From: Actinospica acidithermotolerans
GTDB lineage: Bacteria > Actinomycetota > Actinomycetes > Streptomycetales > Catenulisporaceae
Reading direction: 5' to 3'
DNA: 40,260 nt
Assembly (NCBI RefSeq): GCF_018139625.1
Contig: NZ_JAGSOH010000071.1
Location: 1-40,260, forward strand
The translations under genes were made by a program, and so were the position numbers. Shown piece by piece: positions 1-40,260 of the stretch. The notes under the pieces are model-generated. The model was given only the letters and a program-made list of their open reading frames with translations, ran no database searches and was not told where the DNA came from. Every line of letters begins with the position of its first letter. Positions within the stretch are counted from its first letter, which is position 1.

Positions 1-6
1 CGGTGG

Positions 7-90
7 GGCATGAGGGCCTTTCCGGTAGCCGGTGCAGATGTCGCAATCCACACCAAGCCAGAAGGCCCTCACCCATTACAAGATCAACCG
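7..90. repeat. Imperfect palindrome, IS-end-like
   Basis: A perfect 10-bp inverted repeat, TGAGGGCCTT at 11-20 and AAGGCCCTCA at 62-71, sits inside a longer imperfect palindrome, and a small CCGG-TAG-CCGG hairpin (22-32) lies in the loop. No complete gene is readable in 1-142. The arrangement resembles the edge of an insertion sequence or a strong RNA hairpin, but no transposase is visible, so the element type is unknown. The DNA to the left, outside this window, would decide. Confidence 0.35.
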
Positions 91-142
91 GCCGTGACCC
101 CCGTCACCAACCTCTGTGGTCAGTACAGTTAGCCGCTCTTCC

Positions 143-624
143 CTAGCCGAAGCCATCGCCGTTTGCCTCTGCTTGACTGATGAGCTGTTCCTGGGACGGG
201 CGCTTGGCGAGGACAGCGGCGACCTTGTCTGCGCTTACGCCCTGCTCTGCGAAAAGCTTCGTCGCCCGGAGCGTCGGCTCCTGAAGGATCGCGAGGAGCA
301 GGATGGCCGTGCTGACGTCACCGCGACCGACGTCGCGAGCCGCCTTCGTCGCTCTGGCGACGACCGCCTTGGTCTCTTGGGCGAGTGGGACGTGACCCTC
401 GCCGACCTGATCGCTGTGGGGCAACAGGGCACGAAGATCGATCCAGGTGGCTTGTCGATTGAGGCCCAGCCCGTCACATCTGCGTCACTCGGGCTCCGCG
501 CGAGTAGGCCCATGAGGAGGTGCTCTGGCGCGATCTGGGTCTGGCCGAGGGTCTGCGCCGAGCTTCGTGCACCAATGAACACGGCTTTCGCCGAGCCTGT
601 GAATGTGTCGAATATCGCGGCCAC
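143..624 (-). pseudogene. Clp N-terminal-domain protein, frameshifted
   Basis: A stand-alone Clp N-domain protein of about 160 residues, without any AAA+ ATPase part, is split over two frames. The first frame runs from GTG 624 with MAAIFDTFTG, then IAPEHLLMGLLAR, the first Clp-N half-repeat. It loses sense near 470-480. The other frame then continues with GLGLNRQATWIDLRALL, GHVPLAQETKAVVARA and STAILLLAILQE, the second half-repeat, and ends at 143. A net loss of one base at GCAGATGTGACGGG would explain the break. Family knowledge: Clp-N domains bind substrates or adaptors of ClpC/ClpA, and short ClpC-N-like proteins are common in actinomycetes. The gene is probably inactive unless this is a sequencing error. 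Confidence 0.75.
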
Positions 625-759
625 CGGTGGAGCATCGCACAGGCGTTCTTGCGTTGGGCCATCCCCCGAGCGGCCTAATGATCAATCCAAGATCTCGCGT
701 AAAAGATCACGCTAGATAAGTCGGCACCTACTCGCAGACCAGAATCCACCGAGGTCATC

Positions 760-1326
760 ATGCGTAAGGTGTATGTCATGCTGCCCCTGCTTTTCGTCGC
801 AGGTTGCAGCTCAGCCGGAACCATCTCGACCACGCCAGCCACACACCAGGCCACGACGAGCGCGGCCCCCACCACGGCAGCAGCGCCCACGTCGAGCGCA
901 GCTACGACGGCTGGAGTAGGCGACACGATCGACCTGAACGGTCAGACCTCCGGAGACGAGCTCGCGGTTACCGTCGTGAAGGTGGTGGACCCCGACAGCT
1001 CAAACGACGGCTTCTCCTCACCCCCTGCCGGAGACCACTACGTCTCCGTGCAGTTCCAACTCGTGAACATCGGTACAGGGGCCTACCAGGACGACCCCTT
1101 CGTCGACATCACCGCCAAGGACGCCGCAGGACAGTCCATGCAGCAGGACATCGTGACCTCAACGACCGCAGGAGCGCAGCTGGACTCCAGCACGAACCTG
1201 GCCCCGGGGGACAAGGCGTTGGGGTTCGAGACGTTCGACGTCCCCAATGGCGACAAGATCACACAGGTCCAGTACGCGCTGAACGGCGGTCTCTACGGGA
1301 ACTCCGGCGAGTGGAATATCAGCTAG
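760..1326 (+). CDS. Lipoprotein with DUF4352-like domain
   Basis: This 188-residue protein begins with a short basic-hydrophobic signal (MRKVYVMLPLLFVAGC) ending in a lipobox, V-A-G-C. It should therefore be lipidated on Cys16 and anchored to the outer face of the membrane. Residues 17-55 form a Thr/Ala/Ser/Pro-rich linker. The rest, with 'HYVSVQFQLVNIGTGAY' and a beta-rich pattern, resembles the DUF4352 (immunoprotective/telomere-repeat-binding-like) domain of small actinobacterial lipoproteins. The start is supported by GAGG eight bases upstream. The gene stands alone, with a strong terminator at 1361. The molecular role is unknown. The lipoprotein call is firm; the domain call is from pattern only. 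Confidence 0.8.
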   Translation: MRKVYVMLPLLFVAGCSSAGTISTTPATHQATTSAAPTTAAAPTSSAATTAGVGDTIDLNGQTSGDELAVTVVKVVDPDSSNDGFSSPPAGDHYVSVQFQLVNIGTGAYQDDPFVDITAKDAAGQSMQQDIVTSTTAGAQLDSSTNLAPGDKALGFETFDVPNGDKITQVQYALNGGLYGNSGEWNIS

Positions 1327-1360
1327 GCCGGCCCGATCCCGACCCTCGCGCACCCTGGGG

Positions 1361-1399
1361 CAGCCCCTGACCGGCGAAAGCAATGGTCAGGGGCTGTTT
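1361..1399 (+). terminator. Intrinsic terminator after lipoprotein gene
   Basis: Perfect 12-bp stem CAGCCCCTGACC (1361-1372) / GGTCAGGGGCTG (1385-1396) with a 12-base loop, followed by TTT. It ends transcription of the lipoprotein gene. Confidence 0.85.
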
Positions 1400-1434
1400 C
1401 GCGCTTGGGCGCGCCCGGTGGCTATCTTGGCCGG

Positions 1435-2034
1435 ATGAGCGTCGAGCCGAGCGAATACGTCAAGAGGCTGCCGGTCGGGCAGCGGATAGCGTTCCCCGCG
1501 GAGGGGATACCGGGCTGGGAGATCTTCCCGTTCGAAGGCGATCTGCGGATCAAGGTGCTGGAGCAGCCGGTACTGCCCGAGCCGCCCCGCCAGGGGGAGG
1601 AGGGCGCCGAGAACTGCCAGGCTTGCGCCACGCCGGACGCCGAGTACATCTGGACCGACGAATACTGGCGGCTGAAGGGCTACGGGCCGGCCGCGGTCCC
1701 GGCTGTGCTGATGCTGGAGCCGCGAGGCCACCACGACCAGTCCGACCTGCCGGTCGAGCGGGCCACAGAGATCGGTCCGCTGTTCCAGCGCATCGAACGG
1801 GCCGTCATGGGCCTCGGCGGCATAGCGCGGGTGCACAACTACCGGTTCGGCGACGGAGCCACGCACCTGCACTACTGGTTCTTCGCGCGACCCGAGGGGA
1901 TGATGCAGCTGCGCGGCTCGTGCCTGGCCATCTGGGACGACCTCCTGCCGAAAGCCCCCGAGGCGGAGTGGGCGGAGACGAAGCGGCGCATCGCGGCGGC
2001 CATGGCGACAGATGGCGGCATCGCGCACGTCTAG
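1435..2034 (+). CDS. HIT-superfamily-like protein
   Basis: A soluble 199-residue protein. The ATG at 1435 (MSVEPSEYVKRL) is preferred over upstream in-frame triplets because homologue-like sequence starts there. Near residue 62 there is a C-x-x-C pair (NCQAC), and later 'ARVHNYRFGDGATHLHYWFFARP', where H-L-H resembles the histidine-triad strand of HIT/GalT-type nucleotide hydrolases and transferases. Such proteins cleave or transfer nucleotidyl groups, and the Cys pair may bind zinc. The triad is incomplete (HLHYW instead of HxHxH), so a catalytic role is not certain. The gene is flanked by terminators and looks monocistronic. Confidence 0.65.
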   Translation: MSVEPSEYVKRLPVGQRIAFPAEGIPGWEIFPFEGDLRIKVLEQPVLPEPPRQGEEGAENCQACATPDAEYIWTDEYWRLKGYGPAAVPAVLMLEPRGHHDQSDLPVERATEIGPLFQRIERAVMGLGGIARVHNYRFGDGATHLHYWFFARPEGMMQLRGSCLAIWDDLLPKAPEAEWAETKRRIAAAMATDGGIAHV

Positions 2035-2067
2035 GCCGCGAGCGTCCGCGTGCGCGGACATGGTGTT

Positions 2068-2095
2068 CGCGTGCGGACGCGCTCGTCCGCACGCG
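2068..2095 (+). terminator. Hairpin, probable terminator
   Basis: Perfect 12-bp stem CGCGTGCGGACG (2068-2079) / CGTCCGCACGCG (2084-2095) with a 4-base loop, 34 bp after the HIT-like gene. There is no T-run, as is common for actinomycete terminators. The remaining sequence up to 2290 holds no recognisable gene. Confidence 0.6.
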
Positions 2096-2290
2096 CGTTC
2101 GAGTTCCGTGATCGGCGGCCGTTTCGCGCCGTCGGCGGCCGCCTGCTCACGGATTCGGTGTCGCCGTGCGGAACCCGTTGGTGGGATAGTCGGCCATTCT
2201 GGTTGCGCGCGAGCGGCGGCGCGCGGGATTCTGGCAGCCTCGAAACCAACGAGGACGAGTCACGAGCGAGCAGGTCGGCAGGATTAGACA

Positions 2291-2587
2291 GTGATTTTCA
2301 AGAGAGTCGGCGAGGGACGGCCGTACCCCGACCACGGGCGCAATCACCGCGCCTGGGCCGAAGTGTCGCCGCGTCAGGTCCGGCTCGACCAGCTTGTGAC
2401 CACGAAGCGGCAGTTGGATCTCGACGCGCTGCTGGCCGACGACTCCACGTTCTACGGCGATCTGTTCGCCCACGTGGTGAAGTGGCGCGGGGAGTTCTTC
2501 CTCGAGGACGGGCTGCACCGGGCCGTGCGCGCGGCCTTGCAGCAACGGACAGTACTCCATGCGCGCGTACTTGACCTGGATATGTGA
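2291..2587 (+). CDS. Conserved 98-residue protein with ParB-like DGxHR motif
   Basis: The GTG start at 2291 gives a 98-residue soluble protein. Its pattern, 'IFKRVGEGRPYPDHG', 'PRQVRLDQLVTTKRQLDLDALL', 'DSTFYGDLFAHVVKWRG' and 'EDGLHRAVRAALQ', matches a small family that I recall as conserved next to LytR_C-domain genes in streptomycetes and sometimes labelled a VapB-type antitoxin. The 'DGLHR..AA' piece is reminiscent of the ParB/sulfiredoxin fold (DGxHR), but the protein is too short for a full ParB domain. No toxin gene is adjacent, so the antitoxin label is not supported here. It is 34 bp upstream of the LytR_C-type gene and probably co-transcribed. Confidence 0.75.
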   Translation: MIFKRVGEGRPYPDHGRNHRAWAEVSPRQVRLDQLVTTKRQLDLDALLADDSTFYGDLFAHVVKWRGEFFLEDGLHRAVRAALQQRTVLHARVLDLDM

Positions 2588-2621
2588 ATACTCTGCGCGA
2601 CCGTCCGGGTACTTTCGGTGC

Positions 2622-3353
2622 ATGGACGCGAACCCCCAACCCGAAACCACCCCGAGACCGGAACCGGAGCACGCCGAGGCGCCGGCCACCGACCACGCTG
2701 TGCGCTCCCCCGGCGAGATCGGCGGCAAGAAGTTCCGGGTCGGGCTCGACGACGCATACGTGCCATTCCGCCGGCGGACCAAGCGCCGTCGCAAAACCCT
2801 GGCACTGGCTCTCGGCGGACTGCTGATCCTCGGCGTCGGCGCCTACGGCCTGGTGAACCTCGTCACCGCCCCGGCGCAGAACGCGGCGGCCGCGGCGTGC
2901 AAGGCAAGCTCGGCGCACGACCTGGCCGCCGGCTCCGGCGGACTGGCCGCCGTCGGTTCAGGCGCGAGCGCCTCGACGAAATTCACATTGAACGTCTATA
3001 ACTCCACCCAGCGCCGCGGCCTCGCCGCGAACACGGCGGCGCAACTCAAGCTGCGCGGCTTCCTCATCGGCCAGGTCACCAACGATCCCCTCAAGGCGAA
3101 CCTCACCATCCCGGCCCAGGTCCGCGGCGCCAAGTCGCAGACCGCCGAACTCGACGAGGTCGCCGCCGAGGTCCCCGGCGCCAAGATCCAGACCGACAGC
3201 CGCACCGACCCGAGCATCGACCTCGTCCTCGGCACCGGCTTCACCTCCCTCGCCACCCCCCAGCAGGTCACCGCCGCCCTCAGCGCCGCCCAGGCCGCCG
3301 AAGCCAGCGCCTCCGCGGCCGCCGAGGCAAGCGCCGCCCACTGCTCGCACTGA
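2622..3353 (+). CDS. Membrane-anchored LytR_C-domain protein
   Basis: A 243-residue protein from ATG 2622 (MDANPQPE). Residues 1-45 are acidic and Pro-rich. A basic stretch (RRRTKRRRK) then precedes one membrane helix (about 62-82, LALALGGLLILGVGAYGLV), giving an N-in/C-out topology. The outer part contains 'FTLNVYNSTQRRGLAANTAAQLKLRGF' and, later, 'IDLVLGTGF', typical of the LytR/CpsA C-terminal (LytR_C) domain found without the catalytic LCP domain. LytR_C is thought to help cell-wall glycopolymer attachment. The end is an Ala/Ser-rich tail (about 50 residues) finishing with CSH. The catalytic domain is absent, so the role is accessory or structural. Confidence 0.8.
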   Translation: MDANPQPETTPRPEPEHAEAPATDHAVRSPGEIGGKKFRVGLDDAYVPFRRRTKRRRKTLALALGGLLILGVGAYGLVNLVTAPAQNAAAAACKASSAHDLAAGSGGLAAVGSGASASTKFTLNVYNSTQRRGLAANTAAQLKLRGFLIGQVTNDPLKANLTIPAQVRGAKSQTAELDEVAAEVPGAKIQTDSRTDPSIDLVLGTGFTSLATPQQVTAALSAAQAAEASASAAAEASAAHCSH

Positions 3354-3506
3354 CGCAGAGACAGCAGAGAGGGGGACACGGCGGTAGAGACGCACGGACG
3401 ACGGAGAGACCCTGAGGGGTCATCACAACGCCTCCCCGCGGGCCGCCGTGGGCGCCGCCGCGGTTCGCGGCACGCTGGAGGCCGTGCGCCGCCCCCTACA
3501 CAGCAT

Positions 3507-3543
3507 GAGAGCCGGTAGTCAGCTCCACTGACTACCGGCTCTC
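3507..3543 (-). terminator. Terminator of tRNA-Ser
   Basis: A perfect 15-bp stem, GAGAGCCGGTAGTCA (3507-3521) / TGACTACCGGCTCTC (3529-3543), with a 7-base loop lies just downstream of the minus-strand tRNA-Ser gene. The 150 bases between it and the LytR_C gene show nothing else. Confidence 0.85.
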
Positions 3544-3548
3544 ACCAG

Positions 3549-3633
3549 CGGTGACGGAGGGATTTGAACCCTCGGTGGCTTGCACCACAAACGCTTTCGA
3601 GGCGTTCTCCTTAGGCCGCTCGGACACGTCACC
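3549..3633 (-). tRNA. tRNA-Ser (anticodon CGA)
   Basis: On the minus strand GGTGACG pairs with CGTCACC, with discriminator G. The D-arm, the anticodon stem AACGC / GCGTT around loop CTCGAAA, a long variable arm (TGGTGCAAGCCA) and the T-arm AGGG-TTCAAAT-CCCT are all present. Anticodon CGA reads UCG. The long variable arm is the serine hallmark. CCA is not encoded. Confidence 0.95.
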
Positions 3634-3643
3634 GGGGAGAACA

Positions 3644-4084
3644 TTACCCGATGGGGCGCCGTTCGGCGAAAAACTTGTCCAGCAGGGCGCCGGCCTCGGC
3701 GGCGAGGATGCCGGGGACGACTTCGGGGCGGTGGTTCAGGCGTCGGTCGCGGGGGAGGTCCCAGAGGGAGCCGACGGCGCCGGCCTTGGGGTCGGCGGCG
3801 GCGTAGACGATGCGCTCGACGCGGGCCAGGACGCTGGCGCCGGCGCACATGGCGCAGGGCTCCAGGGTGACGACGAGGCTGCAGCCGGCCAGGCGCCAGC
3901 TGCCGAGGACGGCTCCGGCCTCGCGCAGGGCGAGCACCTCGGCGTGGCCCACGGGGTCGGCTTCGGCTTCGCGGACGTTGTGGCCTCGGCCAAGCACCAG
4001 GCCGTCCGGATCCACGACGACGGCCCCGATCGGCACGTCGCCGCCGGCGGGGGCGAGGACGGCCTGCTCCAGGGCCGCCCTCAT
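3644..4084 (-). CDS. tadA: tRNA-specific adenosine deaminase TadA
   Basis: A cytoplasmic zinc enzyme that converts the wobble adenosine-34 of tRNA-Arg(ACG) to inosine. It is 146 residues from ATG 4084, a normal family length. The catalytic motif H47-A-E49 (VGHAEVLAL) supplies one zinc ligand and the proton-shuttling Glu, and P76-C77-A-M-C80 (TLEPCAMCAG) supplies the other two ligands. The open frame continues upstream over the preceding gene, but that is a GC artefact; the first sensible Met is chosen. It lies 41 bp after a tadA-associated gene on the same strand. Its expected substrate, tRNA-Arg(ACG), is encoded at 20051-20123. Confidence 0.93.
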   Translation of the reverse strand: MRAALEQAVLAPAGGDVPIGAVVVDPDGLVLGRGHNVREAEADPVGHAEVLALREAGAVLGSWRLAGCSLVVTLEPCAMCAGASVLARVERIVYAAADPKAGAVGSLWDLPRDRRLNHRPEVVPGILAAEAGALLDKFFAERRPIG

Positions 4085-4125
4085 CCACGTCTCGTACCGG
4101 GCGGTCAGCCAGGAAGGCAGCGCGC

Positions 4126-4722
4126 TCAGCGGACCGCCTCGAGCTCCTCGGCCGCGCCGAGCACGCCGGCGATCTCGGAGAGCGCGTCGGCCGGGGTCAG
4201 CCGTCCGTCGCACAGGCCGATCAGCTCCTTGGCCGGCTGGCCGAAGTCCGCGAGTAGCGCCGCGTCGCCCGCGGGCCCGCTCGGGGTGCTGGGACCGGCG
4301 TACTCCTCGTCCTCGAGCTCGACCTCGGGGTCCTCGCCGAGCTCGATCTCGTCCGCCTCGTCCGCCGCGGGGACGGCCGCCTCCAGCGGCGAGCCGTCCG
4401 GGCCGACCGGCACCAGGGTGGCGGCGGTCAGCAGGTCCGCGTAACCGGAGCGGCTCACGCCGGCCAGGTCGGAGGCGAAGACCCGCGGGTCCTCGTCGAC
4501 GTCGAGCCGGACCACGGCGAACCAGGCGTCCTCCCGCTCCAGCAGGACGACGGCCGTGTCCGGCTCCTCGTCCTCGCAGGCCTCCCGGATGAACTCGACG
4601 AGGCCCACACCGTCGTCGACCTCGTCCAAGTCGACGTCGCGCGCCTGCCACTCGTCCGCGTAGCGCGCAAGCAGAGCTGCGAAATAGGCCACGGTCTGCC
4701 CACTCTCCCCTCTCTCCGACAC
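4126..4722 (-). CDS. tRNA adenosine deaminase-associated protein (copy 1)
   Basis: A 198-residue acidic protein starting at GTG 4722. It has 'VAYFAALLARYADEWQARDVDLDEV', 'DTAVVLLEREDAWFAVVRLDVDEDPRVFASD', an acidic middle (EIELGEDPEVELEDEE) and the conserved tail 'ALLADFGQPAKELIGL ... GAAEELEAVR'. This is the pattern of the actinobacterial family called tRNA adenosine deaminase-associated protein, named only for its position beside tadA. No catalytic motif or membrane segment is seen. It lies between a related gene (4757-5281) and tadA, all on the minus strand and tightly spaced, so one operon is likely. A partner or adaptor of TadA is plausible but unproven. Confidence 0.85.
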   Translation of the reverse strand: MSERGESGQTVAYFAALLARYADEWQARDVDLDEVDDGVGLVEFIREACEDEEPDTAVVLLEREDAWFAVVRLDVDEDPRVFASDLAGVSRSGYADLLTAATLVPVGPDGSPLEAAVPAADEADEIELGEDPEVELEDEEYAGPSTPSGPAGDAALLADFGQPAKELIGLCDGRLTPADALSEIAGVLGAAEELEAVR

Positions 4723-4756
4723 GTACTCACGTACTGTTCGTGCTGCTCGTTGTAGT

Positions 4757-5281
4757 TCAGTATCCGTCCGCGGGACCGAATCCCGGGCGAGCGCAGTCGG
4801 TGAACTGGCGTGCGAAGCCGATGCGCCCAGCCAAGTGTGCCACCAGGTCGGTCAGTCTCAGCGCTCGTTCATCCAACAGCTGCTCGCAGGCCAGCTGGAG
4901 TTCCAGCGGGTCGAGGCCGAGATCGGCGAAGATCGCGTCGTCGCCGGCCGGACCCCGGCCTTGATCGCCGGCCAGCCCGAGCCGGTCGAGCACCTGCGCG
5001 GCCACCTCGTCCTCCTCGGCGGCGGCTTGCTCGGAGATGAACAGCCGCTCCTCCGGGCCGACCAGGCGCAGCGCGATGAAGTACTCGTCGCCGAGCCCGA
5101 GCAGCCCGAGGGTCGGGCCCTCGGACGCCTGCTGGCGCACGGCGTGGATGAACAGGTCGAGGCTCTCCGCGACGTGCGGGGGCAGCGGCGCGGCCAACCA
5201 GCGACCGTCCTCCTGGAACACGGCCACCGCGAAATCGACGAGATCCTCGTCGAACGGGGCCTGTTGCCCGGCTGATGCCAT
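4757..5281 (-). CDS. tRNA adenosine deaminase-associated protein (copy 2, paralogue)
   Basis: A 174-residue protein from ATG 5281 ([15 protein letters not shown]). It has the same order of elements as its neighbour: '[20 protein letters not shown]', then '[26 protein letters not shown]', then '[20 protein letters not shown]', and an end region '[15 protein letters not shown]'. The two genes look like diverged tandem paralogues 34 bp apart. The in-frame region upstream of 5281 is poor in homologue-like sequence and is not counted as coding. Function unknown; context ties it to tRNA wobble editing. Confidence 0.78.
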
Positions 5282-5435
5282 GCCCGTCCTTCCGGCCTCG
5301 CGCCGCCCGCGGGCTCCACCCGCTTCTGCGCACGGCGGCGTCGTCTGCTCAATGGCATCGTCGCAGAAAGAGGCCGTTTCCGGCACTGGTTCGGGCACAC
5401 GGACTGCTCTCCCGCGCGCAGATCAGTCGGCCGGG

Positions 5436-5720
5436 TCAGTACCGGAACGTACGGAGCAGCCGCGCGTGCAGCTCGGCGTTGCGGGTCTTGCGCGGCGCGA
5501 CGCGCTTGCGCAGCTCCTTGGCCTCGGCGAGTTCGGCGAGGAAGACGGCCCGGCGCAGATTGCGGTCCTCGGGCTGCTGCGGCGTGTCCGGCTTGGCGGA
5601 GGAGCCGGCGGCCTTGGTCACCGGCTTTCCGGAGGCGCCCGGGGGCTTGCCGCGGGCCGCCGCCCGCTTCTTGCCGCCCTGCCCGTCCGGTCCCGTGCCA
5701 CGTCGCTCGCTCATGGTCAC
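5436..5720 (-). CDS. Small basic hypothetical protein
   Basis: A 94-residue protein, or 92 from the second Met (MSERRGTG, 5714). Residues 1-50 are Gly/Lys/Ala/Pro-rich and probably disordered. The rest, '[42 protein letters not shown]', looks like one or two basic amphipathic helices. It is divergent from upp and upstream of the tadA-associated genes. It is strongly basic and could bind nucleic acid, but I recognise no named family. Confidence 0.6.
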
Positions 5721-5809
5721 CCCGATTCCTTCCTCAAGACCCTACCCCGGCTGACCGGGACGGCAACCTGGAAAGCCGGGCGGGCCGCCAGCCGCATACA
5801 CTCTTCGAC

Positions 5810-6451
5810 ATGCGTATCCACGTCGCCGACCACCCGCTGATCGCCCACAAGCTCACCACGCTGCGCGACCAGCAGACCGACTCACCGACCTTCCGTCGGC
5901 TGGCCGACGAGCTCGTGACGCTGCTCGCCTACGAGGCCACCCGGGACGTCCGGGTATCCCCGGTCGAGATCGTTACACCTGTGGCGCCCACCACAGGCGT
6001 CCGGCTGGCCGCCCCCAAGCCGCTGGTCGTGCCGATCCTGCGGGCCGGCCTCGGCATGCTGGACGGCATGGTCCGGCTGCTGCCGACCGCCGAGGTGGGC
6101 TTCCTCGGCATGGTGCGCGACGAGGGGACGCTGACCCCGTCCACCTACGCCACGCGGATGCCGGACGACCTCTCCGGCCGGCAGTGCTACGTGCTGGACC
6201 CGATGCTGGCGACCGGCGGCACGCTGATCGCCGCGGTGAACCTGCTCGCCTCGCGCGGCGCCGAGGACGTCACCGCGATCTGCCTGCTGGCCGCCCCCGA
6301 GGGCATCGCGGCGATGGAGAAGGCGCTCGGCGACTCGAGCGTGCCTGTGACGGTCGTCACGGCCGCCATCGACGAGCGGCTCAACGAGCACGGCTACATC
6401 GTCCCGGGCCTCGGCGACGCCGGCGACCGGCTCTACGGCGTGGCCGGCTGA
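5810..6451 (+). CDS. upp: Uracil phosphoribosyltransferase
   Basis: Pyrimidine salvage enzyme: uracil + PRPP gives UMP + PPi, in the cytoplasm. The 213 residues match the usual 208-214. The PRPP-binding loop DPMLATGGT is at 130-138. '[10 protein letters not shown]' (78-87), 'GMVRDEGTL' and the C-terminal uracil-recognition region '[16 protein letters not shown]' are all present. The start ATG 5810 lies about ten bases from a TACACT -10-like hexamer, so the leader is very short. Transcribed alone and followed by a terminator. Confidence 0.96.
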
Positions 6452-6479
6452 CCGGACGTCAGGTCAGCCGGGATCCGAC

Positions 6480-6519
6480 GGGCCCTCGCGAGAGCCGCAG
6501 GCTTCGCGGGGGCCCCTTC
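6480..6519 (+). terminator. upp terminator
   Basis: Stem GGGCCCTCGCG (6480-6490) / CGCGGGGGCCC (6505-6515) with one G-U pair, followed by CTTC. It lies 28 bp after upp. A 44-codon open frame starting at 6520 (MSQDSTTPRSAAG) follows but has no family or clear ribosome site, so it is not called. Confidence 0.75.
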
Positions 6520-6778
6520 ATGTCTCAGGATTCGACGACGCCGAGGTCAGCGGCGGGAGCGCGCGACGGGCGCGCGAACGGGCTCACGCAGCGTGACCGC
6601 GATCTCGGTATTGTGACGCGGAATCCGGTTTCCGGAGGCCGCTTCGTCGGGTAGTGCCGTAGAGAGAGGGACGGCCGAACCGCCGAGCACGGTCGAGGCC
6701 GATCTTCCGCTGTGGGAACGATATTCAGGCTACGCTGGTGCCGACATCAGCAGAGTCGGAGGGGACGAGGAGAGGCCC

Positions 6779-6946
6779 ATGCCGAAGGCAAAGCCCGCCA
6801 TCCAGTGGGGCATCGTTATCTTCCTAGTCTTCTACATAGTCCATGACCCGACGTCCTCGACCCGCCTGGTGGGGAACGCCTTCGACTTCATCTCCAGCTC
6901 GATCCACACGCTGTTCTCGGTGTTCTCGTTCCACTCGAACGCCTGA
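6779..6946 (+). CDS. Small membrane protein (55 residues)
   Basis: ATG 6779 follows a purine-rich ribosome site (GGGGACGAGGAGAGG). The product MPKAKPAIQWGIVIFLVFYI... has a hydrophobic helix at about 9-22, the sequence HDPTSSTRLVG, and a second amphipathic helix, 'FDFISSSIHTLFSVFSF'. It ends 6 bp before the PH-domain gene, so translational coupling is likely. Codon third positions are G/C-rich as in real genes here. Small membrane peptides of this kind are known beside bPH_2 proteins in actinomycetes; their role is unknown. Confidence 0.75.
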   Translation: MPKAKPAIQWGIVIFLVFYIVHDPTSSTRLVGNAFDFISSSIHTLFSVFSFHSNA

Positions 6947-6952
6947 GGCGCG

Positions 6953-7750
6953 ATGTCGATCACGGACTTCTCCCAGACTCCTGCCGACCAGGCGCCTGGC
7001 TGGATCAAGAAGTACCTGGATCCGAGCGAGAAGCTGGTGTTCCACGCGCGGTTCCACCCCGCCACGCTGCTCGAGCCCGTGTCCGTGTTCGTGCTCGGAC
7101 TCGTCGCGACGAGCTACGCCGACCTCGCGGTCCGCTCCTCCTCGGGGCGCGGTCGCGAGGTGCTGGTGCTGGTGTGGGTGCTGTGGGCGGCGTGGGCGCT
7201 CTCCACGATCTGGGACTACAAGACCCTGACCGGGTTCTATAAGGGCTCTGCGGTAACCCGGCTGTTCGCCTTCCTGGTCACCGCGGGCCTGATCGCGCTG
7301 TTCGGCTACGTCGGCAAGACCCGCGGCGTCGGCGCGGCGCTCTGGTTCGCGCTGCTGCTGTACACGCTGTGGGTCTTCCTGCAGGTGCTGCTCTACCTCA
7401 GCCACTACATGGTGCTCACCAACAAGCGGCTGATCGTCGTGGAGGGCATCGTCAACCGCGAGGTGAAGTCGCTGCCGCTGGGCAAGCTGTCGGACATGAT
7501 CTACCAGCGCACGGCGATGGGCCACGCGCTCGGCTACGGCACATTCGACCTGCAGGCGCCGGGCGCGTCGGTGAACCTCGGCCGGCTGAAGTACGTCAGC
7601 AAGCCGGACAACACCTATCTGCAGGTCTCGCACCTGCTCTGGGCGGCCAGCGGGCCGCCGGACCCGAAGAAGATCCGGCTGGACGGCCAGATCGGCGGAG
7701 CCGGAGAGGGATCCAAGCCGATCAACCTGTCCGGCCAGATGGACGGCTGA
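6953..7750 (+). CDS. Bacterial PH-domain membrane protein
   Basis: A 265-residue integral membrane protein. Hydrophobic helices lie at about 42-58 (EPVSVFVLGLVATSY), 70-88, 101-117 and 126-148 (ALWFALLLYTLWVFLQVLLYL). After these comes a bPH_2 (YdbS-like) domain, 'HYMVLTNKRLIVVEGIVNREVKSLPLGKLSDMIYQRTAMGHALGYGTFDLQAPG'. The 'TNKRLIVxEG...LxxI' pattern is the family signature. The C-terminal 40 residues are Gly-rich and polar. The function of bPH_2 proteins is largely unknown; membrane-associated scaffolding is inferred. Second gene of a two-gene unit with the 55-residue membrane peptide; terminator at 7774. Confidence 0.85.
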   Translation: MSITDFSQTPADQAPGWIKKYLDPSEKLVFHARFHPATLLEPVSVFVLGLVATSYADLAVRSSSGRGREVLVLVWVLWAAWALSTIWDYKTLTGFYKGSAVTRLFAFLVTAGLIALFGYVGKTRGVGAALWFALLLYTLWVFLQVLLYLSHYMVLTNKRLIVVEGIVNREVKSLPLGKLSDMIYQRTAMGHALGYGTFDLQAPGASVNLGRLKYVSKPDNTYLQVSHLLWAASGPPDPKKIRLDGQIGGAGEGSKPINLSGQMDG

Positions 7751-7773
7751 GCGCTCGGCTTCCGAGTCACGAG

Positions 7774-7809
7774 AAGGCAGGCGGGGCCCGTCGGGCGCCG
7801 CCTGCCTTT
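7774..7809 (+). terminator. Intrinsic terminator after PH-domain gene
   Basis: Stem AAGGCAGGCGG (7774-7784) / CCGCCTGCCTT (7798-7808), perfect 11 bp, followed by T. A classical Rho-independent shape. Confidence 0.85.
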
Positions 7810-7843
7810 CGCATACCCCTGAGGGAACCTGGGAAGCGCGGGG

Positions 7844-8902
7844 CTAGATGGTTGATGCCTGGATCGGTGCAGCTCAGGTTGTGTTCAGTGGTCGTAAGCG
7901 ATCAGTGAGCGCTTGTGGGCTGCACCGATTCGCCAGTTGTGCCAGATGGCGGTGTTCAGGGCGAGTAGGCGCTGGATGACGCGGGTGAACAGTCCGTCGG
8001 GCTGGTGTGCGCCGGGATGCTCGATGCCGAGCTGGCCCTTTAGGGACTCGATCACGGATTCGACCCTTTGCCGCAGCCACTGGGGATACACCCCGGGATC
8101 GGCCTCGTTCTCGTACGGTTCGCGTACGAGCGTCAAGCCCAGATCACGCAGTTCGGTGGCGAACGGGCGGGAGCGAAAGCCCTTGTCCGCTACGACCGTC
8201 GTGCCGGGTGCCGGACGGTTCGCCGGCACGGCGAACATCATCCGTGCCGCCTCGACCTCGCCGTGCTGCTTGGGGCTGAACAGCGCGAATCCGGTCACCA
8301 ACCCGTCCGCGGTGACCAGCAGCAGCAATCTCATCCCCCAGAAGTACAGCGAGTGCGAGGCGTCGTAGCCGTACCCGCAGTACCCGAACAGGTTCGAGCG
8401 CTTGACCGTCTCCCGCGACATACCACAGATGATCTTGGTGGAGTCCATCAACCGCACCACGTCGAACGACGTGGCGGTGTGCTCGGCCAGGTACCTCATC
8501 GCCTGGAGCATCAGAGCGCTGAGCGCACGCAGCCTGCGGTTGTACTTCGGTTGCGACAGCAGGCGCGGGAACAGGTGCCCGACCAGTTTGGGCGCGGCCC
8601 GCAGCCACCGACGCTCGGATCCATAGCCCAGATGCGCCTGCGCAACGGCCAGGCAGACCAGCTCGGCGTCGGTAACGTGCGGGGCAGCGCCAAGCGCGGG
8701 CCTGGCGAATCCGAGTGAAGGCATGAGCTGATCGGTCAGCTCCACGTACAGTGCAATCAGAAGGGTGTCCAAGTCGGCGTCCACGGCAACCTCGCAGGTG
8801 AGCCTGGGTTAGATACGCCGATCGTGGACACCCTTCGTGATCCACCGGGAGCAAACCGAAGATCCGCAATCCCTACGCCAACCCCCGGCATCAACCATCT
8901 AG
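7844..8902 (-). mobile_element. IS982-family insertion sequence
   Basis: A complete IS of about 1051 bp (7848-8898) bounded by the 12-bp perfect terminal repeat ATGGTTGATGCC / GGCATCAACCAT. Both ends are flanked by CTAG (7844-7847 and 8899-8902), either a 4-bp target duplication or, since CTAG is palindromic, an extension of the terminal repeats. No longer flanking duplication is visible. It carries one transposase gene on the minus strand. The right copy of CTAG provides the TAG stop codon of the neighbouring gene. Confidence 0.85.
7885..8784 (-). CDS. IS982-family transposase
   Basis: A 299-residue DDE transposase, full length. N-terminal 'LDTLLIALYVELTDQL' and 'VTDAELVCLAVAQAHLGYGSERRWLR' are typical of the family. 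Catalytic residues appear in 'LMDSTK' (D), 'VVADKGF' (D) and 'VESVIESLKGQLG' (E). The tail 'RLLALNTAIWHNWRIG ... RSLIAYDH' is the characteristic ending. No frameshift or stop is present, so the element may still be active. Confidence 0.93.
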   Translation of the reverse strand: MDADLDTLLIALYVELTDQLMPSLGFARPALGAAPHVTDAELVCLAVAQAHLGYGSERRWLRAAPKLVGHLFPRLLSQPKYNRRLRALSALMLQAMRYLAEHTATSFDVVRLMDSTKIICGMSRETVKRSNLFGYCGYGYDASHSLYFWGMRLLLLVTADGLVTGFALFSPKQHGEVEAARMMFAVPANRPAPGTTVVADKGFRSRPFATELRDLGLTLVREPYENEADPGVYPQWLRQRVESVIESLKGQLGIEHPGAHQPDGLFTRVIQRLLALNTAIWHNWRIGAAHKRSLIAYDH

Positions 8903-9159
8903 AGCAGGCCCTCCGGAACCTGGTCCAGCGTGCGCAGGATCGCCGTGGCCAGCTCACGCGCGGTCTCCGCGGTCAGCTCGACGGCGACGCGCGCACCCGC
9001 GCCCTCGCCCGGGTTGCGGAAGTCGATGTTGAGGGTGTGCTCGGCCGGGGCGTGCACCGGGTGGTCGAAGTAGACCGAGGTCTCGGTCAGCTTGAACCAG
9101 CCGTCGGCGCCCTTGCCGCTACCCTCCGTCGCCACCATCTCGGTGATATAGGTGCACAC
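8899..9159 (-). CDS. DUF6295-type small protein
   Basis: An 86-residue soluble protein from GTG 9159 (MCTYITEM). 'GWFKLTETSVYFDHPVHAPAEHTLNIDFRNPG' and 'RVAVELTAETARELATAILRTL' match the small actinobacterial DUF6295 family from memory; function unknown. The His/Asp-rich 'FDHPVHAPAEH' could bind metal or ligand. The gene follows the dienelactone hydrolase with 5 bp between them, so they form a two-gene operon. Its TAG stop is inside the CTAG at the IS border, so the insertion left the protein end intact or nearly so but removed any native terminator. Confidence 0.82.
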   Translation of the reverse strand: MCTYITEMVATEGSGKGADGWFKLTETSVYFDHPVHAPAEHTLNIDFRNPGEGAGARVAVELTAETARELATAILRTLDQVPEGLL

Positions 9160-9164
9160 GGGGA

Positions 9165-9905
9165 TCAGGCTCCCAGGTGCTTGCCGTAGAACGCGGCGAT
9201 CCGCGCCCAGCCGTCCTTGGCCGCCTCCGGGCGGTAGGAGGGCCGGTCCACCGCGAAGAACGCGTGGCCGGCGCCCTCGTAGGAGTGGAACTCGTACTCC
9301 TTGCCGGCGCCCTTGAGCAGCTGCTCGAAGTCGGCGACCTGCTCCGGGGTCGGGTACTTGTCGTCCGCGCCGAACAGGCCGAGGATCGGGCAGCGCACCT
9401 CGGTGACGCGCTCGTTGAGGGCGGTGATCTTCAGCGGCCAGCCCTCCGGCACGGTGCCGGTGACGAAGGCGCCGTAGCAGTCCACGGCCGCGTCGATGTC
9501 CACGGTGATGGCCGCGAGAACGGCCTGCCGTCCGCCCGAGCAGTGCCCGATGGCGCCGACCTTCCCGTTCGAGTTCGGCAGCGAGCGCAGGTAGGCCGCG
9601 GCGCCGGCCACGTCGATCGTCAGCCGCGCGTCGGGCACGCCGCCGTTGGCGCGGGCCGTCGCCGCCGCGTCGTCCGGCGCCGCGCCGGGCGCCTCGCGCC
9701 AGTACAGGTTCGGCATGACGGCGTTGAAGCCCAGGGAGGCGAACCGGCGCACCATCTCCTTGGACGCCTCGTCGTACCCGGGCATGTGGTGGATCACCAC
9801 GACCCCGCCGCGCGGCGCGGCGTCCTGGACGAGGGCCGCGTAGGCCTCGATCTCGCCGTCCTCGGTGCCGATGGTGATGGTCTGGGAAAGGAAGGCATCG
9901 CTCAT
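9165..9905 (-). CDS. Dienelactone hydrolase family protein
   Basis: A cytoplasmic alpha/beta hydrolase of 246 residues. The nucleophile elbow G-H-C122-S-G-G carries Cys, as in true dienelactone hydrolases, with Asp181/182 (FGADDKYPT) and His214 (GAGHAF) completing a triad. 'VVVIHHMPGYDEASKEMVRRFASLGFNAVMPNLYWR' is the usual N-terminal core. It could hydrolyse lactones or esters such as carboxymethylenebutenolide, but no other chlorocatechol genes are near, so the substrate is open. First gene of an operon with the DUF6295-type gene. Confidence 0.88.
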   Translation of the reverse strand: MSDAFLSQTITIGTEDGEIEAYAALVQDAAPRGGVVVIHHMPGYDEASKEMVRRFASLGFNAVMPNLYWREAPGAAPDDAAATARANGGVPDARLTIDVAGAAAYLRSLPNSNGKVGAIGHCSGGRQAVLAAITVDIDAAVDCYGAFVTGTVPEGWPLKITALNERVTEVRCPILGLFGADDKYPTPEQVADFEQLLKGAGKEYEFHSYEGAGHAFFAVDRPSYRPEAAKDGWARIAAFYGKHLGA

Positions 9906-10023
9906 GGGCCCAGTCTGGGACTAATTAGGCTTGCTCAGCAAATGCGGGGACCGGTCCCCGTGCGCGGGTGCGACGATCCGAACCGAGTCCGGTGTTGGAA
10001 AGCTCGTATTCGAAGGTGGGACG

Positions 10024-12054
10024 ATGGCCCCGAGCGACGCGAACGGCATACGCGGCGTCAGAACCGTCCGGCGCACCGACCTGGTGCTCGGCGATCAACT
10101 CGGCCGCGGCGGGCAGGGCACCGTCCACCGCGTCGTGCGCGGCCCGGCCGCGGCGAGCACCTTCTCCGTCCCTCCGGCTCCCGCTCCCGGCATCGACGGC
10201 TGGGAGTCGGTCTACAAGGAGTACCGGCCCGAGGTGCTCCCCGATCTCGATCCCGCGGCCCTCGCGGCGATGGTCGAGCTGCAGGGCGCGGGCGGCTCGG
10301 AGCCGGGCGAGGCGCGCTGGCTCGCGGAGACGACCGCGTGGCCGTCGGCCGTGGTCGAGGAGTCGGGCGCCGCGCGCGGCTTCCTGATGCGGTCCGTCCC
10401 GGACCGCTTTCACTTCGACCTGCGCGGACTGAAGTCCAGCGGCGAGCGGCGGCTGGCGAACTTCGAGTACCTGCTCAACGACGACGCGTACATCGGGGGC
10501 GTCGGCCTGCAGGTCAGCGACCGCGATCGGATCACGCTGCTGCACGACCTGGCCGGGACGCTGATCCGGCTGCACCGCATGGGGATCGCGGTCGGCGACC
10601 TGTCGCCGAAGAACCTGCTGTTCTGCACCGATCCGCGCCCCGAGTGCTTCCTGATCGACTGCGACGCGATGCGGGTGCGCGGCGCGAGCGTGCTGCCGCA
10701 GGCCGAGACGCCGGACTGGCAGCTGCCGGCCGGCGAGGAGCGGGCGACCGCGGCCGGCGACGCGTACAAGTTCGCGCTGCTCGCCGTCCGGCTGTTCGCC
10801 CGGAGCCAGACCACGTCCGATCCGTCCGCGCTCGCCCTGACCAGCTCCACGCTCGGCGATCTGGCCCGCGAGGGGCTCTCGGCGGACCCGGCCGCGCGCC
10901 CGGACCTAGGCCGCTGGGCCGACGCGCTCGGCCCGGTCATCGCGATCGCCTCGACGCAGGCCACCCAGATCACCAACCTCGCGGCCGCGTCGCCGACGCT
11001 GCGCTTCACCCTCGGCGGGAGCAAGGGCGACCAGTCGCAGCAGTCCATCGCACCGTCCGGCGCCGGCGCGAATGCGCCTCTGCCTCCGTGGTACTCGCCC
11101 GGGTACACCGGCTTGCCCGGCCAGCCGGGTTCCGGCGGCGGCGGGACGACGACCGGAGCGCCGACCCCGCCCAAGAACGCGGGCGTGATCGCCGCGGCGG
11201 TATCAGCGGCGGTCCTGGTCCTGATCGTGGTGATCGCGCTCAGCAACCACTCAAGCAATACGCCGACGCCCTCGCCGACGACCAGCGGTTCCGACTACTC
11301 GTACGACCCGTACACCACGTACTCGGACCCCGCACCGGACCCCGTGACGACCTCGGATTCGCCGACGGAGGACGCTGTGGCACAGGCCTCGGTCGGCGAC
11401 TGCTTCTACGACGAGGGCACGAGCACGACCCCCGATCTCGTCTCGACGGACTGCACGACCGGCGCCTTCGAGGTGGTCAAGATCAACGACGACACCACGG
11501 ATCTGAGCAGCTGCGACGGCGTCACCGACGAGGACGAGGCCGTGTCGTCGTCTGCCGACGATCTTGTCCTGTGTCTGAGCTACCAGAACTCGGGCGGCGA
11601 CGCCTTCCACGCGTCACAGGGCGACTGCGTGTACGGGCAGTCCGGCACCGGTTCGGAGTGGGACGTCGAGAGCTGCGAGACCGGGAACTTCAAGGTCCTG
11701 GCCACCTATCGGGGCACGACCGATTCAAGCAAGTGCAAGGGCTGGCCGAACTACGACGAATACCGCTACTACCCGATCGACAGCGACTCCAGCCTGGACG
11801 TGCTCCTTTGCCTGTCGATGAACTACCCCGACGCCGCCGGCGACGCCACGCAGAACGAATGCCTGGAGAAGGGAGGCACCGACACGCACCCGACGTTCAC
11901 CAACACCGGTTCGTGCAGCACCTCGAACGTCTACGTGACCGGACGCACCAACACGTACGACGACCCGAGCTTCTGCGGGAACGACGGTGCCACGTGGTGG
12001 GAGAACTCGGACTACCCGAATCTGGCGTACACAGTCTGCTGGGCCTGGCGTTAG
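10024..12054 (+). CDS. Transmembrane Ser/Thr kinase-like protein with three Cys-rich extracellular repeats
   Basis: 676 residues from ATG 10024 (site GGTGGGAC). The kinase-like part (about 20-330) has a glycine loop LGRGGQGTVHRV (27-38), Lys65 in VYKEY, a catalytic loop G-D192-L-S-P-K-N197 and D212-C-D in place of DFG. The HRD histidine is replaced (AVGDLS), as in RIO/HipA-like or atypical kinases. A Gly/Pro linker leads to a membrane helix at about 386-407 (VIAAAVSAAVLVLIVVIAL). Outside, a Ser/Thr/Asp-rich stalk precedes three repeats of about 70 residues, beginning GDCFY, GDCVY and NECLE, each with four cysteines and ending LCLSY, LCLSM, VCWAW. The repeats resemble the LppU-type domain. Probably a sensor of an extracellular ligand; target unknown. 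Confidence 0.85.
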   Translation: MAPSDANGIRGVRTVRRTDLVLGDQLGRGGQGTVHRVVRGPAAASTFSVPPAPAPGIDGWESVYKEYRPEVLPDLDPAALAAMVELQGAGGSEPGEARWLAETTAWPSAVVEESGAARGFLMRSVPDRFHFDLRGLKSSGERRLANFEYLLNDDAYIGGVGLQVSDRDRITLLHDLAGTLIRLHRMGIAVGDLSPKNLLFCTDPRPECFLIDCDAMRVRGASVLPQAETPDWQLPAGEERATAAGDAYKFALLAVRLFARSQTTSDPSALALTSSTLGDLAREGLSADPAARPDLGRWADALGPVIAIASTQATQITNLAAASPTLRFTLGGSKGDQSQQSIAPSGAGANAPLPPWYSPGYTGLPGQPGSGGGGTTTGAPTPPKNAGVIAAAVSAAVLVLIVVIALSNHSSNTPTPSPTTSGSDYSYDPYTTYSDPAPDPVTTSDSPTEDAVAQASVGDCFYDEGTSTTPDLVSTDCTTGAFEVVKINDDTTDLSSCDGVTDEDEAVSSSADDLVLCLSYQNSGGDAFHASQGDCVYGQSGTGSEWDVESCETGNFKVLATYRGTTDSSKCKGWPNYDEYRYYPIDSDSSLDVLLCLSMNYPDAAGDATQNECLEKGGTDTHPTFTNTGSCSTSNVYVTGRTNTYDDPSFCGNDGATWWENSDYPNLAYTVCWAWR

Positions 12055-12115
12055 CGACGAGGGCGCCGCGCCGCTTGCTCCACCAGGCCACCGCACTACT
12101 GCTGTATTTCTCGTG

Positions 12116-14381
<2,266 letters not shown>

Positions 14382-14392
<11 letters not shown>

Positions 14393-14596
14393 CTCGCACC
14401 TTCCAGTGGAATCCGAGCGCCGTGTTCATGACGACGGCGTACGCCAGGTACATCAGCCACAGCCCCGTGAGCAGGTGGAACAGCCCGAGAAGTCGCTCCC
14501 CGAGATCTTGGGCCCGTAGATCAGATAGCCGGTACCCAGTCCGAAGAAGCCGAGTGCCAGCGGAGGGAACGCGGAAGCCGCGAAAGCGACGAGCAT
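14382..14596 (-). pseudogene. Small membrane partner of the molybdoenzyme, frameshifted
   Basis: From ATG 14596 the frame reads MLVAFAASAFPPLALGFF, then GLGTGYLIYGP, which is clearly a membrane protein start, then degenerates. The next frame continues with QDLGERLLGLFHLLTGLWL, then MYLAYAVVMNTALG and FHWKVRDAA. Adding one C to the GGGCCC run at about 14513 would join them into 71 residues with two membrane helices. The stop overlaps the start of the fdhF-like gene, showing the original coupled arrangement. Either a recent 1-base deletion or a sequencing error. Function unknown. Confidence 0.7.
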
Positions 14597-14762
14597 GACG
14601 GGTCACCTCGATATGAGCCTCGCATGTATTCTCCCGGTCCAAATTACCCCTAATCCGGCAAATCAATACCTCGATGGCCAAGCAATTCGACACTGCAAGG
14701 CGTGAACGCTCGCAGACCAGGGCCTCCAGCCCGTCTCTACCCCGTGGCCGCTCCGCACAGAG

Positions 14763-14797
14763 CGAGCACCGCCCGCCACAGGGGCGAGCGGTGCTCG
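14763..14797 (-). terminator. Hairpin after the Rho_N-type gene
   Basis: Perfect 10-bp stem CGAGCACCGC (14763-14772) / GCGGTGCTCG (14788-14797). It lies 24 bp beyond the stop of the minus-strand gene at 14821. The sequence 14600-14760 is relatively AT-rich and carries no gene; it probably contains the promoter of the membrane peptide/molybdoenzyme pair. Confidence 0.6.
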
Positions 14798-14820
14798 GGA
14801 ATGCGGGTGCCGCGAACAGA

Positions 14821-15141
14821 TCAGCCGACGGCGCGCTCCAGCTCGGCCTTGTTCATCGACGAGCGGCCCTTGACGCCGCGGCGCTGCGCCTCGGCGTAGA
14901 GCTGCCGGTATGTCTGGCCGCCGGAACCGCTGTGCGAGCGCCGGCCGCCGCGCTCACTCGGGGACTTGCCGCGCAGCGATTCCCGGCTGGCCGACTTGGA
15001 TTCGCCGCTGCGCGCCCGCTCCTTGTTGACGGTGCGCGCGGCGATCTCCTTGGCGCGGCGCGGGCTGGTGCCCCGGGCCCGCTGGCTCTCCTCGATGTGC
15101 TCGTACTGACGCTCGCGCTTCGCGTTCGAACCTCTCGGCAT
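14821..15141 (-). CDS. Basic 'plasmid stabilization'-type protein with Rho_N-like end
   Basis: A 106-residue, highly basic and Ser-rich protein from ATG 15141. 'MPRGSNAKRERQYEHIEESQ', 'AKEIAARTVNKERARSGES' and the C-terminal 'YRQLYAEAQRRGVKGRSSMNKAELERAVG' match a common actinobacterial family usually annotated as plasmid stabilization protein. The last 35 residues have the helix-extended-loop-helix pattern of Rho N-terminal/SAP-like nucleic-acid-binding domains. The name is historical; the gene is chromosomal here and stands alone. A DNA- or RNA-binding role is inferred. Confidence 0.85.
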   Translation of the reverse strand: MPRGSNAKRERQYEHIEESQRARGTSPRRAKEIAARTVNKERARSGESKSASRESLRGKSPSERGGRRSHSGSGGQTYRQLYAEAQRRGVKGRSSMNKAELERAVG

Positions 15142-15294
15142 GACGAATCCTCCTTGTCAGCTGCCGGACGAGCCACGGGTTGCCGGGATGCGGCGGCCCA
15201 AACTTCTTCGGCCCGGAAGCCGAGTCCGTCGTTCGGGTCGGCCGGGACGCGGCCGTCGTGGAGGCGGACTTGCCCGGACCTGGCCTCGGCGCGG

Positions 15295-16050
15295 TCACCG
15301 TGTCCGGAGATCGGCTTCGACCGCCCCGGCCGCCTTGTGCAGCGCGGCGACGAGGAGCACGAGGCGCTCCTTGTCGTAGCGCACCGAGGGCATCGACACG
15401 GACAGCCCCGCGATCGCCGTCCCGTCGGTGTCCCGGACCGGCACGCCGAGCGCCACCACGCCCCGTTCCGAGCGGCCTTGGTTGACCGCGAAGCCCTGTC
15501 GCCGGATGCGCGCCAACTCGGTCCGCAGCTTCGCCAGGTCGGGCAGGTCGACGCTCTCGTCGCGCGGCTCGGCGTAGACCGCCGCGAGTTCGTCCGAGGA
15601 CAGTTCGGCGAGCAGCAGCAGGCCGGCCGACGTGCGGTGGGCGGGGAAGACCATGCCCTCGCGTGAACCGACGCGCAGGGCCTGGCTCGACTCGACCGAG
15701 GCGATGAAGCGCGCGGTCGCCCCCGTGCGGATCGTGAGGTTGGCGGACTCGTCGAGCACGTCCACGAGTCGGCGCAGGTGCGGCAGCGCCGCCGCGCGCA
15801 GCAGCGAGGTCTGCGAACGCGAATGCGTGGCCAGCTGAAGGACCGGGCCCGCGTGGTAGACCCGCGTGTCGTCCTGCGTCGCGAAGTCCCGGTAGACGAG
15901 CATCTGCAGCAGGCGGTGCGCCGTGGACCGGGCCACGTCGAGCCGCCGTGCGGCGTCGGCGACGGTCAGCGTCCCCTCCAGTTGGAGCATCGCGGCGAGA
16001 CGGAGCGCGTGATCCACACTGGTGATCGCGTACGACGGCGGCGTTTTCAT
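15295..16050 (-). CDS. IclR-family regulator of the gentisate operon
   Basis: A 251-residue protein from ATG 16050. The winged helix-turn-helix is at about 8-70 ('ITSVDHALRLAAMLQLEGTLTVADAARRLDVARSTAHRLLQML'). The ligand domain includes 'LTIRTGATARFIASVESSQALRVGSREGMVFPAHRTSAGLLLLAEL' and 'GVVALGVPVRDTDGTAIAGLSVSMP', both standard for IclR. It is transcribed divergently from the gentisate operon with 72 bp between starts, so it very likely controls that operon, using an aromatic or pathway intermediate as effector. Whether as repressor or activator cannot be told. The open frame extends far upstream, but only as a shadow of the dioxygenase gene. Confidence 0.9.
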   Translation of the reverse strand: MKTPPSYAITSVDHALRLAAMLQLEGTLTVADAARRLDVARSTAHRLLQMLVYRDFATQDDTRVYHAGPVLQLATHSRSQTSLLRAAALPHLRRLVDVLDESANLTIRTGATARFIASVESSQALRVGSREGMVFPAHRTSAGLLLLAELSSDELAAVYAEPRDESVDLPDLAKLRTELARIRRQGFAVNQGRSERGVVALGVPVRDTDGTAIAGLSVSMPSVRYDKERLVLLVAALHKAAGAVEADLRTR

Positions 16051-16059
16051 GGCTGAGCG

Positions 16060-16081
16060 ATTCTGTTCTGGACAGCAGAAT
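16060..16081. promoter_or_regulatory. Candidate IclR operator
   Basis: The 72-bp divergent intergenic region holds a 22-bp imperfect palindrome with half-sites ATTCTG (16060-16065) and CAGAAT (16076-16081). A further GTTCTGAATC (16087-16096) forms an inverted match to GATTC at 16059. Location and symmetry fit an IclR-type operator that serves both promoters. Inferred from position only. Confidence 0.45.
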
Positions 16082-16122
16082 TGGTTGTTCTGAATCTGGC
16101 GCTGACGGCCACCATAGCCGCT

Positions 16123-17262
16123 ATGAGCGCCGTTCACTCGCCGATCAGCCTGAAGGCGGTCGATTCGCCCGACCAGCCGGACGTCACGCCGGCACTGGAG
16201 CGGCTGTACCGCGGCTTCGAGCAGGAGCTGCTGGTCCCGCTGTGGACCGAGATCGGCGGACTCATGCCGGCTCATCCGCGCAGCCGCGCGGTCCCGCACG
16301 TGTGGCGGTGGGAGAAGCTGCGGGCGCTGGCCGCGCAGGCCGGGGAGATCGTCCCGGTCGGCCGCGGCGGCGAACGACGAGCCATCGCGCTCGCGAACCC
16401 GGCGCTCGGCGGCCGGCCGTTCGCCACGCCGACGCTCTGGGCGGCGATCCAGTACCTGATGCCCGGGGAGGACGCGCCCGAGCACCGGCACACGCAGCAC
16501 GCATTCCGCTTCGTCGTCGAGGGCAGCGGCGTGTGGACCGTCGTCGGCGGCGACCCGGTCCCGATGAACCGCGGCGACTTCCTGCCGCAGGCCGGCTGGA
16601 ACTGGCACGCCCACCACAACGCGACCGCCGAGCCGATGGCGTGGATCGACGGCCTCGACATCCCGTTCCAGTACCTCGCCGAAGCGCAGTTCTTCGAGTT
16701 CGGGCGTGACCAGATCGGCGACGAGGAGCGGATCACCCCGGCCCGATCCAGGTCCGAACGGCTGTGGGGGCACCCGGGGCTGCGCCCGCTTTCGGCCGAG
16801 CACGCCGGTCCCGGCACGCCGCTCCTGTCCTACAAGTGGCAGTACACGAATGCCGCGCTCGCCGATCAGCTGCTGCTGGAGAAGGAGGGGTTCGGCGGCA
16901 CCGTCGAGCCCGGCCACGCGGCGGTGCGCTTCACCAACCCGAACGACGGCTCCGACGTGCTGCCGACCATCCGCGCCGAGTTCCACCGCGTCGCCCGCGG
17001 CGCCGAGACGGCTCCCGTGCGCGAGACGGGCTCCTCGGTCTACCAGGTCTTCGACGGCTCGGGCGTCGTGACGGTCGGCGACGCCTCCTGGTCCGTCGCC
17101 CGCGGCGACCTGTTCGTGGTGCCGTCCTGGGAGCCCTTCTCCGCCAAGTCCGAGGCCGGGAGCACCGACTCGGACGAGGGCGCCCTCGATCTCTTCCGTT
17201 TCTCCGACGCGCCGGTCTTCGACGCGCTCCGGCTCCACCGATCCCAGAAGGATGCCCGATGA
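16123..17262 (+). CDS. Gentisate 1,2-dioxygenase
   Basis: A bicupin Fe(II) enzyme that cleaves gentisate to maleylpyruvate with O2. It has 379 residues from ATG 16123 (MSAVHSPISL). First cupin: H121-x-H123 in 'PEHRHTQHAFRFVVEGSG' and H162-A-H in 'NWHAHHN' are the likely iron ligands. 'WRWEKL' and 'RRAIALANP' upstream are typical of the family. Second cupin: 'VYQVFDGSGVVTVGDASWSVARGDLFVVPSW'. Its last codons overlap the FAH gene (ATGA), so it is translationally coupled. First gene of the operon downstream of the IclR operator region. Confidence 0.92.
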   Translation: MSAVHSPISLKAVDSPDQPDVTPALERLYRGFEQELLVPLWTEIGGLMPAHPRSRAVPHVWRWEKLRALAAQAGEIVPVGRGGERRAIALANPALGGRPFATPTLWAAIQYLMPGEDAPEHRHTQHAFRFVVEGSGVWTVVGGDPVPMNRGDFLPQAGWNWHAHHNATAEPMAWIDGLDIPFQYLAEAQFFEFGRDQIGDEERITPARSRSERLWGHPGLRPLSAEHAGPGTPLLSYKWQYTNAALADQLLLEKEGFGGTVEPGHAAVRFTNPNDGSDVLPTIRAEFHRVARGAETAPVRETGSSVYQVFDGSGVVTVGDASWSVARGDLFVVPSWEPFSAKSEAGSTDSDEGALDLFRFSDAPVFDALRLHRSQKDAR

Positions 17263-18095
17263 AGCTCGCCACGATCCGCCTCGGAGAAGCCACCCGGGCC
17301 GTGCGCGCCGAACAGGACGTGCTCGTCGACCTCGGATACGCCGATCTCGGCCGGCTCTTTGCCGAGGACGACTGGCGGACGAAGGCGGGAATCCCAGCCG
17401 GCGAAGCCGCTACGTACCCGGCCGCCGACGCCGATTTCGCGCCGGTCGTCCCGGCCCCGTCGAAGGTCGTCTGCGTCGGCCACAACTACACGAACCACAT
17501 CAAGGAGATGGGCCGCGACCTCCCGTCGCACCCGACGCTCTTCCCGAAGTTCGCCGACACCCTCTGCGGCGCCCACGACCCCGTCGAGAAGCCGGCCGAG
17601 ACCGCCGCGCTCGACTGGGAGGTCGAACTCGTCGTCGTGATCGGCAGGCAGGTGCGCCGGGCGAGCGGCGCGGAGGCCGAGGCCGCGATCGCCGGATTCA
17701 CCGTGATGAACGACGTCTCGGTACGGGACTGGCAGTTCCGCACCGTCGAGTGGACGCAGGGCAAGATCTGGGACTCGTCGACGCCGGTCGGACCGTATGT
17801 CGTCACGCCCGACGAGCTGCCCGGCGGCACCCGCCCGACACTGGAGGTCAAGACCGTCCTCGACGGTGTCGTGATGCAGCAGGACAACACCGGGACGCTG
17901 CTGTTCGACCCGGTCGCGTTGGTGGAGTACATCTCCACGATCATCACGCTGCGGCCGGGCGACCTGATCGCCACCGGAACTCCGGCCGGCGTCGGCCACG
18001 CGCGCGACCCCAAGGTCTACCTCGTCGGCGGCGAGACCGTGGAGACCTCGGTCGAGGGCATCGGCTCGTGTGTGAACGTGATCGTGAAGGTGTGA
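17259..18095 (+). CDS. Fumarylpyruvate hydrolase (FAH family)
   Basis: A 278-residue member of the fumarylacetoacetate hydrolase family. ATG 17259 overlaps the dioxygenase stop by four bases. The core 'VVCVGHNYTNHIKEMG', 'PTLFPKFADTLCGAHDPV', 'LDWEVELVVVIG' (metal ligands in E-V-E) and 'GFTVMNDVSVRDWQ' (Asp ligand) are all intact, as is 'PGDLIATGTPAGVGHARDP'. In this operon it should cleave fumarylpyruvate to fumarate and pyruvate, the last step of gentisate degradation. The substrate is assigned by context; FAH enzymes with other substrates look similar. Confidence 0.9.
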   Translation: MKLATIRLGEATRAVRAEQDVLVDLGYADLGRLFAEDDWRTKAGIPAGEAATYPAADADFAPVVPAPSKVVCVGHNYTNHIKEMGRDLPSHPTLFPKFADTLCGAHDPVEKPAETAALDWEVELVVVIGRQVRRASGAEAEAAIAGFTVMNDVSVRDWQFRTVEWTQGKIWDSSTPVGPYVVTPDELPGGTRPTLEVKTVLDGVVMQQDNTGTLLFDPVALVEYISTIITLRPGDLIATGTPAGVGHARDPKVYLVGGETVETSVEGIGSCVNVIVKV

Positions 18096-18742
18096 CCGTG
18101 GCTCGCACCTTCTCCCACGCACGGCAGTGGATGACGCAGGGTACGAAGCTGTTCCAGGACGCGCTCGCCGGTCTCGACGGTCTCGACGAGGAAAGATTCG
18201 CTGCGCCCTCATTACTGCCGGGCTGGAACCGTAAGCAGCTCATCGCGCACGTCGCGGCCAATGCGGAGGCGATCAGCAACCTGATCCACTGGGCCGCGAC
18301 CGGCATCGAGACCCCGATGTACCGCACCCCGCAGGTCCGTGCCGACGGCATCGCCAAGGGGCTGACGCTGTCCGGCCAGGAGCTCGCGCGGTGGACTCGC
18401 GAGTCCGCGGACGGGCTCGCCGAGGCGATGGATCGACTGAGCGGGAAGCAGTGGCGGCACGAGGTCGTCACTGCTCAGGGCCGCACGGTCCGCACCACCG
18501 AGACGCCGTGGATGCGCGCTCGCGAGGTCTGCGTTCACGTCGTCGATCTCGGCACCGGCGTCTCGTTCGCCGATCTGCCCGACGACTTCAACGCGGCCCT
18601 AACCGCCGACATCCTCGCCAAGCGCGGCATGGCGGAGATTCCCGGCGCTCTCGCCGAAGCGCCGCAGCCGGAGGTGACGGCGTGGCTCGCCGGGCGTCCG
18701 CACACGCTGACCTACGCACCCGACCTCGGTCCCTGGCTCTGA
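18092..18742 (+). CDS. Mycothiol-dependent maleylpyruvate isomerase
   Basis: 216 residues from GTG 18092, overlapping the hydrolase stop (GTGA); GTG 18098 is an alternative start. The DinB-like four-helix domain is recognised by 'ARQWMTQGTKLF', 'LLPGWNRKQLIAHVAANAEAISNLI' and 'TPWMRAREVCVHVVDL'. The histidines in these last two motifs are the metal ligands of the MDMPI family. It isomerises maleylpyruvate to fumarylpyruvate with mycothiol as cofactor, which is consistent with an actinomycete host. It links the dioxygenase and the hydrolase, so the lower gentisate pathway is complete here. Confidence 0.9.
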   Translation: MTVARTFSHARQWMTQGTKLFQDALAGLDGLDEERFAAPSLLPGWNRKQLIAHVAANAEAISNLIHWAATGIETPMYRTPQVRADGIAKGLTLSGQELARWTRESADGLAEAMDRLSGKQWRHEVVTAQGRTVRTTETPWMRAREVCVHVVDLGTGVSFADLPDDFNAALTADILAKRGMAEIPGALAEAPQPEVTAWLAGRPHTLTYAPDLGPWL

Positions 18743-18758
18743 AGCGGAATGAGATGAC

Positions 18759-19148
18759 CTGAGCGAGCTGACCACCCCGGACGTGATCGTCGTGGGCGGC
18801 GGGATCGGCGGCCCCGGCGCGGCGTATTCGCTGACCCGGGCACCGCTTGCGGGTGCGCGTGCTGGAGCAGGCCTCGTCCTTCGGCGAGGTCGGGGCCGGC
18901 ATCCAGCTCGCGCCCAACTGCACCCGCATCCTCGACGACTACGGCCTGCTCGACGAGGCGGGGCACCTCGAAGGTGCCGCCCGCGAGCAACGCAACGCGC
19001 TGCTCGCGGGCGGTCCACCCACGACTACTCGTTCATCGACTGGCTCTACGGCCCGACCGCGCTCTTCCCGGTGGACGAGCCGCCGATGTTCGAGCCGATC
19101 CCGCTGGACTCCGCGTCGCGCGCGGCCTCTGTTGGCACTGCCAGGTGA
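18759..19148 (+). pseudogene. Remnant of an FAD-dependent aromatic hydroxylase (3-hydroxybenzoate 6-hydroxylase-like)
   Basis: Only about 130 codons of a normally ~400-residue flavin monooxygenase remain. The FAD-binding start 'DVIVVGGGIGGPGAAYSLTRA' is in one frame. The next part, 'LRVRVLEQASSFGEVGAGIQLAPN' and 'CTRILDDYGLLDEAGHLEG', is shifted by one. A large internal part is missing; the sequence jumps to 'AAREQRNALLAGG' and, in the first frame again, a C-terminal-looking 'HDYSFIDWLYGPTALFPVDEPP'. No good start codon is left. It is the last gene of the gentisate operon, where such a hydroxylase would make gentisate. The exact substrate is inferred from context. Confidence 0.82.
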
Positions 19149-19198
19149 AGGTGGCCTTCTCGAAGCGGCCGGCGGCCAGGTCGTCGCGAGCCCTTGCC

Positions 19199-19294
19199 TC
19201 AGGCGATGCCGAGCTCGGCGAACGCGACGGCCATCGCGGCGATCGAGGCAAGGATCGCCACGGCGATGACGAAGACCACTCCCCGGGAGACCAT
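19199..19294 (-). CDS. 31-residue membrane peptide coupled to the SsgA-like gene
   Basis: ATG 19294 overlaps the TGA stop of the SsgA-like gene by one base (TGATG). The product is MVSRGVVFVIAVAILASI followed by AAMAVAFAELGIA: a single strong membrane helix with an Arg near the N-terminus. Too small for family assignment. Stop/start overlap and consistent codon use suggest a real gene. Confidence 0.5.
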   Translation of the reverse strand: MVSRGVVFVIAVAILASIAAMAVAFAELGIA

Positions 19295-19695
19295 CAGCCC
19301 GTCATCTCCTGGAAGAGCTGGTCGATGTCCCACTGCTCGGGTTCGGCGCCCTCGGGCACCATCACGTAGGTCAGCCGCAGGAACTCCCGGAGCTCCTCGA
19401 CCGGCACGGCGACGAGGTCGCACAGGCCGTCGGTGTGCAGTTCGAGCATCACCGCCTTCTCACCGAGCGGCCAGACCTTCAACCGCCCCTCGCCGACCGG
19501 GGCTCGGACGCCGGCGGCGAGCATCTCCCGGTCGAACCACCAGACCGAGTCCTCGCCCCACAGGTCCTCGTCCAGGAACTGCAGCGTCACCGCGTACGGA
19601 TCGGCGGTGTCGTAGTGCAGCGCGACCTCGTCGTCCAGGCAGCCGGCCTCGCCGGCGATCACCTTGGCGTTCAGCTCCGCCGTAATGATGGGCAT
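19294..19695 (-). CDS. SsgA-like sporulation / cell-division protein
   Basis: A 133-residue SALP (SsgA-like protein), full family length, from ATG 19695. Conserved features are 'ALHYDTADPYAVTLQFLDE', 'VWWFDREMLAAGVRAPVGEGRLKVWP' and 'LHTDGLCDLVAVPVEELREFLRLTYVMVPEG'. SALPs occur only in morphologically complex actinomycetes and steer septum placement, peptidoglycan remodelling or spore separation; SsgB recruits FtsZ. Which SALP this is cannot be fixed by eye. A perfect CRP-type palindrome lies 118 bp upstream of the start. Downstream, a 31-codon membrane peptide is coupled to it. Confidence 0.9.
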   Translation of the reverse strand: MPIITAELNAKVIAGEAGCLDDEVALHYDTADPYAVTLQFLDEDLWGEDSVWWFDREMLAAGVRAPVGEGRLKVWPLGEKAVMLELHTDGLCDLVAVPVEELREFLRLTYVMVPEGAEPEQWDIDQLFQEMTG

Positions 19696-19812
19696 GAGGG
19701 ACTTCCGTTCCCCGGCGGCCCGTCGGCCGCGATCGGCTGCCGCGCCGATTGGCGCGGCACCCAATCGACCCCGCTCGGAGCCGTTCATTACGCGGGTTTC
19801 GCAGATCAGCGA

Positions 19813-19828
19813 TGTGATCCACGTCACA
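19813..19828. promoter_or_regulatory. Perfect CRP-type palindrome upstream of the SsgA-like gene
   Basis: TGTGATCCACGTCACA: TGTGA-N6-TCACA, exact CRP/GlxR consensus half-sites, extended by A/T to an 18-bp palindrome (19812-19829). It is centred about 125 bp upstream of the SsgA-like start on the minus strand. Actinomycete Crp proteins bind this motif, and Crp in Streptomyces affects germination and development. Confidence 0.6.
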
Positions 19829-19903
19829 TGAGATCTGCTCCACCGTCAGGCCGGCCACGTAGTGCAGCACGAGCACGCGCCGCTGCTCCCGAAGTCTGCT
19901 CAC
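19829..19903 (-). pseudogene. Fragment of a sigma factor region 4
   Basis: A 25-codon stretch, VSRLREQRRVLVLHYVAGL then TVEQIS, resembles the start of sigma-70 region 4 (LPxxQRxVLVLHYVxGLTVEQIA) of SigE-like ECF factors. Sense ends abruptly at the CRP-type palindrome, and no regions 2 or 3 are found upstream. Probably a gene relic; could be chance. Confidence 0.4.
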
Positions 19904-19995
19904 TAACGTGCGCCGGCAAGAGCACACTGCATGGTCGACCCGTCCTGGCGAATACATGCCGTACGTCACACCGCCGAAGGGCCGAGAGGCGAAGA

Positions 19996-20031
19996 AAAAG
20001 GCCAGATGAGCTGTGATCGCTCATCTGGCCT
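19996..20031 (-). terminator. Terminator of tRNA-Arg
   Basis: Perfect 13-bp stem AGGCCAGATGAGC (19999-20011) / GCTCATCTGGCCT (20019-20031). On the minus strand it is followed by TTTTTC, a textbook intrinsic terminator. Confidence 0.92.
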
Positions 20032-20050
20032 GCGTTTTCATCCTGCTGAG

Positions 20051-20123
20051 TGCGCCCGAAGGGATTCGAACCCCTAACCTTCTGATCCGTAGTCAGATGC
20101 TCTATCCGTTGAGCTACGGGCGC
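20051..20123 (-). tRNA. tRNA-Arg (anticodon ACG)
   Basis: Minus strand: acceptor GCGCCCG / CGGGCGC with discriminator A, D-arm TAGCTCAACGGATAGAGCA, anticodon arm CTGAC-TACGGAT-CAG, and T-arm AGGGG-TTCGAAT-CCCTT. Anticodon ACG makes it the expected substrate of the TadA deaminase encoded at 3644-4084. CCA is not encoded. Confidence 0.95.
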
Positions 20124-20386
20124 AGTGCGACTCGCCCCGGGCCTTGGCCCGCGGTTGCCGACTGGTCGAGTGTACATGGTTCCGGGGGGAGGTCCGCAAA
20201 CCGATAAGCCGGCGGGGCCCGGCGCGGAAAAACCGGTTGCCGGGCCGCGCCGGGTTCTGGACACTACGGGACGTCGACCGCCGCAGGTGCGGTCCCGAGA
20301 TCCGAGGAGGTGCCCCATGGCCGAGAAGGCCGCGGTCACCTGGCCGCTCTCCACCTCCATCGGATCTCCCTTAAGGACCCACTCCA

Positions 20387-21505
20387 GTGCATCTGCACGA
20401 CAGTTCCGACCTTTCCGGCGGCGCCGCGGCTGACGACGACGCCGAGAACCTCTACGAGAAGTACGGCGAATACCTCGCGGACGACTACCTCGACACCGAG
20501 CGGGTGCGCGGGCGCAGCGTCCTGAGCGAGCAGCAGCAGAAGGCCGAACGCAAGCTGCTGCGCCGCGGGCGGCTGACCGACCGCGAGCGCGAGCGCCTCG
20601 CCGAGGGGCGCGAGGACAAGATCCACGAGCGGCCGCTGCCGCCGGGCGCGGACCGCTGGTCCACCTGGGGCGAGGGCGAGCTCGGCCCGGAACCGCGGCC
20701 GGAGTGGCTGGTGGTCGCCGACGGAGCGGTGGACAGCCGGCTCGGCGTCGTGAAGACGGGCAAGGAGGCCGACGTCCACCTGGTCGAGCGCTGGATGCCG
20801 AACGAGGACGCCTACGACTTCGCGTCCGGCCGCTTCGACGCCGACGAGGCCCGCGACCCCGACCCGGATGCAGCCCCGGGCGTCCCCGCCCTGGCCACCT
20901 GCCTGCTCGCCGAGAAGATCTATCGCGGCAACGACCACCGCAACTTCCACCGCGACGCGAGCTACCTGGACGGACGGCGCACCCGCGAGTCGCGGCTCGA
21001 CCGCGCGGTCGCCAACCGGACCCGCTTCGGCCTGAAGGTCATCGCCGAGCAGTGGGCCGTCGCCGAGTTCGCGGCGCTGGGCACGCTCTGGGAGGCCGGC
21101 GCCCCGGTGCCGTACCCCGTGCAGCGGGTCGGCACCGAACTGCTCATCGAATTCATCGGAGATCCGGACGGCTCGGCCGCGCCCCGGCTCGCCGCGCTGC
21201 GTCCCGAGCCCGACGAGCTCGCGGACCTGTGGGGCCAGCTGTGCGCCGCGCTCGGCTACGTCGCCCGGGCCGGGTACACGCACGGCGACCTGTCCGCGTA
21301 CAACATCCTCGTGCACCACGGCCGCCTGGTGCTGATCGACCTGCCGCAGATCGTCGACCTGGCCGCGAACCCGCACCGCGGCGACTACCTCGGCCGCGAC
21401 GTGGCCAATGTGACCTCGTGGTTCGCCGCGCGCGGGCTGCCGGACGCGGAGCGGCGGGGGGAGAGACTGCTGGAGGATCTCCGGTACGAGGCGCGGCTGA
21501 GCTGA
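20387..21505 (+). CDS. RIO-type atypical serine kinase
   Basis: A 372-residue cytoplasmic RIO1-family kinase. The GTG at 20387 is the only sensible start, because an in-frame TAA lies about 15 bases upstream. Residues 1-110 are charged, with a helix-rich 'LSEQQQKAERKLLRRGRLTDRERERLAEG'. The kinase core has 'VVKTGKEADVHLVE' (ATP-binding loop), 'LLAEKIYRGNDHRNFHRDASYLDGR' (Lys and flexible loop), the catalytic loop 'THGDLSAYNILVH' and the metal loop 'LIDLPQIVDL' (D-L-P instead of DFG), all RIO hallmarks. In archaea and eukaryotes RIO proteins act in ribosome maturation; their bacterial role is not known. Confidence 0.92.
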   Translation: MHLHDSSDLSGGAAADDDAENLYEKYGEYLADDYLDTERVRGRSVLSEQQQKAERKLLRRGRLTDRERERLAEGREDKIHERPLPPGADRWSTWGEGELGPEPRPEWLVVADGAVDSRLGVVKTGKEADVHLVERWMPNEDAYDFASGRFDADEARDPDPDAAPGVPALATCLLAEKIYRGNDHRNFHRDASYLDGRRTRESRLDRAVANRTRFGLKVIAEQWAVAEFAALGTLWEAGAPVPYPVQRVGTELLIEFIGDPDGSAAPRLAALRPEPDELADLWGQLCAALGYVARAGYTHGDLSAYNILVHHGRLVLIDLPQIVDLAANPHRGDYLGRDVANVTSWFAARGLPDAERRGERLLEDLRYEARLS

Positions 21506-21611
21506 CCCGCGGCGTGGCGAATCCCCGGCGGAACCGGGCGTGACGCCGCATCAGACCGTAAGCTGTCCCTCTATGGGCATGCCCGCTTCTTCGAGCAGGG
21601 ACGAGGCGAAG

Positions 21612-22160
21612 ATGACGATCGCGTTGGAGCACATCGAGACCACGGTTCGCGGCTATATCGACCGGTACCCCTCCGAGGGGTCCGCGCTCGCGCCGATCCT
21701 CGAAACGCTGGCCAAGGGCTTCGACTTCACTTCGCGGCGGCGCTACCCGGCACACGTCACCGCCGGGATAGTGCTGCTGGACGAGCAGGACCGGGTCCTG
21801 GAGATCAAACACGGCGTGCTGGGCCGCTGGCTCACCCCGGGCGGGCACTGCGAGCCGGAGGACAAGTCCCTGGTCGGCGCGGCGCTGCGGGAGCTGGCCG
21901 AGGAATGCGGGATCGGGGCCGAGGACGTGATGCGGATCGGCGGCGACGACGCGCTGCCGGTGCACATCGACGTGCACGGCATCCCGGCGAACGACGCGCG
22001 CTCCGAGCCGATGCACCACCACTTCGACTTCCGCTACGCCTTCCGGCTGCTGCCCGGCACCGAGGTCCGGCTCAACCACGAGGCCTCCGACCTGCGCTGG
22101 ACGCCGTACGCCGAACTCGCCCCGATGCGGCTGGCCGACCACCCGCTGCCGCGGGACTGA
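21612..22160 (+). CDS. Nudix hydrolase
   Basis: About 182 residues from ATG 21612, chosen for AGGGACGAGGCG upstream; ATG 21573 and GTG 21540 are alternatives. The Nudix box variant 'GGHCEPEDKSLVGAALRELAEECGI' retains R-E-L-x-E-E-x-G, the metal-binding core. 'HVTAGIVLLDEQDRVLEIKHGVLGRWLTPGGH' precedes it, and a His-rich 'MHHHFDFRYAFRL' follows. It hydrolyses a nucleoside diphosphate linked to some moiety X; the substrate cannot be told. No operon partner: it sits between the RIO kinase and a tRNA. Confidence 0.9.
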   Translation: MTIALEHIETTVRGYIDRYPSEGSALAPILETLAKGFDFTSRRRYPAHVTAGIVLLDEQDRVLEIKHGVLGRWLTPGGHCEPEDKSLVGAALRELAEECGIGAEDVMRIGGDDALPVHIDVHGIPANDARSEPMHHHFDFRYAFRLLPGTEVRLNHEASDLRWTPYAELAPMRLADHPLPRD

Positions 22161-22230
22161 GCGCGCCGGGACGCGGCGGGAAAGATTTTGGTGCGCGGGG
22201 ACCGGTCCGGGTATGCTGTGCGGGACAGTT

Positions 22231-22320
22231 GGAGGCTTCGCCTAGTCCGGTCTATGGCGCCGCACTGCTAATGCGGTTTGGGTCTCAAGCCCATCGAGGG
22301 TTCAAATCCCTCAGCCTCCG
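22231..22320 (+). tRNA. tRNA-Ser (anticodon GCT)
   Basis: Acceptor GGAGGCT pairs with AGCCTCC, discriminator G. The anticodon stem CCGCA / TGCGG encloses CTGCTAA, anticodon GCT (reads AGC/AGU). It has a long variable arm (TTTGGGTCTCAAGCCCAT) and T-arm GAGGG-TTCAAAT-CCCTC. 90 bases. Confidence 0.95.
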
Positions 22321-22329
22321 CTCGTGGAG

Positions 22330-22354
22330 ACGCCCGCCTCGCGCGGGCGTTTTC
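22330..22354 (+). terminator. Terminator of tRNA-Ser(GCT)
   Basis: ACGCCCGC (22330-22337) / GCGGGCGT (22343-22350) followed by TTTCC. The following 250 bases up to the PAS-domain gene contain no other feature that I can support. Confidence 0.85.
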
Positions 22355-22612
22355 CTTTCCCCGCCGGAGAATCCGAACCATTCATCAGTGTCCACATATA
22401 CACAGGTGAACTCTCGGCGACACGCCGGGGCCGCTCGAAGATCGTGAGCGGGGGTTCACATGCGGCCGGAACCCCGATAGCCTGCCGCGCAAACGCTACT
22501 CCGGGGCCGTGGCGACTCGTCGCGCTGTGGAGAGATTCTCCCGCCGACGGCCGACATATGGGATAGTCGGACCCACGGCGGAACGCACAAGCGCGACTGG
22601 AGGGACGTCCCG

Positions 22613-25600
22613 GTGGGCCCCACAAACCGAACCCCGGTCCGGGGCGCCGCTCGGCTCGCCGCGATACTCGACGCGCTCCCCGACGCCCTGCTCCTGGTCG
22701 ACGCCGCCGGATCCGTCGTCAACGCGAACGCCGCGGCGCTCGGCCTGTTCGAGGGCGAGAGCGCGCAGCGCCTGCTGGGCAAGCCGATCGCCGAACTGCT
22801 GCCCGGAATCGGCCGCACGGTGGCCACCCCCGGATCCGCCCCGGCCGCGCTGCCCGCCGGATCCGGCAGCATCGACCCGCGCGACCTGGTCGGCGCCCCG
22901 GTGCGCCGCCCGCCGGAGCGGATGGCCGCCCGGCGCACCGACGGCGGCGTCTTCCCGGCCGAGGTCACCACGGCCGAGCTGACCGAGGAGGACGAGTCCG
23001 AGCTCACGCTCCTCGTCGTGCGCGATCTGACCGGCGTGCTGGACGTCGAGGCGGAGCTGCGCCGCCAGCAGCGGCAGATCGAGCTGATCCTGCGCGCCGC
23101 CTCCGAGGGCATCATCGGGGTCGATCACGAGGGCCGGATCGTCCTGGTGAACCCGGCCGGCGCGAAGATACTGCGCTACCGGGCCGCCGACCTCGGCGGA
23201 CAGAACGTGCACGAACTGCTCACCCACTCCCGCGCGGACGGCACGCCGCTGCCGGAGTCCGAGTGCCCGCTGCTCGACAGCGTGCGCACCGGAGCCAAGC
23301 ACCGCGCCGTCGACAGCGTGCTCTGGCGCAGCGACGGCGGCCCCGTTTACGTGGATTTGACCACCGCTCCCGTCTACGAGGGCGACAACATCATCGGCGC
23401 CGTGATGACGTTCGTGGACAACAGCGCCGCGCGCACCGCAGCCCGGCAGGCCGCCGAACTCACCCACGTGCTCGACAAGGATCTGCGCGGTTCGCTCGTC
23501 GACGTGGCGGCGCGGCTGCGCGAGACCGCCGACTACGCCGAGTCCGAATACGCGGCCAGCGGCTACGGCTCGGCCACGCTGCCGATGCTCGACGAGATCG
23601 GCGCCGACCTGGACCAGCTGACGACGCTGGCGGCGGACGTCGTGGACTTCCAGCAGTCGGTGCTCGGCAGCCTGGAGTACGCGCCGGAGACCGTCCAGCT
23701 CGGCGACGTCGTGGACGCGGCCGTGGACGCCGCCGCGCCGGCCGCGGCGGCCACCGGGGTGGAGATCGCCGCGCACTGCGCCGAGGTCGAGGTCGACCTC
23801 GACGCCGAGCTCTTCGTCAAGCTGCTGACCCATCTGCTGGCCGACATGGTCTCGGTCTCCCCGGTGGGCGGCAAGATCGTGGTGACGGCGGCCCGGCGCG
23901 GCGCGCTCGCCAGGATCGAGATCCGCGGCCCGCACACCGGCGGCGGCCCGCTGCACCTGCCGATCGCGCAGGCCATAGCGGCCCGGCACGGCGGCACCGT
24001 GACCACCCACCGGATCGCCGGCAAGGGCAACACGCACGTGATCGAGGTGCCGGTCGACCAGCCGAACCGGCCGGAGCGCCGGGACCAGCCCAAGCCGGTC
24101 GAGGGCCCGGTCCGCTCGGCGCTGCCGACCCGGATCCGCGGCGCGTCCCGCAATCCGATCGCCGCGGCCCGGATCCGCCCGCCCGCGCCGGCCGCGGCCG
24201 CGAAGCCGGCCGCCACCGCGGTCGCCGAGCCGGCCGAGGCCTCGCCGGCCGCGGTCGCGGAGGCCGAGCGGGAGCAGGCCGAGCCGCAGGCCACCGTGCC
24301 GGAGGCGAACGGCCGCCAGGCCGCGGGCGCCTCCCGCCGGCGCCGCGGCGCGCCCGCCGCTGAGGGCGCCGACCTGCAGGCCCGCATCCCGGCGCAGTCC
24401 CGTTCCACGCTGGCCCGCTCGGTCGGCTCGATGGACCTGCGCCCGAGCAGGCCGATGCCGACCGGCGACGTCTGGTCGAAGCCGGACCGCAGCCTCACCG
24501 GGGATCCCGCGCCGGCCCAGCCGACCGACACCCAGTGGATCGTCCCGGTGCGCGAGCAGGAGCCCGAGCCCGCCGAGGCGCCCGCGCCGCCGGAGCCGGT
24601 CGCGCCGCCGCAGCCCGCCGATCCCGATCCGCAGCCGTGGCAGCCGGCCGAGGAGCCGCAGCAGGCTGAGATGCCGGAGGCGGATGCCACGCAGCGGATG
24701 CCCGATCTGATGCAGCCGCCCTCCTACGTGGCCCCGTCGCAGGGCGTGCAGCCGCGCGGGCGCCGCCGCGGCGCCCAGTCCGACGGGGACCTGTCCTCCT
24801 CCTCGCCGTCGCTGCCGCAGGTGCCCGAGCCGCCGGCGCAGCGGGTCACGCTGCCGGTCGCCACGCAGACCGTGCAGGCTCCGCCCGCCGCGGAACCCGA
24901 GCCGGCGCCCCCGGCGAGCCAGAAGACCGCCGCGGCGCCCGGCCGGCGCAGCTACGCGGCGGCCGCGCCCGCCGCGCCCGCACCCGTCGCCGAGCCGGAG
25001 CCCGCGGCCGAGCTGCCGCGGCTGCTGCTGTGGCCGGATCCGGATCCGGACACCGGCGAGATGCTGCGCACCCGCGGCTACGACCCGGTGCCGCTCGGCC
25101 AGCCGGACCGGCTGCCGACGCTCGCCGCGAACGGCAGCGGCGCGGCGCACCCCTTCGCCGTGTTCGTCGACCCGGTCTCCGCGCCGATCACCCGGCGCGG
25201 CCTGCGCGAGGTGCGCGCCGCGTCCACCAAGGCCGGCCTGCCGCTCCTGGTGACCGCGGGCATCGGCCGCTCGCCGGACGGGCACGAGCTCGGCCCGGAC
25301 CCCTCGCTGCTGCTCACCGCGCTGTGCCCGGCCGAGGTCCGGCTGCCGCGGGTGCTGCTGGTCGAGGCCCGCAACGATCTGGCCGACGCGATCGCCGACA
25401 TCCTGGAGCGCCAGGGCATGCAGGTGGCGCACGCGACCACGGACGCGGAGAGCCGGGAGTCCGCGGTGGCCTCGCCGCCCGATCTGGTGCTGCTTGACCT
25501 CATGCAGATCCGGCGCCGCCGGGTCGGGGTGGTGGACTGGCTGCGCGACCGCGGGCTGCTCGCCCGGACCCCGCTCGTCGTGTACACGGCGGAGGGCTCC

Positions 25601-25702
25601 GACACCGGCGGATTCGACGCGCTGTACCTGACCGAGCGGGCCACCGACGCCGAGCCGGCGAGCCGGATCGGCGACCTGCTCGCGAAGATCGCCCCGCAAT
25701 AA
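22613..25702 (+). CDS. PAS / degenerate histidine kinase / receiver fusion protein
   Basis: A 1029-residue soluble protein from GTG 22613 (site GGAGGG). Order: PAS-1 (about 16-145, 'ILDALPDALLLVDAAGSVVNANAAA'), PAS-2 (155-275, 'ILRAASEGIIGVDHEGRIVLVNPAG'), a DHp-like helix region (280-350) in which the usual phospho-His is absent (LDKDLRGSL where H-x-L-R would stand), a GHKL-like ATPase region (360-485) whose N-box Asn is replaced (HLLADMVSVSP), and a Pro/Ala/Glu-rich linker (about 490-800). Two receiver-like domains follow (about 802-895 and 908-1025), the second with the phospho-Asp in 'DLVLLDLMQ' (about 962) but a weakened acidic pocket. Probably a scaffold or pseudo-kinase sensor rather than an active kinase. 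Confidence 0.82.
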   Translation: MGPTNRTPVRGAARLAAILDALPDALLLVDAAGSVVNANAAALGLFEGESAQRLLGKPIAELLPGIGRTVATPGSAPAALPAGSGSIDPRDLVGAPVRRPPERMAARRTDGGVFPAEVTTAELTEEDESELTLLVVRDLTGVLDVEAELRRQQRQIELILRAASEGIIGVDHEGRIVLVNPAGAKILRYRAADLGGQNVHELLTHSRADGTPLPESECPLLDSVRTGAKHRAVDSVLWRSDGGPVYVDLTTAPVYEGDNIIGAVMTFVDNSAARTAARQAAELTHVLDKDLRGSLVDVAARLRETADYAESEYAASGYGSATLPMLDEIGADLDQLTTLAADVVDFQQSVLGSLEYAPETVQLGDVVDAAVDAAAPAAAATGVEIAAHCAEVEVDLDAELFVKLLTHLLADMVSVSPVGGKIVVTAARRGALARIEIRGPHTGGGPLHLPIAQAIAARHGGTVTTHRIAGKGNTHVIEVPVDQPNRPERRDQPKPVEGPVRSALPTRIRGASRNPIAAARIRPPAPAAAAKPAATAVAEPAEASPAAVAEAEREQAEPQATVPEANGRQAAGASRRRRGAPAAEGADLQARIPAQSRSTLARSVGSMDLRPSRPMPTGDVWSKPDRSLTGDPAPAQPTDTQWIVPVREQEPEPAEAPAPPEPVAPPQPADPDPQPWQPAEEPQQAEMPEADATQRMPDLMQPPSYVAPSQGVQPRGRRRGAQSDGDLSSSSPSLPQVPEPPAQRVTLPVATQTVQAPPAAEPEPAPPASQKTAAAPGRRSYAAAAPAAPAPVAEPEPAAELPRLLLWPDPDPDTGEMLRTRGYDPVPLGQPDRLPTLAANGSGAAHPFAVFVDPVSAPITRRGLREVRAASTKAGLPLLVTAGIGRSPDGHELGPDPSLLLTALCPAEVRLPRVLLVEARNDLADAIADILERQGMQVAHATTDAESRESAVASPPDLVLLDLMQIRRRRVGVVDWLRDRGLLARTPLVVYTAEGSDTGGFDALYLTERATDAEPASRIGDLLAKIAPQ

Positions 25703-25891
25703 GCGTCATCGATCCCGTAGATACGTCCGTATTGCCCGCAAAGGTCGGCACTCGAGCGGAGCGACGGAACAAGAGCCGTACTGGGGGGACTGTTGGAAAC
25801 CGCACTTGTTGAGTACCTTCGGACCAGATACCTTGTGCACCTCCTACACGCCGGTATCCACCCCGACAAGCGGCTAGTCTGAGGCGGCGTC

Positions 25892-25933
25892 ATGACGTAC
25901 CCACCCATCTTCCGCGCGACGGCACGCGCATGA
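25892..25933 (+). CDS. Possible 13-codon leader peptide
   Basis: ATG 25892 opens MTYPPIFRATARA and stops at TGA 25931-25933, which overlaps the ATG of the next gene (ATGA). GAGGCGG lies just upstream as a possible ribosome site. Could translationally couple or attenuate the downstream gene; no direct evidence. Confidence 0.3.
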   Translation: MTYPPIFRATARA

Positions 25934-26784
25934 GTCTGCCGCCGTACGACCAGTCGATGCGCGAACTCGAGCGGCAGTACCAAGTGGTGCTCCCCGACTC
26001 CGTGGGCCAACCCGCCCTGGGCTTCCGTGACGGTGTCTGGTTCCGGGTCAGCGGCGGTGCCCCGCGCCCGGTGCTGATCCGTTCCGCCATCATCCTGTGC
26101 CCGCACGCCGCCGGCTCGATCGTGCAGATCGCCTGCTGGTGGATGCGCGAGAACGCGCACTCCTCGCGCGCCCTCGACCTGGCCACCGAGCTCGCGCTGT
26201 GCGTGGGCGAGCTGGCCCGCAAGGCGATCGAGGACGACCCGCTGGGGATGGCCGACGACCCGCTCTCCAGCAGCCAGCAGAACGCCGTGGCCGGCTTCGG
26301 CGCAAGCCAGAGCCCGCTCTCGTCCGGCGCCTACGGCGCGAGCCCGATGGCCGGCGCGGGCCTCGGCTCCAGCGGCGGCTACGACACCGGCGGGTACCAG
26401 TCCGGCGGCTATCAGACCTCCGCCGACCCCTACGCCTCGCCGTACGGCGCCGGCGCGCCGGCCGCCGGTGCGACCACGGTGCTGCCGCAGATCCCCGCCG
26501 ACGGCTACGGGATGCCCCCGGCGCAGCGCGGACCGGCGATTCCGCCGCGCGGCCAGGGCATGCCGGCCGGCGGTCCGAACGGCAGCGGCGGCTACCCGCA
26601 GCAGCGCCCGGGCCCGCCGATGCGCCCGCAGCCGCGGCCGCAGCCGCAGCCGCAGCCGCAGGGCGGCTATCCGCAGCAGAGCCAGGGCGGCCGTCCGCCG
26701 CAGCGGCCCGCGCCGCGCCCCGAGTACGACGACGACCCCTACGGCCGTCCGCAGCCCCCGCAGCAGGGCCGCCCGGCCTGGTAG
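25930..26784 (+). CDS. Hypothetical protein with Pro/Gln/Gly-rich tail
   Basis: 284 residues. Residues 1-105 look globular ('LERQYQVVLPDSVGQPALGFRDGVWFRVSGG', 'LIRSAIILCPHAAGSIVQIACWWMRENAHSSRALDLATELAL'). Residues 110-284 are low complexity with Gly-Tyr (SGGYDTGGYQSGGYQ), then Pro-Gln runs (PQPRPQPQPQPQ) and a final 'EYDDDPYGRPQPPQQ'. The tail is likely disordered and may serve in protein binding or phase separation. It follows the PAS fusion gene by 227 bp on the same strand. I do not recognise the globular family. Confidence 0.75.
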   Translation: MSLPPYDQSMRELERQYQVVLPDSVGQPALGFRDGVWFRVSGGAPRPVLIRSAIILCPHAAGSIVQIACWWMRENAHSSRALDLATELALCVGELARKAIEDDPLGMADDPLSSSQQNAVAGFGASQSPLSSGAYGASPMAGAGLGSSGGYDTGGYQSGGYQTSADPYASPYGAGAPAAGATTVLPQIPADGYGMPPAQRGPAIPPRGQGMPAGGPNGSGGYPQQRPGPPMRPQPRPQPQPQPQGGYPQQSQGGRPPQRPAPRPEYDDDPYGRPQPPQQGRPAW

Positions 26785-26802
26785 GACACCCGTGGACACG
26801 CA

Positions 26803-26827
26803 CCCGGCTGACACCCCGTCAGCCGGG
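26803..26827. terminator. Bidirectional terminator hairpin
   Basis: Perfect CCCGGCTGAC (26803-26812) / GTCAGCCGGG (26818-26827), 5-base loop, between the converging genes at 26784 and 26865. Confidence 0.75.
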
Positions 26828-26864
26828 CGCGTGCGCGTTCACCCGGCTGCGTCCGGCCGCCGCC

Positions 26865-27686
26865 TCAGGTTCGCGCCACCGGCCCGTCCAGGAAGTCGCC
26901 GTCGATCTCGATCGCGACGCCGCCGTGCTTCTCCACGTGCCCGCCCTGGTACTGCTTGATCCGCCGGTGGTTGCTCCACATCGCATCCGGCACCGAGCCG
27001 TCGGCGGTGCGCACCTGCCTGTCCCAGCGTGCGATCCAGACCGCGTCCGGCGCCGCGAAAGAGGGCTGCGTCGCGACGGTCTCGGCCAGTGTCGCCATCC
27101 CAGAAGCCGCAGATCCGTAGACTCCGGAGTAAAAACCCCGCGAGTGCAGTTCTCGGGTCCAAGCGCTCAGATAGGCCATCGCCGTGTTCACGCACGCCTG
27201 GTTGTCCTGCCGGAAGCCCTCGAGGTCGAAGTAGACCGGGCTGCCGCCGAGGATGCCGTACGACGCCGCCTGGTTCGCCGCGTCGTCCGCCTCCGCGGTC
27301 CCCTGCTGCGCGGCCAGCGCGGGCGTCATCTTCTTCAGCGCCTTCCCGCCCGCGCACGGCGCCTGCAGCCCGACATAGATCGGGATCAGCGACCAGCCCT
27401 GCGCGGAGACGGAGCCCACCCAGTCCGAGCTGAGGTTCCCGGCCGGACAGGCCCGGTCGCCGCCGCCGATGTAGACGCCGACCGCGCGGTACTGCGTCGT
27501 CTGGTACCAGGCCCGCATGGCGCTGACCGAGGGCGCGGCGCAGGTGTCGAAGCCCGGCGCGCTCACCACCCGCGGCGACGGGGTCGCCGCCTCGGCGGGC
27601 GCGGCCGGGGCCGCCGCGCTCAGCAGCAGGGCGGCGAGCACGAGGCAGCGGGCTGGGGTCCGGCGGAGCAGGGTCGCTGTATCCAC
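26865..27686 (-). CDS. Secreted DUF1906 (glycoside-hydrolase-like) protein
   Basis: 273 residues from GTG 27686. A Sec-type signal peptide (MDTATLLRRTPARCLVLAAL, then an Ala-rich h-region ending AEA at about 33) is followed by the DUF1906 domain: 'APGFDTCAAPSVSAMRAW', 'YRAVGVYIGGGDRAC', 'GWSLIPIYVGLQAPC', 'PVYFDLEGF' (acidic pair D-L-E) and 'GFYSGVYGSAASG', a TIM-barrel like that of Rv2525c and of GH25-like proteins. Conserved Cys residues suggest disulfides, as in exported proteins. It may act on cell-wall glycans; enzymatic activity of this family is not established. The Arg pair in the signal is not a full Tat motif. Confidence 0.87.
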   Translation of the reverse strand: MDTATLLRRTPARCLVLAALLLSAAAPAAPAEAATPSPRVVSAPGFDTCAAPSVSAMRAWYQTTQYRAVGVYIGGGDRACPAGNLSSDWVGSVSAQGWSLIPIYVGLQAPCAGGKALKKMTPALAAQQGTAEADDAANQAASYGILGGSPVYFDLEGFRQDNQACVNTAMAYLSAWTRELHSRGFYSGVYGSAASGMATLAETVATQPSFAAPDAVWIARWDRQVRTADGSVPDAMWSNHRRIKQYQGGHVEKHGGVAIEIDGDFLDGPVART

Positions 27687-27806
27687 CCTCGGAACATAGG
27701 TGAATCATGTGACGTATCCGGACGACTTGCGCGCGTGTCGTGCGGTGATCCACTCAAATGACCATCAGTTCGAGCGGGGAGTGAGGCGGCGTCGTACGAT
27801 GCCCCG

Positions 27807-28553
27807 TCAGATCCCCTCGATGGGCTCGGAGTGCTCCAGCACGGTGTGCAGCCCCTCGCGCAGCCCGTGCAGGGCGGCGGTGATCCCCTGGATCCGGAAC
27901 AGCGGCTCGGAGACGACCTTGCTCTCCCCGACCGCGGGCGGCTCGGCGGCGACGGCCAGCTGGAGCGTGCGGTGGCTCAGCGCCAGCCGCTCGCCGTCGG
28001 CCTCCTCGACCTGCACGATCGGGTCGTCCACATGCGGGTGGAACTGCGCGGCCTCGTACATGCCCTCGCCGGTCTCGTGCAGCTCGAGCCAGAGTTCGTA
28101 GTCGTCGGTGGCGTACGGGTTGCCGCTCGGCCGGCCGATCATCACGACGGAGTCGAGCTCGTCGAGCTGCGGGCGGATGCGCTCGAACATCTCACTCAGC
28201 TCGGCGGCGACGAAAAGCACCTTGACCTGCCGCTCGCGCAGGATCTCGGTGATCTCCTCCTCCGGCAGCCACCAGTTGACCAGCACCGCAGTCGTCCCGG
28301 TGAGCGCCGCCGCGAACAGCGCCTCGATGCACGCCGGGTGGTTGGGCGAGAGGACCCCGATGTGGTCGCCGGGCCGGACCATCGCGGCGCGCAGGCCGGT
28401 GGCGGCGCGGCGGATCCGCGAGTCGAGCTTGCGCCAGCTGAGCTTGTGCTGTCCGTACTGCAGCGCGGTACCCAGCGGGGCGCGGCCGAGCTGGTGCTTC
28501 AGCAGTTCGCCGAGCAGGCCTGAACCGGGTGCGGCGGAGCTCATCGACATCAC
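27807..28553 (-). CDS. Truncated AMP-binding (acyl-CoA synthetase-like) protein
   Basis: 248 residues, only the N-terminal half of an ANL-superfamily enzyme (normal length about 500-550). 'LGTALQYGQHKLSWRKLDSRIRRAATGLRAAMVRPGDHIGVLSPNHPACIEALFAAALTGTTAVLVNWWLPEEEI' is an unmistakable AMP-binding N-domain. Where the phosphate loop TSGTTGxPKG should be, there is 'DDPIVQVEEADGERLALSHRTL', so ATP binding is lost. The following 'EPLFRIQGITAALHGLREGLHTVLE' aligns with the region after the loop, then the protein stops. The absence of frameshifts or stops and the clean codon use suggest a maintained non-catalytic protein, not fresh decay. Start GTG 28553, with ATG 28550 and 28544 as alternatives. Confidence 0.8.
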   Translation of the reverse strand: MMSMSSAAPGSGLLGELLKHQLGRAPLGTALQYGQHKLSWRKLDSRIRRAATGLRAAMVRPGDHIGVLSPNHPACIEALFAAALTGTTAVLVNWWLPEEEITEILRERQVKVLFVAAELSEMFERIRPQLDELDSVVMIGRPSGNPYATDDYELWLELHETGEGMYEAAQFHPHVDDPIVQVEEADGERLALSHRTLQLAVAAEPPAVGESKVVSEPLFRIQGITAALHGLREGLHTVLEHSEPIEGI

Positions 28554-28643
28554 GACTCCGATATAAGGCGTTGACGCGGTGTCAGTAAGGTAGCCCGCGC
28601 GCGGCCGCTTTGGCTACACTCCGCGACCCCCGGCCGCGGCTGT

Positions 28644-29105
28644 TCAGCCGCCGTACATCCGCTTCATGGTGTAGTCGATCATCTGCTCGACCGCCTGCGC
28701 GTCGAAGACCACGCGGTGCTCGCCCTCGATGTCGAGGATCATGCCGTAGCCGCCGGGCAGCAGATCCAGCACCTCGGCGCCGGTCACCACGAAGTGCCGG
28801 GACTTCTCGCCGGAGTAGCGGCGCAGCTCGACCAGCGAGGAGAACATCGGGATCACCGGCTGCGGGGTGTCGTGCAGCGCCAGGAAGCCGGGCCGCTCGC
28901 CGCGCGGGCAGAAGATCTTCGAGACCGTGAACACCGCGTGGAAGTCCTCGGGGCCGATCGATCCGGTCGCGAAGGCGCGGATGGCGTCGGCCAGCGAGGG
29001 CTGCAGGATCTGCGTCCCGCCGTTGTCGTCTTCCGGATAGCCGTACACGGTCGTAGAGCGTACGTGAGCAGGCGCACCTTGCGCGAAGTTACCGATGAGT
29101 AGCAT
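28644..29105 (-). CDS. SseB-like protein
   Basis: 153 residues from ATG 29105; GTG 29048 (VYGYPEDDN) is an alternative that would leave more room for the divergent promoter. '[62 protein letters not shown]' and '[34 protein letters not shown]' resemble the SseB N-terminal fold (value-checking 'PVFTS..L' strand and a 'LP.GyGl.ld' strand). Cytoplasmic, no signal peptide. It is 90 bp upstream of the half AMP-binding gene, same strand, and may share its transcript. Function of SseB-like proteins in actinomycetes is unknown. Confidence 0.68.
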
Positions 29106-29167
29106 TATTGGTTACTACCGGGTACAAGTTCTGGGCAGACACGGCCTCCATCGCAAAGGACCAGTTC

Positions 29168-30997
29168 ATGGGGCACTACAAGGCGAACCTGCGGGATATC
29201 GAGTTCAACCTCTTCGACGTGTTCGGCGGCGCGGAGACCTTCGGTTCCGCGGACTACCCCGAGGTAGACGTGGAGACCGCGCGCGACGTGCTCTCCCAGA
29301 TGGAGAAGATCGCGGAGAACGAGCTGGCCGACTCCTTCGTCGAGGCCGACCGCAACCCGCCGGTCTTCGACCCGGCGACCAGCACCGCGCCGCTGCCCGA
29401 GGCCTTCAAGCGCTCGTACAAGGCCTTCACCGACACCGAGTTCTGGCGGCTCGGCCTGCCCGAGGAGATGGGCGGCACCCCGGCGCCGCCGGCGCTGATC
29501 TGGGCCCTGGGCGAACTCGTGCTCGGCGCGAACCCGGCGGTCTGGATGTACGCCTGCACCGCGCCGTTCGCCCGGATCGTCTTCCAGAACGGCACCGAGG
29601 AGCAGCGCAAGATCGCCCAGCGGATGGTGGAGAACGGCTGGGGTGCCACCATGGTGCTCACCGAGCCGGACGCCGGCTCCGACGTGGGCGCCGGCCGCAC
29701 CAAGGCGGTCCGGCAGGAGGACGGCAGCTGGCACATCACCGGCGTCAAGCGCTTCATCACCTCGGCCGAGCACGACCTGTCCGACAACATCATCCACCTG
29801 GTGCTGGCCCGCCCCGAGGGCGCCGGACCCGGCACCAAGGGCCTGTCGCTGTTCATCGTGCCGAAGTACGACTTCGACTGGGAGACCGGCGAGCTCGGCG
29901 AGCGCAACGGCGCGTACGTGACGAACGTCGAGCACAAGATGGGCCTGAAGGTCTCCAACACCTGCGAGCTGACCTTCGGCGAGAAGCACCCGGCCAAGGG
30001 CTGGCTGGTCGGCGAGGTGCACAACGGCATCGCGCAGATGTTCCAGGTCATCGAGATGGCCCGGATGATGGTCGGCACCAAGGCCATCGCGACCCTCTCG
30101 ACCGGCTACCTGAACGCGCTCGAGTACGCCAAGAACCGGGTCCAGGGCGCCGACCTGGCCGAGTCCGCGAACAAGGCGGCCCCGCGGGTGACCATCACCC
30201 ACCACGCCGACGTGCGCCGCGAGCTGATGCAGCAGAAGGCCTACGTCGAGGGCATGCGCGCGCTGGTGTTCTACGCCGCCTCGTACCAGAACAAGATCTG
30301 GGCCGCGAACGCCCGCGGCGAGCGGGACGAGCTGTCCGAGCGGATCAACGACTTCCTGCTGCCGGTCGTGAAGGGCTACGGCTCGGAGAAGTCCTACGAG
30401 CAGCTGGCCCACTCGCTGCAGACCCTCGGCGGCTCCGGCTTCCTGCAGGACTACCCGATCGAGCAGTACATCAGGGACGCCAAGATCGACACCCTCTACG
30501 AGGGCACCACGGCGATCCAGGGCCTCGACTTCTTCTTCCGGAAGATCGTCAAGGACCAGGGCCAGGCGCTCACCGCCATCAAGGGCGAGATCGACAAGTT
30601 CCTGGCCGACGCCCCCGGCGGCTCGGCGCTGGCCCCGGCGCGCGAGCGGCTCGCGGCCGGCCTCGCCGACCTCGAGGCGATGCTGAACACGCTGTTCACC
30701 CAGGCGGCGAAGGCGATGGAGGAGCCGCGGCAGATCCACGTGGCCGCGCAGTCCACCTCGGCGTTCCTGCTCGCGGCCGGCGACCTGATCGTCTCCTGGC
30801 TGCTGCTGCGCCAGGCCGTGATCGCGCAGGACCGGCTCTCGGCCGGGGCCTCCGACAAGGACGTGCCCTTCTACAGCGGCAAGATCGCCGCGGCGAAGTG
30901 GTTCGCCGGCAACGTGCTGCCGCACCTGGCCGCGACCCGCGCCGTGGTCGAGGCCACCGACCTGTCGCTCATGGACCTCGACGAGGCGGCCTTCTAG
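29168..30997 (+). CDS. Acyl-CoA dehydrogenase (FadE5-like)
   Basis: FAD-dependent acyl-CoA dehydrogenase of 609 residues, the long type with an extra C-terminal region. The start ATG 29168 ([21 protein letters not shown]) is the conserved beginning of this group; AAAGGA precedes it. '[18 protein letters not shown]' (FAD/substrate strand), '[15 protein letters not shown]', '[28 protein letters not shown]' and '[18 protein letters not shown]' (catalytic Glu in YEGT) are intact. It catalyses the first oxidation of fatty acyl-CoA in beta-oxidation. Divergent from the SseB-like gene; the promoters lie in 29050-29167. Confidence 0.93.
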
Positions 30998-31069
30998 GGA
31001 GAGAGAGCGGCCGAAGCCGATCCGGGTCGCCGCTGTGCGGAGCGGCCGCCCGGATGACGGTCGGCGACG

Positions 31070-31110
31070 GTCGGCGCCCGGCGGCGCGCATGGCGCCGGG
31101 CGCCGACTTT
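31070..31110 (+). terminator. Terminator after acyl-CoA dehydrogenase
   Basis: Perfect 13-bp stem GTCGGCGCCCGGC (31070-31082) / GCCGGGCGCCGAC (31095-31107) followed by TTT. Confidence 0.88.
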
Positions 31111-31148
31111 CGCTGTATGGGAGCTGATTCGCGGGGTATCGTTCCCCC

Positions 31149-32864
31149 GTGACTGAAGCAGAGTTCAGTGCGGTGGTGCCGATCGCGCCGCGGGGAACCA
31201 CGATCGAGCGGACCCTGATAGCCGGTCCGGCCGCCGAGGGGGGCTTCCGGCCGATCGTCGCCGGCCCCGGCGAGGCGCACGTGGTGCGCACGGAGCTGGC
31301 CGCGCGCCCCTCCGCCCCGGCGACGCCGCGGCCGCTGCTCGCGTTCGCCCAGCTGACCGACGTGCACCTGGTCGACCACCAATCCCCGGCGCGCGTCGAA
31401 TTCCTCGACCGCTACAACGATCCGGGATCGCGCTTCGCCGGCCTGGCCAACGTCACCGGCTCCTACCGCGCGAACGAGATGCTCTCCGTGCACGTCGCGG
31501 ACTCGATGGTGCGGCGGATCAACGAGATCGGGGTCGGCCCGGTCTGCGGACTGCCGATCGCCTTCGCGGTGAGCACCGGCGACAACGCGGACAACAGCCA
31601 GTACAACGAGTACCGCTGGTTCATCGACGTGCTCGACGGCGGCCCGCTGCGCCCCGACTCCGGCGAGATCGGCACGTACGAGGGCGTGATGGACTGGACG
31701 CACTACGACGTGCACTACTGGCATCCCGAGGGCACGCCGCAGGGCCAGATCGAGGATCGCCCGCGTGCGCTGCACGGCTTCCCGATCATCAGCGGCCTGC
31801 TGGAGAAGGCGCTCGCGCAGTTCACCGCCGAGGGCCTGCGGATGCCGTGGTACTCGGCGTACGGCAACCACGACGCGCTGCTGCAGGGCAACCTGCCGCA
31901 CGTATTCGGCAGCGACGAGTACGCCACCGGCGACCACAAGGCCGTCGAGCTGCCGACCGGCACGAGCCTGGTCCGGATGGCGATCGACCTGTTCCGGATC
32001 TCTCCGCACGCGATCAAGACGCTCTTCGCCGGCGACTTCCGCCGGGTGACACCGGATCCGGATCGCCGGCCGCTGACGCGCGCCCAGGTCGTCGAAGAGC
32101 ACTTCCACACCCTCGGCGCCCCGGTCGGCCACGGCTTCACCGAGACCAACCGGGCCGAGGGCACCGCGTACTACGCCTTCGACGCACAGGCTGCGGACGG
32201 ACCGCCGATCCGCTGCGTGGTGCTGGACACCGTCAACCCGGTGGGCGGAGCGAACGGCTCGCTGGACGAGAAGCAGTACCGCTGGCTGGAGGCCGAGCTG
32301 CTCGGCCACTCCTCCCGCTACCTGGACGAGGACGGCCGCCTGGTGGACGGCCCCGGAGCGAACCGGCTGATCGTGCTGTTCAGCCACCACACCAGCGCGA
32401 CCATGGACAACTGGCTGACCGAGCCGGAGCCGGACAAGCACCGCGTGCTCGGCGAGCGGGTCAGGGACCTGCTGCTGCGCTACCCGAACGTCGTGCTCTG
32501 GGTGAACGGGCACACGCACGTCAACGGCGTCGCCGCGCACGCCCGGCACCCCGAGTCCGCCGTGCCCGGCGGCTTCTGGGAGCTGAACACCGCCTCGCAC
32601 ATCGACTGGCCGCAGCAGGCGCGGCTGGTCGAACTCGTGGACAACGGCAACGGCACGCTCTCGGTCTTCGGCACGATCATCGACCACGCGGGACCCGAAC
32701 AGCCGAGCTGGGACCTCTCCTCCCCGGTCGAGCTGGCCGGCCTGTCCCGGCTGCTCGGCATCAACGACTGGCAGCAGCGCGCCCGCCCGGAGCCCGGCTC
32801 GGACGGCAGGCGCGGCGCGGTCGGCGACCGCAACGTGGAACTGCTCGTCCCCAAACCGTTCTGA
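31149..32864 (+). CDS. Metallophosphoesterase (TIGR03767-type)
   Basis: 571 residues from GTG 31149. Calcineurin-like motifs occur in order: 'QLTDVHLVD' (D-x-H), 'STGDNADN' (G-D-N), 'YGNHDALL' (G-N-H-D), 'LFSHHTS' (H) and '[10 protein letters not shown]' (G-H-x-H). All metal ligands are present, so it should be an active di-metal phosphoesterase. Unlike many relatives it shows no Tat signal at its N-terminus, so a cytoplasmic place is likely unless the start is further upstream. The physiological substrate is unknown. Confidence 0.9.
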
Positions 32865-32922
32865 GCCGCCCACGTCCCCGAACCCGTTCTGGGCGGTCCA
32901 GGTCCGGACCGTTCTGGGCGGT
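32856..32922 (+). repeat. Three short tandem CCGTTCTG repeats
   Basis: CCGTTCTGAGCCGCCC overlaps the phosphoesterase stop, then CCGTTCTGGGCGGTCC occurs twice with spacing of about 25-30 bases. The last codons of the gene (PKPF-stop) are thus duplicated downstream. It looks like local slippage or recombination. Confidence 0.55.
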
Positions 32923-32977
32923 CCGCCATCAGGATGCCCGCGCCGAGCTCCGCACGCCGGTTGACTAGGCTGTCGGC

Positions 32978-34273
32978 ATGGCAACCGGATTCGACCGCAA
33001 GCACACCGACGACCTGCTCGACTTCCTGCGCGCCGCGCCCACCCCGTTCCACGCGGTGGCCGAGGCGGCGGCCCGGCTGGAGCGGGCCGGCTTCACGCGG
33101 CTGGCCGAGACCGACTCCTGGGCGGACGGGGCGGCGACCGGGGCCAGGTACGTGATCCGCGGCGGCGCGCTGGTCGCCTGGTACCTGCCGGAGGGCGCCG
33201 AGGCCGCGCGCCCGTTCCGCATCCTCGGCTCGCACACCGACTCGCCGAACCTGCGGGTCAAGCCGGTGCCGGATACCGGCGTGCTGGGCTGGCGGCAGAT
33301 CGCGGTCGAGGTGTACGGCGGCCCGCTGCACAACTCCTGGCTGGACCGCGACCTCGGCCTGGCCGGCCGCCTGGTGCTGCGCGACGGCAGCGAGCCGCTG
33401 GTGAACGTGGACCGCCCGCTGCTGCGGGTACCGCAGCTCGCCATCCACATGGATCGCGGCGTGAACGCGGAGGGCGTCAAGCTCAACCCGCAGCAGCACC
33501 TCGCGCCGATCTGGGGCCTCGGCGACGTGCACGAGGGCGACCTGCTCGCCTTCATCGCCGCCGAGCACAACCTGCGCGCCGAGGAGGTGCTCGGCTGGGA
33601 CCTGATGACCTACGACGTGAACCCGCCGGCCTACCTGGGCCGCGACGCCGAGTTCGTGGTCGGCGGCAGGCTCGACAACCTCGTGTCCGTGCACGCCTCG
33701 GTCGCCGCCCTGGCCGCCGCGGTCGCCGACTTCCCGGCCGACGCCCCGATCCCCGTCATCACCGCGATGGACCACGAGGAGACCGGCTCCAACTCCACCT
33801 CAGGCGCCAGCGGCCCCTTCCTCGAGGCCGTCCTCGAGCGGCTGATCGAGGTCCGCGGCGGCGGCATCGACGCCCGCGCCCGCGCGTACGCAGGCTCCTT
33901 CGTCGCCTCGGCCGACATGGCGCACGCCGTGCACCCCAACTACCCCGAGAAGCACGACGCCGGCCACCGCCCCCGCCCGAACGGCGGCCCCGTGCTGAAG
34001 GTCAACGTCAACCAGCGCTACGCCACCAACGGCGCCAGCCGCTCCGTCTGGGCCCGCGCCTGCGAGAAGGCCGGCACCCCCTGGCAGACCTTCGTCTCCC
34101 GCAACGACCAGCCCTGCGGCACCACCATCGGCCCCCTCACCGCCACCCGCCTGGGCATCGAGACCTTCGACATCGGCGTCCCCGGCCTGTCCATGCACTC
34201 CGCCCGGGAACTCGTCGGCGCCGACGACCCGTGGATCCTCGCGGCCTCCCTGAACGCCTTCCTCGAGGTCTGA
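32978..34273 (+). CDS. M18-family aminopeptidase
   Basis: A di-zinc aspartyl-type aminopeptidase, 431 residues, full length, from ATG 32978. Zinc/catalytic residues: H86 and D88 (ILGSHTDSPN), D in 'VGGRLDNLVS', E-E in 'AMDHEETGSNS' (catalytic Glu and ligand), D in 'ASADMAHAVHPNY' and the C-terminal H in 'PGLSMHSARE'. 'NPQQHLAPIWG' is also typical of the family. It removes acidic or neutral N-terminal residues from peptides in the cytoplasm. Its end abuts the truncated surface-protein gene. Confidence 0.95.
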   Translation: MATGFDRKHTDDLLDFLRAAPTPFHAVAEAAARLERAGFTRLAETDSWADGAATGARYVIRGGALVAWYLPEGAEAARPFRILGSHTDSPNLRVKPVPDTGVLGWRQIAVEVYGGPLHNSWLDRDLGLAGRLVLRDGSEPLVNVDRPLLRVPQLAIHMDRGVNAEGVKLNPQQHLAPIWGLGDVHEGDLLAFIAAEHNLRAEEVLGWDLMTYDVNPPAYLGRDAEFVVGGRLDNLVSVHASVAALAAAVADFPADAPIPVITAMDHEETGSNSTSGASGPFLEAVLERLIEVRGGGIDARARAYAGSFVASADMAHAVHPNYPEKHDAGHRPRPNGGPVLKVNVNQRYATNGASRSVWARACEKAGTPWQTFVSRNDQPCGTTIGPLTATRLGIETFDIGVPGLSMHSARELVGADDPWILAASLNAFLEV

Positions 34274-34301
34274 TCCGCAGGCGGCTGTACCAGTGCGGTA
34301 A

Positions 34302-35633
34302 CCGTCGCCCGCGGATCCCGCCGCACCGGTTACATACACGGTCGACTGGGGGGACGGTCAGAGGACCGAGGACTCGACCGACCCGACCACGCACTTCTAC
34401 CAGTTCCCCGGCACGTACACGATCACGGAGACCGTGGCCGACTCGTCCGGCGACACGGGGTCCGCCAGCACGTCCTTCACGACAGCAGGCACCCTGTACT
34501 ACCCGACCGACGTGGCCCGGATCCTCGACACCCGTAAGGGAATCGGCGCATCGGTCGCGAAGGTCCCGGCGGGCGGAACGCTGCGGTTGAAGGTGGTCGG
34601 AGCGGCCGATGGCCCGAACACGCTTCCCAGCGGCATCAGCGCGGTCGCCCTGAACCTGACCGCGGTGAACGGCACGGCCGGCGGGTACATCACCGCGTAC
34701 GCAGACGACTCGGCCGTGCCGGGTGTCTCGAACCTGAACTACGGCACCGCGCCAGTGGCCAACACGGTCATCGCGCAGGTCGGCTCGGACGGCTACGTCG
34801 ATCTGCGGAACACCTCGGGCCACGCCGGCTCCAGTGTGGATCTGGTCGCCGACATCGAGGGCTTCTACACCACGTCTCTGACGGAAGGCGAGCCCTACGG
34901 CTACACGCCCGTCGCGCCGACCCGGCTGCTGGACACGAGAAACGGCACCGGGGCGGCCAAGGCGAAGGTCGGTGCGTACAAGTCGGTAACGCTCAACGTC
35001 ACCGGCCAGATCGGCGACGTGCTCTTCACGCAGACGAACAGCGCTGCCGTCGTTGCCCACGTGACCGTGACGAACACCGCCTCCGCGGGCTTCATCACGT
35101 CGTACCCCGGCGGCGCCAAGCTGCCCACCGCGTCGACGCTCAACTTCACGGCCGGGCAGACGATCTCGAACACGGTGATCGTGCCGATCGAGAACGGCGC
35201 GATCCAGCTCTACAACGGGTCCCCCGGCACCGCGGACCTGATCGTCGACGTCACGGGCTACTACACGGCCACCGGCTATACCTACGTGCCGATCACCCCG
35301 ACCCGCCTGATCGACACCCGGACCACCCAGCCGGTCTCGTGGGGATCAGAGCTGGCAGTGCCCACGGCCAGCGCGGACGCCGACCTCGCAGGCGCCGAGG
35401 CACTGGCCGCGAACCTTACCGCGACCGAGCCGACCTCGGGCGGCAACCTGGGCGCCGGATCGACCGGCTGGGAGACGTCGAGCGTGAACTTCGGCGTCGG
35501 CCAGACCGTCGCCAACTTCACCCAGATCTCCACGTCGCCGACGGAGTTCCCCGTGTACGACGGCCAGACCAGCGGGCACGTCGAGGTGATCGCCGACGTG
35601 TACGGCTACTTCGCCGACACCTTCGAGGACTAG
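34302..35633 (+). pseudogene. 5'-truncated PKD / DTR-repeat surface protein
   Basis: The reading frame opens directly after a TAA (about 34299) in the middle of a PKD domain ('APVTYTVDWGDG ... HFYQFPGTYTITETVADSSGD'). There is no ATG or GTG start before GTG 34434, and no signal peptide. Three repeats of about 120 residues follow, each with a D-T-R motif: 'ARILDTRKGIG', 'TRLLDTRNGTG', 'TRLIDTR', and each ending in a Gly-aromatic strand (IEGFYTT, VTGYYTA, VYGYFAD). Such domains occur in large secreted actinomycete proteins. The sequence after the PKD part is uninterrupted, so the loss of the 5' end is recent, or a short form is made from GTG 34434. Confidence 0.72.
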
Positions 35634-35639
35634 CCCCGG

Positions 35640-37391
35640 CTAGCCCCGCAGGATCAGCGAGAGGCTGCTCGGGGCGCCCTCGACGAGGCGGATCGGGATT
35701 CCCCAGTCCTGCTGGTGCAGGTGGCAGGCGGGGAACTCGCCGTCGTCGCAGGAGGCGGCCTTCGCGGCGACGTGCAGGACGCCCTCGGCGACCTGGGGGT
35801 TGAGCAGGAGGGTGCGGCCGAGCTCGACGGTGCCGCCCTTGCCGTCGAGCAGGAGCTCGGCGGGGGAGGCGGAGACCTTGACGAAGGTGGAGGGGCCGTA
35901 GCGGTCGTCCATCTTCTCGCCGGGCGGGGGCTCGAAGACGACCTCGAGGGCGAACTCGCCCGGGGCGACCTCGGTCGCCGGCCGCTGGGTGCGGTAGGCG
36001 CTCGCCTCGACCTGCAGGGCCTCCTCGGGGAGCTTGACCCGGGTCAGCCGGTGGGCGGCGGACTCGACGACGAGCAGGTCGCCGTCGGGGGTGACGAGCG
36101 CGTCAGAGGGCTCCTTCAGGCCGGTGATCAAGGTCTCGACCGTGTCGCGGGCCGGCGTGTAGCGGCGGATCGCACCGTTGTACGTGTCGCTGATCGCGAT
36201 CGAGCCGTCGGGCAGGGCGGTGACGCCGAGGGGGTGCTGGAGGAGCGCCTGGGCGGCGTCGCCGTCGCGCAGGCCGAAGTCGAACAGGCCCTGTCCGACG
36301 ACGGTGTTGACGGTGCCGGCTTCGGCGTCCACGGAGCGCAGGGCGGAGGACTCGGAGTCTGCGATCCAGATGCGGCCGTCGGCGCCGGTCGTCAGGCCGG
36401 AGGGCTGGGAGAACCAGGCCTCGGCGAGCGGGCCGTCGACCAGGCCCTCGTTCGTGGTGCCGGCCCACTGGTCGAGCTTGCCGGACCCGGGGTCGTAGCT
36501 CCACAGCTGGTGGATGCCGGCCGCGGCGACGATGACCTGGCTGCGCGCGGCGTTCCAGGTGAGGTCCCATGGGCTCGCCTGGGCCGACTCGCGCGTGTCG
36601 GCGACGGTGCGTACGCGGCCGGAGGCGAGGTCGATCTCGCGCAGGGCGTGGTTGACCGTGTCGGCGACCAGCGCGGTGTGGTCGTCAAGCAGCAGCAGGC
36701 CCTGCGGCTCGTTGAAGCGCGCGTCGGCGGCCGGGCCGTCGGCGAAGCCTCGCTCGCCGGAGCCGATACGGCGCAGAACTGCCGCCGCGTCGTCGGCGAG
36801 TTCGACGATCGAGTGGTGGCTGGTGTCGGACACCAGGTACGTGCCGCCGGGCAGCGCGATCACCTTGCCGGGAAAGCGGAGCGCGGTCGGCTCGGGCTCC
36901 GGCGCGACATACGGCGAGTCGCCGCGGCGCAGCGAGCCCTTGGCGTCGAACTCGGCGACCAGCTCCGTGATCAGCGAGCGCAGTCCGTGCACGTGGCCCT
37001 CGCCGGACATCTGCGCGGCGATGTACCCCGCCGGGTCCACGACCGTGAGCGTCGGCCAAGCGCGGACGGCGTACGCCTTCCACGTGGTCAGCTCAGGATC
37101 GTCGAGCACGGGGTGGTGCACGCCGTACCGCTCGCACGCCGCGATCAGCGCGTCGTGGTCGGCCTCGTGCGCGAACTTCGGCGAGTGCACCCCGACCGTG
37201 ACGAGCACGTCCGCGAACTCGGACTCGAGCTCGCGCAGTTCGTCGAGCACGTGCAGGCAGTTGGCGCAGCAGAACGTCCAGAAGTCAATCACGACGCACC
37301 GACCTCGTAAAGCCTCCAAGGTCAGCGGCTCGGAGTTGATCCAGCCACCACGGCCAACGAGTTCCGGCGCACGTACACGGGCTTTGCTCAT
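35640..37391 (-). CDS. Thioredoxin-like protein with NHL-repeat propeller
   Basis: 583 residues from ATG 37391. Residues 1-150 form a TlpA/thioredoxin-like domain with C42-A-N-C45 in 'DFWTFCCANCLHVLDEL'. Residues 170-460 contain several NHL/YWTD-like blades ('FADGPAADARFNEPQGLLLLDDHTALVADTVNHALREIDL', 'QHPLGVTALPDGSIAISDTYNGAIRRY'). The C-terminal 120 residues are beta-rich with 'CHLHQQDWGIPIRLV'. This is the NHLRC2-like architecture; function in bacteria is unknown, possibly redox-linked. No signal peptide. Its start is only 24 bp from the divergent gene at 37416. Confidence 0.9.
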   Translation of the reverse strand: MSKARVRAPELVGRGGWINSEPLTLEALRGRCVVIDFWTFCCANCLHVLDELRELESEFADVLVTVGVHSPKFAHEADHDALIAACERYGVHHPVLDDPELTTWKAYAVRAWPTLTVVDPAGYIAAQMSGEGHVHGLRSLITELVAEFDAKGSLRRGDSPYVAPEPEPTALRFPGKVIALPGGTYLVSDTSHHSIVELADDAAAVLRRIGSGERGFADGPAADARFNEPQGLLLLDDHTALVADTVNHALREIDLASGRVRTVADTRESAQASPWDLTWNAARSQVIVAAAGIHQLWSYDPGSGKLDQWAGTTNEGLVDGPLAEAWFSQPSGLTTGADGRIWIADSESSALRSVDAEAGTVNTVVGQGLFDFGLRDGDAAQALLQHPLGVTALPDGSIAISDTYNGAIRRYTPARDTVETLITGLKEPSDALVTPDGDLLVVESAAHRLTRVKLPEEALQVEASAYRTQRPATEVAPGEFALEVVFEPPPGEKMDDRYGPSTFVKVSASPAELLLDGKGGTVELGRTLLLNPQVAEGVLHVAAKAASCDDGEFPACHLHQQDWGIPIRLVEGAPSSLSLILRG

Positions 37392-37415
37392 GTACCAAGT
37401 CTAGGAGATGGACAG

Positions 37416-37706
37416 ATGGACCAGGACGAATACCAGCAGCACATCAGCGCGTGGGGCGAGCGCGAGTTTGATGCGCTGTACTACCGGTTGACCGGCGGAT
37501 ACGAGCTCATCGTGTTCAATGGCAGGCCGATTGGCGAGCAGCACGAGGGCATGTGGACCGTGCACGCGTTCCACTACGGTCAGCCCCTCCACACGATTAA
37601 CCACCTGATCAGGCTCTCGCCGAGTACGCACTTGGACGCCGCGCGCTCCGCTGTTGTGACGCTCAAGTGCGCTGGTCTGATCGGCGCGGACGCCGTGGAG
37701 GCGTAG
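37416..37706 (+). CDS. Hypothetical protein, start of accessory region
   Basis: 96 residues from ATG 37416, with AGGAG eleven bases upstream. 'REFDALYYRLTGGYELIVFNGRPIGEQHEGMWTVHAFHYGQPLHTINHLIRL' shows no known motif; it looks like a small globular protein. GC is lower than in the genes to the left. It is tightly divergent from the thioredoxin-NHL gene, unusual for an established gene pair, so this may be the edge of inserted DNA. A terminator follows at 37725. Confidence 0.6.
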   Translation: MDQDEYQQHISAWGEREFDALYYRLTGGYELIVFNGRPIGEQHEGMWTVHAFHYGQPLHTINHLIRLSPSTHLDAARSAVVTLKCAGLIGADAVEA

Positions 37707-37724
37707 CCGCTGAAAACAGCCGAA

Positions 37725-37770
37725 CGGCCCGTCCCCGCCTAACTCAACTAGGCAGGGACGGGCCGGTTTT
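37725..37770. terminator. Bidirectional terminator between converging genes
   Basis: CGGCCCGTCCCCGCCTA (37725-37741) pairs with TAGGCAGGGACGGGCCG (37749-37765), with one mismatch, and is followed by GTTTTC on the plus strand; AAAA precedes it for the minus strand. Confidence 0.88.
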
Positions 37771-38000
37771 CATTGTGCCGTCCCATCCAGTTGAGTACAC
37801 AGCGTCAGCGTGAACCCTTCAGCGGACCACCCCCACGTGCGCCCCGAAAGCGCCGCACTGTGGAGCGTTGCGAGGACGACCAACAGCCGGTTTCCGTCAA
37901 CGCTGCCAAGCAACGAGGCGGCGGCGAGAACGAGGGAGTCCGGAGTTTCGCAGTCCGCGCGCACCGGCTCGCCGTTCACGTACCCGTCAAGCCTGAGCAC
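37770..38000 (-). CDS. Small hypothetical protein
   Basis: 76 residues if started at GTG 38000 (VLRLDGYVNGEPVRAD); longer in-frame starts exist up to 38075. It would overlap the upstream gene's stop by 14 bases, suggesting coupling. 'SLVLAAASLLGSVDGNRLLVVLATLHSAALSG' is Leu/Ala-rich, helical, not clearly a membrane segment. No family recognised. Confidence 0.45.
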   Translation of the reverse strand: MLRLDGYVNGEPVRADCETPDSLVLAAASLLGSVDGNRLLVVLATLHSAALSGRTWGWSAEGFTLTLCTQLDGTAQ

Positions 38001-38295
38001 GGCTAGACGCCCCAGAACGCCCGTCAGAGCCGTGCACGGGCAGCGTGCGCCACACGGTAACCGAGACGTGCTCACGGACGCTCAGCGTGGCGTACTGGCC
38101 GTCAACGCCGCCCACGAATCGGATACAGAACCCGTCGGCGCACGGCGCATCCGTCGCCCTGACCGATTCGACCTGTCGGAGTTTGCCAAGGTCGCGCATC
38201 CAATCCCCGGACCGGATCTCGGACGGCCTGACGATGACCGGCCGTCGCTCATCAAAGGTCTGAATCGCGTGCTCGCTACGTGTCCTCACAGTCAC
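37987..38295 (-). CDS. Small accessory-element protein
   Basis: 102 residues. 'VIVRPSEIRSGDWMRDLGKLRQVESVRATDAPCADGFCIRFVGGVDGQYATLSVREHVSVTVWRTLP' resembles short beta-rich proteins found on actinomycete plasmids and integrative elements ('vGDwm.dlG..r.V'). Function unknown. Upstream gene of a probable two-gene unit, divergent from the XRE regulator. Confidence 0.6.
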   Translation of the reverse strand: MTVRTRSEHAIQTFDERRPVIVRPSEIRSGDWMRDLGKLRQVESVRATDAPCADGFCIRFVGGVDGQYATLSVREHVSVTVWRTLPVHGSDGRSGASSRAQA

Positions 38296-38334
38296 ATGGT
38301 GTTTGGCCAGGTGGGACGCTTGAACTGCATTCTC

Positions 38335-38384
38335 GGGACGTTTAGGAACGTCTGATGTACCGTTAGAAGTGTCCTAAACGTCCC
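38335..38384. promoter_or_regulatory. Large palindromic operator of the XRE regulator
   Basis: A perfect 13-bp inverted repeat, GGGACGTTTAGGA (38335-38347) and TCCTAAACGTCCC (38372-38384), with a 24-bp spacer. The left arm is itself overlapped by a second perfect palindrome GACGTT-TAGG-AACGTC (38337-38352). It ends 18 bp before the regulator's ATG, and lies between divergent genes. Typical of an autoregulatory site. Confidence 0.7.
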
Positions 38385-38402
38385 TAATGGAGGGGGTAGC
38401 GC

Positions 38403-39140
38403 ATGACCAATGATGCGCTGAGAGACGCTATGAAGGCCGCTGAGCTCACGAGAGCCACGCTCGCCGAGGTCAGCGGGGTTGACGTGAAGACAGTTGATCG
38501 ATGGCTCAGCGACGATAGACGCGTACCGCACCCGCGCCAGCGGCTAGCAGCAGCCAAAGCACTCGGAACGGAACCGGAAATGATCTGGCCAAGCATCAAG
38601 AGCATTATACGGCGCTCGCCAGGGCTTAAAGAGATCTTGGCGGCGTACCCCACGCGTTCCGCGCTGCCCTCGCCCGTGTGGGGCGAGCTGGTCAACGGCG
38701 CTACGCGAGAGCTGACGTTCGCGGGGTATACAAGCTACTTTCTATGGCTCACCGTTCCGCACCTACGGGAGACGCTGCGAGACAAGGCAGCAGCGGGCGC
38801 GCGCGTGCGGTTCCTACTCGGCGACCCTGACAGCGAAGTGACCCACTCGCGGGAACTGGTCGAGGGTGTGCCGCTCACGATCCGTTCGCGCATCGCGATC
38901 AGCCTGAGCGAGCTAGAGCCGCTGCGCGATGTGCCCGGGGTCGAGGTCCGGTTCAGCGATCGGCATATCTCGCTGAGCGTGTGGGCGTTCGATGACCAAC
39001 AGATCGTGTGCACGCACATCGCCGCCGCTGTAGGCCATGACTCGCCCACTTACCGTATCCAGCGCGCCGGGGACGGCGGACTGTATGCGGCGTACGCGGA
39101 CCACGTGAACGCGCTATGGGAGACAGCGCGCCCCGCGTAG
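38403..39140 (+). CDS. XRE-type regulator with DUF5919/PLD-like C-terminal domain
   Basis: 245 residues from ATG 38403 (site GGAGGGGG). The N-terminal helix-turn-helix (about 5-55: 'AMKAAELTRATLAEVSGVDVKTVDRWLSDDRRVPHPRQRLAAAKALG') is Cro/CI-like. The C-terminal part, 'AYPTRSALPSPVWGEL', 'FAGYTSYFLWLTVPHLRETLRDKAAAGARVRFLLGDPDSEVTHSREL', is the DUF5919-type domain, related to phospholipase-D folds but without visible HKD motifs. Common on integrative elements of streptomycetes. Likely controls its own gene and the divergent accessory genes through the palindrome at 38335. Confidence 0.85.
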   Translation: MTNDALRDAMKAAELTRATLAEVSGVDVKTVDRWLSDDRRVPHPRQRLAAAKALGTEPEMIWPSIKSIIRRSPGLKEILAAYPTRSALPSPVWGELVNGATRELTFAGYTSYFLWLTVPHLRETLRDKAAAGARVRFLLGDPDSEVTHSRELVEGVPLTIRSRIAISLSELEPLRDVPGVEVRFSDRHISLSVWAFDDQQIVCTHIAAAVGHDSPTYRIQRAGDGGLYAAYADHVNALWETARPA

Positions 39141-39170
39141 CTGAGTACCGGCCCGCTGGCATAAAACTGC

Positions 39171-39419
39171 TCAAACCCAGGCCATCCCGGGCACCGGTCG
39201 ATGTCTCTCGTAGGCGAGGGACAGCACGGCCGACGCCGGGCGGACGTCGATAAGGGTGGAGTTGTCGGCGCCCAAGCCGCTGTCGATATGTATGAACCCA
39301 TTGTCGAGTGCGACCTTGACGTCTTTCAGTTCCGCGTGCGACTTGCCATCGACGTCGCGGACCTCGTAGCCCTTCGCGAGCTTCACATGTATTGCGGGTG
39401 CCCATTTCAAATCAGCCAT
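39171..39419 (-). CDS. Hypothetical accessory protein
   Basis: 82 residues from ATG 39419 (MADLKWAPAIHVKLAKGYEV). 'AELKDVKVALDNGFIHIDSG' and 'TLIDVRPASAVLSLAYERHR' suggest a small alpha/beta or all-beta protein. Codon use is plausible. No family recognised. It converges with the XRE regulator gene and lies downstream of the transfer-like gene on the same strand, separated by a terminator. Confidence 0.55.
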   Translation of the reverse strand: MADLKWAPAIHVKLAKGYEVRDVDGKSHAELKDVKVALDNGFIHIDSGLGADNSTLIDVRPASAVLSLAYERHRPVPGMAWV

Positions 39420-39542
39420 ACGGCAAGTGTCCGCACGCTGGCCGCGTCACGCTCGTCTGCTGCGCCGTCCGGGTAGTCGTTGCGCGTGCTATTCGACTCC
39501 ACGGACGAATCGTTGCTTGACACGACGCCTCGCGAAAACACG

Positions 39543-39585
39543 AAACCCCCTGGCTCACGCTGAGTAAGCATGAGACAGGGGGTTT
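39543..39585 (-). terminator. Terminator of the transfer-like gene
   Basis: AAACCCCCTG (39543-39552) / CAGGGGGTTT (39576-39585), with a partly paired interior (GCTCACGCTGAG / CATGAGA). On the minus strand the stem is followed by CGTGTTTTCG. Confidence 0.75.
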
Positions 39586-39627
39586 GACCTGCTAGAACCC
39601 ATGCCGGCCAGCGCGGAGAGTAACCGG

Positions 39628-40176
39628 CTACGCGGTGGCCATGGCCAGATATCGGCGGCCGGTTCGCTCGCTGACTCCGAAGTGATCGGCCATCGCCTTA
39701 CCGGTCACTCGGCCATCGGCGGACAGCGCCCGGAAAGCGTCGCGGAGCGCGGACACGTCCGGCCGGACAGGCTCAGCGGGCGCCGGACGCTTGGCCGCAT
39801 CATCGAACGCTGACCAAACCTCGTCCGGACAGCCGCTCTCAAGGCCGCTCGCGCTGTCCGGCGGGTCATCGGCCATGTCCGGCGCTGACAACCTCTCAGG
39901 CTCGCTGTGCGGCTGTCTGTGCATCCGCCACACGATCAGCGGAAAGCAGCCATGGAGCGCGACGGACACCCAAACGGACACGTCATGGAGATTGCCTGTC
40001 GTGAGGACACCGGCCACGTTGGCTAGAACGGCCACGGCCACAGCGAGGAACACATCACAGCCTGTCCGGACAGCCCAGATCATGTAGAGGTCAATGGCCA
40101 CCGGGACAGCGAAGCTAACGGCTATAGGCACACTGAGCTTGACCCGGTTTCCCGGACTCCTTGAGTGAGGCGACAC
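39628..40176 (-). pseudogene. Spread/transfer-type membrane protein, N-terminus removed by IS3
   Basis: The readable 180 residues begin with 'RVKLSVPIAVSFAVPVAIDLYMIWAV' and 'FLAVAVAVLANVAGVLTTGNL', two or three membrane helices as in SpdB2/DUF2637-like proteins of actinomycete conjugative elements. A polar linker follows, and a C-terminal helix-turn-helix-like 'DGRVTGKAMADHFGVSERTGRRYLAMA'. The only start (GTG 40176) lies inside the end of an IS3 element, so the natural N-terminal part has probably been cut off. Family assignment is from pattern and context. Confidence 0.6.
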
Positions 40177-40260
40177 TGGTCGCCGGAGGGAGTTTGTGAT
40201 GCCGAAGGCTCATCCGCCGGAGTTCCGGCGCCGTGCGATCGAGTTGGCCCGTGCCGGGGG
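40166..40260 (+). mobile_element. Left end of an IS3-family element (continues past window)
   Basis: TGAGGCGACACTGGTCGCC near 40166 looks like an IS3 terminal repeat. It is followed by GGAGGGAGTTTGTG and the ATG of orfA at 40200. Only the left end is within the window. Confidence 0.75.
40200..40260 (+). CDS. IS3-family transposase OrfA, N-terminal fragment
   Basis: ATG 40200 opens MPKAHPPEFRRRAIELARAG and runs off the window. 'PPEFRRRAIELAR' is the start of the HTH_Tnp_1 (OrfA) domain of IS3 elements, which binds the terminal repeats. GGAGGGAG is the ribosome site. Confidence 0.88.

Follow-up and report, generated by a model that had tools for sequence, protein, structure and literature searches.

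A gene for an SsgA-like protein (SALP) in Actinospica acidithermotolerans is preceded by a palindrome of the Crp/GlxR type, and the question that this locus raises is whether the palindrome controls the gene. The initial annotation had described the site as exact, and this description holds. In a pattern search of the window (the whole stretch of 40,260 nt that was analyzed), the candidate site TGTGATCCACGTCACA, to which no strand is assigned, lies at positions 19813 to 19828 and matches TGTGA-N6-TCACA at 10 of 10 positions. The SALP gene is on the minus strand, and the near end of the palindrome is 118 bp and its center 125 bp upstream of the ATG.

The palindrome and the SALP gene

Within the window, TGTGATCCACGTCACA is the sole match without a mismatch. 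When up to two mismatches are allowed, 7 matches are found versus 7.3 expected, so the looser matches are at chance level; a site with one mismatch (9/10) at 6346 to 6361 has no SALP gene near it. Across the genus, the exact palindrome occurs at 9 places in the genome that contains the window (7,888,256 bases in 422 contigs) and at 5 and 3 places in two congeners, for a total of 17, compared to 1 for the reversed pattern (0, 1, and 0 places) and 2 for a composition-matched control palindrome (1, 1, and 0 places). The exact palindrome is enriched genome-wide in this genus. Judged by reading the loci, some of the exact sites occur again at apparently corresponding places in two or three of these genomes (L028/L035/L030, L037/L040/L033, L043/L029, and L044/L032/L036), with identical or almost identical letters and in similar surroundings; these sites are likely to mark other members of a Crp regulon.

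The genome that contains the window has five HTH_Crp_2 loci. One encodes a protein with a full-length match to Mycobacterium tuberculosis CRP (E = 5.5e-83), with further matches to structures 4cyd, which we take to be GlxR (E = 6.1e-78), and 2pqq, presumably a Streptomyces coelicolor protein (E = 2e-68). This protein and M. tuberculosis CRP have GASRETVNKALADF in common, and the RETVNKAL stretch of M. tuberculosis CRP has a role in reading DNA. Judged by these matches, the genome encodes a Crp/GlxR ortholog with a matching DNA-reading helix. The Crp regulon of S. coelicolor, with the consensus GTG-N6-GNCAC, was reportedly described by Gao et al. in 2012; the locus resembles that system in that the palindrome fits this consensus on the plus strand and in that an orthologous Crp is encoded in the same genome.

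The SALP gene (19294 to 19695, minus strand; ATG at 19695, stop codon ending at 19294) encodes 133 amino acids with a match to Pfam SsgA (E = 4.4e-24; 84.7 bits versus a cut-off of 25), and two solved structures of the SsgA family, 6slc (E = 1e-15) and 3cm1 (E = 4e-11), match the protein as well. Against the NCBIfam SsgD equivalog model NF052496, it scores 93.4 bits, below the cut-off of 185 bits that L088 and L089 pass and that L087 (179 bits) and L086 (171 bits) narrowly fall short of. In a tree of 40 rows, from which we left out 11 SALP rows (ten near-identical SsgB-type rows and the divergent L068) plus L006, which is the same gene as L086, the protein falls in a 17-row clade (support, 88/79) with L060, the second non-SsgB SALP of the same genome, the Catenulispora SALPs, and Streptomyces SsgD and its relatives. 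The row of the window is a long branch, and the clade was delimited after the box scores given below were known. When L060 is removed, the window protein groups with the Catenulispora SALPs (77/81) and remains in the 17-row clade's counterpart (80/87). From its clade membership and its score of 93 bits against 185, we take the protein to be probably SsgD-like, and not SsgD itself. It shares a clade with L088, L089, and the tree neighbor L094 (box scores of 9, 8, and 8) as a likeness to SsgD, a regulator of spore wall synthesis, and differs from SsgD in lying far below the equivalog cut-off. The match to 3cm1 places it in the same protein family as SsgB, the SALP that recruits FtsZ, and this genome has a separate SsgB-type gene on contig C368.

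Close relatives of the protein are few. At 1e-22, one other genome among 391 of the order matches it, at 42% identity; there is no other match among 14 genomes of the family at 1e-30 or among 394 genomes of the class at 1e-22. Since only one other genome of the order matches, footprinting of the site across orthologs is impossible, and the conservation of the box that we describe below is conservation at related promoters, not at an ortholog of the window gene. A contig scan, sensitive to close relatives only, returned two distant metagenome SALPs. With regard to a possible mobile SALP gene, a phage collection gave a single match, an unannotated record of 5 kb, and 38 plasmid records matched, with identities of at most 40% among the 30 matches listed.

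On the far side of the palindrome, and reaching it, is what probably remains of an ECF sigma factor gene (region 4 of the SigE family; 19826 to 19909, minus strand). The similarity is weak and below curated cut-offs (Pfam E = 0.0017; 62% over 29 amino acids to a sigma factor of the same genome, E = 0.0099). Compared with the ECF sigma factor that is divergent from L060, the remnant gives no meaningful match, and because it is also SigE-type and runs in the SALP gene's own direction, it is unlikely to have been left by a sigma gene of the L060 type. Farther upstream are an intrinsic terminator (19999 to 20031, minus strand), which is strong and about 170 bp from the palindrome, and the tRNA-Arg(ACG) gene that it follows (20050 to 20123, minus strand). 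The initial annotation had held that a site downstream of an unrelated terminator and without effect on SALP transcription would speak against Crp control. Half of this applies: the strong terminator does lie upstream of the site, but it belongs after tRNA-Arg and leaves the SALP gene in need of a promoter of its own.

The flank of this tRNA-Arg gene differs in a congener and in a sister-genus genome. By reading, the congener (G002; L008, 1 to 670) has an apparent tyrosine recombinase gene at the same tRNA-Arg, and the sister-genus genome (G003; L009, 170 to 215) has different sequence that includes a partial tRNA-like repeat. From the recombinase gene and the partial repeat in these relatives, we read the flank as an apparent integration site, and a genomic island at tRNA-Arg is plausible. 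In the window, the 3' end of tRNA-Arg has no second copy that would make an attachment-site pair. Elsewhere in the window, an open reading frame at 7885 to 8784 (minus strand) reads like an insertion-sequence transposase. At 18783 to 19148 (plus strand), two open reading frames without a Pfam hit look, by motif reading, like a truncated, frameshifted FAD monooxygenase of the 3-hydroxybenzoate 6-hydroxylase type; they end a cluster resembling a gentisate pathway, with a cupin open reading frame at 16081 to 17262 and an MDMPI domain in the open reading frame ending at 18742.

Box and spacing at related SALP genes

At class II Crp promoters, the box is centered about 41.5 bp upstream of the transcription start and about 30 bp upstream of the point where the -10 element begins, leaving about 21 to 22 nt between the box and the -10. 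In the window, the 10/10 box is followed after 22 nt by TAATGA (19785 to 19790, minus strand), a -10-like element that agrees with this spacing and would form part of a putative class II promoter. Six SALP promoters that we take to be from the sister genus Catenulispora (L059, L061, L062, L063, L064, and L066) all have a Crp-like box of 8 to 10 matches, then exactly 22 nt, then TAAGGT in the place of the window's TAATGA, while their proteins are 33 to 39% identical to the window protein. TAAGGT fits the -10 hexamer TAnnnT, and TAATGA lacks the final T; a sigma-70 consensus scan of the window found no promoter-like site. In the same genome, L060 (contig C328) has a 9/10 box, 21 nt, and TAATGC, and L087, inferred to be from Streptomyces, has a 10/10 box, 22 nt, and TAATGC. 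That SALPs of 33 to 39% identity keep the spacing from box to -10-like element suggests that the predicted regulation outlasts protein sequence.

The similarity to the Catenulispora promoters extends into the spacer. Across the 34 bases that follow the box, the window is identical in register to L059, L061, L062, L063, L064, and L066 at 17, 19, 19, 19, 20, and 19 positions, respectively, compared with 7 to 11 identities when the alignment is slid by one base either way; of 20,000 shuffles, 0.21% reach the in-register score for L059 and at most 0.01% do so for the other five. These six promoters are near relatives of each other and not independent tests. With L060, the window has 9 identities, or 13 of 34 at a shift of -1 (reached by 6% of shuffles), and so the resemblance of L060 lies in the layout more than in the letters.

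We scanned 795,768 strand-bases for a box of at least 8/10 followed after 20 to 24 nt by TAA[GT]G, passing over boxes in which the C and the A of the right half-site are both wrong. There were 17 hits at 10 distinct places, every one of them in the region upstream of a SALP gene (nine genes in all) and none elsewhere. The window accounts for six hits because loci overlap there, L060 for two in each direction, and L087 and the six Catenulispora loci for the others; the DNA scanned is not a neutral sample of a genome, since many of its loci were chosen for a SALP gene or for the palindrome. Of the seven boxed Streptomyces SALPs, L087 alone has TAA[GT]G 20 to 24 nt after the box; it is absent from the other six (L086, L088, L089, L093, L094, and L095), as it is from the boxed Nonomuraea gene L101. 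In four SsgD-type Streptomyces genes (L088, L089, L093, and L094), we observed GTGCAC (ATGCAC in L088) 10 nt after the box, replacing the TAA[GT]G at 22 nt.

We also scored the box itself across the family. Searches with PF04686 found 24 SALPs in 14 genomes of the family (three genera; E ≤ 1e-10) and 16 in four further genomes of the order (E ≤ 1e-8), and nine plasmid-borne SALPs from named organisms were scored out of 39 matching plasmid records. The score is the best match out of 10 within the 450 bp that precede the domain match (238 bp for L047). The six Catenulispora non-SsgB SALPs score 10, 9, 8, 9, 9, and 9, the window SALP and L060 score 10 and 9, and the Streptomyces genes L087, L088, L089, and L086 score 10, 9, 8, and 8. 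The plasmid genes score 10 (Streptomyces clavuligerus), 9 (Nonomuraea), 8 (Streptomyces fungicidicus), 8, and 8, with four at 6 to 7. Ten remaining surveyed SALPs are at 6 to 7, and L004 and L005 are at 6. In total, a box of at least 9/10 is found upstream of 11 of 51 SALPs, 5 of these 11 being near-copies from Catenulispora, and other DNA of the family (107,571 bp) contains five boxes at 8 and none of at least 9/10. For every box of 9 to 10 among the SALPs of the two genome surveys, the real score is reached by 0 or 1 of 200 shuffled regions. The boxes of 8 at L062, L086, and L089 are reached by 16 to 50 of 200 (25%, 12.5%, and 8%, respectively), so an 8/10 box alone is little proof.

The SsgB-type genes behave differently from the window gene in this survey: among 18 from the two full surveys, none has a box above 8/10 (8/10 in 7, 6 to 7 in 11), and the SsgB-type gene of the window's own genome is at 6/10. 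An 8/10 Crp-like match 287 to 288 bp upstream of the SsgB-type gene is conserved in seven Catenulispora genomes (L049 to L055). We judged it too distant from the gene to count as a Crp box; shuffles of these regions reach 8/10 in 8 to 15% of cases.

On the tree, boxes of at least 8 are found in 15 of the 17 rows of the SsgD-like clade versus 4 of 23 outside it, and boxes of at least 9 in 10 of 17 versus 1 of 23; L091 and L092 are the SsgD-like rows without a box, and L101 lies outside the clade with a box of 9/10. The label "below 8" requires 5 changes on the tree versus a mean of 13.6 (as low in 0 of 500 shuffles), the label "at least 9" requires 7 versus 9.7 (14 of 500), and the label "8" requires 6 versus 7.5 (47 of 500). 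When rows were merged into lineages, by hand and with the scores already known, boxes of at least 8 were found in 9 of 11 lineages in the clade versus 3 of 19 outside (Fisher test, P = 0.0012) and boxes of at least 9 in 6 of 11 versus 1 of 19 (P = 0.0045).

At five of the six Catenulispora loci (L059, L061, L063, L064, and L066, but not L062) and at L060, the SALP gene is divergent from an ECF sigma factor gene, with the Crp box between them. In the two divergent sigma proteins that were scanned, region 2 is above the cut-off and region 4 is weak, and the Catenulispora protein also has a weak zf-HC2 match. On the sigma side of the box, 5 of 6 Catenulispora loci carry TACCAT at a distance of 22 to 23 nt, and L060 carries TAAGGT at 23 nt; L059 has neither. 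It is possible that one Crp box serves two promoters as a bidirectional module. The shared sigma neighbor suggests that L060 is the likely ortholog of the Catenulispora gene and that the window gene is a diverged extra copy; in the window, the -10 on the sigma side is absent and the SALP side is kept.

The 31-codon reading frame after the SALP gene

A hydrophobic open reading frame of 31 codons (19199 to 19294, minus strand) follows the SALP gene, its ATG overlapping the SALP stop codon by one base (TGATG). Its best 19-residue hydropathy is 2.88, and none of the 159 first-start open reading frames of 20 to 60 amino acids in the window, a set to which it does not belong because its first-start frame is 74 amino acids long, reaches 2.0. 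Together with a GC3 of 0.94, this hydropathy suggests that the frame is truly coding, and it could be translated from the SALP message by termination-reinitiation. In 50 other SALP genes (26 plus 25 loci, L006 and L086 being one gene), we found no open reading frame of 20 to 80 amino acids with a hydropathy of at least 1.6 that starts from -20 to +100 of the stop codon, and the peptide has no match in plasmid records, Pfam, or NCBIfam. The initial annotation had proposed a coupled membrane peptide as a possible anchor or regulator. The reading frame, its overlap, and its hydrophobicity are convincing, and the role stays a guess, since the peptide follows none of the other 50 genes. That the two form a translationally coupled pair in which the peptide tethers the SALP to the membrane has the TGATG overlap, the GC3, and a hydropathy far above that of the window's other small reading frames in its favor, and we consider it very unlikely in view of the absence of such a frame after other SALP genes and of any match in the collections searched.

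Candidate Crp control and its alternatives

As a full explanation of these observations, a class II Crp-dependent promoter of the SsgD-like SALP gene is the one that we favor and hold to be probable. In this promoter, the palindrome would be bound by the genome's Crp (GlxR-like) protein and would act with TAATGA 22 nt downstream, so that Crp, centered near -41.5 to -42.5, would touch RNA polymerase directly. The effect would be activation rather than repression and would depend on cAMP, and the SALP would have a role in wall assembly. The promoter would be one of a conserved set that drives SsgD-like SALPs in Catenulisporaceae and at least one Streptomyces, a set in which, at L060 and at most of the Catenulispora loci, the same box also has a divergent ECF sigma gene on its other side; the window copy would be a paralog, presumably arising by duplication, that diverged at the tRNA-Arg locus, keeping the SALP side of the promoter and losing the sigma partner. 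In its putative geometry, with the box centered about 41.5 to 42.5 bp before the start and the -10 at 21 to 22 nt, this promoter resembles the class II Crp promoters of the Escherichia coli galP1 type. It differs from them in having a SALP gene as its target, in being predicted from sequence, and in the imperfect -10 elements TAATGA and TAATGC.

The palindrome could instead be an accident, made of region 4 codons that remain where an ECF sigma gene decayed at a tRNA-Arg scar, and without a role in transcription of the SALP gene; the adjoining sigma fragment and the terminator upstream had first led us to expect this. The sigma similarity does run to the edge of the palindrome, the tRNA-Arg flank does differ in the congener and the sister genus, and the control palindrome predicts about one exact site per genome. 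An accident would leave unexplained the 34 downstream bases that match six SALP promoters in register, the 22-nt spacing to TAA[GT]G that the window has in common with them, and the recurrence of the box at other SsgD-like SALPs; we dropped this explanation after the in-register match and judge it quite unlikely. A different possibility is that the box is real and is bound by another protein of the Crp/Fnr family, or that Crp represses from it, with the divergent ECF sigma gene as the main target in relatives. The five HTH_Crp_2 loci leave room for another binding protein, the box stands between the SALP and ECF sigma genes at 5 of 6 Catenulispora loci and at L060, and a TACCAT or TAAGGT lies 22 to 23 nt away on the sigma side at 6 of those 7 loci (not L059). 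In addition, one study describes thicker spore walls in crp mutants of S. coelicolor (PMC5693915), which would suit repression and with which simple activation of a wall-building gene fits poorly. Against this, the best Crp paralog carries the RETVNKAL stretch, the window has no -10 on the sigma side and has kept the SALP side, and the spacing fits class II activation. We consider this alternative unlikely.

Crp control of the SALP gene, as the initial annotation had proposed it, is thus upheld in part: the box, the distance to the -10-like element, and part of the spacer recur at Catenulispora SALP promoters, L060 and L087 share the layout more than the letters, and a Crp ortholog is encoded. 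Because the same site and spacing precede related genes in other soil actinomycetes, the box is probably a real control switch, and the proposed link between Crp and SALP genes is probably right and wider than could be seen from the window. The further proposal, that the site connects cAMP signaling with septation or sporulation, is better placed at the SsgD-like, spore wall SALPs than at septation, for which the SsgB-type genes offer no box above 8/10.

To our knowledge, the wall or division genes that are directly under Crp are only partly known. Within the parts of the literature surveyed on Crp, cAMP, and SsgA-like, ssgB, ssgR, or ssgD genes, a scope that does not include the principal ChIP study of Crp (Gao et al. 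2012), we found no report of Crp control of a SALP gene, and in this respect the window differs from the S. coelicolor Crp regulon, where, that study excepted, no SALP is named as a target. Two Crp papers do not contain "ssg" in the main text (PMC8212052, PMC10033298). DNA-affinity capture with the S. coelicolor ssgA, ssgB, ssgG, and ssgR promoters recovered ten proteins, none of them Crp (PMC4457907). Such an outcome is in line with the survey, in which SsgB-type genes have no good box, and since ssgD was not among the baits, the study is silent on SsgD-like genes; we rejected it as evidence against Crp at those genes. A genome review states that Ssg proteins other than SsgB have no meaningful hits outside Streptomycetaceae (PMC4255298).

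S. coelicolor requires Crp in order to germinate and to form normal spore walls (PMC5693915). A broader reading of the promoters described here, which we put forward tentatively and at somewhat less than even odds, is that cAMP-Crp is a direct and ancient regulator of SsgD-like SALPs across Streptomycetaceae and Catenulisporaceae, with one box driving a bidirectional pair of ECF sigma and SALP genes in Catenulisporaceae. If this is true, the nutrient or cAMP state of the cell would be tied to wall assembly at sporulation or germination, and the window would contain a duplicated SALP gene that took its half of the promoter with it to a tRNA locus. The Crp box singles out SsgD-like genes as specific candidate targets, which laboratory Streptomyces strains make amenable to testing.
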